A stretch of DNA of 64,000 bases from Pseudomonas fluorescens (lineage in GTDB: Bacteria > Pseudomonadota > Gammaproteobacteria > Pseudomonadales > Pseudomonadaceae). Where the stretch lies: the NCBI RefSeq assembly GCF_001623525.1, contig NZ_CP015225.1:2108001-2172000 (forward strand), in the 5' to 3' direction. The position numbers were made by a program, and so were the translations under genes. Below, piece after piece: positions 1 to 64,000 of this stretch. Below the pieces are notes generated by a model. That model was not told the DNA's origin. It made no database searches and saw only the letters and a program-made list of their open reading frames with translations. Within the stretch, counting starts at the first letter, position 1. Every line of letters begins with the position of its first letter.

Positions 1-370
1 CCAGTAGCTCGTGCTCTGCGGTCATGCCTTGCAGGTCACCGTGGCTGGCCAGCAATTCAATCAGCGTGCACAAGTGGTCCCGCACTTCCAGGAACAAGGC
101 ACTCAGCGATTCGTCCACCCGCAGTTCATGTCCACGGACCCGATCCAGCACGCTTTCTGCCACATGGGTAAAGGCAACGATCGGCGTGAAGCCAAACAGG
201 CCGGCAGAACCTTTGATGGTATGGGCGACGCGAAACAGGGCGTTGATGGTGTCGACATCATCCGGCGCCTGTTCGATCTGCAGCAACGCCTCCTCCATCA
301 GGAGCAAAAGCTCCTGGCTTTCAGCGATGAACGTTCGTAGCACGTCGTCCAGATTCATGGGTGAACTCAT
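1..370 (-). CDS. cheA: Chemotaxis histidine kinase CheA, N-terminal part (runs off window)
   Basis: Only the first 123 codons are present; the gene continues beyond base 1. The translation opens MSSPMNLDDVLRTF and contains the Hpt phosphorylation motif VAHTIKGSAGLFGF, with the phosphoacceptor at His50, so this is the P1 domain of a CheA kinase. CheA passes phosphate from receptor arrays to CheY in the cytoplasm. The start at 370 lies 4 bases after the stop of the STAS gene; a second ATG at 358 is in frame and cannot be excluded. It is the last visible gene of a minus-strand operon (MCP, CheY, STAS, CheA). The kinase core lies outside, so a general Hpt protein is formally possible, but the neighbours make CheA much more likely. 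Confidence 0.9.
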   Translation of the reverse strand, partial: MSSPMNLDDVLRTFIAESQELLLLMEEALLQIEQAPDDVDTINALFRVAHTIKGSAGLFGFTPIVAFTHVAESVLDRVRGHELRVDESLSALFLEVRDHLCTLIELLASHGDLQGMTAEHELL

Positions 371-374
371 GGCT

Positions 375-692
375 TCAACCTCTCTGCTGAAGGGCCGGAG
401 CCGACTGATCGAAAAAGCTGTGTAACCCACTCATGTCCAGTGCATCAAGCACCGCCGTACTGTGGTTGCTCAGCAGCAGATTGGAACCATGGCGCAGCGA
501 CTCCTGCTTGATCAGCACCAACAACTGGAGCCCGGCGGTATCCATTTCGTCCACGCCGCCCAGATCCATTTCGACTTCCTGAGCCAACGGAAACAGCTCC
601 AGCAACAGGTCTTTGCGTTCGGCTGCGGTGTAAATGGTCAGCGGCCCTTCGAGAACCAGAATCCGACGCAGACAAGCCGTGGTGTTTGTCAT
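375..692 (-). CDS. STAS-domain (anti-anti-sigma-like) protein in chemotaxis operon
   Basis: A 105-residue single-domain STAS protein. The hallmark segment is VDEMDTAGLQLLVLIKQ, where the phosphorylatable Ser/Thr position of SpoIIAA-type proteins is Thr52 in DTAGLQ. The start at 692 has a strong AAGGAGG site; a longer reading from 791 would run through that site and is unlikely. It sits between cheY and cheA with gaps of 32 and 4 bases, so it is almost certainly co-transcribed with them. STAS proteins are phosphorylation-controlled protein-binding switches; in this context it may act on the kinase or receptor array, which is inference. Catalytic activity is not expected. Confidence 0.88.
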   Translation of the reverse strand: MTNTTACLRRILVLEGPLTIYTAAERKDLLLELFPLAQEVEMDLGGVDEMDTAGLQLLVLIKQESLRHGSNLLLSNHSTAVLDALDMSGLHSFFDQSAPALQQRG

Positions 693-724
693 GACAACCT
701 CCTTTCCAGGGACTCTGGGCGGTG

Positions 725-1093
725 CTACGGCATGATCAGTTTGGAGACGGCACCGAGCATCTGCGCCGGTTGGAAGGGCTTGACCATCCAAGCCTTGGCA
801 CCGACGGCCTGGCCCTGTTGCTTCATGGCCTCTCCGGTTTCGGTGGTCAGCATGATCACGGGCGTGAACTTGTAGGCCGGCAGTTGTTTAGCGGCCTTGA
901 TGAAGCTCAGGCCGTCCATGTTCGGCATGTTCACGTCACTTACAATCAGGTGGATCTTGCGTCCGTCGAGCTTGGTCAGGGCGTCACGACCGTCAACACC
1001 TTCGATGACCTCGTATCCGGCGCCCTTCAAGGTGATGCTCACCACTTGGCGAATGGAAGCAGAGTCATCGACAATCAGGATGGTTTTGCTCAT
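725..1093 (-). CDS. cheY: Single-domain response regulator, CheY-like
   Basis: A 122-residue receiver domain with no output domain. The acidic pair is D9-D10 (ILIVDDSAS), the phosphoacceptor is D53 in LIVSDVNMPNMDG, the switch threonine lies in IMLTTE and the conserved lysine in WMVKPFQPAQ. It would be phosphorylated by the CheA encoded two genes downstream and diffuse to its target, classically the flagellar switch. Many extra CheYs of secondary Che systems have other targets. It lies 11 bases after the MCP gene in the same orientation. Confidence 0.95.
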   Translation of the reverse strand: MSKTILIVDDSASIRQVVSITLKGAGYEVIEGVDGRDALTKLDGRKIHLIVSDVNMPNMDGLSFIKAAKQLPAYKFTPVIMLTTETGEAMKQQGQAVGAKAWMVKPFQPAQMLGAVSKLIMP

Positions 1094-1104
1094 GGGGAAA
1101 CTCC

Positions 1105-2289
1105 CTAGAAAAAAGTGATCTCGGATGAAGTACTGCTCACCACAGGCTTACCGTGATGGATCGCATGCTGTTCAGGCATGGTGTAGGTGCTTGCCAATTG
1201 CTCAAGCCAGGCATCCGCGATGATCGGGGCCGGTGAGCCGCCGGCGAGCGCGAATTGCTGGCGTTCGACGATATGCCCGTGCAGCTTGCCAAGGTCGTTG
1301 TTGACCAGGGAAAGCATCTGGCCGACTCGATCCTGGAACTGCAGGGCGACCAGCACCCCCGATATCTCGGTGGCAACGTTTTCGCTCTGCTGCTGAAGAC
1401 TGCTACTGGTATCGACGATGGCCTGGGCGTTGTGCCGGAAGTGCTCGATCACCTGGGACACCAGTTGCTCTGAATGAGCCAGGGTTTGCGAATCCTGCTG
1501 CGCCTGGTGCTGGGATAGCTCGACGGTGCGAGAGATGGCAGCGTTGACGGCATTGACCGTTTCGCTGATTTTCTGCCCCGTCCCCCCGGATAAACTGGAC
1601 AGTTTGCGTACCTCATCCGCCACTACCGCGAAGCCGCGTCCGGCATCCCCTGCCCGCGCCGCTTCAATAGCGGCGTTGAGTGCCAACAGATTGGTCTGCT
1701 GGGCAATATCACCGACGAACTTGGCCATCTCCTGCAATTGAGAGGTGAAATCGGAAAGGAGCATTACCTCCTTGAGTTGCGACTCCTTGCGCAAAAGCGC
1801 ATCGCGAAGGGCAACCATGATCGAGTCCAGGTCCCGCTGGCCGACTTCAAGAATTTCCAGCAACCGCGCGCCCGAACTCTGGTCCGCGCCGTGGGAAGCA
1901 GAAGCACTGATGTCCCCCGACAGCGTCGCGAAGCGGCTACTCAGCTTGAGGATCGACTCCTCGCTGAGGATGCGCGCTGCATCGATCTGGTGGCTCCAGA
2001 TCGGCAGTACCTGCGCGCACACCTCGCCCAATCCTTCATCCGGCGAAGCGGTCAGCGGAACGTGAAGTGGCTGATCGTCGCCTTGCTCTGCGTGCTGCCG
2101 ATTGCTCAATAAACGCAGGCTCCACACCCCCATCAGCAACGCGCCGAGCAAGACCAGTGCGCAACTGGCTGCATTGCGCAGACTGAAGTCCGTGCTGACC
2201 AGAATCGCGACACACCCGAGCACTCCCGTCAGTCCCGCGGGGAGCATCAAGATCAGGGGGGAAGAAATTGCCTGTCCTTTCACCTTCAT
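1105..2289 (-). CDS. Methyl-accepting chemotaxis protein without periplasmic ligand domain
   Basis: A 394-residue chemoreceptor. Two hydrophobic segments lie close together (about residues 8-33 and 40-62), leaving only a few residues outside the membrane, so there is no classical periplasmic sensor and no obvious HAMP domain. The signalling hairpin tip is clear: [20 protein letters not shown] followed by [20 protein letters not shown]. The protein is expected to form arrays with the CheA from the same operon. The C-terminus ([10 protein letters not shown]) lacks the CheR-tethering pentapeptide. As the first gene of the operon it probably supplies the dedicated receptor. It may sense membrane or cytoplasmic state rather than an external solute, which is inference. 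Confidence 0.92.
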
Positions 2290-2489
2290 CTCTCCAGTTC
2301 AGTGCGGATCCGACGGGACCCCGCGCAAGACATCCACCCTTGGGATGCCTGGTTTTGTTGACTTGGAGAGATAATGGCCAAGTGATGGCGGCGAAACTAT
2401 CGGAGCATCCTGATTTACACCTAAGGATTGCGGTTGGTGCGGTAGGAGAATTCCTACCCGAAGGTGACAGCCCCCCAAAAAACGACAGC

Positions 2490-2515
2490 AAAAAAAACCA
2501 GCGACAAGCGCTGGT
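2490..2515 (-). terminator. Rho-independent terminator for the HD-GYP gene
   Basis: Read on the minus strand, ACCAGCG-CTTGT-CGCTGGT forms a 7-bp perfect stem with a 5-base loop and is followed by eight T residues. It lies 24 bases beyond the stop of the HD-GYP gene, the expected place for its intrinsic terminator. The rest of the 2290-2538 gap shows no other clear element. Confidence 0.85.
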
Positions 2516-2538
2516 AAACAAACTCGGGCTCGCACGCG

Positions 2539-3780
2539 TCAGCCAAATCGCGACTCGCTGCCCTGCCCCGTGGCCACCCAGAGCGCTTCAAGACTCTTGA
2601 AGCCCCAGGTCTTCTCCGACTCAATGCTGACGATGCTGTCCTGCCCACAGGCCAGATCAATACATTCGGGAGGCAGCGGCACACGACTCGACGCCGAGTA
2701 GAAAACCTTCACCCTGGGCGTGAGCAAATAATCGGCGTGTTGCTCCATTACCACCGCCAACCTGCCACTTTGAAGGCGAACCAAAGCACCAACCGGATAG
2801 ATACCAATGCATTTGACGAAGGCGTGAAACACTTTCTGATCGAAATGCCCGCTCCATCCCGCCATTTTTCGAATCGATTCGGCGGGACCCCAGCGATCCC
2901 GATAGGGACGGTCAGACGTCACGGCGTCATACACATCACAGACAGCGGCCATGCGCGCGAATAGACTGATCTGGGTGCCACATAACTTATGGGGATAGCC
3001 ACTGCCGTCGACCTTCTCATGGTGATGCAGACAAACGTCCTGCACCCGGGAAGTGAAATACCTGCTATCCGCCAGCATCCTGGCACCCGCTTCAGGGTGC
3101 GTGCGCATCGTCATGTGTTCGGTGTCATTCAAGGGCAATGGTTTCGCCAGGATGGCCGTGGGTATCACCATCTTGCCCACGTCGTGCAGCAAGCCCGCCA
3201 GCCCGGCTTCTTGTACCAGCAGCGGCGGTAAATCCAACTGACGTGCCAAACCAATCATCAACCCACAGACGGCTACCGAATGCATGTAGGTATATTCATC
3301 GGCGGTCTTGAGGCGCACCAGGCTGAGCAGTGCATCAGGATGACGTAACAGCGAGTCGGAGATTTCACCCACCATGTCCGTGACTCGATCCAGTTGAACG
3401 ATCCGTCCCATGCGCAAGTCGCCGAACATCTCCATGACAGCCGCCTTGGAACTGGAGCAAAGGTTGACCGCCCTCAACAACTCTTCGCTCATTGCCACCC
3501 TCGGACGAGGTCCGGGTACTTCGGTGCACGATCGGGTCGGCAAGCGAGGGGACTGCTGAGCCTGCACAGTGGTTTCAGCAGGCGCAGAGGCTTGTACGTC
3601 CACCCCCTTGGACAGGTCGATCCATGCACCATCAATGTCCGAGGCAATGACTTTCTCCAGCACCTCCTCATTCTGAATCAGGAAGCCTTTGCTCCAGAAC
3701 GGACGCTCTACACAGGAACCGGACAGCTCCTGGACATACATTCCTACGCAAAGATCGGTCACACCGATATGTTTCAACAC
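2539..3780 (-). CDS. HD-GYP domain cyclic-di-GMP phosphodiesterase with DUF3391 N-terminus
   Basis: A 413-residue protein starting at GTG 3780 (VLKHIGVTDLCVGMY), chosen because AGGAGG sits 9 bases upstream; the frame stays open to 3912 without a better start. Residues 1-60 match the DUF3391 region often placed before HD-GYP domains. The HD motif is LLHDVGK (H199, D200), followed by a histidine cluster HHHEK (252-256) and the signature DGSGYP (258-263), so the metal ligands and the GYP motif are intact and c-di-GMP hydrolysis is expected. It has its own terminator and is separated from the chemotaxis operon by about 250 bases. A role in motility or biofilm switching is inferred from family and position. 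Confidence 0.93.
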   Translation of the reverse strand: MLKHIGVTDLCVGMYVQELSGSCVERPFWSKGFLIQNEEVLEKVIASDIDGAWIDLSKGVDVQASAPAETTVQAQQSPRLPTRSCTEVPGPRPRVAMSEELLRAVNLCSSSKAAVMEMFGDLRMGRIVQLDRVTDMVGEISDSLLRHPDALLSLVRLKTADEYTYMHSVAVCGLMIGLARQLDLPPLLVQEAGLAGLLHDVGKMVIPTAILAKPLPLNDTEHMTMRTHPEAGARMLADSRYFTSRVQDVCLHHHEKVDGSGYPHKLCGTQISLFARMAAVCDVYDAVTSDRPYRDRWGPAESIRKMAGWSGHFDQKVFHAFVKCIGIYPVGALVRLQSGRLAVVMEQHADYLLTPRVKVFYSASSRVPLPPECIDLACGQDSIVSIESEKTWGFKSLEALWVATGQGSESRFG

Positions 3781-4136
3781 GATGCAGATCCTCCTCTGTC
3801 CGCAACCGCTCACCCTGAACTGCCCGAGGCGCGGTTGTCTTGGATTCGCACCAGGATGCCACCCCAGCCCTTGAATAATAGCTAGGTGCCACCCCATGAA
3901 TAATCGGAGCAATCTTATTTAGGACTAGGGAATACAGAGGGTCGTGTAGGGATATTCCTACTATGCGTCACCCACTAAGAACGGAACGTATCAACCTTGG
4001 GCCCAAACCGACTCATTTTTGTTGTACAACCCGTACCACCTGCTGGTTCATCTTTGCTGGGAGCCTGCGTAAAAAAATCAAAGCCGCCCCTTCCCACCGC
4101 AACACTTCATTACCGAAACGGGGGTTGGGTATCGCT
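3781..4136. other. Gap between HD-GYP and GNAT/C39 genes
   Basis: 356 bases without an intact gene. The only structured content found is the regulator remnant at 3975-4051. The remaining bases, including the upstream region of the HD-GYP gene, show no confident promoter or operator. Confidence 0.6.
3975..4051 (-). pseudogene. Internally deleted remnant of an AcoR-like sigma54 regulator gene
   Basis: On the minus strand this 77-bp piece ends with a copy of the last ~19 codons of the regulator gene at 10179-12170. The nucleotides from the shared TAG stop back to GGGTTGTACAAC match, apart from a few substitutions and one extra T that breaks the frame (recovered peptide YNKMSRFGPKVDTFRS versus YNKMSRFGLKVDAFRS). 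Immediately upstream is ATGAACCAGCAG, which matches the first four codons (MNQQ) of the same regulator except for the last base. The simplest reading is a second regulator copy that lost about 640 internal codons. The 3' match is convincing; the 5' match is only 12 bases and could be chance. Confidence 0.7.
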
Positions 4137-5249
4137 TCATACCTTGGGCATAGATTGGCGAGGGTAAATCGTCACGGAGGCGCGTAGCTTATTGCCGCCG
4201 AAAACACACATTTTATCGAACGCCTTGTGGCTGACGGGAAGATGCTGGCAATCAAGTACCTGACGGTGTTGACTATGATCAATGTCTGGATCATGCAGGT
4301 AGACGAAGTCCTCATCGTAATCAGTGACAATGACCCAGTGTGGGGCTTTTGAGCGCGTCAGTCGGTAGCTGCTGATCAACACCAGGGGTTGACCGCCCTC
4401 CTTCAGTGCGAGGGCCAGGTCCAGTTGGTTGCTGCTCACCTGCTCCACGTCACTCTGCGCCAGTTCACTGCAGAACGCTTCGTGTACCAGGCGCATTACT
4501 TCTTTTTTATGCTCGTCGCGCACGCCGTCGAGAAATAGCGGACCTGCGATACTCACCTGCAAGCGTACTCGAAACCCCCGGCGCCAGGCCGCGAGTGCCA
4601 ACCCTTGGGGACTGCAACCACCGTGCCCTGAAGTCATGAACACCGTGGTGGCTTCACGCCAGATCTGCAGTTCGTCCCTACGCCCGATTAAACGATCGGG
4701 TTGCAATGCCTTCATGGCCATCAAGAGGCAAGCCGGACCGCAGGTAAACTCAGTGGTCTGTTGGTAGTAAGGTACCTGGAGCTCACGGTTTTCCCGATGC
4801 TGCACAACACGCTTTTCCAAGCGCAGCGCATGCAAATGGTCTTCGTAGTAGTCGTTTACCACAGCGAAGCGCCGGTACCCATTGCGCTCATAAAGACTGA
4901 TGGCAACCGGGTTATCCGGTCGGACTTCCAGTCGCAGGTAGGCGCAGTCGTTCGCGCGTGCGCACTCTTCCGCCTGATCCAGTAGCTGTTTCCCCAAGCC
5001 CAGGCCACGACTATGGGTGGCAATGGCGATGGAGTACAGACGCGCCAGCGAGGTGCCCCGGTGGAACAAGACCAGACAGTAGCCCATCAATTGGCTCTCG
5101 GCCTGCGCGACGATCAGGCTGGCATGGGCTCGACCGATCATCCACTGGAAACTGCGCGGCGTGAGCCGGTCATGAGTAAAGCACTGGTTTTCCAATTCCA
5201 GCAGAGACTTCAGGTCATCGTGTGTCGCCTTGCGAAATACCAGATTCAT
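4137..5249 (-). CDS. GNAT acetyltransferase fused to a C39-family peptidase
   Basis: A 370-residue two-domain protein. Residues 1-150 are a GNAT fold with the acetyl-CoA loop SRGLGLGKQLL (80-90) and the C-terminal strand ISLYERNGYRRF. Residues 155-370 are a C39-type cysteine peptidase: catalytic Cys170 in TEFTCGPACLLMAMKAL and the His/Asp pair in HWVIVTDYDEDFVYLHDPD. The start at 5249 (MNLVFRKATHDD) fits the GNAT N-terminus; the frame is open further upstream but would cross the divergent promoter. It is divergent from the RimK-family gene, an arrangement I recall from other pseudomonads. C39 enzymes usually trim double-glycine leader peptides, so action on a peptide or protein substrate is plausible. 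The substrate is unknown. Confidence 0.88.
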   Translation of the reverse strand: MNLVFRKATHDDLKSLLELENQCFTHDRLTPRSFQWMIGRAHASLIVAQAESQLMGYCLVLFHRGTSLARLYSIAIATHSRGLGLGKQLLDQAEECARANDCAYLRLEVRPDNPVAISLYERNGYRRFAVVNDYYEDHLHALRLEKRVVQHRENRELQVPYYQQTTEFTCGPACLLMAMKALQPDRLIGRRDELQIWREATTVFMTSGHGGCSPQGLALAAWRRGFRVRLQVSIAGPLFLDGVRDEHKKEVMRLVHEAFCSELAQSDVEQVSSNQLDLALALKEGGQPLVLISSYRLTRSKAPHWVIVTDYDEDFVYLHDPDIDHSQHRQVLDCQHLPVSHKAFDKMCVFGGNKLRASVTIYPRQSMPKV

Positions 5250-5277
5250 ATAGCCGCCGTAAAAGTTGCGTAACGAA

Positions 5278-5300
5278 ACGAGACTTTTAAAAAGTCTCGT
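5278..5300. promoter_or_regulatory. Perfect 23-bp palindrome in divergent promoter region
   Basis: Arms ACGAGACTTTT and AAAAGTCTCGT are exact inverted repeats of 11 bases around a single A. The element lies 29 bases before the GNAT/C39 start and 42 bases before the RimK-family start, with no T-run after it, so it is a better candidate for an operator serving both genes than for a terminator. No regulator gene is adjacent. Confidence 0.6.
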
Positions 5301-5341
5301 GCTTAATAGATAAGGACTTGTTCTCCAACGGACCTTCTCAT

Positions 5342-6928
5342 ATGTCAGCGGCACAGGGTGATTTGCGTGAAGTATCAGAGCAAAATCGGCTAGCGGCAAT
5401 ATCAAACTTTACTTATTTATCGAGTGCGCCCAGGCGGCAAAGCCAAGTCGTTATTATTGTTGAGCGAAAAGAAGACTGGGCCTCTTATTTTCCATCAGAC
5501 GATGTGATGAGTGCCCAGGAATATCTCGAGCAACCCCTTGAAAGCGAGGCTGGCAAGCGTGTTCAGGTTATTAATCTGTGTCGGAGCTACAAGTACCTAG
5601 GACACGGGTATTACTGTTCATTGCTGGCAGAAGCACGCGGCCATAAAGTTATTCCGTCTGTACGGACCATCAGCGAGTTGACCCGAAAGTCACTGTACAG
5701 CCTTGCGCTGGATGACTTGGACAAGGCGCTGGACAAAGCACTGAACAACCACCTTTATAGTAATACCGAAGGATTCACGCTCACTCTTTACTTTGGTAAA
5801 ACCAACCTTGAGCCCTTGCAGGAACTGGCCCGGCAAATTTTCGAAATATTCCCATGTCCGATCCTCTTGGTGGAGTTCCGTAAAAGCAATAGTTGGCACA
5901 TTGAGGGAATAAAGCCTGGCGTCTTGCAAAAGCTACGCGAAGACCAAGAGGATCAATTTGCCAACTCGCTGGACAGTTTCAGCCGCAAGATCTGGCGAGT
6001 ACCGCGGTCACCCCGCATGGCCCGTTACGACCTGGCCATATTGCATGACCCACAAGAATCGCTGCCGCCTTCCAATGCCAAGGCACTGGAAAACTTTATC
6101 AGGGTGGGCAAAGGTCTGGGCATTGATGTCGATCTGATCGAAAAGAAAGACTACTCACGAATAGCCGAATATGACGCCCTGCTGATTCGCGAAACCACCA
6201 GCGTGGATAACCACACCTATCGCTTCGCCAAGAAGGCGGAAAGCGAAGGCCTGGTGGTGATGGACGATCCCGCTTCAATCCTGCGCTGTACCAACAAGGT
6301 GTACCTGACTGATCTGCTCAAAAGCCATCAATTGGGTATGCCGGCAACCGAGATTCTCTACAAGGAGCGACCGGAAGACTTCGAGCGAGTCGGTGAACGC
6401 CTGGGTTTTCCATTAGTGCTGAAGATTCCCGATGGTTGTTTTTCCCGCGGCGTAATCAAGGTCGAAAGCCAACAGGCGCTGCTGGATGCCACCTCTGAGC
6501 TCTTTGAGCACTCGGTATTGCTACTGGCTCAGGAGTTCTTCTACACCGAGTACGATTGGCGCATCGGCGTACTCAACCGCAAACCGATTTTCGCCTGCCA
6601 GTACTTCATGTCCAAAGGTCACTGGCAAATCTACAACCACAAGGCCAAGGGCCAGGACATTAATGGGGAATGCCGCACCTTGGCGGTTCACGAAGCACCG
6701 CGGGCGGTGGTGGAGCTGGCGGTGAAGACCGCGAATCTCATTGGCGATGGTTTGTACGGGGTCGACCTGAAACAGTCGGGGGATAAGGTGGTGGTCATCG
6801 AGGTTAACGACAACCCGAACATGGACGCGGGCATCGAAGACGCATACTTGCAGGACGACCTGTATTCCTTGGTTCTGGAAGAGTTCATTCGCCGCCTTGA
6901 GCTGAAACGTCGCGGTCAGGCCTGGTGA
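5342..6928 (+). CDS. RimK-family ATP-grasp ligase
   Basis: A 528-residue protein. Residues to about 210 correspond to the RimK-like N-terminal extension (SQVVIIVERKEDWASYFPS onward). The second half is an ATP-grasp fold with nucleotide-binding segments FPLVLKIPDGCFSRGVIKV and LLLAQEFFYTEYDWRIGVL, and the metal-binding end VVVIEVNDNPNMDAGIEDA. Such enzymes form amide bonds between a carboxylate and an amine via an acylphosphate, for example adding glutamates to a protein C-terminus as in E. coli RimK. The ATG at 5342 is preferred over a TTG at 5318 whose purine-rich site is too close. The target is not known; the divergent GNAT/C39 protein suggests joint peptide or protein modification, which is inference. 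Confidence 0.88.
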   Translation: MSAAQGDLREVSEQNRLAAISNFTYLSSAPRRQSQVVIIVERKEDWASYFPSDDVMSAQEYLEQPLESEAGKRVQVINLCRSYKYLGHGYYCSLLAEARGHKVIPSVRTISELTRKSLYSLALDDLDKALDKALNNHLYSNTEGFTLTLYFGKTNLEPLQELARQIFEIFPCPILLVEFRKSNSWHIEGIKPGVLQKLREDQEDQFANSLDSFSRKIWRVPRSPRMARYDLAILHDPQESLPPSNAKALENFIRVGKGLGIDVDLIEKKDYSRIAEYDALLIRETTSVDNHTYRFAKKAESEGLVVMDDPASILRCTNKVYLTDLLKSHQLGMPATEILYKERPEDFERVGERLGFPLVLKIPDGCFSRGVIKVESQQALLDATSELFEHSVLLLAQEFFYTEYDWRIGVLNRKPIFACQYFMSKGHWQIYNHKAKGQDINGECRTLAVHEAPRAVVELAVKTANLIGDGLYGVDLKQSGDKVVVIEVNDNPNMDAGIEDAYLQDDLYSLVLEEFIRRLELKRRGQAW

Positions 6929-6994
6929 ATACTTGATCTGCTACACGACCTGCAAGACACTGACTTCCCCCGTCAACAACGCCATAGGTCAGAC

Positions 6995-7945
6995 GTGATC
7001 AAGAGTTTCCTGCTCGCCAAAGGGGCGCTGGTACCGGTTGAACAGCTCAATGCTGATGTGATGTTGTTCAGTAATCCCGATGCGGCAGAACGGGATCTGT
7101 TGCGCAGCGAGTTCAAACTGGACGATCACGCGCTGGCTTCGGCACTGGATCCGGACGAAGTCTCACGCATCGAATTCCATCCGGATAACCTGTTCTTGAT
7201 CTGGAAGCGTCCGGAAAGTTACTCGGGCGGAAATAGCCTGGCCTTTGAGGTCTCGTCGTTCGGCTTGCTCTTCTCTAGAACACGCTTGCTGATAATCGCG
7301 ACTGACGACTCCCAGTTGAGTGGATTGGGGCAGCGGCACCCCTTGCACACAACGCAAGATGTGCTGCTGGATATACTGTTCAACAACCTCCACCACTATC
7401 TGGGCCACCTCAAGGTCATCAAGATGGTGGCTCGCGAGCTGCAGCAGAAGTTCAACGCCTCGATGGAGAATCGACATCTGGTCCAGATGTTTAACCTCAG
7501 CGAAAGCCTGATCTACTACATCAATGCGATTCACAGCAATGGCGCTGTCCTGACTCGGCTGCGCAACCATGCGGAAAAAGAGCACTTCAGCGCCGAGGCG
7601 ATTGCGCTTATCGACGATTTGATCATTGAAAATACCCAGTGCAACAAACAGGCGGAAATCTACTCCAGGGTGTTTGCCGGCTTGATCGACGCACGCGGCA
7701 ATTTGATGAACAACACCATGAACAACCTGTTACGCAAACTGACGCTGATCAATGTGGTTTTCCTGCCTCTCAACCTGATCGCCAGCATTGGTGGCATGTC
7801 CGAGTTCAGCATGATGACCTCAGCCGTTCCCTGGTGGGTTGCCTATCCGCTTTTTCTCACTGGAATGGTAGTAGCCGGGGGCCTGATGGTTATCGCGCTC
7901 AAGCGTCTGACGCGTGGTTCATCCAGCATAAATGGCCCGCATTGA
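6995..7945 (+). CDS. CorA/ZntB-like divalent cation channel
   Basis: A 316-residue protein with a GTG start. It has the long cytoplasmic N-terminal and helical region of the CorA superfamily and two C-terminal membrane helices (about LTLINVVFLPLNLIASIGG and VPWWVAYPLFLTGMVVAGG). The segment after the first helix reads IGGMSEFSMM, so the canonical GMN selectivity motif is replaced by GMS. CorA proteins are pentameric Mg2+ (ZntB: Zn2+) channels of the inner membrane. It follows the RimK-family gene by 66 bases and may be co-transcribed. It converges on kup with a 30-base gap. The transported ion cannot be told from sequence. Confidence 0.85.
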   Translation: MIKSFLLAKGALVPVEQLNADVMLFSNPDAAERDLLRSEFKLDDHALASALDPDEVSRIEFHPDNLFLIWKRPESYSGGNSLAFEVSSFGLLFSRTRLLIIATDDSQLSGLGQRHPLHTTQDVLLDILFNNLHHYLGHLKVIKMVARELQQKFNASMENRHLVQMFNLSESLIYYINAIHSNGAVLTRLRNHAEKEHFSAEAIALIDDLIIENTQCNKQAEIYSRVFAGLIDARGNLMNNTMNNLLRKLTLINVVFLPLNLIASIGGMSEFSMMTSAVPWWVAYPLFLTGMVVAGGLMVIALKRLTRGSSSINGPH

Positions 7946-7975
7946 ACGAGCCCCTCTGGGTACTCGATGACTCGT

Positions 7976-9877
7976 CTACATCTCGACCTGTGTGCCCAGT
8001 TCTATCACCCGGTTCAACGGCAACTTGAAGTACTTCAGGTTGCTATTGGCGTTCTTCAGCAAAAATGCGAACAGGGTTTCTCGCCAACGGGCCATTCCGA
8101 TGCGCTTGGTCGGGATCACCGTCTCCCGGCTGAGGAAATAGGTGGTACGCATCGGACTGAAGTCCAGTTCAGCCAAGTGACAGAGACTCAAGGCCAAGGG
8201 GACATCGGGCTCCTCGATAAAGCCAAAGTGCAGACTGACCCGGAAGAACCCTTCTCCATAGGCTTCAATCTCAAACCGTCGGTCAGCACTCACACGAGGG
8301 CTGTCTTCAGACACCACCGTGAGCAATACCACTTGCTCATGCAAAACCTGGTTATGCAGCAGGTTGTGCAGCAGTGCATGAGGAACAGCATCTGTCCTGG
8401 CCGTAAGAAACACTGCCGTACCTTGCACCCTATGGGGAGGCTGCGTCCGGATGCTGCCGATGAATAGCGGTAGAGGAAGTGCGGTTTCATCCAGCCGCTC
8501 AACAATAATCTTTCTGCCCCGCTTCCAGGTCGTCATCAAAATGAACAGGCTGATGCCGGCAATCACCGGGAACGCCCCACCCTGAAAAATTTTGGGTGCA
8601 TTGGCCGCGAAATACAGACCGTCTACCAGCAAGAATCCGAGCAGCATTGGGACCGCCAGCCAGCGCGGCGTTTTCCACAGGAGCAGGACGACTGCCGAGG
8701 ACAAGACTGTCGTGATCAACATGGTCCCCGTCACAGCGACGCCATAAGCTGCGGCCAGGGCACTGGACGACTCGAAACCAATCACCAACAGCACGACACC
8801 CACCATCAACGCCCAGTTAACCGTACCGATATAGATCTGTCCCTGTTCCTGGCTGGAGGTATGCTGGATAAACATGCGTGGGACGTAACCCAACTGGATG
8901 GCTTGGCGAGTCAGGGAAAAAGCTCCGGAGATCACGGCTTGAGAGGCGATGATGGTGGCTAGTGTGGAGAGCGCGACCATCGGTAAAAGTGCCCATTCAG
9001 GCGCCAGTAAATAGAACGGGTTGCGCACGGTCTCCGGGTTACCCAGGATCAGGGCGCCTTGGCCAAAATAATTGAGCACCAAGCCGGGCAACACGAGAAT
9101 GAACCAGGCGCGAGCAATGGGCTTGCGGCCAAAGTGGCCCATGTCGGCATACAGTGCTTCAGCACCGGTCAATGCCAACACCACGGCGCCCAGAATGGCC
9201 ACGCCAATCCCCGGATGCACCACAAAAAATTGCACCGCCCATGCAGGATTGAGCGCCTGCAGAACTTCCGGTCGTTGCAGGATGCCGTAAATGCCGAGCG
9301 CACCCAGCACCATGAACCACAGCACCATGACCGGGCCGAACAGGATGCCGATACGCGCCGTGCCATGTTTTTGGATCAGGAACAGCGCTACCAGGATGAC
9401 CACGGACAGCGGAACGACCCACTGTTCGATTCCATCGAACGCAAGCTGCAGCCCTTCGACCGCCGAGAGCACCGAGATGGCCGGGGTGATCATGCTGTCC
9501 CCGTAAAACAGTGCCGCGCCGAACAGCCCGAGCAATACCAGGACCCTGCTCATTTTGGGAAACGGTGCCGCAGCCCGACGTGCCAATGCGGTCAAGGCCA
9601 TGATGCCCCCCTCGCCCTGGTTGTTGGCGCGAAGGATGAACAGCACGTACTTGATCGAGACGACCCAGATCAGTGACCAGAAGATCAACGACAGAATACC
9701 CAGTACACCGTCCTGGTTGGCCTGGACGCCGTAGTGACCGGCGAACACTTCTTTGAGTGTGTAAAGCGGGCTGGTGCCAATGTCCCCATAAACCACGCCC
9801 ACCGCGGCGACGAGCAAGCCCACTCCTGATGTTTTGGTATGGGAGTCTTCATGGGCGGGAATCGCTGCTTCGCTCAA
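7976..9877 (-). CDS. kup: Low-affinity potassium transporter Kup
   Basis: A 633-residue protein, the usual length for Kup/TrkD. The start region [19 protein letters not shown] is the family hallmark, followed by about twelve hydrophobic segments and a hydrophilic C-terminal domain of some 200 residues. Kup is a H+-coupled K+ uptake protein of the inner membrane. It is monocistronic by context: CorA-like gene converging downstream, and a 301-base gap upstream. Confidence 0.97.
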
Positions 9878-10178
9878 GGGCTACGTCTCTAAAATTACGG
9901 GGGGAAGTGTATGCCATCCTTGAGCAATACGATTTGCCAAAGCCATTGGAAATGCAAGGCGCTCGGACGATCTGAAAATCGCGGCCAGTATCATTCCAGG
10001 CCATAACACCTACCGTAAAGAAACCGTAAAAATTTACATTCCCCGTTGGTCTGTCATCGTCAGGACTGCGCGTTAACGCTTCCCCATTACGGACAGTTAC
10101 GCGTTATCGCGCACGCTCTATACCCGCGGCCCAGCGAGGGATCGTGGCAATTTTCAGAGCATTTACGACAGCATCCCG
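9878..10178. other. Gap upstream of kup
   Basis: 301 bases between the kup start and the stop of the AcoR-like gene. It must hold the kup promoter on the minus strand. I see direct repeats of CCGTAAA near 10013 and 10023 and an AT-rich stretch around 10030, but no confident promoter, terminator or gene. Confidence 0.5.
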
Positions 10179-12170
10179 CTAAGAACGGAACGCATCAACC
10201 TTGAGCCCAAACCGACTCATCTTGTTGTACAACCCGCCACGCGATACATTCAGTCGTTGAGCAGCCAGGCGGATGTTTCCGCGCGTATCTTTGAGGGCGG
10301 CGATAATGGCATTCATCTCATGGGTGCCCAGGTCCGGCGCCATCCGCGGCCCAGGGGCACTTCCCCATGTCGATGGGCGCCCTCGCTGCCTGATTTCCAA
10401 GGCAAGATCGCTCGGCTCGATCAGTTCAGTCATCGCCAGGTTGGTCGCCCGCTCAATGACGTTCTCCAGCTCACGGACATTGCCTGGCCAGTGATAGGCG
10501 CCAAGCATGTCCAGCGCCGCGGGCGAAAGGTCCTGCATCGACTTGCGTAGCGACCGGGCACATCGCGCGAGAAAATGCCGCGCGAGCAACGGTACATCTT
10601 CGCGGCGCATCCGCAGTGGCGGCACCGTCAGGTTCAGCACGTTGAGCCGGTAGTAAAGGTCCTCACGAAAGGCGCCTTCGGCCACGGCCTGGCTCAGGTT
10701 GCGATGGGTGGCAGCGATGATGCGCACGTTGACCCGCAGCGATTTTTTCGCCCCCACCCGTGTCACCTCGCCTTCCTGCAGGACACGTAATAGGCTGACC
10801 TGCGCATCAAAGGACATGTCACCGATTTCATCGAGGAAGATCGTCCCACCATCGGCCAATTCGAACTTGCCTGCCGACCCACCACGCGCCGCTCCGGTGA
10901 AAGCACCTTCGACATGTCCAAACAGTTCGCTCTGCACCAGTTCACGGGGAATGGCGCCGCAATTAACCGCCACAAAAGGCCCGCCACAACGGTCACTGGC
11001 ATTATGGATGGCCTGGGCGAACAGCTCCTTGCCAGTGCCGCTCTCACCGAGGATCAGCGTGGTCGAATCACTGCGACTGGCAACCCGCGCCAGGTGCAGT
11101 GCATCCTCAATCGCCTGTGAACGGCCGAGGATGGTTTCGAAGGTGTAGCTGGCCTGGGTGCCAATGATCCGCCGGGTGATTTCGCGGATGCGTCGGTTCT
11201 CGCGCAACGACACAATCCGCCCGCCTTGCTCCAGCGGGCAGACCGACACCAGGCAGGCCAGATGGCTGCGGTCGGGCAATTCAAAGGTGCAGTCCAGGTC
11301 GCGCACGCCATCCCCGCCCGCGAGCAGGACTGCATCGGTCAATTCGCTCTGGCCCAGGCTCTTGAATGGACTGCCGAGCAGGTCACGGCCGACGCGAAAC
11401 AACTGTCGCGCGTAATGGTTGAGGGCCTTGATGCGGCCCTGCTCATCCAAAACCACCAAGCCCTCGTTGAGCACCTCAAGGACTGTCTGTTGTTCTTCCA
11501 GCAAGGCTTGCAGCGCCATCTGCCTGGAGACCGCCTCGGCCGCAGCCTGGACGGTGCCCAGCGTATGGAAATGAAACCAGCCGGGCTCTGCCGTCAAGGT
11601 CAACATACCCAGCGTCCGACCTTGGGCATCGCGGATTGGCGCGGCGGCGCAATGCATCCGGCGCTGGCGCAGGCCAAACCCGAAGTTCTCCTCGGCCAGC
11701 ACATACACCAAACGGTCTTCGACAATAGCCAGCCCGGTGCAATTGGTGCCCTGTACCGACTCCAGCAATCGACTGCCTATGGGTGTGAGGTCCAGGCCAC
11801 AGAAATACAAAGTCGTGCCTTCGGCATCGGTCAGGTTGATATGGCCCCTGGGGTTATAGGCGAGCAAACCGCGCATGACTTGCGCCGCAGCAGCGATCAG
11901 CACCCGGTTGGCTGCCAGTGTCTCGGTCAGGTCGGCAGGCGCGACAAAACGGTACTCGCCGTCTTCTGGGTCGAGGCCGGCATGGACGCTGCGCAACCAG
12001 GATTCCCAAATCACCCGGCGGATCCCGGCAGGCCGTTCGATAGCCCCCTGCAAACACGCGCGCCAAGCCTCATCCAGCGCAGTGCCTGGCCCTTGGTTCA
12101 ACGACGCGGGGCCCAGCGTGGTGAGGTAGTCACGGTCTTCGGCGCTCAATGCTGCAGGTTGCTGGTTCAT
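10179..12170 (-). CDS. AcoR-like sigma54-dependent transcriptional activator
   Basis: A 663-residue enhancer-binding protein. A GAF-like sensor covers about residues 60-215 and a PAS-like segment 225-330. The AAA+ domain has Walker A GESGTGKE (375-382), the sigma54-contacting GAFTGA loop (422-427) and Walker B GGTIFLDEIG (441-450). The C-terminal Fis-type helix-turn-helix is RLAAQRLNVSRGGLYNKMSR. There is no receiver domain, so it responds to a ligand bound by the N-terminal region. It is divergent from the dehydrogenase operon, whose upstream region has a matching dyad operator and a consensus sigma54 promoter. AcoR itself controls acetoin catabolism; here the neighbours are polyol/sugar-type genes, so the inducer is probably different. 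Confidence 0.93.
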   Translation of the reverse strand: MNQQPAALSAEDRDYLTTLGPASLNQGPGTALDEAWRACLQGAIERPAGIRRVIWESWLRSVHAGLDPEDGEYRFVAPADLTETLAANRVLIAAAAQVMRGLLAYNPRGHINLTDAEGTTLYFCGLDLTPIGSRLLESVQGTNCTGLAIVEDRLVYVLAEENFGFGLRQRRMHCAAAPIRDAQGRTLGMLTLTAEPGWFHFHTLGTVQAAAEAVSRQMALQALLEEQQTVLEVLNEGLVVLDEQGRIKALNHYARQLFRVGRDLLGSPFKSLGQSELTDAVLLAGGDGVRDLDCTFELPDRSHLACLVSVCPLEQGGRIVSLRENRRIREITRRIIGTQASYTFETILGRSQAIEDALHLARVASRSDSTTLILGESGTGKELFAQAIHNASDRCGGPFVAVNCGAIPRELVQSELFGHVEGAFTGAARGGSAGKFELADGGTIFLDEIGDMSFDAQVSLLRVLQEGEVTRVGAKKSLRVNVRIIAATHRNLSQAVAEGAFREDLYYRLNVLNLTVPPLRMRREDVPLLARHFLARCARSLRKSMQDLSPAALDMLGAYHWPGNVRELENVIERATNLAMTELIEPSDLALEIRQRGRPSTWGSAPGPRMAPDLGTHEMNAIIAALKDTRGNIRLAAQRLNVSRGGLYNKMSRFGLKVDAFRS

Positions 12171-12182
12171 TATTCGGCCACA

Positions 12183-12230
12183 TGTTCATATTTTCGACAT
12201 GTCAGTATAGACATGTCATTTAAATGAACA
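12183..12230. promoter_or_regulatory. 48-bp dyad: probable enhancer (UAS) for the AcoR-like activator
   Basis: Two copies of the palindrome GACATGTC (12196-12203 and 12210-12217) are placed symmetrically and flanked by TGTTCAT (12183-12189) and ATGAACA (12224-12230), all sharing one centre near 12206.5. This fits two adjacent dimer sites for a Fis-type activator. The centre lies about 90 bases upstream of the sigma54 -12 element and close to the activator's own start, so autoregulation is possible. Confidence 0.8.
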
Positions 12231-12282
12231 TTATTTTGAATAAAACCAAATAAATTCCCTTTAATATCAATCAGTTAATTGT

Positions 12283-12298
12283 TGGCACAGCGCTTGCT
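12283..12298 (+). promoter_or_regulatory. Sigma54 promoter (-24/-12) of the dehydrogenase operon
   Basis: TGGCAC-AGCGC-TTGCT matches the sigma54 consensus TGGCAC-N5-TTGC, with GG and GC separated by exactly 10 bases. Transcription would start near 12309, some 55 bases before the first gene. A sigma54 activator gene and a dyad enhancer lie immediately upstream, which makes the match unlikely to be chance. Confidence 0.88.
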
Positions 12299-12364
12299 CC
12301 CTGCTTGCACAGACGAGGACATTCTTACCGCCGAGTCGCTAAAACAATAAAGGGAGTCATGTTC

Positions 12365-13387
12365 ATGAGCACATCCAAGACCCTTCGCCTTGGCCTCATC
12401 GGCGCCGGCCGCATGGGCAGTTTTCACGGCCTGACCGCCGCCCGGCACATCCCCGGCGCCTGCCTCGCCGCCATCGCCGACCCTACGCCCGGCCAAGCCG
12501 CACGCTTGGCGGCAGAACTGGACGTGCAGAAGGTCTATACCGACCCACAGCAATTACTCGATGACCCGGACATCGACGCCGTGCTGATCGCCGCCCCGGC
12601 ACGCAGCCATGCCGAGTTGGTGATCAGTGCGGCCCGGGCCGGCAAAGGCGTGTTCTGTGAAAAACCGATGGCCATCACCCTCGACGAGGCCGACCGCGCC
12701 ATCGCCGCCGCTGCCGATGCTCGGGTGACGCTACAAGTCGGCTTCAACCGCCGCTTCGCCAGAAGCTTCCGCACCGCCCACCTGGACGTGGTCGCCGGCC
12801 GGATCGGTACGCCACAACTGCTGCGCTCGTTGACCCGCGACCCAGCGCTGAACAACCCGGCTGCGTCACCACAATGGGTGATCTTCCTGGAAACCCTGAT
12901 CCATGACTTCGACACCCTGCGCTACCTGAATCCGGGCGCCGAGGCGGTTGAGGTTTTTGTGATGGCCGATGCCCTGATCGCACCGGCCTACAAGGCCAAA
13001 GGGTTTCTCGACACTGCGGTGGTCACCATCCGTTTCGACAATGGCGCCATCGCCACGGCCGAGGCCAATTTCCAGGCCGTGTATGGCTACGATGTCCGCG
13101 GCGAAGTGTTCGGCAGCGCTGGCATGCTGACCATGGGCAACGTCAACGACTCTGACTTGCTGCGGTACCTGGCCAATGGGGTCCAGGCCGACACCCAGCG
13201 CATGGACACCGACCTGCTGCGGGATGCCTATGTGGCCGAGCTCAACCACTTCGCCAACTGCGTGCGCAGTGGAGAAAAACCCTTGGCCAGCGGTGAAGAC
13301 GCGCGGGCGGCACTGGCCATTGCCCGTGCCTGTATCGAATCCTTCCAACAGGGCAAGGCGGTGCGCGTGCAAGGAGCACGGTCATGA
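12365..13387 (+). CDS. Gfo/Idh/MocA-family NAD(P)-dependent dehydrogenase (inositol 2-dehydrogenase-like)
   Basis: A 340-residue oxidoreductase. The Rossmann motif is LGLIGAGRMGSFHG (10-22), the EKP motif with the conserved lysine is FCEKPMAI (97-104), and LIHDFDTLRYL carries the catalytic Asp/His region. Family members oxidise inositol or other cyclic polyols and sugars at a hydroxyl carbon. ATG 12365 is chosen over 12359 because the GGGAG site is 8 bases away from the former and only 2 from the latter. The stop overlaps the next start by 4 bases, so the two are translationally coupled. Expression is predicted to be sigma54-dependent. myo-Inositol is one candidate substrate, but the other iol genes are absent. 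Confidence 0.88.
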   Translation: MSTSKTLRLGLIGAGRMGSFHGLTAARHIPGACLAAIADPTPGQAARLAAELDVQKVYTDPQQLLDDPDIDAVLIAAPARSHAELVISAARAGKGVFCEKPMAITLDEADRAIAAAADARVTLQVGFNRRFARSFRTAHLDVVAGRIGTPQLLRSLTRDPALNNPAASPQWVIFLETLIHDFDTLRYLNPGAEAVEVFVMADALIAPAYKAKGFLDTAVVTIRFDNGAIATAEANFQAVYGYDVRGEVFGSAGMLTMGNVNDSDLLRYLANGVQADTQRMDTDLLRDAYVAELNHFANCVRSGEKPLASGEDARAALAIARACIESFQQGKAVRVQGARS

Positions 13388-14175
13388 GTTTCATCCCGTT
13401 CAAACTGGCGATCAGCGCCGAAATGGTCTTCCTCGACCTGCCCTTCATCGAGCGTGTCAAACGCATTCATGCCCTGGGCTTCAGCGTCGAGATATGGAAC
13501 TGGACGACCAAAGACATCCAAGCCCTCGTAGCGAGCGGCGCGGACTTCACCTCCATGACCGGCTACATCTCAGGTAGCCTGACCGATCCCGAGGGCATCC
13601 AGCAACTGCTCGACAGCGCCCAGGAATCCTTGGCGGTCGCCGCTCAATTGGGGTGCCCGAGCCTGAACCTGCATGGCACCGGCCTGGGTGACCAGGGATT
13701 ACCGGTCAAACCCGTTGCCCAGACCACCGGCCGCATGTGGTTAAGCGCCTGCAAGACGCTGGAAAAAATTGCCCGCCTGGGCGAAGACGCAGGCCGGGTG
13801 TTCCTACTGGAAAACCTCAACACCGAAGTCGACCACCCGGGCACGCCGTTCGCCCGCGCTGACGATACCCTGGCGCTGATCGAAGCCGTGGGCAGCCCAC
13901 ACCTGAAGATGAACCTGGACCTCTATCACGCACAGATCGGCGAAGGAAACCTGATCGAACTGATCCAGCGCGCCGGCAACGCCATCGGCGAAATCCAGGT
14001 CGCCGATGTGCCGGGACGCATGGAGCCCGGCACCGGTGAAATCCACTATCCCGCCATTGCCAGGGCCTTGTTCGGCATGGGATACAGCGGTGTCGTCGGC
14101 CTCGAAGGCTGGGCCAGCGGTGACAGCGAGGTCGCGCTTGAACGGTTCAGACAGGCCTTCTCGCTTGATGGATGA
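13384..14175 (+). CDS. Hydroxypyruvate isomerase-like TIM-barrel protein
   Basis: A 263-residue xylose-isomerase-like TIM barrel. Metal and substrate residues of the Hyi family are visible: Glu143 (LLENLN), Asp179 and His182 (MNLDLYHAQIGEGNL), and Glu241 (VVGLEGW), together with the family signature IQVADVPGRMEPGTGEI. Hyi interconverts hydroxypyruvate and tartronate semialdehyde, but relatives isomerise or epimerise other keto sugars, such as those formed by the dehydrogenase encoded just upstream. The start overlaps the preceding stop by 4 bases. Confidence 0.87.
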   Translation: MSFIPFKLAISAEMVFLDLPFIERVKRIHALGFSVEIWNWTTKDIQALVASGADFTSMTGYISGSLTDPEGIQQLLDSAQESLAVAAQLGCPSLNLHGTGLGDQGLPVKPVAQTTGRMWLSACKTLEKIARLGEDAGRVFLLENLNTEVDHPGTPFARADDTLALIEAVGSPHLKMNLDLYHAQIGEGNLIELIQRAGNAIGEIQVADVPGRMEPGTGEIHYPAIARALFGMGYSGVVGLEGWASGDSEVALERFRQAFSLDG

Positions 14176-14261
14176 GGCCTGCGCCGGGCTGCATTAGAAA
14201 CGCGTGGCAGATTTTCATCACTTGATGACGTTCAACCCATAACAACAAAAGGAATACCATC

Positions 14262-15188
14262 ATGCGTCGTTGCACACTGCTTTTCGCCACCCTGCTATTG
14301 CTCTTCAGCCAATGGGCCGCCGCCGACTATCGCATCGGCGTCAGCATCGCCAGGGTCGACGACAACTTCATGACCTACGTGCGTAACGGCCTGGCCGAGG
14401 CCGCGAAAAAGGAAAACGTGCAGATTCAGTTCGAGGACGCCCAAGGCGACGTGGTGCGCCAACTCAACCAGGTCCAGGGTTTTATCAACCAGAAAGTGGA
14501 TGCGGTCATTGTCCTGCCGGTGGACACCTCTGCCACGGCCAATATCACCCGCGCCGCGGTCGAAGCGAAGACGCCGCTGGTCTACGTCAACCGTCACCCG
14601 GACGAACGCACCTTGCCCAAGGGCGTCGTCACGGTGGCGTCCAATGACATCGAGGCCGGACATCTGCAGATGCGCTACCTGGCCGAAAAGCTCGGCGGCA
14701 AGGGCAACCTCGCGATCATCATGGGCGACCTGGCGCAAAACGCCACCCACGACCGCACCGAAGGCGTCAAACAGGTGCTCAAGGACTATCCCGGCATCAA
14801 GATCGTCGAGCAGCAAAGTGCCGAGTGGCAGCGCAACAAAGGGATGGACCTGACCAGTAACTGGTTGCTGGCGGGCAGTCGGTTCGACGCCATCGTCGCC
14901 AACAACGACGAGATGGCCATCGGTGCGGCCATGGCCTTGCAGCAGGCCGGCAAAACCAAGGGCGAGGTCGCCATCGTCGGGATCGACGGCTTGCCCGATG
15001 GCCTCGCGGCGATCAAGCGCGGGATGCTGGTCGCCTCGGTGTTCCAGGATCCCAAGGCCCAGGCGACCAGCGCGGTACAGGCAGCGCTCAAGATGATCAA
15101 GGGAGAACCGGTGGAAACGGACGTCTGGGTGCCCTTTCAGTTGATCAAGCCTGAGCAGTTGGCGGTGTTTGAGCAACATTACAAGTAG
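14262..15188 (+). CDS. Sugar/polyol ABC transporter periplasmic binding protein
   Basis: A 308-residue RbsB-type binding protein with a signal peptide (hydrophobic core LLFATLLLLFSQWAAA, cleavage near residue 21). The body has typical type-1 features: YRIGVSIARVDDNFMTYVRNG, the sugar-contact segment VYVNRH, and AIVANNDEMAIGAAMALQQ. It lies 86 bases after the TIM-barrel gene and is the last gene of the sigma54-controlled cluster. No matching permease or ATPase follows; the next genes run on the opposite strand. It therefore either serves a transporter encoded elsewhere or is left from a larger operon. Similarity to inositol/ribose-binding proteins fits the dehydrogenase. Confidence 0.88.
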   Translation: MRRCTLLFATLLLLFSQWAAADYRIGVSIARVDDNFMTYVRNGLAEAAKKENVQIQFEDAQGDVVRQLNQVQGFINQKVDAVIVLPVDTSATANITRAAVEAKTPLVYVNRHPDERTLPKGVVTVASNDIEAGHLQMRYLAEKLGGKGNLAIIMGDLAQNATHDRTEGVKQVLKDYPGIKIVEQQSAEWQRNKGMDLTSNWLLAGSRFDAIVANNDEMAIGAAMALQQAGKTKGEVAIVGIDGLPDGLAAIKRGMLVASVFQDPKAQATSAVQAALKMIKGEPVETDVWVPFQLIKPEQLAVFEQHYK

Positions 15189-15284
15189 CGACAGGCCCCT
15201 CATTTCGCCGCGATCCCGGCCAGGGATCAGCGGCGACTTGCAAGCCCAAATCCTATTCTTTGCAGGACGACCTCGCTAACCGGT

Positions 15285-16046
15285 CTACTTCCCTCCGGTC
15301 ACATCCAGGAAGGTGCCCGTCACAAACGAAGCCTGCGGCCCCGCCAACCAGAGAATGGCCCGCGCCACCTCCTCCGGCTGGCCGCCACGCCCCATCGGGA
15401 TCGTCTCCTTCACCCGGTCGACTCTACCCGGCTCTCCGCCACTGGCATGCATCTGGGTGTAGATATGCCCGGGGCGAACACAGTTGACCCGAATCCCCTC
15501 CCGAGCCACTTCCTTGGCATAACCGGTCGTGAACGTTTCAACCGCCCCCTTGGACGCTGCGTAGTCCACGTATTCATTCGGGCTACCGAGGCGGGCTGAC
15601 GCCGAAGAGATATTGATGACGGCACCGCCACGCCCGCCATAACGGTAGGCCATGCGCCGGGTCGCGTGTTGCGCGCAGAGCATCGGGCCCAAGGTGTTGA
15701 CCGCAAAGATTCGCTGCATGCGCTCGAAGCCAAGATCTTCCAAGCGAGATTGGCGTGCCAATATCGAAGCGTTGTTGACCAGCACATCGATTCGTCCGAA
15801 GCGCAGGTCAAGGGTGGCGAAGAGTTCGGCGACCTGGGCTGGGTCGGCGTTATCGGCACGCACCGCCAAGGCACGGCTCCCTTTGGCCTCGACTTGCGCT
15901 GCCACCGCCAATGCCGACGCCTCATCGGCGATGTAGGTCAGCACGACGTCGTAACCTTGCTCAGCGGCCAGCAGGGCGGTCGCCGCCCCGATCCCGCGCC
16001 CGCCTCCGGTGATCAGGATCACGGGTTTTTGCGAACGGTCATTCAT
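15285..16046 (-). CDS. Short-chain dehydrogenase/reductase
   Basis: A 253-residue classical SDR. The cofactor motif TGGGRGIG (13-20), the NNAS motif (91-94), a catalytic serine in INISSASA and the Y162-x3-K166 pair (DYAASKGA) are all present, so it should be active. ATG 16046 has GAGGA 7 bases upstream; the TTG two codons earlier is less likely. It resembles FabG/glucose-1-dehydrogenase types; the substrate cannot be assigned. It lies 34 bases after the EamA gene on the same strand and may be co-transcribed with it. Confidence 0.92.
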   Translation of the reverse strand: MNDRSQKPVILITGGGRGIGAATALLAAEQGYDVVLTYIADEASALAVAAQVEAKGSRALAVRADNADPAQVAELFATLDLRFGRIDVLVNNASILARQSRLEDLGFERMQRIFAVNTLGPMLCAQHATRRMAYRYGGRGGAVINISSASARLGSPNEYVDYAASKGAVETFTTGYAKEVAREGIRVNCVRPGHIYTQMHASGGEPGRVDRVKETIPMGRGGQPEEVARAILWLAGPQASFVTGTFLDVTGGK

Positions 16047-16080
16047 GGTCAATCCTCACAGCCAAATGAAAAAAGTGGCG

Positions 16081-16908
16081 TCAACCGACAACCAGCGTAC
16101 CGAGCGCAATAACGGCGCAGGCCAGCAGCTTGCGCAAGGTCAATGCTTCGCCAAGAAAGGCGTACCCGATCAAAGCGGCGAACATGACACTGGTTTCCCG
16201 CAGGGCGGACACCGCTCCCATCGGGGCATGGGCCATGGCATAGATCACGACGCCGTAGGCCAGCAATGAAACCAACCCGCCAGCGAAGGCTGCGGCGATA
16301 CCTGGCCGCCAGGCAAAGAGGCTTCTGGCATCTCGCAGTCCGATATAAACCAGGGGCATCATCACGCCCCACAACAGGCACATCCAGGCGGTGTAGGCCA
16401 TTGGCGCCCCGGAGAGGCGAACGCCTATGCCATCGACGACGCTGTAAGCGGCAATGAAAAAACCGGTGCCCAGTGCGTAGGGCAAGTCAGGTAACGCCCG
16501 CCGGCGCCCGGTATAAGCCAGCAAGAGGATTCCGGTCGACACCAACGCAATACCTAGCAGTCCACTCGGCACCACGCGCTCGCCCGCGAACAGCGAAGCG
16601 GCCAGGACGATCAGGATCGGGGATACACCGCGGGCGATTGGATAGGTCTGGCCCAGGTCGCCGGACTTGTAACTGCGCACCAGGAACAGGTTGTAACCCA
16701 CGTGCAATACAGCGGAGAGTCCGACGCAGAACCAGCTGGCACGGGCGGGCGGCGCCAGCAGCGCCGCCACGATGACGCTCGCCAAGGCTATCGCCACGCA
16801 CATGATGGTCATGGACCACAAACGGTCGGTGCCCCCGCGCAGCATGGCATTCCAGCTGGCATGCAGCAGCGCGGCGAACAAGACGAGGCAGATGATGTGT
16901 AAAGGCAT
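16081..16908 (-). CDS. EamA/DMT-family membrane transporter
   Basis: A 275-residue inner-membrane protein with about ten hydrophobic helices in two repeats, as in drug/metabolite transporters (for example VLFAALLHASWNAMLRGG at the N-terminus and GAVSALRETSVMFAALIG in the second half). Such proteins export amino acids, metabolites or drugs. AGGA lies 7 bases before the start. It precedes the SDR gene on the same strand and is next to a LysR regulator transcribed the same way. Confidence 0.9.
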   Translation of the reverse strand: MPLHIICLVLFAALLHASWNAMLRGGTDRLWSMTIMCVAIALASVIVAALLAPPARASWFCVGLSAVLHVGYNLFLVRSYKSGDLGQTYPIARGVSPILIVLAASLFAGERVVPSGLLGIALVSTGILLLAYTGRRRALPDLPYALGTGFFIAAYSVVDGIGVRLSGAPMAYTAWMCLLWGVMMPLVYIGLRDARSLFAWRPGIAAAFAGGLVSLLAYGVVIYAMAHAPMGAVSALRETSVMFAALIGYAFLGEALTLRKLLACAVIALGTLVVG

Positions 16909-16976
16909 GCATCATCCTAGACCGATCGAGTAGCGCCAAAAAAGCAAAGTCTCTTCATCCCGGCATGAAGAAAACC

Positions 16977-17882
16977 TCATGCATAAGCGTGCTGCGCGTC
17001 CAGGGCCTGGGTAACCAGCCAACGACGAAAGTGGGTGATATGAGGCTGGGTCTCGATCCCCTTGGGGCATACGAAGTAATACGCCAGGGGCGATGCACAC
17101 GGCAGTTCGAAAAGCCTTTCAAGACGGCCGTCATTGAGTTCGGCTTCGACATGCCCGCTGCGTGCCAGCGCGATCCCTTGTCCCAGGAGCGCCGCCTCGA
17201 TGGTCATATTGGTATCTGCGTAGCGAATGCTCTCCTTCAAGCTCGTGACCTCGACGCCCACCTGGGCAAACCACTGCTCCCATTTCGGCACCAACGCTGC
17301 GCCATCGCGCGTAAGCAGCGGATAGCGCAACAATTCGGCAGCCGTTTGAGGCGTACCAAAGCGTGCAAGCAACGTCGGGCTGGCGACTGGGAAAATCTGC
17401 TCGCGGAACAGGAATTCTGAAAACAGCGAAGGGAAATGCCCGTTGCCCAGGCGGATAGCCACGTCCGGGTCTGTCGTCGAGAAGTTAATGGGGCTATCGG
17501 TACTGTCCAGGGTAAGCAGAATTTCCGGATGCGCTTTCGCCAAATCAGGCAGCCTGGGCAGCAACCACTTCAAGGCGAAAGAATAGGTCGTGCTCACGCT
17601 CAGCCGCTGTCGCCCGTTCTGCTCGCGCAGATCGGCCAAGGTGGCCTCGAGCTTCATGAAGAATTCCCGCACGATGGGCGCAAGCGCTGCGCCTGCCGAG
17701 GTCAGGTGCTGCGAGTTACCGCGATGAAACAGTTGCAATCCCCAGAGCTGTTCCAAATGCTTGAGCTGGTGGCTCACTGCGCTCTGTGTGACATGCAACT
17801 CCTCTGCTGCCGCGGTGAATGTGGCGTGCCGGGTAGCGGCTTCAAAGGCGCGCAGGCTCGAAGAAGGAGGGAGGTTTCGCAT
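16977..17882 (-). CDS. LysR-family regulator (GcvA-like)
   Basis: A 301-residue LysR protein. The N-terminal helix-turn-helix is FTAAAEELHVTQSAVSHQLKHLEQ (residues about 21-44), followed by the effector domain with the strand ISVSTTYSFALKWLLPRLPDL-like opening of the GcvA/AmpR subgroup. It is upstream of the EamA and SDR genes on the same strand (68-base gap), so it may control them. No ligand can be assigned. Confidence 0.93.
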   Translation of the reverse strand: MRNLPPSSSLRAFEAATRHATFTAAAEELHVTQSAVSHQLKHLEQLWGLQLFHRGNSQHLTSAGAALAPIVREFFMKLEATLADLREQNGRQRLSVSTTYSFALKWLLPRLPDLAKAHPEILLTLDSTDSPINFSTTDPDVAIRLGNGHFPSLFSEFLFREQIFPVASPTLLARFGTPQTAAELLRYPLLTRDGAALVPKWEQWFAQVGVEVTSLKESIRYADTNMTIEAALLGQGIALARSGHVEAELNDGRLERLFELPCASPLAYYFVCPKGIETQPHITHFRRWLVTQALDAQHAYA

Positions 17883-18217
17883 GATGGGCCCTTCTATGAG
17901 TAAACGCTCATGCTAGCGCCTTTGCATCGCTCGTTGTAGGCACACTGTTCGTCGAGCGCTTAGTTAAGTTCTCGACGGTTTCTTCTTCAAGCTTTCGGGG
18001 ATGTCAGCGCATAGACCGTCCATGAACAGGTCCATCAGTCTGGGAGAGCCGACTTCTCCGTGCCTTGACTGGCAACAATCAGCTGTAGACTCAATCGGTC
18101 GACGCAACAGAGGCCGAATAGAACGGCGTTAGTACTGCTGTAAATGCTGGGCCTTTACGCTTGGTCAATCGTTGTTGTTCGTAACCGGTGCTCGTTAGTG
18201 TTTAACGCGAAAAACAT
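17883..18217. other. Gap between two LysR genes
   Basis: 335 bases without an intact gene. The TetR remnant occupies about half of it. The remaining bases (17883-17963 and 18131-18217) show no recognisable element. Confidence 0.55.
17964..18130 (-). pseudogene. Decayed C-terminal fragment of a TetR-family repressor
   Basis: On the minus strand one frame reads GEVGSPRLMDLFMDGLCADI followed by PESLKKKPSRT and a TAA stop at 17964. Just upstream, a second frame reads LFGLCCVDRLSLQLIVASQG. Both resemble the ligand-domain end of TetR regulators, and joining them needs a one-base frameshift near 18045. No DNA-binding domain remains. The family assignment is from recalled sequences and is moderate. 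Confidence 0.55.
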
Positions 18218-19183
18218 TCATACCGGGACTTTTAAGTCCACGCCCAATGCCAGAGCAAATGCCTTGACCAGGGGGCTGCGCACTATGTTATGGCGCAGTA
18301 TCAGACTGAACGGCGTGACGATGTTGAACAGGTCCGGGCGCACCGCGCGAAACTCGCCCCGCGCGACCATCGGCGCGGCGTAATGCTGGGGCAGGAAGCC
18401 CAGGAAACACCCTGTTTTGATCAGCAGTGCAACGGCCTCCACCTGGGTTGCCGAGGCGGAAAAGCTGTCGTAGTGGGCAAATTTCAATTTGTCGCGATGA
18501 ATCGCGTAGCGATGGTTGATGCACTCGTAATCCTTGAGCACATTTTCCCCCAAGTCCGCGTCCGCCATGGAGAACAGCGGGTGGCCGAGCGCGCAATAAA
18601 CCTCCGAGCGCTCTTCGTATAACGCGTAGTAATCGAACTCTTCGCGCTTTTGATAAATCGGCACAATTCCCGCCACCAATCGCCCCTCGACGACACCTCT
18701 TTCAACCTCATCAAGTTGCGTGGCCTGAAGTTGAAACCTGACCTTGGGCGACTGTTCATTTATATGCTTAAGCGCGGCAACTAACGGCGAATTGGAATCA
18801 GAGATCGTATTATCAATAACTCCCACGCCAAGATCGCCGACAAGTTCATTTTGTGCGGAACTAAGACGATCGCGGAAATTGTCAACCGAGGCAAATAAAT
18901 CTATTGACGCCTGATATACCAGACGCCCTTCTTCTGTCAGGTGAAACCCCTCTCGCCCCCGCGTGCAAAGGCGCATGCCGATACGGATTTCCAGATCGGA
19001 AATCTGTTTGCTAATGGCTGCCAACCCTACATTCAGCTCATTTTGCGCAGCACTGAAGCCTCCTGCCTCGACCACGGCCTTAAACACCTTGAGCAGTTTG
19101 AAGTCCAGCCCACTCAGGGCTAACGGTGCCCGTTGCAGCGGTTTCGGCGGCGGGTTTCCGGAATTGGAAAGTGGGGTTTCCAT
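18218..19183 (-). CDS. LysR-family regulator divergent from the argH-type operon
   Basis: A 321-residue LysR protein with a 25-residue N-terminal extension before the winged helix-turn-helix (LKVFKAVVEAGGFSAAQNEL, then NVGLAAISKQISDLEIRIG). The effector domain is of normal length. It is divergent from the ArgH-type lyase and its transporter, so it is the likely regulator of 19479-28029. The 295-base spacer between them holds no operator I can name. Confidence 0.92.
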   Translation of the reverse strand: METPLSNSGNPPPKPLQRAPLALSGLDFKLLKVFKAVVEAGGFSAAQNELNVGLAAISKQISDLEIRIGMRLCTRGREGFHLTEEGRLVYQASIDLFASVDNFRDRLSSAQNELVGDLGVGVIDNTISDSNSPLVAALKHINEQSPKVRFQLQATQLDEVERGVVEGRLVAGIVPIYQKREEFDYYALYEERSEVYCALGHPLFSMADADLGENVLKDYECINHRYAIHRDKLKFAHYDSFSASATQVEAVALLIKTGCFLGFLPQHYAAPMVARGEFRAVRPDLFNIVTPFSLILRHNIVRSPLVKAFALALGVDLKVPV

Positions 19184-19478
19184 AATGCTTATTTACCTCT
19201 GGTGCCCTATCCAACAGTCTGTGTCCAACAACAAAAAATATAGCTGGCCTAATAATAATGAACACAGAAAACCAGCCTTGGCAACCGCCAATAAATCCCA
19301 GGCATCCATGCCAAACCACTGATCTCGAAACATTAAAAGCTGACACTTCGATCAGCTCTCGCTCCGTTGCAACTGCCCCTTGAAAACTGCTCTGGCCCGA
19401 TTTCGCACGCCTATTTTTCAGCGACGTTTGGGCCCGGATTACCCATTTCAGTTCGCGTTACTGACGAGGAAAACAACA

Positions 19479-20906
19479 ATGGCCCAAACCACCGACCGTC
19501 TCTGGGGTGCTCGCTTCAAAAGCGGCCCTTCCGCAGCCCTGGCGGCCCTCTCCCGTTGCCCTGAGCGTTACTTCCGACTTACCCCGTATGACCTCGCCGG
19601 CTCCAAGGCCCATGCCCGGGAATTGCAGCGCGCCGGACTACTGAGCGAGCAAGAAACCCTGACCATGCTCGACGCCCTGGAACGCATCGGCGCGGACTAC
19701 CGCGCTGGCGGCATCGCCCCGACCCTGGATGACGAAGACGTCCACACCTTTATCGAGCGCCTGCTGACAGAACGCCTCGGCGCCCTCGGTGGCAAGCTGC
19801 GTGCCGGTCGTTCGCGCAACGACCAGACCGCCAACGACCTGCGGCTGTTCCTGCGTGACCACGTGCGCACCCTGGCCGTTGAAGTGCTGGGTTTGCAGCA
19901 GGCACTGGTGGACCAGGCCGAGCAACACATCGAGAGTATTTGCCCCGGCTTCACCCACCTGCAACAGGCACAACCGATCGTGTTCGCTCATCACCTGCTG
20001 GCCCACGCCCAGTCGATGCTGCGCGACGTACAGCGCCTGGTGGACTGGGACGTACGTACATCACTGTCGCCACTGGGTGCGGCGGCCATGGCTGGCTCGG
20101 CTATCGCGCGTCTGCCTCAGCAATCGGCAAAGGAAATGGGCTATAGCGGTGTTTGCGAAAACTCCATCGACGCCGTTGCCAGTCGCGATCACGTCGCCGA
20201 GTTCCTGTTCATCGCCAGCATGCTCGGCATCAATATCTCGCGCCTGGCCGAAGAGTTTTGCCTGTGGTCGTCGCGGCAGTTCCGCTGGGTCGCGCTCGAT
20301 GACGCCTACGCCACCGGCAGTTCGATCATGCCGCAGAAAAAGAATCCAGACATCGCCGAACTGGCACGGGGCAAGGCGGGACGCCTGATCGGCAACCTGA
20401 CCGGTCTGCTGTCCACCCTCAAATCCTTGCCACTGTCCTACAACCGCGACTTGAGCGAAGACAAGAACGGCGTGCTCGATAGCGTCGACACCCTGTTGCT
20501 GGTGCTGCCGGCCATGGCCGGAATGGTTGCGACCATGAAAGTCAACGTCGAAGAACTGCGTCGCCAGGCACCGCTGGGCTTCACCCTCGCCACCGAAGTC
20601 GCCGATTGGCTGGCAGTGCGCGGCGTGCCGTTCAAGGAAGCTCACGAGATCACCGGCGCGTTGGTCCAGGCTTGCGAGAAAAACGATATCGAATTGTGGG
20701 AAGCCTCCCCCGCACTGCTGGCGGAAATCGACCCGCGCCTCACACCGCAAGTGCGCGAAAGCCTGACCCTCGAAGCCGCCATCGCTGCCCGTAGCGGCTG
20801 GGGCGGGACCGCGCCACAACAGGTGCGCGAACAGATCGGCCGGTTGAAAACCGCCCTCGCCGCCCAGCAGCAATGGACCGAGGACTATCAGGGCTTCCGC
20901 CTCTGA
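19479..20906 (+). CDS. argH: Argininosuccinate lyase-type enzyme (fumarase superfamily)
   Basis: A 475-residue ArgH-type lyase. Signature motifs are intact: GGKLRAGRSRNDQTANDLRL (104-123), the acid histidine in GFTHLQQAQP (H160) and the catalytic-serine loop TGSSIMPQKKNPD (279-291). ArgH splits argininosuccinate into arginine and fumarate; relatives cleave other N-succinyl compounds, including EDDS. ATG 19479 has GAGGA 8 bases upstream; the frame is open to 19380. The segments DIAELARGKAGRLIGNLTGL and SYNRDLSEDK recall actinobacterial ArgH proteins more than pseudomonad ones, hinting at transfer. The gene leads an operon-like series with an amino-acid ABC transporter, deacetylases and an MmgE/PrpD protein, so a catabolic role is more likely than arginine synthesis. 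Confidence 0.88.
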   Translation: MAQTTDRLWGARFKSGPSAALAALSRCPERYFRLTPYDLAGSKAHARELQRAGLLSEQETLTMLDALERIGADYRAGGIAPTLDDEDVHTFIERLLTERLGALGGKLRAGRSRNDQTANDLRLFLRDHVRTLAVEVLGLQQALVDQAEQHIESICPGFTHLQQAQPIVFAHHLLAHAQSMLRDVQRLVDWDVRTSLSPLGAAAMAGSAIARLPQQSAKEMGYSGVCENSIDAVASRDHVAEFLFIASMLGINISRLAEEFCLWSSRQFRWVALDDAYATGSSIMPQKKNPDIAELARGKAGRLIGNLTGLLSTLKSLPLSYNRDLSEDKNGVLDSVDTLLLVLPAMAGMVATMKVNVEELRRQAPLGFTLATEVADWLAVRGVPFKEAHEITGALVQACEKNDIELWEASPALLAEIDPRLTPQVRESLTLEAAIAARSGWGGTAPQQVREQIGRLKTALAAQQQWTEDYQGFRL

Positions 20907-20921
20907 AGCGGCACACAAAAC

Positions 20922-21013
20922 CTGTGGGAGCGAGCTTGCTCGCGATTACGGCTTCACCTTCAACATCAACGTGGACTGACCCACCGCTATCGCGAGCAAG
21001 CTCGCTCCCACAG
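20922..21013. repeat. Pseudomonas REP doublet (REPIN)
   Basis: Two inverted copies of the element CTGTGGGAGCGAGCTTGCTC at 20922 onward and its complement ending at 21013, separated by about 40 bases. It lies in the gap between the ArgH-type gene and the ABC permease gene. Such doublets are dispersed widely in pseudomonad genomes by RAYT transposases and can act as mRNA stabilisers or attenuators. Confidence 0.93.
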
Positions 21014-21046
21014 CGATAGCGCCGAAACCGAGTACGGAGAACCACC

Positions 21047-21925
21047 ATGAGCCAGACACAGGCAGAACGACTCCAGGCGGAGCGCAAGCTGGCGGAAAAC
21101 CAGTTCGACATCACCCAGTACGATCATGTGCCCCGGCGCTACTACGGGCGGATCTTCTTCGCCACGGTGATCGTCATCGCACTCATCGGCCTGGTGCGCG
21201 CCTTCGCCGAAGGCAAGATCGAATGGTCGTACATCGGCCAGTTCCTGACCTCCCAGGCGATCATGTGGGGCCTGCTCAACACCGTCGTCATGGCGGTGCT
21301 GGCGATGGCGCTGGGGATCGTGTTCGGTGTGATCACCGCGATCATGCGCATGTCGGCCAACCCGATCCTGCGCTATGTGGCGCTGATCTACACCTGGCTG
21401 TTTCGCGGTACGCCGCTGATCCTGCAACTGCTGTTGTGGTTCAACCTGGCGCTGATCTTCCCCACCATCGGCATCCCCGGCCTGTTCGAAATGGACACCG
21501 TGAGCCTGATGACCCCATTCGTGGCGGCCCTGCTTGGCTTGAGCATCAACCAAGGTGCCTACACCGCTGAAGTGGTGCGTGCCGGTCTACTCTCGGTGGA
21601 CACCGGGCAGTATGAAGCCGCGAAGTCGATCGGCATGCCGCGCCTGCAAGCGCTGCGTCGAATCATCCTGCCCCAGGCCATGCGCATCATCATTCCACCG
21701 GTGGGAAACGAGTTCATCGGCATGGTGAAAATGACCTCGCTGGCGAGCGTCATCCAATACTCGGAACTGCTCTACAACGCCCAGAACATCTACTACGCCA
21801 ACGCCCGCGTGATGGAGCTGCTGATCGTCGCCGGCATCTGGTACCTGGCCACCGTCACCGTCCTGTCCTTTGGTCAGAGCCGCCTGGAGCGTCGTTTCGC
21901 CCGCGGCGCCGGCAAGCGTTCCTGA
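21047..21925 (+). CDS. Polar amino-acid ABC transporter permease (HisM/GlnP type)
   Basis: A 292-residue permease with an unusually polar 35-residue N-terminus before the first helix, then five to six membrane segments. The cytoplasmic EAA loop that docks with the ATPase is [40 protein letters not shown] is typical of HisMQ permeases. Only one permease gene is present, so a homodimer is expected. The ATPase gene starts 10 bases after its stop. Confidence 0.94.
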
Positions 21926-21935
21926 GGAGTTCCAC

Positions 21936-22700
21936 ATGAGAAGCATCGTCAAGGCCGTGAGCCTGAATAAATACTACGACCAGTTCCACGCGCTCAAGGA
22001 CATCAACATCGAAGTCGAGCAAGGCGAAGTGCTGTGCATCATCGGCCCGTCCGGCTCGGGAAAAAGCACCTTGCTGCGCTGCGTCAACCAGTTGGAAAAA
22101 ATCGACAAGGGCGGCCTGTGGGTCGACGGCGAACTGGTGGGCTACCGGATCGTCGGTAACAAGCTGCACGAACTCAACGAAACGCAGATCGCCCGCCAGC
22201 GGCTGTCCACCGGCATGGTGTTTCAACGGTTCAACCTGTTCCCGCACATGACCGTGCTGCAGAACATCATCGAAGGACCGTGCCAGGTGCTCAAGCGCTC
22301 ACCCAAAGAGGCAAATGAGGAAGCGCTGGAGCTGCTCGCCCGCGTCGGCCTGGCCGACAAGCGCAACAGCTACCCGATCGAGCTTTCGGGCGGCCAGCAG
22401 CAACGCGTCGCCATCGCTCGTGCATTGGCCATGCGCCCCAAGCTGATGCTGTTCGATGAACCCACTTCGGCACTCGACCCGGAACTGGTCGGTGAGGTGC
22501 TGTCGGTGATGCGCGATCTGGCGCAGACCGGCATGACCATGATCGTCGTCACCCATGAACTGGGCTTCGCTCGCGAGGTTTCCAACCGCATGGTGTTCAT
22601 GGACGGCGGGCAAATCGTGGAGGCTGGAAGCCCCGAAGAAATACTAATAAGTCCGCAAAACCCTCGCACCCAAAGCTTCATTTCTGCCGTTCGAACCTAA
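21936..22700 (+). CDS. Polar amino-acid ABC transporter ATPase (GlnQ/HisP type)
   Basis: A 254-residue ABC ATPase with Walker [11 protein letters not shown]-loop [13 protein letters not shown], signature [17 protein letters not shown] and Walker [15 protein letters not shown], all intact. It energises uptake with the neighbouring permease and binding protein. ATG 21936 follows TGAGGAGT closely. The binding-protein gene comes 39 bases later. Confidence 0.95.
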
Positions 22701-22739
22701 GCGCCCGTTGGCGCTCACAACACTCAAAAGAGAACGACC

Positions 22740-23564
22740 ATGAAGAACTTCGTTATTCCAGCATTGCTCGCAGGCGTTATGGCATCCGGCGTCACCGTCG
22801 CCACTGAATTGCCGGCCAGTATCAAGGCCAAGGGCGAGATCGTCGTAGCGATCATGCCGAACTACCCGCCGATGGATTTCAAGGACCCGGCCACCAACAC
22901 CCTCACCGGTCTGGACTATGACCTGGGCAATGCCCTGGCCGAACGCCTGGGCGTGAAGATCAAATGGCAGGAAACCGGCTTCGAACAAATGATCAACGCC
23001 CTGACCACCGACCGCGTGGACATGGTGCTGTCGGGCATGACCGACACCGCCGAACGTCAGGCCAGCGTGACCTTCATCGACTACTTCACCAGCGGTCCGC
23101 AGTTCTACACCCTGCAGAAAAACAAGGACACCAACGAGATCGTCGACCTGTGCGGCAAAAAAGTCGGCACCAGCCGCCGCACCACCTTCCCGACGGAAAT
23201 CGCCGAGTGGAGCAAGGCCAACTGTGAAGCCGCCGGCAAGCCTGCGATCAATGTGATCGGCACCGAAGGCTCGGCCGATGCCCGTGCGCAACTGCGCCAG
23301 AGTCGCATCGATGCGGCCATGCAGGGCAGCGAAACCCTGCCCTACCTCAAGACCCAGGAAAAGGACATGTACAAGACCGTGGGCCTGCCGATCTCCGAGC
23401 AGTTCAGTGGGATGGGCGTGAGCAAGAAAAAACCCGAGCTCAGCGAAGCGGTGAAGGTTGCGCTGCAAAGCATGATCGATGACGGCAGCTACCAGGCGAT
23501 CCTTAAAAAATGGGACTTGGAACTGGGTGCAATCAAGACCGTGACCATCAACGCCGGGAAGTAA
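22740..23564 (+). CDS. Amino-acid ABC transporter periplasmic binding protein
   Basis: A 274-residue family-3 solute-binding protein with a signal peptide (about residues 1-21, VIPALLAGVMASGVTVA). IVVAIMPNYPPMDFKDPATN and GLDYDLGNALAERLGVKIKW are the usual N-terminal lobe features. It completes the transporter of the ArgH-type cluster and probably sets its specificity. The ligand is unknown; an amino acid carrying an extra N-substituent would suit the neighbouring enzymes, which is inference. Confidence 0.94.
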   Translation: MKNFVIPALLAGVMASGVTVATELPASIKAKGEIVVAIMPNYPPMDFKDPATNTLTGLDYDLGNALAERLGVKIKWQETGFEQMINALTTDRVDMVLSGMTDTAERQASVTFIDYFTSGPQFYTLQKNKDTNEIVDLCGKKVGTSRRTTFPTEIAEWSKANCEAAGKPAINVIGTEGSADARAQLRQSRIDAAMQGSETLPYLKTQEKDMYKTVGLPISEQFSGMGVSKKKPELSEAVKVALQSMIDDGSYQAILKKWDLELGAIKTVTINAGK

Positions 23565-23589
23565 CCGCGCAACGTCCCCTAATCCAATG

Positions 23590-23675
23590 AGGGAGCGGGC
23601 TTGCTCGCGAAAGCGATGAAGCCGGCGCAGATGTGAGTGTGCCGACTTCATCGCGAGCAAGCTCGCTCCCACAGG
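23590..23675. repeat. Pseudomonas REP doublet (REPIN), longer stem
   Basis: GAGGGAGCGGGCTTGCTCGC at 23590 is inverted against GCGAGCAAGCTCGCTCCC ending near 23671. The inner parts also pair (GCGATGAAGCCGGC with GCCGACTTCATCGC), making a long imperfect hairpin between the binding-protein and deacetylase genes. It may attenuate read-through or stabilise the upstream mRNA. Confidence 0.92.
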
Positions 23676-23714
23676 GATAGGTTGTGTATTTGAAAGATTA
23701 TTGGAGCACTACAG

Positions 23715-24563
23715 ATGTCCTCCTCGCCCCAACCCACCTGGCCTGACAAATACAAGGCCTGCCTGGCCCTGGCCTTCGACCTCGATGGCCCGACCGGTGA
23801 CGCCATGCTCAACGGCTCGATCTGGCGCAAGCCCGAGTACTTCGGTTTCGGTGGCTATGGTCCTTACCGGGCGCTACCACGCCTGCTCGATCTGCTCGAC
23901 GAGTTCCGTATCCCGACGACATTCTTCGTGCCGGCCTGGGTCGTAGAGAACTGGCCGATACAGTGCCAGGCGATTGTCGAACGCGGGCATGAGGTGGCTT
24001 ATCACGGCTACAAACACGAATCTTTTTACGCCCTGACGCTGGATCAGCAAAAAGAGGTGATGAACACCTCCCGCGAGGTGTTCTGGAAACACCTGAACAT
24101 TCGCGCAGAAGGTTTTCGGACGCCGTCCGGCGACTGGCGTGCCGAAACCCCGGCCATGCTGGTGGAGGCCGGTGTTACCTATTCCAGCAGCATGCGTGGA
24201 GACGATCGACCGTACTTGGTGAACGTGCCGGGGTTCGATACGCCGCTGGTGGAAATCCCTGGCCGCTGGGAAATGGACGACTACGCCTCCCTCGCCTATA
24301 CCCGCGCGCCGAACTTCCCTTGCGGGCTGGACCGCACGGCCAGCTACGCGCTGACCTTGGATAACTGGTGCCGCGAATACGACGGCGCGATGGGCGAAGG
24401 CTTATGCCTGACCACCCTGTTCCACCCCAAGATTACCGGTAAGCCGGGGCGCATCCTGCTGCTGGAAAAACTCTTCGAACACATGCGCCAGCGCGACGAC
24501 GTATGGTTCGCCACCTGCCGCGACGTCGCCCAGTGGTGGCTAAAGGAGCATCACCATGGCTGA
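23715..24563 (+). CDS. NodB-like polysaccharide deacetylase-family hydrolase (intact metal site)
   Basis: A 282-residue NodB-homology protein. The first motif is LAFDLDGPTGD (Asp22, Asp24) and the metal-binding H-x3-H motif is VAYHGYKHE (His97, His101). RTPSGDW and LFHPKITG supply the later motifs. There is no signal peptide, so it is cytoplasmic, like the PuuE-type allantoinases and amide hydrolases of this fold rather than exported chitin deacetylases. It probably removes an acyl group from, or opens an amide in, a small imported molecule. It overlaps the next gene by 8 bases. Confidence 0.87.
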   Translation: MSSSPQPTWPDKYKACLALAFDLDGPTGDAMLNGSIWRKPEYFGFGGYGPYRALPRLLDLLDEFRIPTTFFVPAWVVENWPIQCQAIVERGHEVAYHGYKHESFYALTLDQQKEVMNTSREVFWKHLNIRAEGFRTPSGDWRAETPAMLVEAGVTYSSSMRGDDRPYLVNVPGFDTPLVEIPGRWEMDDYASLAYTRAPNFPCGLDRTASYALTLDNWCREYDGAMGEGLCLTTLFHPKITGKPGRILLLEKLFEHMRQRDDVWFATCRDVAQWWLKEHHHG

Positions 24564-25443
24564 TCTCACTCCCTGGCCGAAAGGTTATCGCTGCGCCGTG
24601 GTACTGACCGTCGATTACAACGACATCCACGGCATCCTGACCCAGGCCCCGGAAGTCGCCGGACGTGACAAGACCTTGTCGGTATGGCGCTACGGCACCC
24701 AACGCGGCGTGGAGCGGTTGCTCGGCCTGTTCAAGGAACTCGAGGTCTTCAGCAGTTGGTTTGTCCCCGGCATCGTTGCGCAGGAAAACCCCGAACACAT
24801 TCAGGCGATCCAGGCCGACGGCCATGAAATCGCCTGCGCTGGTTATCGTCATCAGGACTACGACACGCTGGACCTGGCCGCGCAAAGCGATGACATCGCC
24901 AAGGGCTGTGAGGCCCTGGCCGGACTGACCGGCCAGCGGCCGGTCGGCTTTCGAATCCCGGCGGGCAATGCCGCACCGGGGTTCATCGAGGCCTTGAAAG
25001 TCCAGGGCATCCGCTGGTCCTCGTCGTGGCGCGGCGATGACTTGCCATTCGCTCACCCAACTGCACCCAGCGTCATTGAACTCCCCCTGCATCATGAACT
25101 GGAAGACGAGCCTTACTTCGCCTTCAACCTGAGCCCGGCGGTGCCGCCGGGGCAATCGCGGATCGCGTCCTACAGCCACACCTTGGGCAACCTGCAGATG
25201 GACTTCGCCGGGTTTCATCGCTTTGGCCTGTGCTACGTGCTTCGCCTCCACCCGGAAATCATCGCCACGCCGGGACGGATAGGCGTGTTGCGCGAGTTGA
25301 TCGAGGGCATTCAACAGCACGATGACGTGTGGATCGCCACGGGTGCCGAGGTCGCGCAGTGGTGGGCAGAAACCGCAACGCCGGTCGCCGAGGATCATCC
25401 GGCGTCCGTTTACGAGCGACATTATCGGGATTACGTTTTATGA
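24556..25443 (+). CDS. NodB-like protein with substituted metal ligands (paralogue)
   Basis: A 295-residue paralogue of the preceding protein. Aligned with it, the Asp24 position is Asn22 (TVDYNDIHG) and the first histidine of H-x3-H is Ala95 (IACAGYRHQ); His99 is kept. GFRIPAGN and LRLHPEIIATPGR preserve the later motifs. Two of three metal ligands are therefore changed, so it is probably inactive as a standard metal-dependent hydrolase. It may instead pair with the upstream protein or use another mechanism. It overlaps both neighbours (8 and 4 bases), implying coupled translation. Confidence 0.85.
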   Translation: MADLTPWPKGYRCAVVLTVDYNDIHGILTQAPEVAGRDKTLSVWRYGTQRGVERLLGLFKELEVFSSWFVPGIVAQENPEHIQAIQADGHEIACAGYRHQDYDTLDLAAQSDDIAKGCEALAGLTGQRPVGFRIPAGNAAPGFIEALKVQGIRWSSSWRGDDLPFAHPTAPSVIELPLHHELEDEPYFAFNLSPAVPPGQSRIASYSHTLGNLQMDFAGFHRFGLCYVLRLHPEIIATPGRIGVLRELIEGIQQHDDVWIATGAEVAQWWAETATPVAEDHPASVYERHYRDYVL

Positions 25444-26834
25444 GCGAACGTCTGCAACGTCTGGCGCAATTCTGTGTGGACCTGCGGTTTGAAGATTTGC
25501 CTCCTGCATTGGTGGCGCAAGCCAAGCGGCACATTCTTGATACGTTCGGCGCGACGCTGGCCGGAGCCGATAGCGGGGTCGCAGAACAGGCGGGCAAGGT
25601 GTTTGTCGGTGAAACGGGTGAGGTGTCGGTTTGGGGCACTGATCTGCAGGTTAACGCGGCTCAGGCAGCAATGCTTAACGGTGTTGCCGCCCATGCCCTG
25701 GAGCTGGACGACACCGGTGGCTGCGATCATTCCGGTGCCGTTGTGCTCCCGGCGGTGATGGCGGCAGTTTCGCTGCTCGCGCGGCCAGTGAATGGTCGTG
25801 AGTTCATCTGTGCCGTAGTGATCGGCTACGAAGTGGGCCGTCGGGTGCTCGAAGCATGCGGTGGCTATTCAGCCCACAACGGCGCCGGTTGGCATTCCAC
25901 CGCGACCTGTGGAGTGTTCGGTGCGGCAGCAGCCAGTGCACGCATCCTGGGCCTGGATGCGCGGCAAACCCTCGCGGCGCTAGGCATTGCCGGCAGTTTC
26001 AGCGGTGGCCTGTGGGCCTTTATCCACGACGGTTCGCAAAGCAAGAAACTGCACAGCGGACGAGCCGCAGAAGGTGGGCTACTGGCGGCGCGGTTTGCCC
26101 AACAGGGCATCAGCGGGCCGACGCAGTTGTTCGATGAGGTCTGGGGTGGTTTTCTGAAAACCCTCGCCCCGGAGACCTCCATGCCCGAAGCGCTGGATGC
26201 GGACCTTGGTGTGGTCTGGAAGCTCGCCCGTTGCTCGATCAAACCCCATGCCTCCTGCCGCGGGACCCATTCGGCCATCGACGCTCTGGGGCTGCTGCTG
26301 GATCAACTGAATGCACGGGTCGACCAGGTCGAAGACGTGCAGGTACTGCTGAGCAGGTTTCTCCACAACATGTGTGGCGGTCAGGACGTCAGCACCCTTG
26401 CAGCCGCGCAAATGAGCCTGTCGTATGCCTTGGCCGCGCGGCTGGTGCAGGGGCATTGTCGATTGCAGGCTTTTGACGACTCGCAACGCAACGATCCGCA
26501 TATGACCCAATGGCTGTCGCGCATTCACCTTGAAGTCGACCCGCGCCTGTCCGAGGATGGCGAGCCCGTGGTGACGCTGCGGACCGTGGATGGCCGGCAG
26601 GCGAGCTTGTGCGTGGAAGTACCATTGGGCGCGCCAGGCAATCCGCTGACTGATGTGGCTCTGGAGCAGAAGTTTTTCAGCTTGACGATGCCGGTGATGC
26701 CGCGGGAACAGGCTGAAGGACTACTGGAGCAACTGTGGCGTATTGAAGAACTGCAATCGGTACGCACACTGGATCGGTGGCTTGTCCGCGCTCGCAGCGA
26801 CGCGGTATTGGGCGAACGCCAAAAATCTGAATAA
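25440..26834 (+). CDS. MmgE/PrpD-family protein
   Basis: A 464-residue MmgE/PrpD protein. ALELDDTGGCDHSGAVVLPA is the family active-site segment, and CSIKPHASCRGTHSAIDAL is the second conserved block. The family includes 2-methylcitrate dehydratase, cis-aconitate decarboxylase and iminodisuccinate epimerase. The ATG at 25440 overlaps the upstream stop (ATGA). Next to an ArgH-type lyase, an epimerase or dehydratase role on a dicarboxylic amino-acid derivative is attractive but unproven. Confidence 0.88.
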   Translation: MSERLQRLAQFCVDLRFEDLPPALVAQAKRHILDTFGATLAGADSGVAEQAGKVFVGETGEVSVWGTDLQVNAAQAAMLNGVAAHALELDDTGGCDHSGAVVLPAVMAAVSLLARPVNGREFICAVVIGYEVGRRVLEACGGYSAHNGAGWHSTATCGVFGAAAASARILGLDARQTLAALGIAGSFSGGLWAFIHDGSQSKKLHSGRAAEGGLLAARFAQQGISGPTQLFDEVWGGFLKTLAPETSMPEALDADLGVVWKLARCSIKPHASCRGTHSAIDALGLLLDQLNARVDQVEDVQVLLSRFLHNMCGGQDVSTLAAAQMSLSYALAARLVQGHCRLQAFDDSQRNDPHMTQWLSRIHLEVDPRLSEDGEPVVTLRTVDGRQASLCVEVPLGAPGNPLTDVALEQKFFSLTMPVMPREQAEGLLEQLWRIEELQSVRTLDRWLVRARSDAVLGERQKSE

Positions 26835-26850
26835 GGACATTTATAGCTCC

Positions 26851-28029
26851 GTGGCCACTTACTCGCTCGTTATCCGACGCTTGATGATCGTTTCACTGAC
26901 CATCGTCGTCAGCCGCGCCATTACCAGTCCATTGCTCACGTTATTCCTGAGCAATAAGTTGGGCCTCAACCAACAGGATGTCGGCTTGCTGCTCGGTATC
27001 GCAGTGTTCATCGCCACCCTGTTGGCACTGTATGGTGGCTATGTCATCGACCGCCTGGAAAAGCGCCGCCTGCTGATCCTGGCGATGCTCTCCAGTGCCA
27101 TCGGTTTCATCCTGCTGACCTTTGCCGAAAACCTCTACCTGACCACCATGACCGTGGTAATCACCGAGACCGCGTCAGCGCTGTTCCTTATCGGTTCGAA
27201 AGCGATCCTCAGCGAAAACCTGCCCATGGGCCAGCGCGCCAAGGCATTTTCCCTGCGCTACACCCTGACCAACATCGGCTATGCCACCGGCCCCATGCTC
27301 GGCGTGGTGATTGCCGGTGTCTACCCGATTGCGCCGTTCCTGATCGCCGGTGGCATCGCGTTTTTCAGCATCTTCCTGATGACCGGAATCCCCAGGGATG
27401 CCGCTCTGACACCGGTCATTGGTCAACCGCCCAGTTTTCTCAAGACGCTGAAGACCCTGAAAAACGACCGCACCCTGATCATGTTCACCTGCGGCTGCCT
27501 GCTCAGCACCGTGGTGCACGGACGCTTTACCCTCTACTTGTCGCAATACCTGCTGGTGACCCACGACTCCAAACGCGCGCTGGACATCATGGCCGCCCTG
27601 CTCGCCTGCAACGCCGTCACCGTAATTCTGCTGCAATACCAGATCGGCCGGTTCCTCGATCGCGAGAAGCTGCGCTACTGGATTGCAGCGGGCACCAGCC
27701 TGTTCATTCTTGGCCTGATCGGCTTCAGCCTGGCAGACGACATGGTGAGCTGGTGCGTGGCGATGTTCATTTTCACCCTCGGTGAAATGATCATTTACCC
27801 GGCCGAATTCCTTTTCGTCGATACCCTGGCGCCGGAAGAGCTGCGCGGCAGCTACTACGGTGCTCAAAACCTGGCAGCTCTCGGCGGCGCCTTGAGCCCG
27901 GTGATCTGCGGATACCTGCTGATGCATACTCCGGCCCCCACGATGTTCTATGCGTTAAGCGCACTGACCGCCATGGGGGGCCTGCTGTGCTTCATGAGTG
28001 GTCGCAGGATGGCGATAGTGAAAAAGTAA
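26851..28029 (+). CDS. MFS transporter
   Basis: A 392-residue major facilitator with twelve hydrophobic segments. The start is read as GTG 26851 (VATYSLVIRRLMIVSLTIV), as the longer open frame overlaps the PrpD gene. YGGYVIDRLEKRRLLI is the conserved loop after helix 2, and the protein resembles the MdtH-like group. It follows the MmgE/PrpD gene by 16 bases and probably belongs to that operon, as an exporter or second importer. The start codon is the least certain part. Confidence 0.85.
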   Translation: MATYSLVIRRLMIVSLTIVVSRAITSPLLTLFLSNKLGLNQQDVGLLLGIAVFIATLLALYGGYVIDRLEKRRLLILAMLSSAIGFILLTFAENLYLTTMTVVITETASALFLIGSKAILSENLPMGQRAKAFSLRYTLTNIGYATGPMLGVVIAGVYPIAPFLIAGGIAFFSIFLMTGIPRDAALTPVIGQPPSFLKTLKTLKNDRTLIMFTCGCLLSTVVHGRFTLYLSQYLLVTHDSKRALDIMAALLACNAVTVILLQYQIGRFLDREKLRYWIAAGTSLFILGLIGFSLADDMVSWCVAMFIFTLGEMIIYPAEFLFVDTLAPEELRGSYYGAQNLAALGGALSPVICGYLLMHTPAPTMFYALSALTAMGGLLCFMSGRRMAIVKK

Positions 28030-28185
28030 TCTGAGCCAGGCACCGTACGAAAAGTAATGTCGTAAACCACAACCTGTCAGGCTTCTATTACGACGCCCGA
28101 GCACGCGGCGCGATGAAGTTTATTGCAGACCGGGATATGCTAAGGCGCCATCCGCCCGGCTGGCCTGGCTTGCAAGGAATGCGTC

Positions 28186-28627
28186 ATGGAGTTCGTGGTT
28201 CATAGCTATTGCCTGAAAGGCGCACGCCAGGAGCCTTTGCTGCCCCCTGTCACCCTGACCCCGAGTTCGTTGACCTTGACGGTCGCCGAGCTCATTCGCC
28301 TGACCGTGGCCGAACAGATCGCCGCGTTGTCGGTCCAGCACTGGCTGGAACAAGCGTCGATGCGTGAAATGCTCGACCGCCAGTACCTGAACGAGCGGGA
28401 CGTTCTTCGGCAAGCCCGTGAAGGTGCGGTTGTCATGCCTCAGGCCAGCGCGGCTCCGGACCTGGATGTCGGCGTTGAGGTCGAGCGAGCCCTGAAGGGG
28501 TTTGAAGCCCGTGCATTCCGCGTTCTGCACAACGGCGTCATGCTGCAAAGTCTCGATGAGACAATCGAATTGAGCCCCCCCTTCCACGCTCACGTTTATC
28601 CGCCTGGTGCCGCTGATTGGCGGTTGA
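28186..28627 (+). pseudogene. Small conserved hypothetical protein, interrupted by a poly-C frameshift
   Basis: ATG 28186 has AAGGA 7 bases upstream and opens MEFVVHSYCLKGARQEPLLP. The frame is protein-like to ETIELSP at about 28575, where a run of seven C residues (28574-28580) intervenes. Removing one C gives ...ELSPPSTLTFIRLVPLIGG and a stop at 28627, a convincing hydrophobic ending. As given, the frame continues into nonsense that overlaps the next gene. The corrected protein has 146 residues. I do not recognise the family. It lies 32 bases before the DUF4132 gene, so the two probably act together. Sequencing error, phase variation and real decay are all possible. Confidence 0.65.
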
Positions 28628-28658
28628 TCCTCGTCGTTCACTTCCCTCGGATACCCTC

Positions 28659-29237
28659 ATGCATTCACGCCGTCCTGTGCCCGAACAAGCCACACGCCTC
28701 GCTGCGCTGCGAGCATTCTGTGATAGCGCGTTGGATGACTATCCCGAGCTCAGCCAATATGACGAATTCGAGCCCGATTTCTGGGACGGCATCGACTGCC
28801 TGCGCATAGCCGATGATTGGGTCAGGCAGCATCCCCAGGAGGGGCCCAAGGCGCTGGCGGATAGTTTTGTGTTCCCGACCGTTTGGGACGATCTGGAGGA
28901 CCGTCGCGATCAACAGCGCTATGGCCTGCAATATCGACTCTGCGATGCGTGGATCACGGCTCACCCGGACGCCTATGCGCTGGAGCAGATCTGCGCGCGA
29001 CTGCGGCACATGCTGCAATTCGCCTTCGAGGACAGTGACTATCCATTGCCCACTGACGAAGATGGCCCGGCCTATTACCGAAGACGTCCGGACCAGGCCT
29101 GGGCCTTCCCTGACGTCCCGGCGTGCATCAATCGCCTGAGCCATTACCCGTCCACCCCGGCCTGGCAGGCCTTCGCCGAATGGTTGCTAGACGGCAGTTG
29201 GAACCGCGAGCAGCCCCCCTTCAACGCCGGGTGGTGA
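28659..29237 (+). CDS. N-terminal part of a DUF4132 protein (split by frameshift)
   Basis: A 192-residue reading frame (MHSRRPVPEQATRLAALRAF onward) that is acidic and helix-rich, with no motif I can name. It ends ...NREQPPFNAGW at 29237, just after a run of six C residues (29214-29219). Deleting one C continues the frame as REQPPSTPGGEQRTLADAYI and into the long downstream frame without a stop. The natural protein is probably a fusion of both, about 969 residues, encoded by 28659-31569. Alternatively these are two genes, and the second lacks a good start codon. Confidence 0.6.
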   Translation: MHSRRPVPEQATRLAALRAFCDSALDDYPELSQYDEFEPDFWDGIDCLRIADDWVRQHPQEGPKALADSFVFPTVWDDLEDRRDQQRYGLQYRLCDAWITAHPDAYALEQICARLRHMLQFAFEDSDYPLPTDEDGPAYYRRRPDQAWAFPDVPACINRLSHYPSTPAWQAFAEWLLDGSWNREQPPFNAGW

Positions 29238-31569
29238 ACAAAGGACACTCGCCGATGCGTATATCTATGGGCATGAGGAAATCAGGCGCATCGCGTTGGG
29301 CCTGATGGAAGCGGGCCGCCTCGATTACCCGCGCTTCGTCCGGGCGGCCAATACCTGGGGCCGCGCCATGATGTTCTACTCAGACGACACAGGACTGGAC
29401 AGCGATGATGTGGACCTGGATCGGTACGCCGATGAAGATTTCGACGAAGACGACTCAAACGACGATGACCCGCAAGACATCGATGATGAGTCATCTCAGC
29501 CTGACGACGCCCCCGCCGAAGTGCCTTCGGAACTGGCGAACTTCACCGCTCGTTACGTCGAGGACGCCCTGGCTGGATTACCCGACAACGCCGTGAAGCT
29601 GGCTGACACCTTCCGTTCGGTAGAGGTGTATCAGACTCGCTGGTTGCTACAGGCCTTGGCGGTCATCGAGCGACTGGGCATGGCGCCGGATGACTTTGAC
29701 AGCTTCGGCGATACGGCCGCGGTACTCCAATGCTTCCTGCTGCTCCAGGATTTGCCCAAAGACCAATCGGCAGCGCTGCTCGCGACGTTGTCCGGCTTTT
29801 CAAGAAACACCTTGCTGACCGCCCTGCCCTACGCCGGACAAGCCAGTCGTGTGGTGCTCGACGCGCTCGGCTGGCGTGACCTGCAGGCGTTCCAGCGTGA
29901 ATACCTGAACATTGCCCTGGCACCTCGATCCGGCTGGGGCACCGACCTGCCCAATACGCTGGATGAAACCGTGGGTGTGGTGGATCGCTACCTGCTGGAC
30001 AAGGCGCTGGCCGAGGCCGACCCAGACCACCTGCGCGAGTACCTCGCGGCACTCGAACCCTCGCACTGGGCGTTTCCCGAGACGCGTGTGCTGCTCGACG
30101 CCTACCAGGGCATCGGTCGAGCGGCGCTGGAAAAGAAGTTGACCCGCCATGCACAGGCGGCCATGCGCATCTATGGTGTACTGCCCGTCAAGGATGCGGA
30201 CGACGTACGCCAACGCTATCTGACACTCAAGAAACTGCACAAAGAGGTGCGCAAGTACGGCGCTGAACGCCAGGCCAACTCCCACGCAGCGGTGCAGGCA
30301 GGCCTGGAAAACCTGGCGCGTGCCGCCGGTTACCCCTCGGCGATTCGCCTGGAGTGGGCCATGGAATCGGGGATCGCCGAGTCCGCCCTGACAGCTGCCA
30401 CCGTCGATGGCTATGACATCACCCTCGTCATCGACGGCTTGTCGCCCACGTTGGTCATCTGCAAAGCCGGAAAGACACTCAAAACCGCGCCGCCTGCGGT
30501 GCGCAAAAACGCCGATTTCATCGCTCTCAAAACGCAGCAAACCCAGCTCAAGGAACAGATCGCCCGCTTCTGCCGCACCCTGGAAGCGATGATGAGCAGC
30601 GGCGAAACCCTGGCCCTGGACGACCTGAAGCCGCTGTTGAAAATGCCCGCCGTTCGCCTGCTGCTCGAACAGCTGATTGTGCAGGCCGACGACGCCGCGC
30701 TGGGCTGGCTCGATGCCGCGACGCTGACGGTGACTGACCTTGAAGGCCGCCAACACGTCGCTGAAAAGACTCTGCGTATCGCTCACCCTTTTCATCTGTT
30801 CACGGCAGGGCAACTGTCGGCCTGGCAGAAAGAAGTGGTGACCCATCGCCGCGTGCAGCCGTTCAAACAGGCCTTTCGCGAGCTGTACCTGCTGACACCT
30901 GCTGAGCGAGACACCGGCCTGTGGTCCAACCGCTTTGCCGGCCACCGCCTCAAAGCCAAAGTCGCCGCCCGGTTGCTACAGGTCCGCAACTGGTCGACCT
31001 CCCGCGTCGAGGACATCTATTACGAGAGCAAAGAGCACGGCATTTACGCCCTGTTCAACTTTCTGGATACCGGTCATTACCTCTCGGAAACAGAACACTT
31101 TACCTTCGACACGATTGCGTTCCACCGCGACCACAAAGCCCTACCCCTTGAGCAAGTACCGCCGCTGCTGTTCTCGGAAGTCATGCGTGACGCCGACCTG
31201 CTGGTCTCCGTGGCCCACGCCGCGGACGACTACAGCACCAGCCAAGAAACCCTGCAACGACGCGCCGAACTGGTCGGCGAGCTGATTCGAGGGCTAGGGT
31301 TGCAAAACGTTAAATGCGAAGGGCATTTTCTACACGTGACCGGCCAGCGTGCGAACTACCGCATTCATTTGGGCAGCGCGGCCATCCACATCGAACCTGG
31401 CAACTATCTGTGCATCGTGCCCGCAGGCAGCAGCGTCACGGCGTTCTACCTGCCGTTCGCCGACACCGACAGGAAAATGGCCGAGGTGCTGAGCAAGATG
31501 TTTCTGTTGCTGGATGACATGAACATCACCGACAGCCTGATCCTGGAACAAATACAGCGCGGCGGCTGA
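29231..31569 (+). CDS. DUF4132-domain protein (C-terminal part of split gene)
   Basis: The open frame runs from about 29231; the first usable start is a TTG at 29296, without a ribosome-binding site, which supports the split-gene reading. From 29296 it encodes 757 residues. A very acidic stretch (about residues 30-70, rich in Asp) is followed by helical repeats. The C-terminal third has DUF4132 hallmarks: RVQPFKQAFRELYLLTPAER and LWSNRFAGHRLKAKV. The ending (VTAFYLPFADTDRKMAEVLS, then KMFLLLDDMNI) matches the domain usually found after it. E. coli MolR/YehI belongs to this family; its biochemical role is not established. No catalytic motif was identified. Confidence 0.75.
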
Positions 31570-31623
31570 TGGTCAAGAAAATCGAATGACGTCATTCAAA
31601 CATTGAGAACACATTCACCCGAC

Positions 31624-32538
31624 TCAGAGCTTGGCTTTCGCCAGGTCCGCAATCAGAAAATCCCTGAAGGCACAAACCGCTGCCGGTAAATTGCGTCCAG
31701 CCATGCTTTGCAGTTCGATGCGCCGCGCATGCATGCCTTCATCGAGGATCGGCAAGCATTGCAGGGCCTTGTCCGCCACCTGCTTGTGCAAGGTCATTTC
31801 GCTGGCCAGGCTGATACCCCCCTCTTCGCGGACGAAGCTATAGAGCGAGGCAACGTAATTAGTGGTCAACACCGGGTCGAACAACAACCCCTGCACACCG
31901 CAACAAATGTCGAACAGTTGCCGTATCGTGGTGTCGGCCTTGGGTAACGCAATGGGCCAGGGTTGCAGCTCAGCGAGGCTGACCGCTTCACGCCCGGCCA
32001 GAGGATGAGCGTTGGAGACCACGGCAAAAATCGCCCCGCTCAGGACATGTTCGACCTTGATTTCCTTTTGCGGCGTCAGGCTGAAGGTCATCGCCAGATC
32101 GGCTTCGCCGGAACGCACCTTCTCGGTCGCTTCGGCAGGCGCACAGACCTCCAACGTGAAATGAATACCCTGATACTCACGCCGGAACGCGCTGATGGTC
32201 CTGGGCATGTATTCCAGTGCAAAGCCTTCCGAGCAGGCCACATGCACATGACCTCGTTGCAAGCCATGCAGCTCGGTAATTTCCAGCACCACCTGCTCGG
32301 CCTCAAGCTGCGACTTGCGCGCATAAGCCGCCAGTCGTGCCCCCGCCTCGCTAAGCACCATGCCCCGGGCACGACGCTCGAACAGGCTGGCATCCAGGGC
32401 CAATTCAAGCTTGGCAATCTGCCGGCTCACCGCTGACGCCGAGACATTCAGCCGTACCGAGGCTTCGCTGATCGATCCGCATCGCGCCACTTCAAGAAAA
32501 TAGCGCAGTGCCGTGGACTGCACACCATACAGCTGCAT
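31624..32538 (-). CDS. LysR-family regulator of the peptide-uptake operon
   Basis: A 304-residue LysR protein. The helix-turn-helix is GSISEASVRLNVSASAVSRQ followed by IAKLELALDASLFERRARGM. The start at 32538 (MQLYGVQSTALRYFLEVARC) fits the family N-terminus; the frame is open upstream but overlaps the divergent promoter. It is transcribed away from the peptide ABC operon, the normal layout for a LysR activator and its target. A palindrome with T-N11-A features lies 15 bases upstream. Confidence 0.92.
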   Translation of the reverse strand: MQLYGVQSTALRYFLEVARCGSISEASVRLNVSASAVSRQIAKLELALDASLFERRARGMVLSEAGARLAAYARKSQLEAEQVVLEITELHGLQRGHVHVACSEGFALEYMPRTISAFRREYQGIHFTLEVCAPAEATEKVRSGEADLAMTFSLTPQKEIKVEHVLSGAIFAVVSNAHPLAGREAVSLAELQPWPIALPKADTTIRQLFDICCGVQGLLFDPVLTTNYVASLYSFVREEGGISLASEMTLHKQVADKALQCLPILDEGMHARRIELQSMAGRNLPAAVCAFRDFLIADLAKAKL

Positions 32539-32552
32539 CGGCGCCCCCAAGG

Positions 32553-32569
32553 TTTGCCTTTTCGGCAAA
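32553..32569. promoter_or_regulatory. Candidate LysR operator
   Basis: TTTGCC-TTTTC-GGCAAA is a perfect inverted repeat with 6-base arms, 15 bases before the LysR start and in the 185-base divergent region shared with the peptide-binding-protein gene. Spacing and symmetry suit a LysR recognition site (T-N11-A type). Confidence 0.55.
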
Positions 32570-32723
32570 GGAAGTATCGAAATATTATTCTTGTGGCATT
32601 GATAGCCTTTCCCTACATTCGTGTCCAGATCAAAAAAAATACAGCCTGATCTTTTTATCCCCTTTCCGCTTTTGCGATTCGCTGCCCTTTGATTCAACCA
32701 CTCTCGCCAACGGAGACGACGGC

Positions 32724-34244
32724 ATGGGCATCAAAGGTTTCGCCTGCACTATTGCGCTGATGGGCTTCATCAGCAGTTTTCCGGCTCACGCCGGTAAAGC
32801 CAACGACACCCTGGTTTACGCTTCCGACAGTGAGCCTGAAAACATCAGCCCCTATCACAACGATCTACGCGAAGGCGTGATTCTCGGCCGGCTGATCTGG
32901 GACAACCTGGTCTACCGCGACCCCAAAAGCGGCCAATACCAACCCATGTTGGCCACTGGCTGGAAACAGGTCGACGACACCACCATCGACTTTGAGCTGC
33001 GCAAAGGCGTCAAATTTCACAACGGCGACGCCTTCACCGCCGACGACGTGGTGTTCACCCTCAACTACGTGGTGTCGCCCGAAGCGAAAGTCGTGACCGT
33101 GCAAAACGTCGACTGGATCAAGAGCGCCGAAAAAACCGGTGACTACAGCGTCCGCCTGTATTTGAAGAAGCCTTTCCCTCCGGCACTGGAATACCTGTCC
33201 AACGCCGTTCCGATGTTCCCCAAGCAGTATTTCGAGAAGGTCGGCCTGGCCGAATTCAGTCGCAAGCCAATCGGTACCGGGCCGTACAAAGCCGTGTCGG
33301 TGGTGGCTGGCGAAGGCGTGACGATGGAGATCAACAAGGACTACTTTCCGGACAGCCCACAAGGCAAGCCCCATATCGGCCACCTCAAGTTCCGGGTGAT
33401 CCCGGATGCGGAAACCCGCCTGGCCGAGTTGATGACCGACGGTGTCGACTGGACTTGGCGCGTGACCCCGGATCAGGCAGTCGACCTTAAAGGTATGCAG
33501 AGCCTGACCGTGACCAGCGGCGAAACCATGCGCATCGGTTTCCTGATTCTGGATGCCCGGGGCACCTCCACTGAAAACTCGCCAATGAAGAACCTCAAGG
33601 TGCGTCAGGCCATCAACCATGCGATCAACCGCAGTGCGCTGGCCACGCAATTGGTCGGTGGCGAAGCCAAGCCCTTGCAGGTGGCCTGTTATCCAGGCCA
33701 GTTCGGCTGCGATACCACCGCGGCCACGGTCTACGATTATGACCCGGCCAAGGCCAGGGCGCTGCTTGCCGAAGCCGGTTACCCCAATGGTTTCGAGACC
33801 GAAATCTTCGCTTATCGCGACCGTGATTACGTCGAAGCCATCATCGGCAACCTGCGTGCCGTGGGTATCAACGCCAAGCTGCGCTTCTTGAAGTACGCCG
33901 CCCTGCGCGATCAGCAGCGTGGCGGCAAGGTGCCCATGTCGTTTCAGGCCTGGGGCTCGTTCTCGATCCTCGACACCTCGGCGTCGGCCGGCACCTGGTT
34001 CAAGGGCAATCCGGACGACAACATCAAGGATCCGCAAGTCCAGGGCTGGCTGCAGACCGCTGACAACGCCCTCGACCCGCAAGTGCGCAAGGACAACTAC
34101 CGCAAGGCGTTGCAGCGCATCAGCGAACAGGCGTACTGGGCGCCGATGTTCAACTACTCGATGAACTACGCCTACACCGCCGACCTCGCGTTCACGCCGT
34201 ACCCGGACGAGCTGCCGCGTTTCGTTCAGTCCAGTTGGAAATAA
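32724..34244 (+). CDS. Peptide/opine ABC transporter periplasmic binding protein (DppA/OppA type)
   Basis: A 506-residue family-5 binding protein with a signal peptide (about 1-22, CTIALMGFISSFPAHA). Family features include LRKGVKFHNGDAFTADDVVF and KPIGTGPYKAVSV. Such proteins capture di- or oligopeptides, glutathione or related compounds. ATG 32724 is chosen because the signal peptide follows directly; the frame is open further upstream across the promoter. It is the first gene of a seven-gene operon ending in two peptidases. Confidence 0.94.
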   Translation: MGIKGFACTIALMGFISSFPAHAGKANDTLVYASDSEPENISPYHNDLREGVILGRLIWDNLVYRDPKSGQYQPMLATGWKQVDDTTIDFELRKGVKFHNGDAFTADDVVFTLNYVVSPEAKVVTVQNVDWIKSAEKTGDYSVRLYLKKPFPPALEYLSNAVPMFPKQYFEKVGLAEFSRKPIGTGPYKAVSVVAGEGVTMEINKDYFPDSPQGKPHIGHLKFRVIPDAETRLAELMTDGVDWTWRVTPDQAVDLKGMQSLTVTSGETMRIGFLILDARGTSTENSPMKNLKVRQAINHAINRSALATQLVGGEAKPLQVACYPGQFGCDTTAATVYDYDPAKARALLAEAGYPNGFETEIFAYRDRDYVEAIIGNLRAVGINAKLRFLKYAALRDQQRGGKVPMSFQAWGSFSILDTSASAGTWFKGNPDDNIKDPQVQGWLQTADNALDPQVRKDNYRKALQRISEQAYWAPMFNYSMNYAYTADLAFTPYPDELPRFVQSSWK

Positions 34245-34346
34245 TCCGCACCCAGCGGATTGAACGAGAGGTGCCGTGGCTTGCGGACCAACCCGCACCA
34301 CGGACACCACCTGACATGTCATCCATTGGATACGAGGAAACTTGCC

Positions 34347-35264
34347 ATGCTTGGATTCCTTCTGCGCCGGCTGGGCATCGCTATTTGCGTGGCCATTACC
34401 GTGTCGGTGATCAGCTTTTCTCTGTTGCACCTGTCCGGCGACCTGGCCACGGCCATTGGCGGACCGGAAGCCACCAGCGAACAGATCGAACAGATCCGCG
34501 TGCAATACGGCCTGGACAAACCGCTACCGACCCAGTACTTCAACTGGCTGGGCGATTTGCTACGGCTGGACCTGGGCGACTCTTTTTTCTTTCAGGAATC
34601 GGTCTACAACCTCGTCGCCAGCCGCTTGCCGATCACCCTCGGGTTAGGGGCCATGGCGCTGGGCATCGCCTTGCTGGTGGCGATTCCACTGGGCGTGCTG
34701 GCGGCGGTCAAACGCGACACCTGGGTTGACCGGTTGGCCTTGAGCATCGCGGTACTGGGCCAGGCGATGCCCAGTTTCTGGTTTGCACTGATGTTGATCG
34801 TGGTGTTCGCGGTGACGCTCAAGTGGCTGCCGGTGTCCGGCAATTCGACCCTGCTGCACTTCGTCATGCCGGCCATTGCCTTGGGCTACTACGCGACGCC
34901 GGCCATCATGCGCCTGACCCGTGCGGGCATGCTTGACGTGCTCAGTTCCGATTACATCCGCACGGCCCGCGCCAAGGGCCTGCGCCCTGCCCGCGTGTTG
35001 TTCAAGCACGCACTGCGCAACGCCTTGATTCCGGTCGTCGCGCTGGCGGCGGTGGAGTTCGGTTTCATGCTCGGCGGCTCAGTGGTGATCGAAACCGTGT
35101 TCTCCCTGCAAGGCATCGGACAACTCGCCTGGGACGCCATCGCCCGTGACGACTTTCCGGTGGTACAGGCCGTGGTCCTGCTGATTGCGGTGATCTACAT
35201 CATCCTCACCTTGCTGGCCGATGTGCTCAACGCACTGCTCGACCCGCGCATCCGCGTGCGCTAG
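34347..35264 (+). CDS. Peptide ABC transporter permease (DppB type)
   Basis: A 305-residue permease with six membrane segments. It opens MLGFLLRRLGIAICVAITVS and carries the EAA loop DYIRTARAKGLRPARVLFKH. GAGGAAAC lies 7 bases before ATG 34347; the frame is open to 34260. It forms the channel with the DppC-type protein encoded 9 bases downstream. Confidence 0.95.
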   Translation: MLGFLLRRLGIAICVAITVSVISFSLLHLSGDLATAIGGPEATSEQIEQIRVQYGLDKPLPTQYFNWLGDLLRLDLGDSFFFQESVYNLVASRLPITLGLGAMALGIALLVAIPLGVLAAVKRDTWVDRLALSIAVLGQAMPSFWFALMLIVVFAVTLKWLPVSGNSTLLHFVMPAIALGYYATPAIMRLTRAGMLDVLSSDYIRTARAKGLRPARVLFKHALRNALIPVVALAAVEFGFMLGGSVVIETVFSLQGIGQLAWDAIARDDFPVVQAVVLLIAVIYIILTLLADVLNALLDPRIRVR

Positions 35265-35273
35265 GAGGCTTAC

Positions 35274-36176
35274 ATGAGCACCCCCACGACCCTCGCGATC
35301 AATGACTACCTGCCACCCCCGAGCAGCCTGAGCCGAGTCCTTGGCAAGAGCTTTCGTCATCGTGGTTTCGCCATCGGCGCGGTGTTGTTGCTGATCATCT
35401 TCGCCGGTGCACTCTTCGCCCCGTGGCTGGCACCTTACGACCCTTATGCGCAAGACGTGATGCTGCGCATGAAACCGCCGGTGTGGATGGCCAACGGCAC
35501 CTGGGAATACGTCCTCGGCACCGACAAGCTGGGCCGTGACTACCTGTCGCGCTTGCTCTACGGCGCACGGATTTCGCTGTTCATCGGCATCGCGGCGGCG
35601 CTGATTTCCGGCTTTATCGGCACCGTCATGGGGCTGTTGGCGGGTTACTACGGCGGCAAGGTCGATGCGTTTATCAGCTACCTGATCACCACCCGGCTGG
35701 CGATGCCGGTGGTGATGGTCGCGCTGGCCTCCGCCTCGCTGATGGGCGGTTCGCTGAAAGTGGTGATCGTGCTGCTCGGTTGCCTGTTGTGGGATCGCTT
35801 CGCGGTGGTGGTCAGGGCTTCGGTGCAACAGATTCGCGATGCTGAATATGTGGCCTCGGCCCAGGCGCTCGGCTGCTCGACCCTGCGCATTCTGGTCAGT
35901 GAAATCCTGCCCAATCTGGTCGGCGCGCTGATCGTCGTCGCGACCCTGGAAATGGCCCACGCGATCCTGCTGGAGTCGGCCCTGTCGTTCCTCGGCGTTG
36001 GCGTGCAACCGCCGACGCCGTCCTGGGGTTTGATGATCGCTGAAGGCAAACCCTACATGTTCTTTTCCCCGTGGGTCATCGCCATTCCCGGCGTCGCCCT
36101 GATGATTCTGGTGCTGGGCATCAACCTGGTCGGCGACGGCCTGCGCGATCTGATCCTGCCCGACGGTCGCAACTGA
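35274..36176 (+). CDS. Peptide ABC transporter permease (DppC type)
   Basis: A 300-residue permease. The N-terminal helix (GFAIGAVLLLIIFAGALFAP), the segment YVLGTDKLGRDYLSRLLYGA and the EAA loop EYVASAQALGCSTLRILVSE are typical of DppC/OppC. GGAGG lies 5 bases before the start. It pairs with the preceding permease in the inner membrane. Confidence 0.95.
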   Translation: MSTPTTLAINDYLPPPSSLSRVLGKSFRHRGFAIGAVLLLIIFAGALFAPWLAPYDPYAQDVMLRMKPPVWMANGTWEYVLGTDKLGRDYLSRLLYGARISLFIGIAAALISGFIGTVMGLLAGYYGGKVDAFISYLITTRLAMPVVMVALASASLMGGSLKVVIVLLGCLLWDRFAVVVRASVQQIRDAEYVASAQALGCSTLRILVSEILPNLVGALIVVATLEMAHAILLESALSFLGVGVQPPTPSWGLMIAEGKPYMFFSPWVIAIPGVALMILVLGINLVGDGLRDLILPDGRN

Positions 36177-36207
36177 TAGACGGCCTTACTAATAGAGGGT
36201 ACCGGAC

Positions 36208-37224
36208 ATGGCACTACTCCATGTTGAAAACCTGCGCGTGGACATCCCGATGGGCAACAGCCCGACGCCGGATGACATGCTGCATGCCGTGCGCGGTCTG
36301 GATTTTGAAGTCGAGCGCGGTGAAATGCTGTGTATCGTCGGCGAATCCGGCTGCGGTAAATCCCTGACCTCGCTGGCGCTGATGGACCTGTTGCCACGCA
36401 AGGCCAGACGCACCGCGTCCCGGCTGACGCTGGACGGCATCGACATGCTCGGCCAGAGCGAGCGGCGCATGTGCGACCTGCGCGGCAATCGTCTGGCGAT
36501 GATTTTCCAGGAACCGATGACCTCGCTGAACCCGGCCTACAGCATTGGCGATCAGCTCAGCGAAGTACTGACCCAGCATCGCAAGGTGTCACGCAAGGAT
36601 GCCCTGGCGCGCGCCGCGCAGATGCTGGAGAAAGTCGGTATCAGCAACGCCGCCGAACGCTTGCGCCAGTACCCGCATCAACTGTCTGGCGGTTTGCGCC
36701 AGCGGGTGATCATCGCCATGGCGTTGATGTGCGAGCCGGACCTGATCATCGCTGATGAACCCACCACGGCACTGGACGTGACCATCCAGGCGCAGATCCT
36801 GCGCTTGATCCGCGACATTCAGAAAGAGCTCGGCCTGGCGGTGATTTTCATCACCCACGACCTTGGGCTGGTGGCACGAATCGCCGATCGGGTCGCGGTG
36901 ATGTATGCCGGGGAAATCGTCGAAACCGCCCCTGCCCGGCAACTGTTCGAAAACCCACAGCATCCGTACACCCGTGGTCTGCTGGCCAGTATTCCAATCC
37001 CTGGCCGGACCAAACCGGGCGAGGCCCTGGGTTCGATTCCAGGCCTGGTGCCGAGCCTGGTGGGCGAACAGCAAGGTTGTGCGTTCCGCAATCGTTGCGC
37101 CCAGGCGATAACGGCCTGCGCGCAAGACATCCCCGAAATCGAACAGGACGGCCACATGGCGCGCTGCCTGTTCGCCGCACCGGCCCCGGCGCCGATACGC
37201 CTTCAAGAGAGGGCTCGGTCATGA
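36208..37224 (+). CDS. Peptide ABC transporter ATPase (DppD type)
   Basis: A 338-residue ATPase with Walker A GESGCGKS, signature [16 protein letters not shown] and Walker [15 protein letters not shown]. The C-terminal oligopeptide-transporter extension has the cysteine cluster [15 protein letters not shown] seen in iron-sulphur-binding members. It overlaps the next ATPase gene by 4 bases. Confidence 0.95.
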
Positions 37225-38210
37225 AAAAAGACATTGCCTTGGAGCTGTGCGACATCCGTCGCGAGTTTCGGATCAACAAGGGCTTTTTCAAACCCACCGC
37301 CACCCTGAAAGCCGTGGATGGTGTTTCCCTGCGCCTGATGCGTGGCGAGACCCTCGGCCTGGTAGGTGAGTCCGGTTGCGGAAAAAGTACCCTGGCAAAG
37401 CTATTGCTCGGCCTGTTGGCGCCAACCAGCGGCGATGTGCTGATCAATGGCAAACATCTGGCAGCGACGGATCGCAAGGCAATGGCCCGGCACATCCAGC
37501 CGATATTCCAGGACCCGTATTCCTCGTTGAACCCACGCAAGACGCTGCGCGAAATCATTACCCTGCCGCTGATCGTGCATGACATCGGCAGCCCGGCCGA
37601 ACGGCGCAAGAAGACCGAAGCGATGCTCGATGTGGTCGGCCTGCCCAAGCGCGTCATCGACAGTTATCCAAGCCAACTGTCCGGCGGCCAACGGCAACGG
37701 GTGGCCATTGCCCGGGCGTTGATCATGCGTCCTGACGTGTTGATCTGCGACGAACCCACCTCGGCGCTGGACGTGTCGGTGCAGGCACAGATTCTCAACC
37801 TGCTGCAAGACCTCAAGCGCGAATTCGGCCTGACCTATCTACTGATCAGCCATAACCTGGCGGTCATCGAACACCTCGCCGACCGGGTCGCGGTGATGTA
37901 CCTGGGGCGCATCGTCGAAGAACGTACGCGCGAATCGTTATTCGCCAAACCCGGCCATCCTTATACCCGTGCCTTGCTGGATTCGGTGCTCACGCCCGAT
38001 CCGCGCCTGGGCATTCCCGAAATCGGCCTGCACGGCACCTTTCCCAATCCGATGTCACCGCCCTCCGGTTGCGCCTTCCATCCACGCTGCCCGAGCTGCT
38101 TCGCTCCCTGCAAAACGGCCTACCCGGCCAATGATCCGATTATCGGCGGCAACGTGCGTTGCCACCTCCACGACAGTCCCGCCCAAACACTGGAGCTTGT
38201 CCACTCATGA
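37221..38210 (+). CDS. Peptide ABC transporter ATPase (DppF type)
   Basis: A 329-residue ATPase with Walker [10 protein letters not shown], signature [17 protein letters not shown] and Walker [15 protein letters not shown]. The C-terminal cysteines ([15 protein letters not shown]) match DppF-type extensions. It forms a heterodimer with the preceding ATPase. Its start (ATGA) and its stop both overlap neighbouring genes, so translation of 36208-39631 is tightly coupled. Confidence 0.95.
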
Positions 38211-39631
38211 GTCGTTCACTGGCCATCAGCAACACCACCGAACAATTCGATAACGGCGCATTTTTCAACCTGCTCGAACGCAGCGTCGCCTTGCACACCG
38301 AAAGCCAGGCAACAGACAGCCGGCCCGAGTTGTATCGCTACCTCCATGAATTCATTACCCCGCATGTCGAGGCGATGGGATTCAGCGTCAAGATCTATGA
38401 CAACCCAGTGGCAGAGCGCGGCCCCTTCATGATCGCCACGCGCATTGAACATCCGGAACTGCCGACCGTGCTCAGCTATGGTCACGGTGATGTGGTACGC
38501 GGCTATGACGCGCAATGGCGTGAAGGCCTGTCGCCGTGGCAAGTCATTGCCGAAGGCGATCGCTGGTACGGCCGCGGCACGGCGGATAACAAAGGCCAGC
38601 ACCTGATCAACCTGACCGCGCTGGAGCAAACCCTCAAGGCTCGCGACGGCAAGCTGGGTTTCAACGTCAAACTGCTGCTGGAAATGGGCGAAGAAGAAGG
38701 CTCGCCGGGCTTGAATGCATTCTGTGCCGCCCACAGTAAAGAGCTCGCCGCGGATGTTTTCATCGCCTCGGACGGCCCGCGCCTGGCAGCCTCACGACCG
38801 ACGATTTTTCTCGGTTCACGCGGAGTGTTCAACTTCGAGCTGGTGGTCAATCTGCGCGAAGGCGCTCATCACTCCGGCAACTGGGGCGGGTTGCTGGCCA
38901 ACCCAGGCATCATCCTGGCCAATGCCATCGCGAGCATGGTCGATGAACACGGTCGGGTGAAAGTGGCGGGCCTGATGCCTGAATCACTGCCTGAGCCGGT
39001 TCGCCAGGCACTGGCCGATATTGACGTCGGTGGCGGACCGGGCGATCCGGACATCGACGCCAACTGGGGTAACCCGGAGCTATCCCTGAGCGAAAAAGTG
39101 TTCGGCTGGAACACCCTCGATGTCATCGCCTTCAAGACCGGCAACCCGGACGCCCCCGTGCATGCGATCCCCGGCAAGGCCAATGCCCACTGCCATATCC
39201 GTTTCGTGGTGAACAGCGACTACACGACCTTTATCCCGGCGGTGCGTGCCCACCTGGATGCCCATGGTTTCAGCAATGTCGAGGTCAAGCAAAGCCGCAT
39301 CGACGTGATGCATGCCACTCGGCTGGACCCGCAAAGCCCATGGGTCAATTGGGCGCTCAGCTCCTTGGCACAGACCACCGGCAAAAAACCTGCACTGCTG
39401 CCAAACCTCGGTGGCTCGCTGCCCAACGATGTGTTCGCCGACGTGCTCGGCCTGCCAACCTTGTGGGTGCCACACTCGTACCCGGCCTGCTCGCAACATG
39501 CGCCGAACGAGCACTTGCTGGCACCGGTGGTCAAGGAAAGCCTGCAAATCATGGCCGGGCTGTTCTGGGACTTGGGCAACGACGCGGCACGCCTGACCCA
39601 GGAACATCAGTTGCGGGAGCAGGCGCAATGA
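38207..39631 (+). CDS. M20-family metallopeptidase, first copy
   Basis: A 474-residue zinc peptidase of the M20/DapE superfamily. Metal and catalytic residues: His93 and Asp95 (SYGHGDVV), Asp127 (RGTADNKGQ), the glutamate pair in MGEEEGSPG (162-163) and a late histidine in PHSYPACSQHAPNEH. HHSGNWG marks the dimerisation domain. No signal peptide, so it acts on imported substrate in the cytoplasm. It starts inside the DppF-type stop codon and overlaps the second M20 gene, suggesting successive cleavage of one transported peptide or amide. Confidence 0.93.
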   Translation: MSRSLAISNTTEQFDNGAFFNLLERSVALHTESQATDSRPELYRYLHEFITPHVEAMGFSVKIYDNPVAERGPFMIATRIEHPELPTVLSYGHGDVVRGYDAQWREGLSPWQVIAEGDRWYGRGTADNKGQHLINLTALEQTLKARDGKLGFNVKLLLEMGEEEGSPGLNAFCAAHSKELAADVFIASDGPRLAASRPTIFLGSRGVFNFELVVNLREGAHHSGNWGGLLANPGIILANAIASMVDEHGRVKVAGLMPESLPEPVRQALADIDVGGGPGDPDIDANWGNPELSLSEKVFGWNTLDVIAFKTGNPDAPVHAIPGKANAHCHIRFVVNSDYTTFIPAVRAHLDAHGFSNVEVKQSRIDVMHATRLDPQSPWVNWALSSLAQTTGKKPALLPNLGGSLPNDVFADVLGLPTLWVPHSYPACSQHAPNEHLLAPVVKESLQIMAGLFWDLGNDAARLTQEHQLREQAQ

Positions 39632-40782
39632 GCGCCACGGCACAACAGGCGCTGGACTGGCTGGCTGACCAGCGCCCAGCCATGGAAGCGCTGCTGCAGC
39701 GTATCGTCGACACCGATTCCAACAGCTATGACAAGGCCGGCGTCGACGCGGTGGGGGCGCTGCTCGCGGCTGAACTGGAAGCCGACGGCATCCTGCTCAA
39801 GCGCATGCCGGTGGAGAGTTTTGGCGACGTGATGCTCGCCGAAGTGCCAGGCGAACCTGGCAAGCCAGTGCTATTGCTGGGCCATCGCGACACGGTGTTC
39901 CCCAAAGGCACCACCACGACGCGTGGCTACAGCCGCGATGGCAACCTCGCCTTTGGCCCCGGCGTCGCCGACATGAAAGGCGGTCTGGTGCTCAATTGCT
40001 TCGCGCTCAAGGCTCTCAAGCGTGCCGGAGCGTTGCCCTATCCGGTGCAGGTCCTGTACACCGGTGACGAAGAAATCGGCTCCGGCAGCGCCAGAACCCA
40101 TATCGAACACGCCGCCCGTGCCGCCCGCGCCGTGCTCAATACCGAACCCGGTCGAGCCAGCGGCAACGTGGTCAGCGCCCGCAAAGGCGGCGCCACGCTG
40201 ATCATCGAAGTCAGCGGGCGCGCGGCGCATGCCGGGGTCAATCATGCCGACGGCGCCAGCGCCATCGAGGCCCTGGCACGCAAGATCGTCAAGCTCCATG
40301 CCTTGACCGATTACTCGGCAGGCATCACGACTAATGTGGGCCTGATATCCGGAGGCACGTCCAGCAACACCGTCGCGCCTAGCGCCTGCGCGCGGCTGGA
40401 CGTACGCTTCATCGAACTCAAGCACTGGGATCAAATCCTTAGCGCAATCCTGGCCATCGTCGCCGAAGAAGAATTGATCGGCACCCACGCCATCCTCAAG
40501 GAAGCGACTACTTTCCTGCCGATGGAGGCCCGTCACAGCGAACGGCTGCTGCAGATCTACCAACAAAAAGCCCTGGCGCTGGGTTTCAGCGTCGAAGGCG
40601 AGTTCACCGGCGGTTGCGCCGACTCCGGGTTCACCGCCAGCCTGGGCATTCCAACCCTGTGTGGCCTCGGGCCGGTGGGGGGCAAGGTCCACACCAATCG
40701 TGAATACCTGGAGCTGGACACGCTGGTGCCTCGCGCCCAGGCATTGGTGGCGACCATCCTGGCTGTCGGTGAAAGCGGTTGA
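39628..40782 (+). CDS. M20-family metallopeptidase, CPG2/ArgE type
   Basis: A 384-residue M20 peptidase, closer to carboxypeptidase G2 (glutamate-releasing) than its neighbour. Residues: His86 and Asp88 (LLGHRDTV), Asp115 (GVADMKGG), Glu148-Glu149 (GDEEIGSGS). GRAAHAGVNHADGASAIEAL is the CPG2-like dimerisation segment. It has no evident signal peptide, unlike secreted CPG2. It ends the peptide operon and converges with the aceE-type gene, leaving 10 bases between stops. Confidence 0.93.
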   Translation: MSATAQQALDWLADQRPAMEALLQRIVDTDSNSYDKAGVDAVGALLAAELEADGILLKRMPVESFGDVMLAEVPGEPGKPVLLLGHRDTVFPKGTTTTRGYSRDGNLAFGPGVADMKGGLVLNCFALKALKRAGALPYPVQVLYTGDEEIGSGSARTHIEHAARAARAVLNTEPGRASGNVVSARKGGATLIIEVSGRAAHAGVNHADGASAIEALARKIVKLHALTDYSAGITTNVGLISGGTSSNTVAPSACARLDVRFIELKHWDQILSAILAIVAEEELIGTHAILKEATTFLPMEARHSERLLQIYQQKALALGFSVEGEFTGGCADSGFTASLGIPTLCGLGPVGGKVHTNREYLELDTLVPRAQALVATILAVGESG

Positions 40783-40792
40783 TGGCCCGGTT

Positions 40793-43489
40793 TCAAGCGT
40801 CCCATGGGGCCACTGCGTCAACGTCAATGGCGTAGCGTTCAATAGCCTCGGCACAGACACTGGCGTCCAGACGCCCCTCATGCACCAGGGAGGTCAGCGC
40901 ACTGAGGACGATCTGGTGGCGGTCCACTTCGAAGAACCTGCGCAGTTGGCTGCGGGTATCGCTGCGGCCAAACCCGTCGGTGCCGAGTACGGTGTAATGG
41001 CCATCGAGATAACTGGCGATCAACTGGGGCAAGGCGCGCACGTAATCGGTACAGGCAATGATCGGCGTCGAGTCGTGGAGGCATTCCTGAACATGACTGC
41101 ATTTGGCAGGTTGTCCGGGGTGCAGGCGATTCCGGCGCTCCACTTCACGCGCATCCCGGGCCAACTCGGTGAAGCTGGTCACGCTCCAGACCTGACTGTC
41201 GATACCCCAATCGCTCGCCAGCAACTCGGCGGCGGCAATCACTTCGCGCAGGATGGCGCCGGAACCCAATAACTGAACACGCCCACGCGCATCCTCGACT
41301 TCATGCCGGGCAAACAGATACATGCCCTGGATAATGGCCTGTTCGACACCTTCAGGAAGGTTGGGCTGCGGGTAGTTCTCGTTCATCAAGGTGACGTAGT
41401 AAAACTCGTCCACCTGGCGCTCCAGCATCTGGCGCATGCCGTGATCCAGGATCACCGCGAATTCACCCGCGAACGCAGGATCATAGGCACGACAGTTGGG
41501 CACCATCGACGCCATCACGTGACTGTTACCGTCCTGGTGCTGCAAGCCTTCGCCCCCCAGGGTCGTGCGGCCTGCGGTGGCACCGAGCAGAAAACCGCGG
41601 GCCCGTTGATCCGCCGCCGCCCAGATCAGGTCGCCGATGCGCTGGAAGCCGAACATCGAGTAGTAGATGTAGAACGGCAGCATCGGCAAGCCATGCACCG
41701 AATAGCTGGTCGCCGCTGCCACCCAGGAACTGATCGCCCCCGCCTCGCTGATGCCCTCTTCGAGAATCTGCCCGTCCAAGGCTTCCCGATAACTGAGGAT
41801 CGAACCGATGTCCTCCGGCTCGTAACGCTGCCCCACGCTGGAGTAGATGCCGATCTGCTTGAACAGGCTGGCCATGCCGAAGGTACGCGCTTCATCCGCC
41901 ACGATCGGCACGATGCGCGGCCCCAGTTGCTTGTCCCGGAGCAAGCCGCTGAGCATCCGCACGAAGGCCATGGTGGTGGACATTTCCTTGCCTTGGGCGG
42001 CGATGGCAAACCCGGCGTAGCTGTTTACGTCGGGCACGGCCAATGACGCGCAGGCCGAAGATCGCGCAGGCAGGTAGCCGCCCAATGCCCGGCGCCGTGC
42101 ATGCAGATAACGCATTTCCGCGCTGTCGTCGCTCGGCTTGAAGAAGCTCAGCGAGGTGGCCTGTTCATCGGTCAATGGCAGGTTGAAACGGTTGCGGAAC
42201 GCGATCAACGCCTCACTGTCGAGTTTCTTCTGCTGGTGCACGGTCATCTTGCCCTGCCCGGCGTCACCCATGCCGAAGCCCTTCTTGGTCTGGGCCAGGA
42301 TGACCGTCGGTTTCTTGCCCTCGAGCATTGCGCTTTGATACGCGGCAAAGATCTTCACCAGGTCATGACCACCGCGTTTGAGGCGGTCGATCTGCTCGTC
42401 GGTCAGGCCTTCGGCCAAATCCGCCAGGGCTGCGTCCTGGCCGAAGAAATGCTCACGGTTGAAGCGCCCATCCTTGGCCGCGAACGTCTGGAACTGGCCA
42501 TCGACCGTAGCCGACAAGGCCCGGACCAATGCGCCATCCTTATCCCGGGCGAACAACCTGTCCCAGTCGGAACCCCAGACCAGCTTGATCACGTTCCAGC
42601 CCGCACCGCCGAACAACGCCTCGAGCTCGTCGATGATGCGACCGTTGCCACGCACCGGGCCGTCCAGCCGCTGCAGGTTGCAATTGACCACCCAGACCAG
42701 GTTATCCAGCCCTTCGCGCGCCGCCAGGGTCAGCGCCGACATGCTTTCCGGCTCATCCATTTCACCGTCGCCAAACACGCCCCAGACGGTGCGCCCCGAG
42801 GTGTTTTGCAGGCCGCGGTGCTCCAGATAACGCATGAAACGCGCCTGGTAGATCGAGCTGATCGGACCGATCCCCATGGAGCCCGTCGGGAACTGCCAGA
42901 AGTCCGGCATCAACCAGGGATGCGGATAACTCGACAACCCCCGGGCGCCATTGGCGCGTGCGCCGATCTCTTGTCGATAGTGCTGCAGATCCTTTTCTTC
43001 CAGGCGTCCCTCGAGGAACGCCCGGGCATAGACGCCTGGCGCAGAGTGAGGTTGGTAGAACACCAGATCACCGCCGCCGGTTGGGGTGCGCGCCTTGAAG
43101 AAGTGATTGAAGCCCACTTCAAACAAATCCGCCGCACTGGCATAACTGGCGATGTGTCCGCCCAATTCGCCATAGGCGTGATTGGCCCGGGCAACCATCG
43201 CCAGGGCATTCCAGCGCATGATCGATGCCAGACGCTCCTCCATGGCCAGATCCCCGGGAAACGCCGGTTGCTGCTCAACGCTGATGGTATTGATGTAGGG
43301 GGTGCCATGGCTGGGTCGCCAGCCGATGCCCGAAGTGCTAGCCACGGCCAGCAGCATGTCGAGGATCTGTTTGGCCCGGTCCGTGCCGCCGTGGGCGGCG
43401 ACCGACAGCAAGGCCTCGCGCCACTCGGCCATTTCTTCATCCTCAACAGCCTGGACCGGCCATTGGGCATGGGGATTGGACAGGTTCAT
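40793..43489 (-). CDS. aceE: Pyruvate dehydrogenase E1-type component (AceE family), acdS-linked
   Basis: An 898-residue homodimeric-type E1. The thiamine diphosphate motif is GDGEMDEPESMSALTLAARE, ending at VNCNLQRLDGPVRGN. The C-terminal half has VADEARTFGMASLFKQIGIY and PFYIYYSMFGFQRIGDL. These enzymes decarboxylate a 2-oxoacid and acylate the lipoyl group of an E2 subunit. No E2 or E3 gene is adjacent, so it would rely on subunits encoded elsewhere. Start 43489 has AGGAG 7 bases upstream and overlaps the preceding stop (ATGA). As the last gene of the acdS operon it may process 2-oxobutyrate made by AcdS, since pyruvate dehydrogenases often accept it; that role is inference. Confidence 0.9.
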   Translation of the reverse strand: MNLSNPHAQWPVQAVEDEEMAEWREALLSVAAHGGTDRAKQILDMLLAVASTSGIGWRPSHGTPYINTISVEQQPAFPGDLAMEERLASIMRWNALAMVARANHAYGELGGHIASYASAADLFEVGFNHFFKARTPTGGGDLVFYQPHSAPGVYARAFLEGRLEEKDLQHYRQEIGARANGARGLSSYPHPWLMPDFWQFPTGSMGIGPISSIYQARFMRYLEHRGLQNTSGRTVWGVFGDGEMDEPESMSALTLAAREGLDNLVWVVNCNLQRLDGPVRGNGRIIDELEALFGGAGWNVIKLVWGSDWDRLFARDKDGALVRALSATVDGQFQTFAAKDGRFNREHFFGQDAALADLAEGLTDEQIDRLKRGGHDLVKIFAAYQSAMLEGKKPTVILAQTKKGFGMGDAGQGKMTVHQQKKLDSEALIAFRNRFNLPLTDEQATSLSFFKPSDDSAEMRYLHARRRALGGYLPARSSACASLAVPDVNSYAGFAIAAQGKEMSTTMAFVRMLSGLLRDKQLGPRIVPIVADEARTFGMASLFKQIGIYSSVGQRYEPEDIGSILSYREALDGQILEEGISEAGAISSWVAAATSYSVHGLPMLPFYIYYSMFGFQRIGDLIWAAADQRARGFLLGATAGRTTLGGEGLQHQDGNSHVMASMVPNCRAYDPAFAGEFAVILDHGMRQMLERQVDEFYYVTLMNENYPQPNLPEGVEQAIIQGMYLFARHEVEDARGRVQLLGSGAILREVIAAAELLASDWGIDSQVWSVTSFTELARDAREVERRNRLHPGQPAKCSHVQECLHDSTPIIACTDYVRALPQLIASYLDGHYTVLGTDGFGRSDTRSQLRRFFEVDRHQIVLSALTSLVHEGRLDASVCAEAIERYAIDVDAVAPWDA

Positions 43490-43908
43490 AGGCAACTCCT
43501 GCTGGTGTCGGGTATCGCTTCAAGGTGGCGCGAGTGGCTCACTCGGGCGAGGCGTTTTACCTGTTCTACCGCCGCAATGACGGAGCGTTCGCCCGCCTCG
43601 TCCGGTGCGACCGGATAGAGGCATGGCTGATCAATGGAAAGGTCGTGCAAGAAGCGCTCATCCAGTTCACCGAGCACCACAAAACAGTAGTCACTCTTGG
43701 CCACTTGCACGCCAACCAGCTTGCCATTCACGGTATTCACCGTATCGACATGGATCAGCGCAACATTGTCAAAACAGCTGAACCCCTGATGGATCAAATC
43801 GATATGATCGCTATCGAGTCCGCTCACGATGACCACGATACGCGTACAACTGGAAGGTTCGCGCATCCACTTCATTGCGTGGATACGCCCCTCGACGGTT
43901 CGGCTCAT
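43486..43908 (-). CDS. Unknown small protein B of the acdS operon
   Basis: 140 residues, no recognised family, no signal peptide or membrane segment. AAGG precedes ATG 43908 and the stop overlaps the aceE-type start by 4 bases (ATGA), so it is a real, translationally coupled gene. It resembles protein A encoded just upstream: WMREPSSCTRIVVIVSGL against WIKEPSADAGVVIVTSAA, with a similar later block (FDNVALIHV against WDQVAYLAV). The alternation of hydrophobic strands and helices suggests a small alpha/beta fold. A regulatory or assembly role for the E1 enzyme is a guess from position. Confidence 0.8.
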   Translation of the reverse strand: MSRTVEGRIHAMKWMREPSSCTRIVVIVSGLDSDHIDLIHQGFSCFDNVALIHVDTVNTVNGKLVGVQVAKSDYCFVVLGELDERFLHDLSIDQPCLYPVAPDEAGERSVIAAVEQVKRLARVSHSRHLEAIPDTSRSCL

Positions 43909-43954
43909 AAGCGTTGCCTTTCTGGTTTCAACAGGCGAATTGACGAGGACTGGG

Positions 43955-44413
43955 TTAAATGACGCCGCGCGCCTGCAGCACGCTTTTGGCCAGACTCCGG
44001 GTCGCCGATAGCACCTCTTCCACCTGTCGATCCATCGCCGCAGTGGATGAGGCGATCGTTCCCAGTTCGACGACGCGCAGCGGGTGGCCGCAGACGGATC
44101 CCAGCCAGGTCAGGCCAGGAACCGTGCCGACTTCCAGTAAAAAGCTGCCGTGGGGGACGCAGCGCAACAGTTGGCTGGCATAACACGCGTCGCCCCCGGC
44201 GGACGGCTCCGGGCTGGAGCCGACCCGCAACCAGTCGACCAACAACGCCTCGGATTGCGTGACGGCCAGATAAGCCACCTGGTCCCAGTCATCTATCGTC
44301 ACGTGCAGCTTGTCGATCATGTATTTGGGCAATGCGGCACTGGTCACGATGACCACCCCGGCATCCGCCGAAGGTTCCTTGATCCAGACTGCGGATTGCG
44401 ATATCCCATGCAT
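43955..44413 (-). CDS. Unknown small protein A of the acdS operon
   Basis: 152 residues starting at 44413 (MHGISQSAVWIKEPSADAGV), where GGGAG lies 7 bases upstream; a longer frame to 44494 would run through the degenerate REP. No family recognised. It appears to be a divergent paralogue of protein B by the W-x-(K/R)-EPS block and the following VVIV strand. It has several internal cysteines and ends in a helical segment (ATRSLAKSVLQARG). It lies between acdS and protein B on the same strand. Confidence 0.78.
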   Translation of the reverse strand: MHGISQSAVWIKEPSADAGVVIVTSAALPKYMIDKLHVTIDDWDQVAYLAVTQSEALLVDWLRVGSSPEPSAGGDACYASQLLRCVPHGSFLLEVGTVPGLTWLGSVCGHPLRVVELGTIASSTAAMDRQVEEVLSATRSLAKSVLQARGVI

Positions 44414-44512
44414 GGCGGTACTCCCGGCGGTTGGGTTGCAGCGGCTTGCTCCGAGCGGCGATCCGACGATGAGGCCGTGACATTCAACATGCATGCCGAC
44501 TGCCCCACCGCC

Positions 44513-44537
44513 TCGTGAGCAAGCGCTCGCCTACAGG
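44513..44537. repeat. Degenerate REP element
   Basis: CCTCGTGAGCAAGCGCTCGC followed by CTACAG resembles one half of the REP elements found elsewhere in this window, with several substitutions. It sits just downstream of the acdS stop. Confidence 0.55.
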
Positions 44538-44550
44538 TCACTGGCGTGAA

Positions 44551-45567
44551 TCAGCCGTTGCGGAACAGGAAGCTGTAGGCATTCAGCGCCGGTGCCCCGC
44601 CCAAGTGCGCGTAAAGCACTTTCGAGCCTTCGGGGAACTCGCCACGGCGGACCATTTCAATCATCCCGTGCATGGATTTTCCTTCGTACACCGGATCGGT
44701 CAGCACACCTTCCAGGCTGCCGCACAGGCGAATCGCTTCCAGCGTGCCGTCGTTAGGCAAACCGTATTCCGGATAGGCGAACCGCGTATCGAGCACCACG
44801 TCCTCTTCGGTGATTTCGCGGCCCAACTCCACCAGTTCTGCGGTATGCCGGGCGATACGCAGAATCTGGGCCTTGGTTTTCTCTGGCTTGGCCGAGGCAT
44901 CGATGCCGATCACGTTCTTCGAGCGGCCGTCCGCGGCGAAACCGACGACCATGCCGGCCTGGGTACTGCCAGTCACGGAACAGACCACGATGTAGTCGAA
45001 CGTGAAGCCCAGTTGTTTTTCCTGCTCGCGCACTTCCTCGGCAAAGCCGACGAACCCGAGGCCGCCATAGGGATGCTCGGAACAACCCGCCGGGATCGGG
45101 AACGGCTTGCCACCCTGCTCCACGACATCGCTCATGGCCTTTTCCCAACTTGGCCGGATACCAATATCGAAACCTGCCGCGTCCAGTCGTACGTCAGCCC
45201 CCATGATGCGCGACATCTCGATGTTGCCCACCCGGTCATACACCGCGTCGGAATAATTCACCCAGTTTTCCTGCACCAGCACGCACTTCATGCCCAAGTG
45301 GGCAGCGACGGCAGCGACCTGGCGGGTCTGGTTCGACTGGATGCCGCCGATAGAGACCAGCGTATCGCAGCCTTGCTCGATCGCTTCGGGTATCAGGTAT
45401 TCGAGCTTGCGGGTCTTGTTCCCGCCGAAGGCCAGGCCACTGTTGCAATCTTCACGCTTGGCATACAGCTCGACCTTGCCACCCAGGTGTGCACTGAGAC
45501 GCTTCAAGGGCGTGATGGGAGAAGGACCGAAGGTCAACGGATAACGTTTAAAACGATTCAGGTTCAT
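44551..45567 (-). CDS. acdS: 1-Aminocyclopropane-1-carboxylate deaminase
   Basis: A 338-residue PLP enzyme, the exact length of known AcdS. The PLP lysine is Lys51 in [11 protein letters not shown], and Ser78 lies in [11 protein letters not shown]. The residues that separate true ACC deaminases from D-cysteine desulfhydrases are both of the deaminase type: Glu295 (PVYEGKS) and Leu322 (YAHLGG). It splits the plant ethylene precursor ACC into 2-oxobutyrate and ammonia in the cytoplasm, a hallmark of plant-growth-promoting pseudomonads. It is divergent from the Lrp-type gene acdR and heads an operon that ends in an E1 dehydrogenase gene. Confidence 0.97.
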
Positions 45568-45766
45568 GACTCTGCTCCTCGATTATTGAATATCCAAGCG
45601 CCAGGCCGAGAAGCAAAGGGCTGCATTCCAGGCTCTTCCACGGGGGCTTCGATGAGTTCAATACTAAGAAGAAATCGAAAAATATGTATTGCAAATTATT
45701 AGCGATTAAAGAAACATAATTTTCAGCAAAAACCATCAAACATACTTTTACTGCGTAGAAATACAT
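45568..45766. promoter_or_regulatory. acdS/acdR divergent promoter region
   Basis: 199 bases, markedly AT-rich between about 45655 and 45750 compared with its surroundings, including ATTGCAAATTATTAGCG around 45690. Known acdS promoters are controlled by AcdR binding here together with ACC-responsive partners. I cannot mark the individual boxes with confidence. Confidence 0.6.
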
Positions 45767-46276
45767 ATGAGCGCAATAAATACTCGCAAGAAGCCGACCG
45801 AAACAGCCTCGACGCCGCAACCGCTGGATCGAACCGACCGCGCCATTCTCAAGGCCCTGCAGCGAGATGCCTCCATCTCCAATGTGGCGCTGGCAGAGAA
45901 GGTCAAACTGAGCGCGCCAGCCTGCCTGCGACGCGTCGAACGGCTCAAGCAGGCCGGCCTGATCAAGCACATCGTCGCACTGCTGGACAATGAAGCGCTG
46001 GATGCGGGGATGGTGGTCTTGATCGGCGTGGTGCTGGACCGCTCCACACCGGAATCCTTCGCCGCATTCGAGGCGGCCGCACAAAAAGTGTCCGGCTGCA
46101 TGGAATGCCATGTGGTGACGGGGGAGTTCGACTACTTCATGTTGATACGAACCAAGGACAGCAACAGCTTCAATCGGCTCCACGCGGAGCAACTGCTTTA
46201 CCTGCCCGGGGTTCGCCAGATTCGCTCGTTCATGGGGTTGCGCCAGGTCTTGTCGACCACCCACATTCCCCTTTGA
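45767..46276 (+). CDS. acdR: Lrp/AsnC-family regulator AcdR
   Basis: A 169-residue Lrp-type protein. The helix-turn-helix covers DRTDRAILKALQRDASISNV and SAPACLRRVERLKQAGLI; the ligand-binding RAM domain follows (CHVVTGEFDYFMLIRTKD). A 20-residue basic N-terminal tail precedes the HTH. Its position divergent from acdS matches the established acdR-acdS arrangement, in which the regulator activates acdS when ACC is present. It converges with the hybrid kinase gene, with 25 bases between stops. Confidence 0.93.
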   Translation: MSAINTRKKPTETASTPQPLDRTDRAILKALQRDASISNVALAEKVKLSAPACLRRVERLKQAGLIKHIVALLDNEALDAGMVVLIGVVLDRSTPESFAAFEAAAQKVSGCMECHVVTGEFDYFMLIRTKDSNSFNRLHAEQLLYLPGVRQIRSFMGLRQVLSTTHIPL

Positions 46277-46301
46277 GGCGCCAGTCAGGCCGGGCAGGTA
46301 T

Positions 46302-49300
46302 TCATGGCTTACTCAGCGAAGCATCAAGAGGAATATCGAGGGTAAAGGTTGCGCCCTGTCCAACCCCGTCGCTGTGCACGGTCAAGCTGCCACCCATTTC
46401 CTGCGCGGCCAGCGCGCAGCTGTGCAGGCCAAAACCGTGACCGTCTTTGCGCGTCGTGAAGCCATGGGTAAAAATACGCTTCAGGTGCTCAGGCGCAATC
46501 CCATTGCCGTTGTCGGCCACCGTGATACGCAATACTGCCCCGTCAACGAGGGACACGCTGAACGTGACGCATGGGCTGCGATCGATCACGCCGTCCAACG
46601 CCTGCTTGGCGTTGCCGATCAGGTTCACCAGGATCAGCAGCACCCGGTGCCGATCCAGCGCCAGCAGGGGCAAGTCGGCAATGTTCTTGACCATCGTCAC
46701 CTCCTGGCGCGCCAGTAATCCAGCACTCATGCGCAAGGCATCGTCGATTAACTCTGCGACCGGCACTGTCTCGACAATACTGACGGCGACGGCATAGGAC
46801 TGCTGGGCTGCGACAATGGTTTTGATGTGGTCAATGCCCTTGGTGAGTTGCCCAAGTTCTTCGATGATGCCCTGTTGCTCCTCCGTCACCACTTTCGCCA
46901 ACCTGAGCAGGTAGTCGGGCAGCATCTTTCCTTTGTGGTCCCTGGTGAGAAAATCGTTCAGGTCATGGACGTGTTCGCTCAGCAGTTGAGCCACCTTGCC
47001 CAGCCCCTGGGCTTTGGAGGTGCGCATCTGGCTGCTGACCAGTTCTGCCGATACGTTCACGCTGTTGAGGACGTTGCCGACGTTGTGCAGCACAGTCGTG
47101 GCGATTTCGGCCATGCCCGCCTGACGAGATTTAGCATTCAGTTCGGTTTGCACCTGGCCCATTCGTAGCGCCGCGCGTACGCGAGCCTTGAGCTCCAGCG
47201 GCGAGAAGGGTTTGGCGATATAGTCATCGGCGCCACTCTCCAGCCCGGAGACGCAAGCCTCGCTACCGCCGCGAGCGGTCACCAGGATCACGGGCAAATG
47301 GGCGAAACCGGCGCTGGCCTTGATTCTGGCCGTCAAGCCAAAGCCGTCGAGCTTTGGCATCATCACATCCGAGACGACGACATCGATGGGCCGACGCTGC
47401 AGGAGTGCCCAGGCCTGCTCTCCATCAGTTGCGGTGGCGACGCTGTAGTCATCGCGCAACAGCTCGCGCAGATAGCTAAGCATTTCCGGGCTGTCGTCTA
47501 CCACGAGCACTTTGGATCGCAAGGCGTGTTCCGAGTGCTGCTCGACCGCGTCTTCCATCGGCGCCCGGTCATTGCGACTGCCATGGCGGCCGTCGTCGAA
47601 ACGCAGATGGCGCTGCTCGGTTGTGCTTGCTGTGCTCAGTGACGATCGCTCGTGCATATGGCTGGTTTCGCCCGGTACAGTGTCTTGCTCGGCCCCCAGC
47701 GGAAGTCGAACAAAGAAGCACGAACCCCGTCCGGGCTCGCTATTGACGCCGACTTCGCCCCCCATCAATTTGACCAGATCCTTGACCAGGGCGAGACCGA
47801 TGCCGGTGCCGCTGTAATGGCGCGTGGCGGAATTGTCGATCTGGGAAAAACGCTGGAACAGCAACGGCAGTTTGTCAGGCGCAATGCCAATCCCCGAGTC
47901 TTGCACCGCGAGCTCGAATCGCTCGCCATCAATCGCGGCCACTGCCACGTGCACGGTGCCGCCAGCGGGCGTGAACTTGATGGCATTGCTCACCAGGTTG
48001 AGGAGAATCTTCTCGAAGTGCCGGGGGTCCAGGAACACCGTGCCGAGCGCGGGATCGATGCTGCAGGTCAAGGTGCAGCCTTTGCCCTCAGCCACCATGG
48101 CGGCATCCTCGGCCAGCACACCCACCGTCTTGTTCAAGTCAACGGGCATCGGACACAACTCGAACTTGCCCGCTTCTGCCTTGGAGAAATCGAGGATGTC
48201 GTTCACTCGGTTCATCAAGCGCAGCGCGTTGCGTTGGGCGCGGTCGACTTGCACATGCCAGTCCGCCGGCGGGGTGGTCGCCGCCCTGAGTTGCTCCAAC
48301 GGAGCGAGAATGAGGGTCAGGGGGGTGCGCAGTTCGTGGCTGACCGTGGCCACGAAATCGCTCTTTGCCTGGTTAGCCGTCTCGGCCTGGTTGCGCGCCT
48401 GAATGAGTTCGATGGCCTGCGCCTCCAGCACCTCGGTCTGGTGGTGCAGCGCGTCGGTCCGTTCAGCGACCATTCTCTCCAAAGAGGCCTGGACTTGCTG
48501 TCGTTCGGCTTCGGCCTCGGCCTCCAACACCCGGATGCGCAGGGCATTCTCCTGGAACACCCGTACGGCGCGGGTCATGATGCCAATCTCGTCACCGCGT
48601 TCGGCGCTGGCGATCTCGGCATTCAGGTCGCCAGCCGCAAGCCGGCGCATGACCGAGGCCAGGGCCACGATGGGCTGCGCGACAAATCGCGATGTGCTCC
48701 AGGCGATGGCGCCGGCCAGCAGGATGGCGACGGTACCCGCAACGATCGTCGCAAGCATGCCGCGATCATTGTGAACCAAGGCATCGGAGCGCGCCTGGCC
48801 TGCGAAACGCGCCACCAACAGGCCGGCGCTTCGTGCCTCGTTGCGAACCTGGTCGCGCGCGTCGCTCAAGGCGTCGCTCGCCTGACGGAACCGGGCGAAT
48901 GCCGCCCGGTAGCCGGCGATCTGATCGCTGACCGTCAGGGGCGTAGCCTTGGCTTGCGGTCCCCCGGACGAAGGGAGAACGCGCGCGAGACGGGAGAGTT
49001 CGGCCAGGATCTCACCGACCGAGCCGGCGACCTCCGCCGACGGTGACAGGCGAAACGACAAGGTCTGCGCCTCCAGGGTCGCGACACGCTCGGCGAAACG
49101 CTTGGACAACGCGGCGGCATTTCGCAGTAAACCGGTTGCTGCCTGAATGTCGCTGGCGTCATGGACAACGTGCCCTTCCACTTCCCCCAACATTGCCTCG
49201 AGGCGCTCGACCGTATCCCCGACGGCGGCGAGATACCGCAAAGCCTCGCCTCCCCGGAGCTTGGGTGCTTCGCCAAGATGCTCGACCGCCACGCCGGCAG

Positions 49301-50021
49301 CGTCGAGCGCCGTGGCCAACTGGTCCAGGGCCTCTCTCTCCTGCGGTGCCCCCATCAACTCGCGCAATTGTTCGACCACGGGCCGAAGTGCCGCGCTGGC
49401 GTTCCGTGCCGCAGTGGCAGCCGTCCCGTCACCGGTCACCAGCATCCTGGCCACGTTGGCGGTGATGATTCGTTCGCCGTTGCGCAGGATATCCAGGATG
49501 CGATGGGCGCTTTCGATGTTGCTCACCCGCGCCTCGTGCTCAGCGGTGCGGGACTCAAGCCCCTTCATCCCATCAGCGATGCCCTGTTCGACGAGGATCG
49601 TCGCCTCTCGCATCCGCCCGTAGTGGGCTGTCATGTTCTCCGTTTCGCCATCCATGGTCAGGGTCGCCGCGCGCAAGGCGGCGATTGCCGCGGCAAGCCG
49701 TTCCAGACTGCCCTTGAGCGATTGCGCCTCGGCCACCGGAATGGCGGTGAGGCCGGCGATAGCCGTCGCCACCATACCTTCGGCCTGGGACAGGCTTTCC
49801 TGGTCGCGGGTGGCGATGAAGTTTTCCACCCGCCCGGTGGCCCCGTTGACCGAGGCCAGAATTTCCGCGGAATGGCTGGCGGAATCCACCGCACGGACCA
49901 TGCCTCGCAGGCCATAGAGGTTCACGAGCGATACCACCAGCATCAGGAACACCAGCGCGGCGACCGCCAGGCCAATCCTGACGGCAATGGGCCTGTCCGT
50001 GGAGGATTTGAATGTCAACAT
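46302..50021 (-). CDS. TorS-like hybrid sensor kinase with two kinase modules
   Basis: 1239 residues. Helix TM1 (about 13-35), a ~385-residue alpha-helical periplasmic sensor, TM2 (about 422-442), HAMP (446-500) and a coiled coil lead to a conventional module: His562 in VATVSHELRTPL, N box LLNLVSNAIKF (673-683), G boxes DSGIGIA and GTGIGLAL. A receiver follows (835-950; Asp885 in VVSDVMMPKLDGF). A second, atypical module ends the protein: His979 in IATTVLHNVGNVLNSV and an ATPase with N1137 (LVNLIGNAKQAL) and DGHGFGLHS. The layout of binding protein plus long helical sensor recalls TorT/TorS. It lies 31 bases after the binding-protein gene. No separate response-regulator gene is adjacent, so its output partner is elsewhere. 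Confidence 0.9.
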   Translation of the reverse strand: MLTFKSSTDRPIAVRIGLAVAALVFLMLVVSLVNLYGLRGMVRAVDSASHSAEILASVNGATGRVENFIATRDQESLSQAEGMVATAIAGLTAIPVAEAQSLKGSLERLAAAIAALRAATLTMDGETENMTAHYGRMREATILVEQGIADGMKGLESRTAEHEARVSNIESAHRILDILRNGERIITANVARMLVTGDGTAATAARNASAALRPVVEQLRELMGAPQEREALDQLATALDAAGVAVEHLGEAPKLRGGEALRYLAAVGDTVERLEAMLGEVEGHVVHDASDIQAATGLLRNAAALSKRFAERVATLEAQTLSFRLSPSAEVAGSVGEILAELSRLARVLPSSGGPQAKATPLTVSDQIAGYRAAFARFRQASDALSDARDQVRNEARSAGLLVARFAGQARSDALVHNDRGMLATIVAGTVAILLAGAIAWSTSRFVAQPIVALASVMRRLAAGDLNAEIASAERGDEIGIMTRAVRVFQENALRIRVLEAEAEAERQQVQASLERMVAERTDALHHQTEVLEAQAIELIQARNQAETANQAKSDFVATVSHELRTPLTLILAPLEQLRAATTPPADWHVQVDRAQRNALRLMNRVNDILDFSKAEAGKFELCPMPVDLNKTVGVLAEDAAMVAEGKGCTLTCSIDPALGTVFLDPRHFEKILLNLVSNAIKFTPAGGTVHVAVAAIDGERFELAVQDSGIGIAPDKLPLLFQRFSQIDNSATRHYSGTGIGLALVKDLVKLMGGEVGVNSEPGRGSCFFVRLPLGAEQDTVPGETSHMHERSSLSTASTTEQRHLRFDDGRHGSRNDRAPMEDAVEQHSEHALRSKVLVVDDSPEMLSYLRELLRDDYSVATATDGEQAWALLQRRPIDVVVSDVMMPKLDGFGLTARIKASAGFAHLPVILVTARGGSEACVSGLESGADDYIAKPFSPLELKARVRAALRMGQVQTELNAKSRQAGMAEIATTVLHNVGNVLNSVNVSAELVSSQMRTSKAQGLGKVAQLLSEHVHDLNDFLTRDHKGKMLPDYLLRLAKVVTEEQQGIIEELGQLTKGIDHIKTIVAAQQSYAVAVSIVETVPVAELIDDALRMSAGLLARQEVTMVKNIADLPLLALDRHRVLLILVNLIGNAKQALDGVIDRSPCVTFSVSLVDGAVLRITVADNGNGIAPEHLKRIFTHGFTTRKDGHGFGLHSCALAAQEMGGSLTVHSDGVGQGATFTLDIPLDASLSKP

Positions 50022-50052
50022 GGCGCCTCGCCTCCCCGCTCCACGCCTGCCA

Positions 50053-51225
50053 CTACGGCTTCGTCACCTCCGGCAAAGGCGTCGGCGGCGCCGTATTGCT
50101 GATGGCCGCGTCGATCATCGCCGCAACGGAAGCCTGGTCATAGGAAGGATTGGCGGCGCCGCCCACCGGCATGGTGGCGAGCCAGGCATCCAGGTCTTTC
50201 CCATCGATACGCACCAGCGGCACTTCGACGAACTTCGGCACCTGCTTGCCCGCGAGAATCTGCTGGGCGACCCAAAAACCCACCTGGGAGACGCTCGGGG
50301 AAGCGGAGACAGAGACGGTCTCGTAGCCATTGGCATCGCGCTCCTGTTTCCACAGGGCGAGTTCGTCCTGACGGTTCCCCATCACGATGATTGGCAAAGG
50401 GCGTCCCGCCGCCTTGAAGGCCATGGCCGCACCATAACCGTCGCCCCCCTGAGTCGCGACGGCATCAATGCTGGGCAGCGACGGCAGCGCCAACGCCACC
50501 TCCTTACGTGCGACAGAAGCTGTCCAATTCCCGTATACCGTCTTGGCGAACTTCAGGCCCGGATAGTCGCTAGCGGCCTTGCGGATGCCGTCGCTGATGT
50601 TTTTATCGGTGGCATCGCCGGCAATGCCGCGAATCTCCAGCAGCGTTCCGTTCCCCTTGAGGCGCCCGGCGATATAGTCCATTTCCACGCGGCCCATGGC
50701 GGACCAGTTGTAGTCCACGGTATAGACGCAGGGTTCGGTGACCAGGCTGGCCATGACGACCACCACGATGCCGGCGTTGCAAGCATCGCGGATCACGCCG
50801 TTGAGGGCCGTGTCGGACGCGGCCAGGATGACGATGGCGTTGGCACCCTTGACGATCATGTCCTGGATATGAGCCGCTTGTTCCGAGGCCGAGTTATTGG
50901 CACTGACCACCGGAGCCTCGCGGATCAAGCCATCCTTTTGCGCCTGGACCGCAATCTCCTGCCAGTTGCGCACCATCACCTTGCGGAAATCGCTGCCCGC
51001 GTAGGAGTTGCTGAAGGCAATGCTATAGCTCGCGGTAGGGCCGCCGGCGATGCCACCGTCGGCAGCGTGGGCTGGATTGACAGCAACCAGCGCCAGCCCA
51101 GTCACGAAGCCGGCGAAGCGCCAGAAGATTTGGTGAGTGTTCGAAATACGCCGATGGACACGCGTTACCAGACTGCGCATTCGACCATTCAGATAATAGA
51201 ACCAGGCACGAATAATCAGACACAT
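50053..51225 (-). CDS. Periplasmic type-1 binding protein, probable partner of the hybrid kinase
   Basis: 390 residues. ATG 51225 has AAAGGAG 6 bases upstream and gives a long basic N-region (MCLIIRAWFYYLNGRMRSLV) before the hydrophobic core FVTGLALVAVNPAHA, cleaved near residue 54. The mature protein is a sugar-type periplasmic binding protein (YSIAFSNSYAGSDFRKVMVR; ANAIVILAASDTALNGVI). No permease or ATPase gene is nearby and the next gene encodes a sensor kinase, so it is probably a ligand-sensing subunit rather than a transport component. Ligand unknown. Confidence 0.87.
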   Translation of the reverse strand: MCLIIRAWFYYLNGRMRSLVTRVHRRISNTHQIFWRFAGFVTGLALVAVNPAHAADGGIAGGPTASYSIAFSNSYAGSDFRKVMVRNWQEIAVQAQKDGLIREAPVVSANNSASEQAAHIQDMIVKGANAIVILAASDTALNGVIRDACNAGIVVVVMASLVTEPCVYTVDYNWSAMGRVEMDYIAGRLKGNGTLLEIRGIAGDATDKNISDGIRKAASDYPGLKFAKTVYGNWTASVARKEVALALPSLPSIDAVATQGGDGYGAAMAFKAAGRPLPIIVMGNRQDELALWKQERDANGYETVSVSASPSVSQVGFWVAQQILAGKQVPKFVEVPLVRIDGKDLDAWLATMPVGGAANPSYDQASVAAMIDAAISNTAPPTPLPEVTKP

Positions 51226-51608
51226 ACAGACTCCTTTCCTTAGTGGGTGACCAGTGAAACCAGTACATTGCCTGCAGTGGCAATGAGCATAGTCTCAACG
51301 TGCCCGCTTCGCGCGCGGCCATGGAAGGATTTCAGCCAACTGAGTGCCTCACAACGCAGTCCACGTTTAGCAGGATTGAATGGCCTATGGCAGAAGGGTG
51401 ATGCCAACCTGCCTGTACATTTTTTGAGCGCCCGTTAAAACGCCCTGCCTATCGGGCATCTGCTCGGTTATCCACAGACATACTCACGGATTTCTTGGAT
51501 AACTGGATGGCATCGTGAAGCACGCCTGCCGTAGCGAACCTATGGATTCGATGCCCTGTATTTCGCGAGCTGCAAACCCACCTTTAATGCCCCGACACTT
51601 TCAACGGA
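51226..51608. other. Gap upstream of the binding protein/kinase operon
   Basis: 383 bases. The only clear element is the inverted repeat at 51266-51285. No gene or remnant was recognised in the rest. Confidence 0.5.
51266..51285. promoter_or_regulatory. Candidate operator of the binding protein/kinase operon
   Basis: CATTGCC-TGCAGT-GGCAATG is a perfect inverted repeat with 7-base arms, 41-60 bases before the start of the periplasmic-binding-protein gene. It has operator-like symmetry; no regulator is adjacent. Confidence 0.5.
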
Positions 51609-51926
51609 TCAAATTCGGTGCATGACAACATCCAGCCCTTCCGCCTGGTCGGGGGCACGAAAGTAGCTCGTGATCAGGTCGAATTCAGCATCAGTGGCTG
51701 CGAAGTCATGCTCGCCACGGGCATTCCTGTGGTGCAGCCTGCGACGGCAGGTGTCATCGTCCACCTCGACGTAGTGAACACGGTGAGGGACTTTCGCAGC
51801 GTCAGCCAGGCTGCGTAGCCAATGACGATCTACTGGAGTGTTGGCAGGAAAATCGAGAACCACGGGAGCCCCCGTCGAGAGCATGTCGATGACCAGCGGC
51901 CCCAGGACATCCCGGATCCGCTGCAC
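51609..51926 (-). pseudogene. C-terminal fragment of a P-loop ATPase/kinase
   Basis: About 105 codons: RIRDVLGPLVIDMLSTGAPV, VLDFPANTPVDRHWLRSL, then RRLHHRNARGEHDFAATDAE and a natural stop. This matches the second half of small AAA/zeta-like ATPases that act on nucleotides or small molecules. The Walker A half (about 55 residues) is missing. The fragment starts directly after the stop of the EAL gene, in the same frame and without a ribosome-binding site, so it is a 5' truncated remnant. Confidence 0.75.
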
Positions 51927-51929
51927 ACA

Positions 51930-52706
51930 TCAACCCAAGTCAAAGCATCCAGCCGGGAGATGACCGACCTCGGGCCTTGCATACAAGTATCCCTGCATCA
52001 GCTCGATCCCCATGCCTAGAAGCGTCGAGCTTTCTTCACGCGTCTCGACACCTTCGGCGATGACCAGGATATCCAAGCGCCTGGCGACCAGGACAATGCC
52101 TTCGACGATCGCTTGTTTGACCGAATCTTGATCGATGCCTCGGGTCAGTGCCATGTCAACTTTCAGCACCTGCGGCTGGAACATGGCCAGCAGGTTAAGG
52201 CCTGAATAGCCCGCGCCAAAATCGTCGACGGCGGTCATGAAACCTTGACGCTCGTACTCCACGAAAATCGATTTGAGGTGCTCAGGGTCTACCACCTTCT
52301 CGCCTTCGGTCACTTCGAACATGAGCCTTTCTGGCGGAAAATGGGTCAGGCGCGCCGCTTCCAGGGTGGCCCGGATACATGTCTCCGGCCGGTATACGGC
52401 GTTGGGCAGGAAATTAATGCTCAACAAGCAATCGGGAATCTCCAGCAGGCCCAGCCTTGCGGCTTCCTCGATGGCTTTCACCCGGCAGGCCTGGTCGAAT
52501 CGGTAGCGGTTGCTGTCGTTCACGAGCCCCAGGATGTGGCCAGCCGATTCGCCCTCGACGCCTCTGACCAATGCCTCATAAGCAAACGCAGCGTGTGTCC
52601 GAACGTTGAAAATAGGCTGGAAGGCCATAGTGAAATCAAACCCCAACGCCTCGTGGTTGCGGCATTCGGCGCAGCCAAGCGATTGGAACGGAGGGCGTTT
52701 CGTCAT
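51930..52706 (-). CDS. EAL-domain protein (c-di-GMP phosphodiesterase)
   Basis: A 258-residue, essentially stand-alone EAL domain after a short cysteine-containing N-terminus (CAECRNHEALGFDFTMAFQP). The motif is YEALVRG; the substrate and metal residues in SINFLPNA, FEVTEGEKV and VDDFGAGYSGLNLL are kept, and the later KVDMALTRGI and IAEGVETREE are present. Activity is therefore expected, hydrolysing c-di-GMP to pGpG. ATG 52706 has a GGA element 9 bases upstream. A BLUF or other sensor domain is absent, so input must come from expression or partner binding. It is the only intact gene among the remnants of 51609-53690. Confidence 0.9.
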   Translation of the reverse strand: MTKRPPFQSLGCAECRNHEALGFDFTMAFQPIFNVRTHAAFAYEALVRGVEGESAGHILGLVNDSNRYRFDQACRVKAIEEAARLGLLEIPDCLLSINFLPNAVYRPETCIRATLEAARLTHFPPERLMFEVTEGEKVVDPEHLKSIFVEYERQGFMTAVDDFGAGYSGLNLLAMFQPQVLKVDMALTRGIDQDSVKQAIVEGIVLVARRLDILVIAEGVETREESSTLLGMGIELMQGYLYARPEVGHLPAGCFDLG

Positions 52707-52902
52707 GATCAATATTCCGTGGCGGTCGTGATACATTCCTGTGGTCACAAGGAACTGTAGCCGACACCACCTGAGTCGGTGCGGGCCGAAGTTTCTGAAA
52801 CACTATCGGCCGGCCCCACCGCTCACCTTGATCGGTGCGACCTATATCAAGCACTGCTGATCTCGAATGCTCAATGCAGCTTTACGGTAAGGACATATAC
52901 GC

Positions 52903-53062
52903 ATGAGCGCGCGAAAAATTTTAGTCGCAGGTGCGGCGGGTCGGATTGGATTTGCGTCTTGCTGATGTAGATGTACAGAAACTTCCGCAATCCGCACAAC
53001 GTTTCTCTCTTGATGTCAGGGATCAGTCAAGCTGCCTTGAGGCCTGCGAAGGAATCGACACT
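52903..53062 (+). pseudogene. N-terminal remnant of an NAD-dependent epimerase/dehydratase
   Basis: ATG 52903 with AAGGA about 10 bases upstream encodes MSARKILVAGAAGRIG, a Rossmann start, then a frameshift and small loss. The other frame continues LRLADVDVQKLPQSAQRFSL and DVRDQSSCLEACEGIDT before all similarity stops near 53062. The pieces match the first ~75 residues of uronate-dehydrogenase-like SDR epimerases. It abuts the HlyD fragment on the opposite strand, so the junction is a deletion or recombination point. Confidence 0.65.
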
Positions 53063-53690
53063 GGATGCAGAGCTGACGGGATGATCTCAACACTCGCTGT
53101 CATACCTGCGGCCAATTCAACGCCTGCTGGCACCCTATCGATATGGATGCGAACCGGGATCCGCTGCGCAAGACGCACCCAGCTAAATGTCGCCGCCACA
53201 TTTGGCAGGCCGAGATGACCAGGCGAATCGTTACTGTTCTCGATACCCCGTCCGATGCTTTCGACATGCCCCGACACAGGCAGATCAAAGCCCATCAGCA
53301 TGATCCGCGCCGGCTTGCCGACGCGGATCTGCCGGATCTTCGTCTCCTCGAAATAACCAGTAACCCAGAAACTCGCCGCGTCGAGGACAGCAACCGTTGC
53401 CGAACCGGCCGTCGAATAGTCACCAGGGCGCAGCCTCAAATTAGTGACATAGCCATCGACCGGCGAGCGGATCGTAGAGCGGGCGAGATTGAGTTTGGCG
53501 AGGTCCAGAGCGGCTAGCGCTGCTTGATAGGTGGCGCTCGCCACTGCAGCCGCGCCTCCTGTTTGCTGAACATCTTCTTGGGACACGATATCGCGGAGTT
53601 GGCCACGCCGCTGCGCCGCCGCTTGGCGAACGAGCCTATCCTGACGCTTGGCTGTTGCGTGGCATGGAGCTAAAACACGAGGTAATTTAC
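53023..53690 (-). pseudogene. 5'-truncated HlyD/EmrA-type membrane fusion protein
   Basis: The frame on the minus strand reads AKRQDRLVRQAAAQRRGQLR, DIVSQEDVQQTGGAAAVASA, LNLARSTIRSPVDGYVTNLR and FWVTGYFEETKIRQIRVGKP, the C-terminal two thirds of an efflux membrane fusion protein (AaeA/EmrA type). No start codon, signal anchor or first lipoyl half is present. Beyond about 53062 the last ten codons are read through the antisense of the epimerase remnant, so the natural end is lost too. No partner pump gene is nearby. Confidence 0.75.
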
Positions 53691-53840
53691 GCCAATTGCC
53701 TACTCAGCCGCGAACGCTGTGCTTGCGATCAATGCCTCGCCTCTAACGGGTTTATTGGGCCCTAGCTGACTGCAACTAAGATTGCGAACCCTGGCATTAA
53801 ATAAGTCAACTAAACCATTCAACAAATCACGTTCAGGTCT

Positions 53841-54878
53841 TCAAGGAAGGCTCACCGTGCGAAAGCCAATATGGTTAGTTCCCATGGTTCGATCCTGAGC
53901 ATGTCGCGCACTCGGACGGTAGCGTTTGCAGTACGAGGGTGAACAAAGAAAGGATCCCCCTTTGATTGTACCCAGCAGAAGCGTTCGCGCTTGGACGCTG
54001 AGTGAATCCTCAAGATCAATTTCTGGATGAGGCTCTTCCTCGATGGAGTGATAAGGCGTCCAGTCATCCATTACCCACTCCCAAACATTACCCACCATAT
54101 CAAAAAGATGGTAGGCATTCTGAGGAAAACAGCCAACAGGCGCTGTCGCGATGAAACCATCAGTGGCGGTATTCAAAAAGGGAAATACGCCGGTCCAGGT
54201 ATTCGTCATCTCCTTCCCGCCCAGATGAAGACTCTTGCCCCAGGGGTAGGTTGTACTGCTCGCACCTTTAGCCGCGTACTCAAATTGAGCTTCGGTCGGT
54301 AATGCACGGTTCATCCACTTCGCGTAAGCCTGAGCATCTTCAAAGGCTATTTGTACGACGGGATGATTATCCATATTGTCGATGGAGCTGCCTGGACCGC
54401 TAGGGTGTTGCCAATCCGCTCCTTCTATAAAGTGCCACCACTGAAGGTTGATGACCTGCAGATCGCGAGGGGATTCGAACACTGTTGATCCAGGACGGTA
54501 CATCTGATCGGGCAAACCGGGAAATACTTTAGGGTCTAACCCCCGCTCAGCCAGTGTCTTGTATCCCGTCGCCTCAACGAACGCTCGGAATTGCGCATTC
54601 GTCACTTCATGCCGATCAATCCAAAACCCATCCACCGCAACTTTCCGCTCTTGCGCTTCTTCGGGATAGTGCGTATTGGAACCCATAGTAAAGGTGCCCC
54701 CCGGCACCCATACCTGCTCTATAGGTACATCCTTGGGCGGTAAGCCTGAATATTGCTTGCAAGATGATGCGTCACCCAAAGATGAATAAACAGGTTCGGC
54801 ACTGACATCATCAATGGTCACCATCACGCTCAATAATGCCCCGGCTATCAGAGCACGCCTGTAGTCATTCATTTTCAT
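53841..54878 (-). CDS. Periplasmic formylglycine-generating enzyme (sulfatase-modifying factor)
   Basis: A 345-residue SUMF1-family protein with a signal peptide (about 1-27). The fold begins QVWVPGGTFTMGSNTHYPEE, with HEVTNAQFRAFVEATGY, LPTEAQFEYAAKGA and GNVWEWVMDDW. The C-terminal GGSFLCSPSYCKRYRPSARH supplies the two active-site cysteines of copper-dependent FGEs. FGE oxidises the sulfatase active-site cysteine to formylglycine. The sulfatase gene lies 41 bases upstream and is also exported, so activation would take place in the periplasm. Confidence 0.93.
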   Translation of the reverse strand: MKMNDYRRALIAGALLSVMVTIDDVSAEPVYSSLGDASSCKQYSGLPPKDVPIEQVWVPGGTFTMGSNTHYPEEAQERKVAVDGFWIDRHEVTNAQFRAFVEATGYKTLAERGLDPKVFPGLPDQMYRPGSTVFESPRDLQVINLQWWHFIEGADWQHPSGPGSSIDNMDNHPVVQIAFEDAQAYAKWMNRALPTEAQFEYAAKGASSTTYPWGKSLHLGGKEMTNTWTGVFPFLNTATDGFIATAPVGCFPQNAYHLFDMVGNVWEWVMDDWTPYHSIEEEPHPEIDLEDSLSVQARTLLLGTIKGGSFLCSPSYCKRYRPSARHAQDRTMGTNHIGFRTVSLP

Positions 54879-54919
54879 AACTCATCAATGGGGCATCTTC
54901 ACGTGGGAGGCCCTCTGTA

Positions 54920-56599
54920 TCAATAGTCACGACGTGGGTAGGTTGTATCACGCCCCGTACTGATGACATTGTTCTGCCGCACATACTGCGCCCACTCAGT
55001 CAGCAGCTCATTCAACTTGTCTGGGTGCTGACTGGAAAGATCATGCAACTCACCGCGGTCGGTCGCCAGGTCGTACAGCGCCCAAGTACCCTTGCCATCA
55101 TCAAAGGAGTAAACGATTTTCCAGTTGCCCTTGCGGATAGCATTACGCCCCATCAATTCAATGCCGACGGTATAGGTGGAATCATGCACTGCGTGGCTTT
55201 TACCTTGGAGCATGGATAAAGCACTCGCCCCCTTCATCGGCTCAACGGTTTTGCCTTGGTATTGCGTACCGGGATGTTTGATACCTGCCACATCAAGTAT
55301 CGTTGGCATGATGTCCATGGCAGTCACCACGGCGTCGGTGCGTTGAGGGTTGTCATTGAATGGAAGACGCATGAACGATGCAGAACGAACCCCCCCTTCA
55401 TTGGTATAGGCCTTGAACATTCTGAATGGTTGGGCGCTGACTTGCCCCCAGGCGGGTCCCTCATAAGCGAAAGAGTTTGGACGTCCAATATTGTTTAACG
55501 AGACGTCAAAGTGTTTGGGGATCCATTGATCATTTTCAACATCCTTGCTCCAATCATTACCTTCTGGTCCATTATCGGACAAGAACACGATCAAGGTGTT
55601 GTCATAAAGCCCTTTGTCCTTGAGGTGATTGATAAGTCTGCCGATCTCATGGTCAAAAGCATCGACCATTGCTGCGTAGGCTTCCATTGTCCGTGCCGAG
55701 TATTCTTTCTCTTCGACACTGAGTGCAGACCATGGCTTTACCCCCTTGGGCATCGGAACTGGTGTAGCTTTAGCGTCGACCAGGCCAAGAGATTTGAGCT
55801 TTTCGATTCTGCGTGCCGCGGTCACTTCGTAACCTTGGTCATAACGTCCCCGATATTTCTGCAGATAGGCGTCGGGAGCCTGGGAAGGTAAATGCGCGGC
55901 GGTGTAGGCGGCATAGGCAAAGAAGGGCTTTTTTTCTCCCAGGCCAGCATCGACGTACTCAATCAACTTGTTCGTAAAGTTGGTCGATGAGTAAAAATCC
56001 GCTGGCAACTCTACCTTGATGTCATTCTCCCTGTAGACGGGTTCCGGGGCGTCTGACGCTATTTGCATAGGTGCCGTTTGCTTAAAATGAGCGGCCCCAC
56101 CACCCATAAGGACATATGACTTATCGAACCCACGCTGCTGTGGACGCAGTCCATCAGCGCCACCCAAGTGCCATTTTCCGACCATGAAGGTCTGGTAACC
56201 AGCATCCTTCATCAACTCTGGCAGGGCCGCTACGCGCTGGTTTAGATAACCCTCGTAGCCAGGCTTGCCCATCTGCTCAGGTGTGAGGTGAGGCGTCATC
56301 ATTTCCGCCATATTACCGACACCTGCAAGATGATTGTCGGTCCCAGACATCAACATGGAGCGGGTCGGCGAACAGGTGGGGGCAACGTAAAGCGATTGAA
56401 GCAAGGTACTGTGCTTACTCAGTTCATCCAGATTCGGGGTGTCAATTTCCCCGCCAAATGCTCCTAGATCTGAATACCCCAAGTCATCGGCAACAATTAA
56501 CAAAATGTTGGGCTTCGCTGAGGCTGCGAAGGCCGGGGGGGCAAGACAGGCCACGACGAGCAAGGCACTAGAGGCGAGCCAGTTCAAGTTTTTTTTCAT
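54920..56599 (-). CDS. Periplasmic arylsulfatase
   Basis: A 559-residue type I sulfatase with a signal peptide (MKKNLNWLASSALLVVACLA..., cleaved near 26). Calcium ligands Asp38-Asp39 (LLIVADDLGYSDLG) and the signature Cys76-Ser-Pro-Thr-Arg (APTCSPTRSMLMSG) are present; Cys76 must become formylglycine. VGKWHLGG and FLSDNGPEGNDW add the remaining metal and sulfate-binding residues. It hydrolyses sulfate esters, releasing sulfate for assimilation. It lies between a porin gene and the FGE gene on the same strand, an uptake-cleave-activate set. Confidence 0.95.
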   Translation of the reverse strand: MKKNLNWLASSALLVVACLAPPAFAASAKPNILLIVADDLGYSDLGAFGGEIDTPNLDELSKHSTLLQSLYVAPTCSPTRSMLMSGTDNHLAGVGNMAEMMTPHLTPEQMGKPGYEGYLNQRVAALPELMKDAGYQTFMVGKWHLGGADGLRPQQRGFDKSYVLMGGGAAHFKQTAPMQIASDAPEPVYRENDIKVELPADFYSSTNFTNKLIEYVDAGLGEKKPFFAYAAYTAAHLPSQAPDAYLQKYRGRYDQGYEVTAARRIEKLKSLGLVDAKATPVPMPKGVKPWSALSVEEKEYSARTMEAYAAMVDAFDHEIGRLINHLKDKGLYDNTLIVFLSDNGPEGNDWSKDVENDQWIPKHFDVSLNNIGRPNSFAYEGPAWGQVSAQPFRMFKAYTNEGGVRSASFMRLPFNDNPQRTDAVVTAMDIMPTILDVAGIKHPGTQYQGKTVEPMKGASALSMLQGKSHAVHDSTYTVGIELMGRNAIRKGNWKIVYSFDDGKGTWALYDLATDRGELHDLSSQHPDKLNELLTEWAQYVRQNNVISTGRDTTYPRRDY

Positions 56600-56625
56600 T
56601 TCTTCAGAACCTTTTCTGTCATTTT

Positions 56626-58020
56626 TTAGAAGTGAAAAGCCACGACTAACTGGCTGTAGACGTTAAGATTATCGTTCCCCAGTTGGGAGCCGCCTTGTTC
56701 TGCACTTTTCTTAGGTTTATAGAGCCCCACCAGGGGACTGATAACCCAGTTCTCTCCCACCGACCAATCCAGGTAGGCATCCACTTCACTGGCGTCCAGG
56801 TCGCCTTGTCTTTTGTCCAGACTTCTAAACGAGTAAGCCAATGCGCCCAAGGTCAGATTGGCGGTCGGATGCAATTGGAGTTCCGCCATATGAATGCCAG
56901 CATTTCGCTGAAATGGCCCTGAGTAGTTAGAGGCGACTTCGCCTTGAAACCAAGTGCCGTAACCACGACTGTAACCACTGAAGAGGGGGTCGTAGTCTTC
57001 GGAGTAACGACTGTAGCGATAGCCCAAGCGAGGCGTCCATGGTAACTGGGAGAAGGTCCACGCCCCTTCCGCGTACCAGGCATGTTCCTGCCCCTGTGAC
57101 TTGTCCTCATGGGCATATTCGAACGATAAAAACAGGTCTTTGATACCGAAGTCACCTTGCCCACGAAGGCTGACAACTTCAAGACCGTCTCTCTGGGCGC
57201 TGAAACTGTTCGCCAAGCTTTCGTCAACCCCCAAACCTTTTATGTAAGTGAGGCCGAACGTAGCATGCTCATCTCCCCTTTCCAGTACAGCAATCCCGAG
57301 TTCTGGTTTGGCTTTGATCTCATTATCCGATTTCAGCCAAATCAAATCGCCACGCCATAGATCCTGCGCCCCAAGGTGCAGCTTCACCGTATTATGAAAA
57401 GCATTGCGCGGGGTGAGGTAATAGGCGCCACCTCTATCCAATTGACCGTCGGCAATATTGTTGCCGACACTTAAGCCATCCCCGTTGATGATGAATCCAT
57501 CACCTATCTGAATTTTCTGGCTGCCCACAGATAGATCGACAAAATCTTTTCCCCAGTCATGCATCAGATTACCCGAGCGCCAGCCGATATAAGCCCGATC
57601 GATTGATGCCCGTCGCTCGGAGCCGTCCGTGTATCCCGCAGCATCGCCACCATCCCAGGTACCGCTAGCCACCCAAGTGGTTTCTCCGTAGAGCGAACTG
57701 TCATATAACCCAGGTAATAGCGTCTGGCCTTTAAACCCAGCCCTGAGTACCCCTTCTTGCCAACCGGCGGCACCAGACTTGATAGGACCGCCCTGATTAT
57801 AGGATTCACTGCTGTGAAACGCCCCATAGATCGCCTGTACCGTGAAGTCAAGCTTCGTGTTGTCGTCTTTATAAATCGTTGCAGCCGAAGCACTGTGATC
57901 CACTACAGCCAACGCTAATCCGAGGAAAATATTAACAGCGCCGAACTGAACCTTGAAGGAGCGAACCTTCTGTTCATCCGGCTTCTTGTAAGTCAAGGTG
58001 ATCCGGCTTTTCGAAGACAT
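56626..58020 (-). CDS. Outer-membrane porin-like beta-barrel linked to arylsulfatase
   Basis: A 464-residue protein with a long N-terminal region (MSSKSRITLTYKKPDEQKVR) and a hydrophobic export segment ending VDHSASA, then repeated amphipathic strands rich in aromatic residues. It ends LVVAFHF, the C-terminal phenylalanine pattern required for barrel assembly. LDRGGAYYLTPRNAFHNTVK and LGALAYSFRSLDKRQGDLDA recall alginate-export/OprD-like barrels. It precedes the sulfatase gene by 26 bases and is likely the outer-membrane entry for sulfate esters. The ligand is inferred from context. Confidence 0.85.
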   Translation of the reverse strand: MSSKSRITLTYKKPDEQKVRSFKVQFGAVNIFLGLALAVVDHSASAATIYKDDNTKLDFTVQAIYGAFHSSESYNQGGPIKSGAAGWQEGVLRAGFKGQTLLPGLYDSSLYGETTWVASGTWDGGDAAGYTDGSERRASIDRAYIGWRSGNLMHDWGKDFVDLSVGSQKIQIGDGFIINGDGLSVGNNIADGQLDRGGAYYLTPRNAFHNTVKLHLGAQDLWRGDLIWLKSDNEIKAKPELGIAVLERGDEHATFGLTYIKGLGVDESLANSFSAQRDGLEVVSLRGQGDFGIKDLFLSFEYAHEDKSQGQEHAWYAEGAWTFSQLPWTPRLGYRYSRYSEDYDPLFSGYSRGYGTWFQGEVASNYSGPFQRNAGIHMAELQLHPTANLTLGALAYSFRSLDKRQGDLDASEVDAYLDWSVGENWVISPLVGLYKPKKSAEQGGSQLGNDNLNVYSQLVVAFHF

Positions 58021-58499
58021 ACTTCACCATTTTAATTATTGGAGGCAGGAAGGTAAGTTCACGACGCCGAGCGTTTTTTTAAGTGTGCTCGCTTGGAGGT
58101 GATCGTATGCCCGGATCGGGAGGCATGGCTTGTCTCTGCGTGACAGCAGAATTAGCTGTCGCTGCCATAAATCACTCGGAAAACAGCCTGAAACCAGCAC
58201 TACTGTCTGTGCTGGATTTGTGCCGATTGGAGGTGGGTCAGTGTTGCGTTAGCACATGAATCAATCGGTGCCGGCATCAACAATCCCTATCAAAAGCCCG
58301 GTGGTCACCTCAAGCCATTGCTTGATCAGCCGCCATACCTACGGCAATTCGGCGCATCGTCTGCATGCGACGCGCGCGAAATAAGACAGGCGATGACTGG
58401 CGGGGCTCTCATACGACTGCACGACCTGACAACCTTGAGCAAGATGGCCGTTTGGATCTCCTGTAGCTATCCTCGCCCGACGTTGACGCGGGCACATCC
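58021..58499. other. Gap upstream of the porin operon
   Basis: 479 bases between the porin start and the CoA-transferase stop. It must hold the promoter of the porin/sulfatase operon. I found no sigma54 element, gene remnant or convincing terminator in it; a short GC hairpin near 58476-58494 lacks a T-run. Confidence 0.5.
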
Positions 58500-59717
58500 C
58501 TACCGATGTGCGATACGCACCAATCCCTGGTCATGCAACGCGCCGAATTCGCTACTGCTCAACCCCAGCACGTCCATCAACACCGCCTCGGTATCAGCCC
58601 CCAATTGCGGTGCCGGCTGCGGCGTGCGGTAGTGGCCGTTGAAACGCAGGGGCATGCCGGGGGTGAGTATTTGGCCGATACCGGGCTGCTCCAGCAATTT
58701 GAACAAGGGGTTTTGCTCGGAGCAGGAAGGGTCTTCTTCAAGCAGGGTGCTGATGCTCTGATAGTGGCTCCAGCACACGCCGCTGTCTTCAAAGAGGGCG
58801 GTTATCTCTTCCAGGGTGCGCTCCGCCACCCAGGGGCTGACCAATGAGGCCAAGGCCTCACGGGCGTGGAAACGCTCACCTTCGCGATTTAGATCGACCT
58901 GTAGGTGTCGACCCAAGGCCTCCACCTGTTCGGTGATAGCTGTGACCTCGCAGAGGCTGCGCCACTGTTTGAGGGTCAGACCAACCACCATAATGCGCTG
59001 CCCGTCACGGGTCACGAAGTCGCGGCCAAAGGCGCCGAACAAGTCATTGCCGTGGCGTTGCCGTTGTACGCCGCGCTGGGCTTCGGCAAGAAAGCCCAAA
59101 TGCCCCATCACTGCCAACGCCACATCTTCCAGTGCCAGCTTCACCTGCTGACCAATGCCCTGCCGGCTGCGCTGACGCTCAGCGGCAAGTAACCCAACGG
59201 CCGCCATTTGCCCAGTGATCAGATCCCAGGCTGGCAGCACATGGTTGACCGCGCCATCGACGTCCTGCGGGCCGGTGAGATAGGGCAAACCAATGCGCGG
59301 ATTAATCGTGTAATCAACCGCCGAGCCGCCATGGCGATCGCCCTGAATGGTCAACTGAATCAGGTCCGCACGCTGGGCACGCAGGGTGTCATAGTCTAAC
59401 CAGCCTCGGGGTGGAAAATTGGTCAGCAGCATGCCGGCGTCTAAGCCCGGCGCGGTGATCAGCGCCTGGGCCAGTTCACGGCCCTGGGGCTTGTTGATAT
59501 CAATGGCCACCGAACGTTTGCCTTTATTGAGCCCGGCCCAGAACAAGCTGGTGTTGTCGTCGGTGACCGGCCAGCGGCGATAGTCCAGGCCGCCGTCGAG
59601 ACCGTCGACGCGGATCACATCGGCCCCCATCTGCGCCAGGGTCATGCCACCTAGCGGAGCGGCGACAAAGGCCGATACCTCAATTACGCGCATGCCCTTG
59701 AGAATTGCCTCGCTCAT
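58500..59717 (-). CDS. CaiB/BaiF CoA-transferase family, 2-methylfumaryl-CoA isomerase (Mct)-like
   Basis: A 405-residue class III CoA-transferase-fold protein. MRVIEVSAFVAAPLGGMTLA and GADVIRVDGLDGGLDYRRWP are the N-terminal family features. Asp165 in NHVLPAWDLITGQMAAVGLL sits at the nucleophile position. The stretches VDYTINPRIGLPYLTGPQDV and RHGNDLFGAFGRDFVTRDGQ resemble, from memory, mesaconyl-CoA C1-C4 transferases (intramolecular CoA transfer) more than carnitine or formyl-CoA enzymes. Its start overlaps the upstream stop by one base (TGATG), and it ends a five-gene operon whose other members fit the same pathway. Confidence 0.8.
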   Translation of the reverse strand: MSEAILKGMRVIEVSAFVAAPLGGMTLAQMGADVIRVDGLDGGLDYRRWPVTDDNTSLFWAGLNKGKRSVAIDINKPQGRELAQALITAPGLDAGMLLTNFPPRGWLDYDTLRAQRADLIQLTIQGDRHGGSAVDYTINPRIGLPYLTGPQDVDGAVNHVLPAWDLITGQMAAVGLLAAERQRSRQGIGQQVKLALEDVALAVMGHLGFLAEAQRGVQRQRHGNDLFGAFGRDFVTRDGQRIMVVGLTLKQWRSLCEVTAITEQVEALGRHLQVDLNREGERFHAREALASLVSPWVAERTLEEITALFEDSGVCWSHYQSISTLLEEDPSCSEQNPLFKLLEQPGIGQILTPGMPLRFNGHYRTPQPAPQLGADTEAVLMDVLGLSSSEFGALHDQGLVRIAHR

Positions 59718-61387
59718 CAGGCGACCTCGGCTTTCAGTGCGGCTTCCAGCAGGCTGCGGCCAATGACTTTCAACGCCAGGGTTTCTTCGGCGCCCTCAAA
59801 AATTGACAGCACCCGTGCGTCAACAAAGTAGCGGCTCACCGCCACTTCCTCGGCATAGCCCATGCCGCCGTGAATCTGCAGAGATTCGCGTGTCACCAAT
59901 TCTGCGCTACGGCAGGCGAACAATTTCACCAGGCTGGCCTCCATACGGCCCGCACCCTGAGCCAGCATGCAGCCCACCGAATAGGTGAGGTAGCGGCTAG
60001 CAACATAACGTGCAGCCATTTTTGCCAGCTTGGCGCCAGTCAGTGGATAGTCCAACAGCGGGGCACCGAATACCTTGCGCTCCGTAGCATATCGCAGCCC
60101 TGCCAACAGTGCCGCGCGCATCACACCGCTGGCCCGTCCGGCGGTCTGCATGCGCCCACCAGTCATTCCCGCCATGGTGTGGTAAAAGCCTTTGCCCAGG
60201 CCTTGGGCTTCGCCGATCACATTGCCGTCGGGAACAAAAAAATCCTCGAACGACAGATCAAACGAGTGCATGCCGCGGTAGCCGATGGTGGGGATTGCCC
60301 GCCCGGTAAGGCGCCCTCCCCCAGGCTGGCGGAAATCAAAGTCGTGGCCGTCGTAGCTGGGCTTCTCCGCCAGCAGCAAACTCAGGCCGCGATGACCCAG
60401 ACTTTTGTCCGGATTAGTACGGGTGACCACCATTAGCACCTCTGCCTTACCGGCAAAGGTGCACCAGGTTTTAGCTCCATTCAGGCGCCAACCGCCCTCA
60501 CAAGGTGTACCGCGCAAGGTCAGGCTCGCCACGTCGGAACCATAGTCAGGTTCGGTAATGGCAATCGCGCACAACGGCGCCCCCACCGCCAAGCGCGGCA
60601 GCCAGTGCTGCTTCTGCGCCTCGGTACCGCCGCTGAGCAACGCCCGTGAGAGAATTTCCGGGCGAGTGATCAGGCTACCCGCTGCGGCCAGGGACGCCTG
60701 CGACAGGGCTTCGGTGACCACAATCATGGTTAACGGATCTTCTTGATCGTCTGGCGCGCTGCCGCCGTACCGCTCAGGTATCGACAGCCCGAAGACGCCC
60801 ATATCGCGCAACGCCGCCAGCAAACTGTCGGGGATAATGAGGTCCTCGCGATGAATGTGTTCGGCAAGTGGTGCCACGGTATCGGCAGCGAAGCGGCGGA
60901 ACTGGTCCTGAATCATCGACAGTTCATCCCCCATCGCTACCTGACCGATCTGCTCCGGGCGTTCGACCATTAACCGCGCACTGTCATGCAGGGCAACACT
61001 GGATAAAACACTACGACGTAATGCACGCAGTTTCGGGTCGGCAGCGATGGCATGCAGGGCACCATCGGCCAGATCCAGCTCGACACAAATAGCCTCCAAA
61101 CGACCGTGCACCAAGGTGATGGCCTCCACAGCAAACACCAAAATCAGGCGTCGATCCACCGCGCTAGTACCGGCATCAATGGCCTGCAATGAACGCTCGG
61201 CGGCCAACAATTCGGCACTGGCCCAAGCGAGTTCGAAAGTCGGTACTTGCATCAGGTCCAGCAGGTCAGCATCCAGTTGCTGGCCCTTGGTGCAGCGTGA
61301 AGCCAAGGCACTGGTGGCCTGCTCCAGTACGCCGCGCAACTGTAACAGCAGGCCCAGCAAATCGTTGGTAGCGGTAATTGGCAGCAT
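59717..61387 (-). CDS. Long acyl-CoA dehydrogenase, methylsuccinyl-CoA dehydrogenase-like
   Basis: A 556-residue flavoprotein, about 170 residues longer at the N-terminus than ordinary acyl-CoA dehydrogenases; the helical extension (LLGLLLQLRGVLEQATSALA onward) matches the size of that in methylsuccinyl-CoA dehydrogenase. The core has FAD/CoA features: AITEPDYGSDVASLTLRGT, WRLNGAKTWCTFAGKA, LQIHGGMGYAEEVAVSRYFV and the catalytic glutamate in DARVLSIFEGAEE. ATG 61387 is chosen (GGAG 9 bases upstream) over 61405. It would introduce a double bond into a 2-methyl-branched succinyl-CoA. Specificity is inferred from length and neighbours. Confidence 0.82.
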   Translation of the reverse strand: MLPITATNDLLGLLLQLRGVLEQATSALASRCTKGQQLDADLLDLMQVPTFELAWASAELLAAERSLQAIDAGTSAVDRRLILVFAVEAITLVHGRLEAICVELDLADGALHAIAADPKLRALRRSVLSSVALHDSARLMVERPEQIGQVAMGDELSMIQDQFRRFAADTVAPLAEHIHREDLIIPDSLLAALRDMGVFGLSIPERYGGSAPDDQEDPLTMIVVTEALSQASLAAAGSLITRPEILSRALLSGGTEAQKQHWLPRLAVGAPLCAIAITEPDYGSDVASLTLRGTPCEGGWRLNGAKTWCTFAGKAEVLMVVTRTNPDKSLGHRGLSLLLAEKPSYDGHDFDFRQPGGGRLTGRAIPTIGYRGMHSFDLSFEDFFVPDGNVIGEAQGLGKGFYHTMAGMTGGRMQTAGRASGVMRAALLAGLRYATERKVFGAPLLDYPLTGAKLAKMAARYVASRYLTYSVGCMLAQGAGRMEASLVKLFACRSAELVTRESLQIHGGMGYAEEVAVSRYFVDARVLSIFEGAEETLALKVIGRSLLEAALKAEVA

Positions 61388-61404
61388 AGGTCGAACTCCA
61401 AACA

Positions 61405-62304
61405 TTATTTAGCTGGCAGTCGTTGGCAGTGAATGGCAGACATGTGGCGGGTCAGCAGCTCTCGGGCACGGGCGACGATCGGCGCATCGATCATCTTGCC
61501 GCGGAAGGCGAAGGCGCCTCGCCCCTCGGCTTCGGCACAGGCATACTCAGCCAGCAGAGCGACGGAGTATTCAACCTCGGCATCGCCAGGAGAAAACACC
61601 TCGTTAAGCACAGCCACTTGTTCAGGGTGAATGCAGAAGGCGCCGATCATTCCCAGCTGCCGCCCCAGTACGAGGGCCTGACGAAAACGTGGGATGTCAC
61701 TGAAATCGGCAATCGAGCCTGGAAAACCAAAGGGCAGAATTCCTGCGCGGCGGCAGGCAAAGGCCACTTGCTGGTTGGGCCACAGTAACGTTTCCGGTAC
61801 AGGTTCCATTCCCGCGGACACGGAAAAATCTTCCGGGCCCAGGCTCATGCCCATCAGCCGTGGCGAGGCCGTGGCAATTTCATCCAGTAAGGGCAACGCC
61901 GCTACGTCTTCGATCTGCGCGAGGATCAGCGTTTGTCCCGCGTCCATACCCCGCTCGGTTTCCAAACGGTCCAGTTGCAAGGCCACGTGGCGCACCACCT
62001 CGGCAGAGGCCACTTTGGGCAGCACCACGGCGCAAACGGCGGGGCTGACAATTGCCTGCAAATCCAACAGCCCGCCGCTATCGAGCGTATTGATACGCAC
62101 CAATACATCCAGGCCACGGTTGGAGATGTTCTGTGCGGCGCTGCTGGCAGCGTCGCGAGCTTGTGTCTTTTGCCCGGGAGCAACGCTGTCTTCAAGGTCT
62201 AGGATGCAGGCATCAGCGTTTCGTTCATGGGCTTTTTCAGTGAACTTGCCGATATGTGCGGGAACAAACAGCAGCGAGCGCCACATTGGGAATGCACGAT
62301 TCAT
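61405..62304 (-). CDS. HpcH/HpaI (CitE)-family CoA lyase, citramalyl-/malyl-CoA lyase-like
   Basis: A 299-residue CitE-type TIM barrel. Family marks: WRSLLFVPAHIGKFTEKAHE, ACILDLEDSVAPGQK, the arginine in VLVRINT, ILAQIEDVAAL with the metal glutamate, and SLGPEDFSVSAGM with the metal aspartate region. GAFCIHPEQVAVLNEVFSP closes the domain. These enzymes cleave malyl-, methylmalyl- or citramalyl-CoA to acetyl-CoA (or propionyl-CoA) plus an oxoacid. The start overlaps the MaoC stop (ATGA). In this operon citramalyl-CoA, giving pyruvate and acetyl-CoA, is the most economical substrate. Confidence 0.85.
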   Translation of the reverse strand: MNRAFPMWRSLLFVPAHIGKFTEKAHERNADACILDLEDSVAPGQKTQARDAASSAAQNISNRGLDVLVRINTLDSGGLLDLQAIVSPAVCAVVLPKVASAEVVRHVALQLDRLETERGMDAGQTLILAQIEDVAALPLLDEIATASPRLMGMSLGPEDFSVSAGMEPVPETLLWPNQQVAFACRRAGILPFGFPGSIADFSDIPRFRQALVLGRQLGMIGAFCIHPEQVAVLNEVFSPGDAEVEYSVALLAEYACAEAEGRGAFAFRGKMIDAPIVARARELLTRHMSAIHCQRLPAK

Positions 62305-63158
62305 TGCGGCACCTCCACGTCGGCTGTGGCGATCATGGTGACAAAGCCATCCTGGTTCTGCGTCCACAGATCAACACGATCGCCACTGCGTTTGCTGCAC
62401 AGCAATAAGTGGTCAGTGTCGAACACCGGGCGCACAGCACGAAAACCAAAACTGTTTACCCGTACCTCGGGCATTTGTATCGTCACCTGCTCGGCCAGTA
62501 AGGTCGCCAACAATGGGCCATGCACCACCAGCGCCGGATAATGCTCCTGCCGCGTGGCGTAGTCGCGATCGTAGTGAATGCGGTGACCGTTGAAGGTCAG
62601 CGCGCTGTAGCGAAAGAGCAGTACCGGGTCAGGTTGAAATGGCTGCTTAACATCCGCTTCATCTGGCGCGGGCTCGCCGGGCAGCGAGGGGCTGGGGCCG
62701 TTGGCCATTTCCCGGTAGACCAAGTGTTGTTTCTCCACGAGACAGCGTCGTCCCTGCTGGCTGATCTGATGTTCCAGGCTGACAAACACCAGGGCCCCGG
62801 TTTTTCCCTCCTTCAGCTCAACAGAAGTGACCACCGAGCGCTGTTCGGCCAGTTCGCCGATGCGCAATGGCCGCTCACACATGAACTCACCCGACGCCCA
62901 CATACGTCGAGGCAAGGGCACCGGTGGCAGGAAGCCTCCGGTTCTGCCATGGCCGTCAGCCCCCAGGTTGGTACGCTCGGCGCAGTCATTGAAGTACAGC
63001 CATTGCCAGGTAGGTGGCAGCGTCTCGCCTTGCATAGGCACCTGTTCGCGATCCAGCGTAGCGCTCAGCGCCTGGACGGCGAACGGCGCCAACAGTTCTT
63101 CACGCACACGCTCGCGGCCTACCCAGCCACGCAAGTAGTCGATATCAATTTCAGTCAT
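62301..63158 (-). CDS. MaoC-type hydratase (FAS1-like double hotdog), mesaconyl-C4-CoA hydratase-like
   Basis: A 285-residue double-hotdog hydratase. The N-terminal hotdog includes PPTWQWLYFNDCAERTNLGA and GFLPPVPLPRRMWASGEF. The C-terminal hotdog has RYSALTFNGHRIHYDRDYAT and YPALVVHGPLLATLLAEQV, with the catalytic Asp/His region of MaoC hydratases. The same architecture occurs in mesaconyl-C4-CoA and itaconyl-CoA hydratases. ATG 63158 is chosen as it overlaps the upstream stop by 8 bases; the open frame reaches 63254. It would hydrate mesaconyl-C4-CoA to citramalyl-CoA for the downstream lyase. Confidence 0.83.
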   Translation of the reverse strand: MTEIDIDYLRGWVGRERVREELLAPFAVQALSATLDREQVPMQGETLPPTWQWLYFNDCAERTNLGADGHGRTGGFLPPVPLPRRMWASGEFMCERPLRIGELAEQRSVVTSVELKEGKTGALVFVSLEHQISQQGRRCLVEKQHLVYREMANGPSPSLPGEPAPDEADVKQPFQPDPVLLFRYSALTFNGHRIHYDRDYATRQEHYPALVVHGPLLATLLAEQVTIQMPEVRVNSFGFRAVRPVFDTDHLLLCSKRSGDRVDLWTQNQDGFVTMIATADVEVPQ

Positions 63159-64000
63159 CGCGCGCTGTCTCTGCGGTGAGTAACGAGAGCCCCAATGCCG
63201 CGCGCCGGGCCAACCAGGGGCTGGGGCGGTAACGCGGGTCACCGCTGAGCTCATGCATGCGGGTAAGAATGTCCATCACCCGCTTGCCACCAATGGCATC
63301 GCCAAGGCTTAGCGGTCCTTGCGGGTAACCCAGACCAAGGCGCACCGCATCTTCGATGTCAGCGACACTGGCGATACCCCGTTGAACAATATCGGCAGCG
63401 ATATTGACGATAGTCGCCAACACTCGCTGGACAACGAACCCGCAGCTGTCGTTGATCACCGTCACTGGTGTGTCTTGTGCGGCCAGCATCGCCCAGGCGG
63501 CATCGCGCACCTCTGGACGGGTGACGCTGCTGAGCATCAGGGTACGGTGGTTCTCCAGGCCAGGCAGCGGGTCCACGGCCACCGTTCGGGTGGGGTCGAG
63601 ACCGTGCACGGCGCAGTAACGCGAAACGTCATCGCCCCAGAACTGCACCAGCGATATATCCGCCTCATCAGGTAGATGGTGCAGCATCATGCCGACCTCC
63701 AACACCAGACCTTGCAGGCGTTCGTAGTCGTCGGCAGCCGGGTCCACCCAGACCAACAACTCGTGGTTGAGCGCAGGAACAGGCCGAGCAGGTGCCACCT
63801 GTTTTTTGAGGTTGTCGCAGTAGCGATACCAGCCTTCACCCGTCTTGCGTCCATAGAGGCCAGCACCCAGGCGCGGCGCGACCAGAGGCGATGGGCGAAA
63901 ACGCGGCTCTTGGTAAAACTGCTGGTAGATGGACTCCATCACCTTGCCGGACACATCCAGCCCGGTAAGGTCGAGCAGCTCAAATGGGCCCATGCGAAAG
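63151..64000 (-). CDS. 3-Hydroxyacyl-CoA dehydrogenase, C-terminal part (runs off window)
   Basis: 283 codons remain; the NAD-binding N-terminus lies beyond base 64000. The visible part begins at the hinge FRMGPFELLDLTGLDVSGKV, typical of the C-terminal substrate-binding domain, and contains a second such domain (DSCGFVVQRVLATIVNIAAD, then RLGLGYPQGPLSLGDAIGG), so it is a two-repeat, PaaH/FadB-like form. It oxidises an L-3-hydroxyacyl-CoA with NAD. It is the first visible gene of the CoA-ester operon and overlaps the MaoC start. Its place in the proposed pathway is not obvious; it may process a precursor. Confidence 0.85.
   Translation of the reverse strand, partial: FRMGPFELLDLTGLDVSGKVMESIYQQFYQEPRFRPSPLVAPRLGAGLYGRKTGEGWYRYCDNLKKQVAPARPVPALNHELLVWVDPAADDYERLQGLVLEVGMMLHHLPDEADISLVQFWGDDVSRYCAVHGLDPTRTVAVDPLPGLENHRTLMLSSVTRPEVRDAAWAMLAAQDTPVTVINDSCGFVVQRVLATIVNIAADIVQRGIASVADIEDAVRLGLGYPQGPLSLGDAIGGKRVMDILTRMHELSGDPRYRPSPWLARRAALGLSLLTAETARDD

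Follow-up and report, generated by a model that had tools for sequence, protein, structure and literature searches.

At the end of the stretch of Pseudomonas fluorescens DNA analysed here (64,000 nucleotides of NZ_CP015225.1, called the window), four adjoining genes very probably turn methylsuccinyl-CoA into acetyl-CoA and pyruvate. They stand at the end of 12 co-directional genes, and we consider it likely that they serve as the terminal module of this run, which would degrade a methyl-substituted ring compound via methylsuccinyl-C1-CoA and then through an Mct-like transferase, a hydratase and a lyase. The module is a variant combination of already known modules, in which a dehydrogenase of the kind used in the ethylmalonyl-CoA pathway meets, in a catabolic context, a transferase of the kind used in the 3-hydroxypropionate bicycle. 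The earlier note had proposed the series methylsuccinyl-CoA, mesaconyl-C1-CoA, mesaconyl-C4-CoA, citramalyl-CoA, acetyl-CoA plus pyruvate; enzyme families and the groupings of dehydrogenase and transferase support this predicted series. That reading halted at the edge of the window and so missed the larger run, which changes the physiology. As the module is the tail of this run, the cell probably produces methylsuccinyl-CoA itself by breaking down a larger compound, instead of taking up methylsuccinate.

The four minus-strand open reading frames are tightly packed between positions 58500 and 63254, and their enzyme types agree with those named before, with Pfam, PDB and NCBIfam matches far above chance. 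An Mct-like family III CoA transferase (CaiB/BaiF, 58500..59717, 405 aa), predicted to turn mesaconyl-C1-CoA into mesaconyl-C4-CoA, is followed by the methylsuccinyl-CoA dehydrogenase Mcd (59717..61387), a CitE/HpcH-type lyase (61405..62304, 299 aa) and a MaoC/FAS1-type hydratase of Ich/Meh type (62301..63158, 285 aa). From its first ATG the Mcd frame (59717-61405) encodes 562 aa; the ATG at 61387 gives 556 aa, the length noted earlier, and matches the start of PDB 8ciw. The lyase and hydratase frames extend from 61405 to 62367 and from 62301 to 63254, with ATGs chosen at 62304 and 63158. Counted from these ATGs, the Mct and Mcd genes share 1 nt, a gap of 17 nt separates Mcd from CitE, and CitE shares 4 nt with MaoC. 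The linked PaaH-like 3-hydroxyacyl-CoA dehydrogenase (63151..64000, minus strand, continuing past the window), already noticed before, overlaps MaoC by 8 nt and is complete in the genome with 505 aa (L007:8152-9669). It scored 628 bits with NF006124 (cut-off 508) and 385 bits with TIGR02279 PaaH, below 669; ECH3 reached 266 bits with PaaF, also below cut-off. The run of 12, which further includes HMGS-like, thiolase and enoyl-CoA hydratase genes, probably forms one operon and would be co-transcribed. Additional catabolic genes lie in its vicinity, and a Rieske oxygenase is found about 27 kb further upstream of the run. Sulfatase, FGE and porin genes lie downstream; the relatives compared have no equivalents of them close to Mct, save a weak sulfatase match of 23% in L032, and they were dropped as module members.

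For the dehydrogenase, the Pfam acyl-CoA dehydrogenase core starts at residue 160 of the 562-aa frame, so that the long N-terminal extension claimed for an Mcd-type enzyme is present. PDB 8ciw, deposited as (2S)-methylsuccinyl-CoA dehydrogenase, is an ortholog and aligned from its Met1 with residues 7-560 at 1143 bits. Its source is P. migulae: all six peptides chosen at differences between 8ciw and the window protein (6/6) are present in P. migulae NBRC 103157 Mcd, which is 95% identical to the window Mcd and lies in a locus (L010) of identical gene order. The molecule name of 8ciw says nothing about an operon, and a literature search found no paper on this structure. We infer that the window dehydrogenase is Mcd; a preference for the (2S)-C1 ester is suggested by the deposited name of 8ciw. 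In the phylogenetic tree 59 Mcd rows grouped together (support 99/98), the window protein among them, apart from ordinary fatty acyl-CoA dehydrogenases (15 non-Mcd rows, many with long branches). The clade of the window Mcd (32 rows, 100/100) is sister to an Mcd clade of mostly Ccr-bearing genomes, Ccr being found in 24 of 27 genomes on that side of the split versus 0 of 5 on the window's side. Long N-terminal extension and IFEGA motif are shared with the Mcd of the ethylmalonyl-CoA pathway, the only previously identified methylsuccinyl-CoA dehydrogenase named in PMC12290011. A comparison of 32 rows of the window clade with 25 of the Ccr-associated one shows 20 alignment positions at which each is fixed for a different residue, and substrate or ester position of the window-type Mcd could therefore differ. 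The ethylmalonyl-CoA pathway itself is Ccr-linked and was rejected for this genome, where the best match to Ccr (TIGR01751) scored 77.6 bits against a cut-off of 378.55 and none was found at 1e-80; the product of the window Mcd is predicted to leave by Mct and citramalyl-CoA, not by beta-methylmalyl-CoA.

The resemblance of the CaiB/BaiF protein to 2-methylfumaryl-CoA isomerase held for PDB matches and phylogeny, not for the curated family cut-off. PDB 8apq (2-methylfumaryl-CoA isomerase) and 7xkg were matched at E about 1e-152, and the window transferase formed one clade with Chloroflexi Mct (100/100). This clade stood apart from those other CaiB/BaiF proteins of the genome that were included (three of five) and from the CaiB paralogs adjoining Mct in Chloroflexi-type loci, so that a grouping with unrelated CaiB/BaiF families was not obtained. 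TIGR04253 (2-methylfumaryl-CoA isomerase/Mct) was matched with 530 bits (E 3.5e-159), below the equivalog cut-off of 725 bits, and the protein was for this reason filed as Mct-like. Chloroflexus and Roseiflexus rows scored 868-870 bits, those of Zhongshania, Brevundimonas and SAR324 547-584 bits, and three scanned of the genome's five other CaiB/BaiF proteins 85-97 bits. Identity to the eight Chloroflexi-type rows is 55-58%. Features shared with Chloroflexi Mct are the equivalents of Asp165, Asn100, Arg104 and Arg47 and a loop without a tetra-glycine run. Asp165 and Arg47, to which the available part of PMC9196870 ascribes catalytic roles, are non-specific, as the former is present in 44/44 clade rows but also in 17/17 outgroup rows and the latter in 43/44 (one gap) and 14/17. 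According to the same part of that paper, the partner subunit of R. castenholzii Mct contributes an Arg314 that shifts when the C4 ester binds; in the window its position is taken by Gly313 (Gly in 32 of the 44 clade rows, Arg in 8), and Arg75 and Glu133 are replaced by Asn and Ala. The neighbourhood differs as well, Chloroflexi Mct being adjoined by CaiB paralogs and the window transferase by Mcd. From its sequence we predict that the protein works like Mct and transfers CoA between C1 and C4.

Pfam assigned the hydratase gene, called MaoC earlier, to FAS1_DH_region only (28.5 bits, cut-off 22). The match to PDB 8khg, an itaconyl-CoA hydratase (E about 7e-65 to 9e-65), with the common stretch FRYSA-TFNGHRIHYD, bore out a hydratase of Ich/Meh type; at E 1e-3 the only other PDB match was 8huc, named by domain only. 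The protein also shares 39-43% identity with a MaoC protein that five of the eight Chloroflexi-type loci encode close to Mct, on the opposite strand. Ich is also a mesaconyl-C4-CoA hydratase (PMC12290011), and this is the predicted activity here. For the lyase, the family claimed before was recovered (HpcH/HpaI, PF03328, E 2.1e-33), but the more specific models stayed below cut-off, TIGR01588 citE with 168 bits and RipC (NF038242) with about 150.6 bits against 375. PDB matches covered malyl-CoA lyases, citrate-lyase-type proteins and acyl-CoA lyases; malyl-CoA/beta-methylmalyl-CoA lyase (4l9y) was matched as well as CitE and RipC and was the best PDB match (124 bits, E 6e-35). Assigned to family only, the protein is predicted to be the citramalyl-CoA lyase; no other match of its kind occurs in the genome at E 1e-8.

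Gene order was compared in loci around Mct, 32 not of Chloroflexi type and 8 of Chloroflexi type. In 28 of the 32, no more than 150 nt separate Mct from an Mcd on the same strand, and HMGS-like, thiolase, ECH or HCDH genes are nearby on the same strand in 18-19 of the 32 versus 0/8 Chloroflexi-type loci. A linked MaoC was found in 17/32 and a linked CitE in 7/32. Many betaproteobacterial loci carry an FAD-oxidoreductase at the CitE position, so these must rely on a different lyase or a different route. The module gene order recurs in other genera, and in four relatives members of this set adjoin a Rieske oxygenase. Rieske alpha and beta, ECH, SDR, hydrolase, HMGS-like, thiolase and Mcd-Mct genes form one run both on plasmid 3 of Variovorax SRS16, without MaoC and CitE, and in Brevundimonas (L018), with both.

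In the pathway we propose, ring degradation would yield a methylated dehydroadipyl-CoA, which PaaF/PaaH-like and thiolase steps would convert to 4-methyl-3-oxoadipyl-CoA. Its thiolysis would give acetyl-CoA and methylsuccinyl-CoA carrying the thioester at C1, next to the methyl carbon. This source was put forward from carbon bookkeeping, not from data, and a literature search on the ring substrate and 4-methyl-3-oxoadipyl-CoA found no usable paper. Mcd would then form mesaconyl-C1-CoA and Mct would shift its CoA intramolecularly from C1 to C4, so that the hydratase could add water to give citramalyl-CoA and the lyase could split this into acetyl-CoA and pyruvate. A comparable cure for CoA left on the wrong carboxyl by beta-oxidation, an intramolecular transfer to the other one, is described for ThnP of anaerobic naphthalene degradation in the available part of PMC11659651; according to that part, ThnP is a family I transferase of an anaerobic ring pathway with a larger substrate, whereas the window protein belongs to family III. 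The gene set thus predicts both an intracellular source of methylsuccinyl-CoA, ring degradation, and an exit for the C1 ester, which is a dead end for C. necator (PMC12290011).

Where methylsuccinate comes from had until recently been unclear, according to PMC12290011. As an alternative, the module might consume external free methylsuccinate, mesaconate or itaconate, like the PA0878-0886 cluster of P. aeruginosa. The itaconate/methylsuccinate clusters of P. aeruginosa and C. necator share with the module an Ich-like hydratase and the conversion of a C5 dicarboxyl-CoA, through mesaconyl-C4-CoA and citramalyl-CoA, to acetyl-CoA and pyruvate (PMC12290011, PMC9875883). As stated earlier, dehydrogenase and layout differ, with an (RS)-methylsuccinyl-C4-CoA dehydrogenase, Ict and MmgE/PrpD there and a C1-type dehydrogenase and Mct here. 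When the run of 12, TetR and SDR2 were scanned with Pfam and NCBIfam, neither MmgE/PrpD isomerase nor itaconate CoA transferase was found, nor any CoA transferase besides the Mct-like one. The window lyase is the genome's sole RipC match, far below cut-off, and the module ends a run of ring-degradation type. An itaconate cluster was therefore rejected for this locus, and we consider external uptake improbable. A genus-wide RipC search at E 1e-100 gave no match even in controls and was not used.

Equally improbable is a route to glyoxylate without need for Mct, the CaiB protein having another role. The best PDB match of the lyase and the sister position of Ccr-associated Mcd point that way, but the genome is without Ccr, the hydratase matches 8khg and 8huc only, and Mct, superfluous in such a route, accompanies Mcd more regularly than any other gene does. 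The differently fixed Mcd positions, the missed TIGR04253 cut-off and the lost Arg314 would also suit mere homologs of Mcd and Mct whose substrate is a larger dicarboxyl-CoA within the proposed ring pathway. We regard this as very improbable, given the methylsuccinyl-CoA name of the P. migulae structure, Mcd-Mct pairs without ring genes (pAKD34; loci such as L029, L030, L033) and Mcd-Mct with hydratase and lyase on pSHV1.

For the preferred reading, methylsuccinyl-C1-CoA from ring degradation, the module suggests a testable completion of the lower pathway for methyl-substituted aromatics, MCPA-type herbicides included. Going further, Mcd and Mct, with or without hydratase and lyase, may be a mobile cassette of aerobic methyl-ring degraders that rescues methylsuccinyl-C1-CoA from what would otherwise be a dead end, recruited by a widespread Rieske-oxygenase set (PhlABC-like thiolase/HMGS/OB-fold complex) and, on pSHV1, pCADAB1 and pAKD34, by methyl-phenoxy-herbicide degraders; we propose this tentatively and with some doubt. 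The herbicide link is a lead, as the plasmids were picked for their hosts' names and TIGR04253 scores for pSHV1 and pCADAB1 are only 339-349 bits. Moreover, by carbon bookkeeping 5-chloro-3-methylcatechol would give the C4 and not the C1 ester, and Mct would then have to act before Mcd; in the published scheme, as given in the available part of PMC3877037, the methyl group is not traced. Plasmid pSHV1 of Sphingobium herbicidovorans groups Mct-like, Mcd and MaoC genes with a gene annotated as aldolase/citrate lyase. Plasmid pCADAB1 of the MCPA degrader ERG5 carries tfd-type genes, pcaIJ and pcaF, with Mct and Mcd about 25 kb from pcaF, beyond a Tn3-family transposase gene and, as we read the map, outside the composite transposon. 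An rdpA gene is present on pAKD34.

Four tightly packed genes were called on the minus strand at the end of the window. They encode a CaiB/BaiF transferase resembling mesaconyl-CoA C1-C4 transferase (Mct; 58500-59717), an acyl-CoA dehydrogenase of the methylsuccinyl-CoA dehydrogenase type (Mcd; 59717-61405, with 556 aa when the ATG at 61387 is taken as the start), a CitE-type lyase (61405-62304) and a MaoC-type hydratase (62301-63158). A 3-hydroxyacyl-CoA dehydrogenase (HCDH) gene on the same strand extends from 63151 beyond the window end. Adjoining genes overlapped by 1 to 8 nt or were 17 nt apart; several ORFs had earlier candidate starts, and the starts consistent with the homologs were adopted. 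The observation of the earlier note was confirmed, and its interpretation as an operon converting methylsuccinyl-CoA to acetyl-CoA and pyruvate was supported at the family level. Beyond that note, the module, a variant of already known ones, closes a longer catabolic gene set of the ring-degradation type.

The window (2108001-2172000) belongs to a genome that is a single contig of 6.92 Mb, and the upstream genes, assigned to families by profile scans, lie on the same strand in L007, a stretch outside the window. From the far end they encode an enoyl-CoA hydratase (ECH1), an SDR (best model BadH, 233 bits, under its cut-off), an alpha/beta hydrolase, an HMG-CoA-synthase-like (HMGS-like) protein whose C-terminal part weakly matches an OB-fold, a thiolase (PRK06157, 682 bits against a cut-off of 403), two further enoyl-CoA hydratases, one of them PaaF-like, and, nearest to the module, the HCDH, which is PaaH-like. 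This makes 12 co-directional genes including the module, with a TetR gene next upstream. Chains of 6esq, an archaeal thiolase/HMGCS complex, were matched by the thiolase as well as by the HMGS-like protein, and the latter also matched PhlA (5m3k). The adjoining thiolase and HMGS-like protein, the latter joined to the weak OB-fold match (L007:11221-13908), resemble the archaeal thiolase/HMGCS/DUF35 complex, or PhlA-PhlB together with PhlC, with some of the parts fused. Within approximately the next 27 kb upstream are genes for an acyl-CoA ligase, for aldehyde and acyl-CoA dehydrogenases, for a Rieske oxygenase and a reductase and, judged by eye, for FadA-, FadB-, RND-, DUF1302- and DUF1329-like proteins. 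No NCBIfam model matched the Rieske beta gene, whose product shares 61% identity with the beta subunit annotated in Variovorax SRS16. Further along, also outside the window, an aminoglycoside-kinase-like protein and small NorE/cytochrome oxidase subunit 3-like membrane proteins were recognized by eye (L009:12190-19848).

For the dehydrogenase, the top PDB match by phmmer was 8ciw, "(2S)-methylsuccinyl-CoA dehydrogenase" (1143 bits, residues 7-560), followed by 6es9 with 285 bits. All six peptides chosen from differences between 8ciw and the window protein were present in Mcd of P. migulae NBRC 103157, which is 95% identical to the window Mcd; hence the 8ciw sequence is that of P. migulae. A 74-row tree placed the window protein in a clade of 32 rows (100/100), whose sister is an Mcd clade of 27 rows (100/100), and both were joined at 99/98, so that the phylogeny agreed with the proposed placement with Mcd; tree entry from the phylum sample was limited to matches with loci. 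Crotonyl-CoA carboxylase/reductase (Ccr), the marker of the ethylmalonyl-CoA pathway, was surveyed in 33 genomes. It was present in 24 of 27 sister-clade genomes (absent in G073, G534 and G552), in none of the five on the window side of the split (G000, the window genome, G211, G366, G668, G665) and not in G173, whose Mcd homolog lies outside both clades. Mcd matches occurred in 4 of 298 genomes of the genus sample (G000 and G211 at 95-100%, G073 and G173 at 41%). The phylum sample gave matches at 1e-70 in 67 of 398 genomes, four of them at 54-100% identity with the window counted and the remainder at 46% or less. From the scarcity in the genus sample and the Ccr distribution it follows that Mcd is accessory, that few Pseudomonas genomes carry it and that it stands here outside any ethylmalonyl-CoA pathway. 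With two sister-clade rows (L061, L089) dropped, 20 positions, two of them one-residue insertions, were fixed differently between the 32 window-clade and 25 sister-clade rows, and 60 were fixed alike in both. Residues 374-375 of the 556-aa protein were His-Ser in 32/32 window-clade rows versus Lys-Glu in 25/25 sister-clade rows; they may be close to positions mutated to convert Mcd into an oxidase. The window Mcd has the IFEGA motif, whose Glu is the usual catalytic base. G073, another Pseudomonas (L061, L092), and G534, another proteobacterium (L089, L093), have a second Mcd-Mct pair that is more distant (41-48% identical), both genomes being without Ccr despite the placement of their Mcd in the sister clade.

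The transferase scored 530 bits against TIGR04253 (2-methylfumaryl-CoA isomerase), under the cut-off of 725. Chloroflexus and Roseiflexus rows reached 868-870 bits, three further rows of the Mct clade 547-584, and the plasmid proteins from pSHV1 and pCADAB1 339-349; of the five other CaiB/BaiF proteins in the window genome, three gave 85-97. In line with the earlier proposal, a 61-row tree grouped it with the Chloroflexi Mct in a 44-row clade (100/100) on a long branch; the program warned of long branches among the remaining 17 rows. With residue roles taken from parts of PMC9196870, Asp165 was conserved in 44/44 clade rows and the equivalent of Arg47 in 43/44, the Arg314 position was Gly in 32/44 including the window, and Arg75 and Glu133 were replaced by Asn and Ala in the window protein. 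Formyl-CoA:oxalate transferase has a tetra-glycine loop (parts of PMC11659651), whereas no such run was present in the loop stretch inspected of the Mct alignment, the window transferase included. We name the protein Mct-like. Databases already label some relatives with names such as 2-methylfumaryl-CoA isomerase or (2S)-methylsuccinyl-CoA dehydrogenase (among the best 120 of 8000 candidates each).

The hydratase had two PDB matches, 8khg (itaconyl-CoA hydratase, Ich) and 8huc, at E about 1e-64, and shares the stretch FRYSA-TFNGHRIHYD with 8khg. It was 39-43% identical to an opposite-strand MaoC protein that five of the eight Chloroflexi-type loci have close to Mct, where the mesaconyl-C4-CoA hydratase (Meh) is to be expected. 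Ich is also a mesaconyl-C4-CoA hydratase according to parts of PMC12290011. The lyase belongs to PF03328, with citE, RipC and malyl-CoA lyase all matching at modest scores, and was the sole match in its own genome at E 1e-8. Its predicted specificity for citramalyl-CoA is the weakest link of the module.

By carbon bookkeeping, a candidate substrate is a ring whose methyl group stands para to the CoA-activated side chain. Phenylacetate-type steps on such a ring would yield 4-methyl-2,3-dehydroadipyl-CoA, which would pass through its 3-hydroxy to its 3-oxo form and be cleaved to acetyl-CoA and methylsuccinyl-CoA with CoA on C1. A C1-type Mcd would then form mesaconyl-C1-CoA, and the Mct-like protein would shift CoA intramolecularly to the C4 ester. 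Such an intramolecular transferase would be required because an Ich/Meh-type hydratase needs the C4 ester. In anaerobic naphthalene degradation, ThnP moves CoA in this way once the ring has been cleaved (PMC11659651), a job of the same type as the one proposed for the window protein. The C4 route of itaconate clusters is described in parts of PMC12290011 and PMC9875883, and other proteobacteria with bicycle genes in part of PMC6593406. No paper on a C1 methylsuccinyl-CoA route via Mct in a catabolic operon was found in the accessible literature, subscription journals being mostly outside the search.

One genome-contig scan yielded 40 Mct loci, 8 of the Chloroflexi type and 32 others. Six of the former had two CaiB paralogs before Mct, the two on cut contigs (L038, L042) had one, and none of the eight had Mcd. 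Among the 32 others, counted with set score thresholds, several short contigs and flanks cut at 10 kb, Mcd was on the Mct strand in 29 and within 150 nt of Mct in 28; HMGS-like protein (18), thiolase (19), ECH2 (18), ECH3 (19), HCDH (19), MaoC (17) and CitE (7) were the partners. The complete module was present in seven loci (Pseudomonas migulae, two Zhongshania, Haliea, Brevundimonas, Nevskia and Hydrocarboniphaga); in many betaproteobacterial loci an FAD-oxidoreductase precedes Mcd, without a CitE match. The annotated run on Variovorax SRS16 plasmid 3 comprises Rieske alpha and beta, ECH, SDR, hydrolase, HMGS-like protein, thiolase, two ECH, HCDH, FAD-oxidoreductase, Mcd, Mct and a reductase, then TetR on the opposite strand. 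Since Rieske genes also adjoin ECH1, SDR1 and the hydrolase in four loci (L018, L026, L095, which has Mcd and no Mct match, and L099), the Rieske oxygenase is tied to the gene set. After the module, on its strand, the window contains genes for a sulfatase, for a dedicated formylglycine-generating enzyme (FGE-sulfatase family) and for a protein that was named porin-like by eye, without Pfam match (53841-58020); no close counterparts of these genes were found near Mct in relatives.

A tblastn search of plasmids with the transferase matched 979 records, 977 of them under 60% identity. Ten were inspected among the 30 matches listed, chosen partly by host names, and the occurrences are a lead, not a statistic. 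Three of the ten lacked Mcd or had it non-adjacent to Mct. On S. herbicidovorans pSHV1 (L103:14992-19490), genes for Mct-like, Mcd and MaoC proteins and one annotated as aldolase/citrate-lyase stand in a row, with a regulator adjoining; the first three were 40-43% identical to the window proteins, and the lyase gave no match to the window lyase in the locus comparison. Plasmid pCADAB1 of the MCPA degrader Sphingomonas ERG5 (L102, L131) encodes Mct-like and Mcd proteins 41-43% identical to those of the window; other parts of the plasmid carry tfd-type genes, pcaIJ and pcaF. The ERG5 pathway is described to 3-oxoadipate and succinyl-CoA in PMC3877037, the available parts of which do not treat the fate of the methyl group. 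On plasmids that come from phenoxy-herbicide degraders or carry rdpA, the Mcd-Mct cassettes may act as a lower pathway through which the methyl group in MCPA-type herbicides is processed. On pAKD34 (L100:18296-21206) the pair is flanked by transposases, with an rdpA gene approximately 10 kb off. Plasmids of Sphingomonas paeninsulae and Ancylobacter carry the Mct-Mcd pair, and that of Paraburkholderia D15 has all four module genes, with maleylacetate reductase and intradiol dioxygenase genes within 20 kb.
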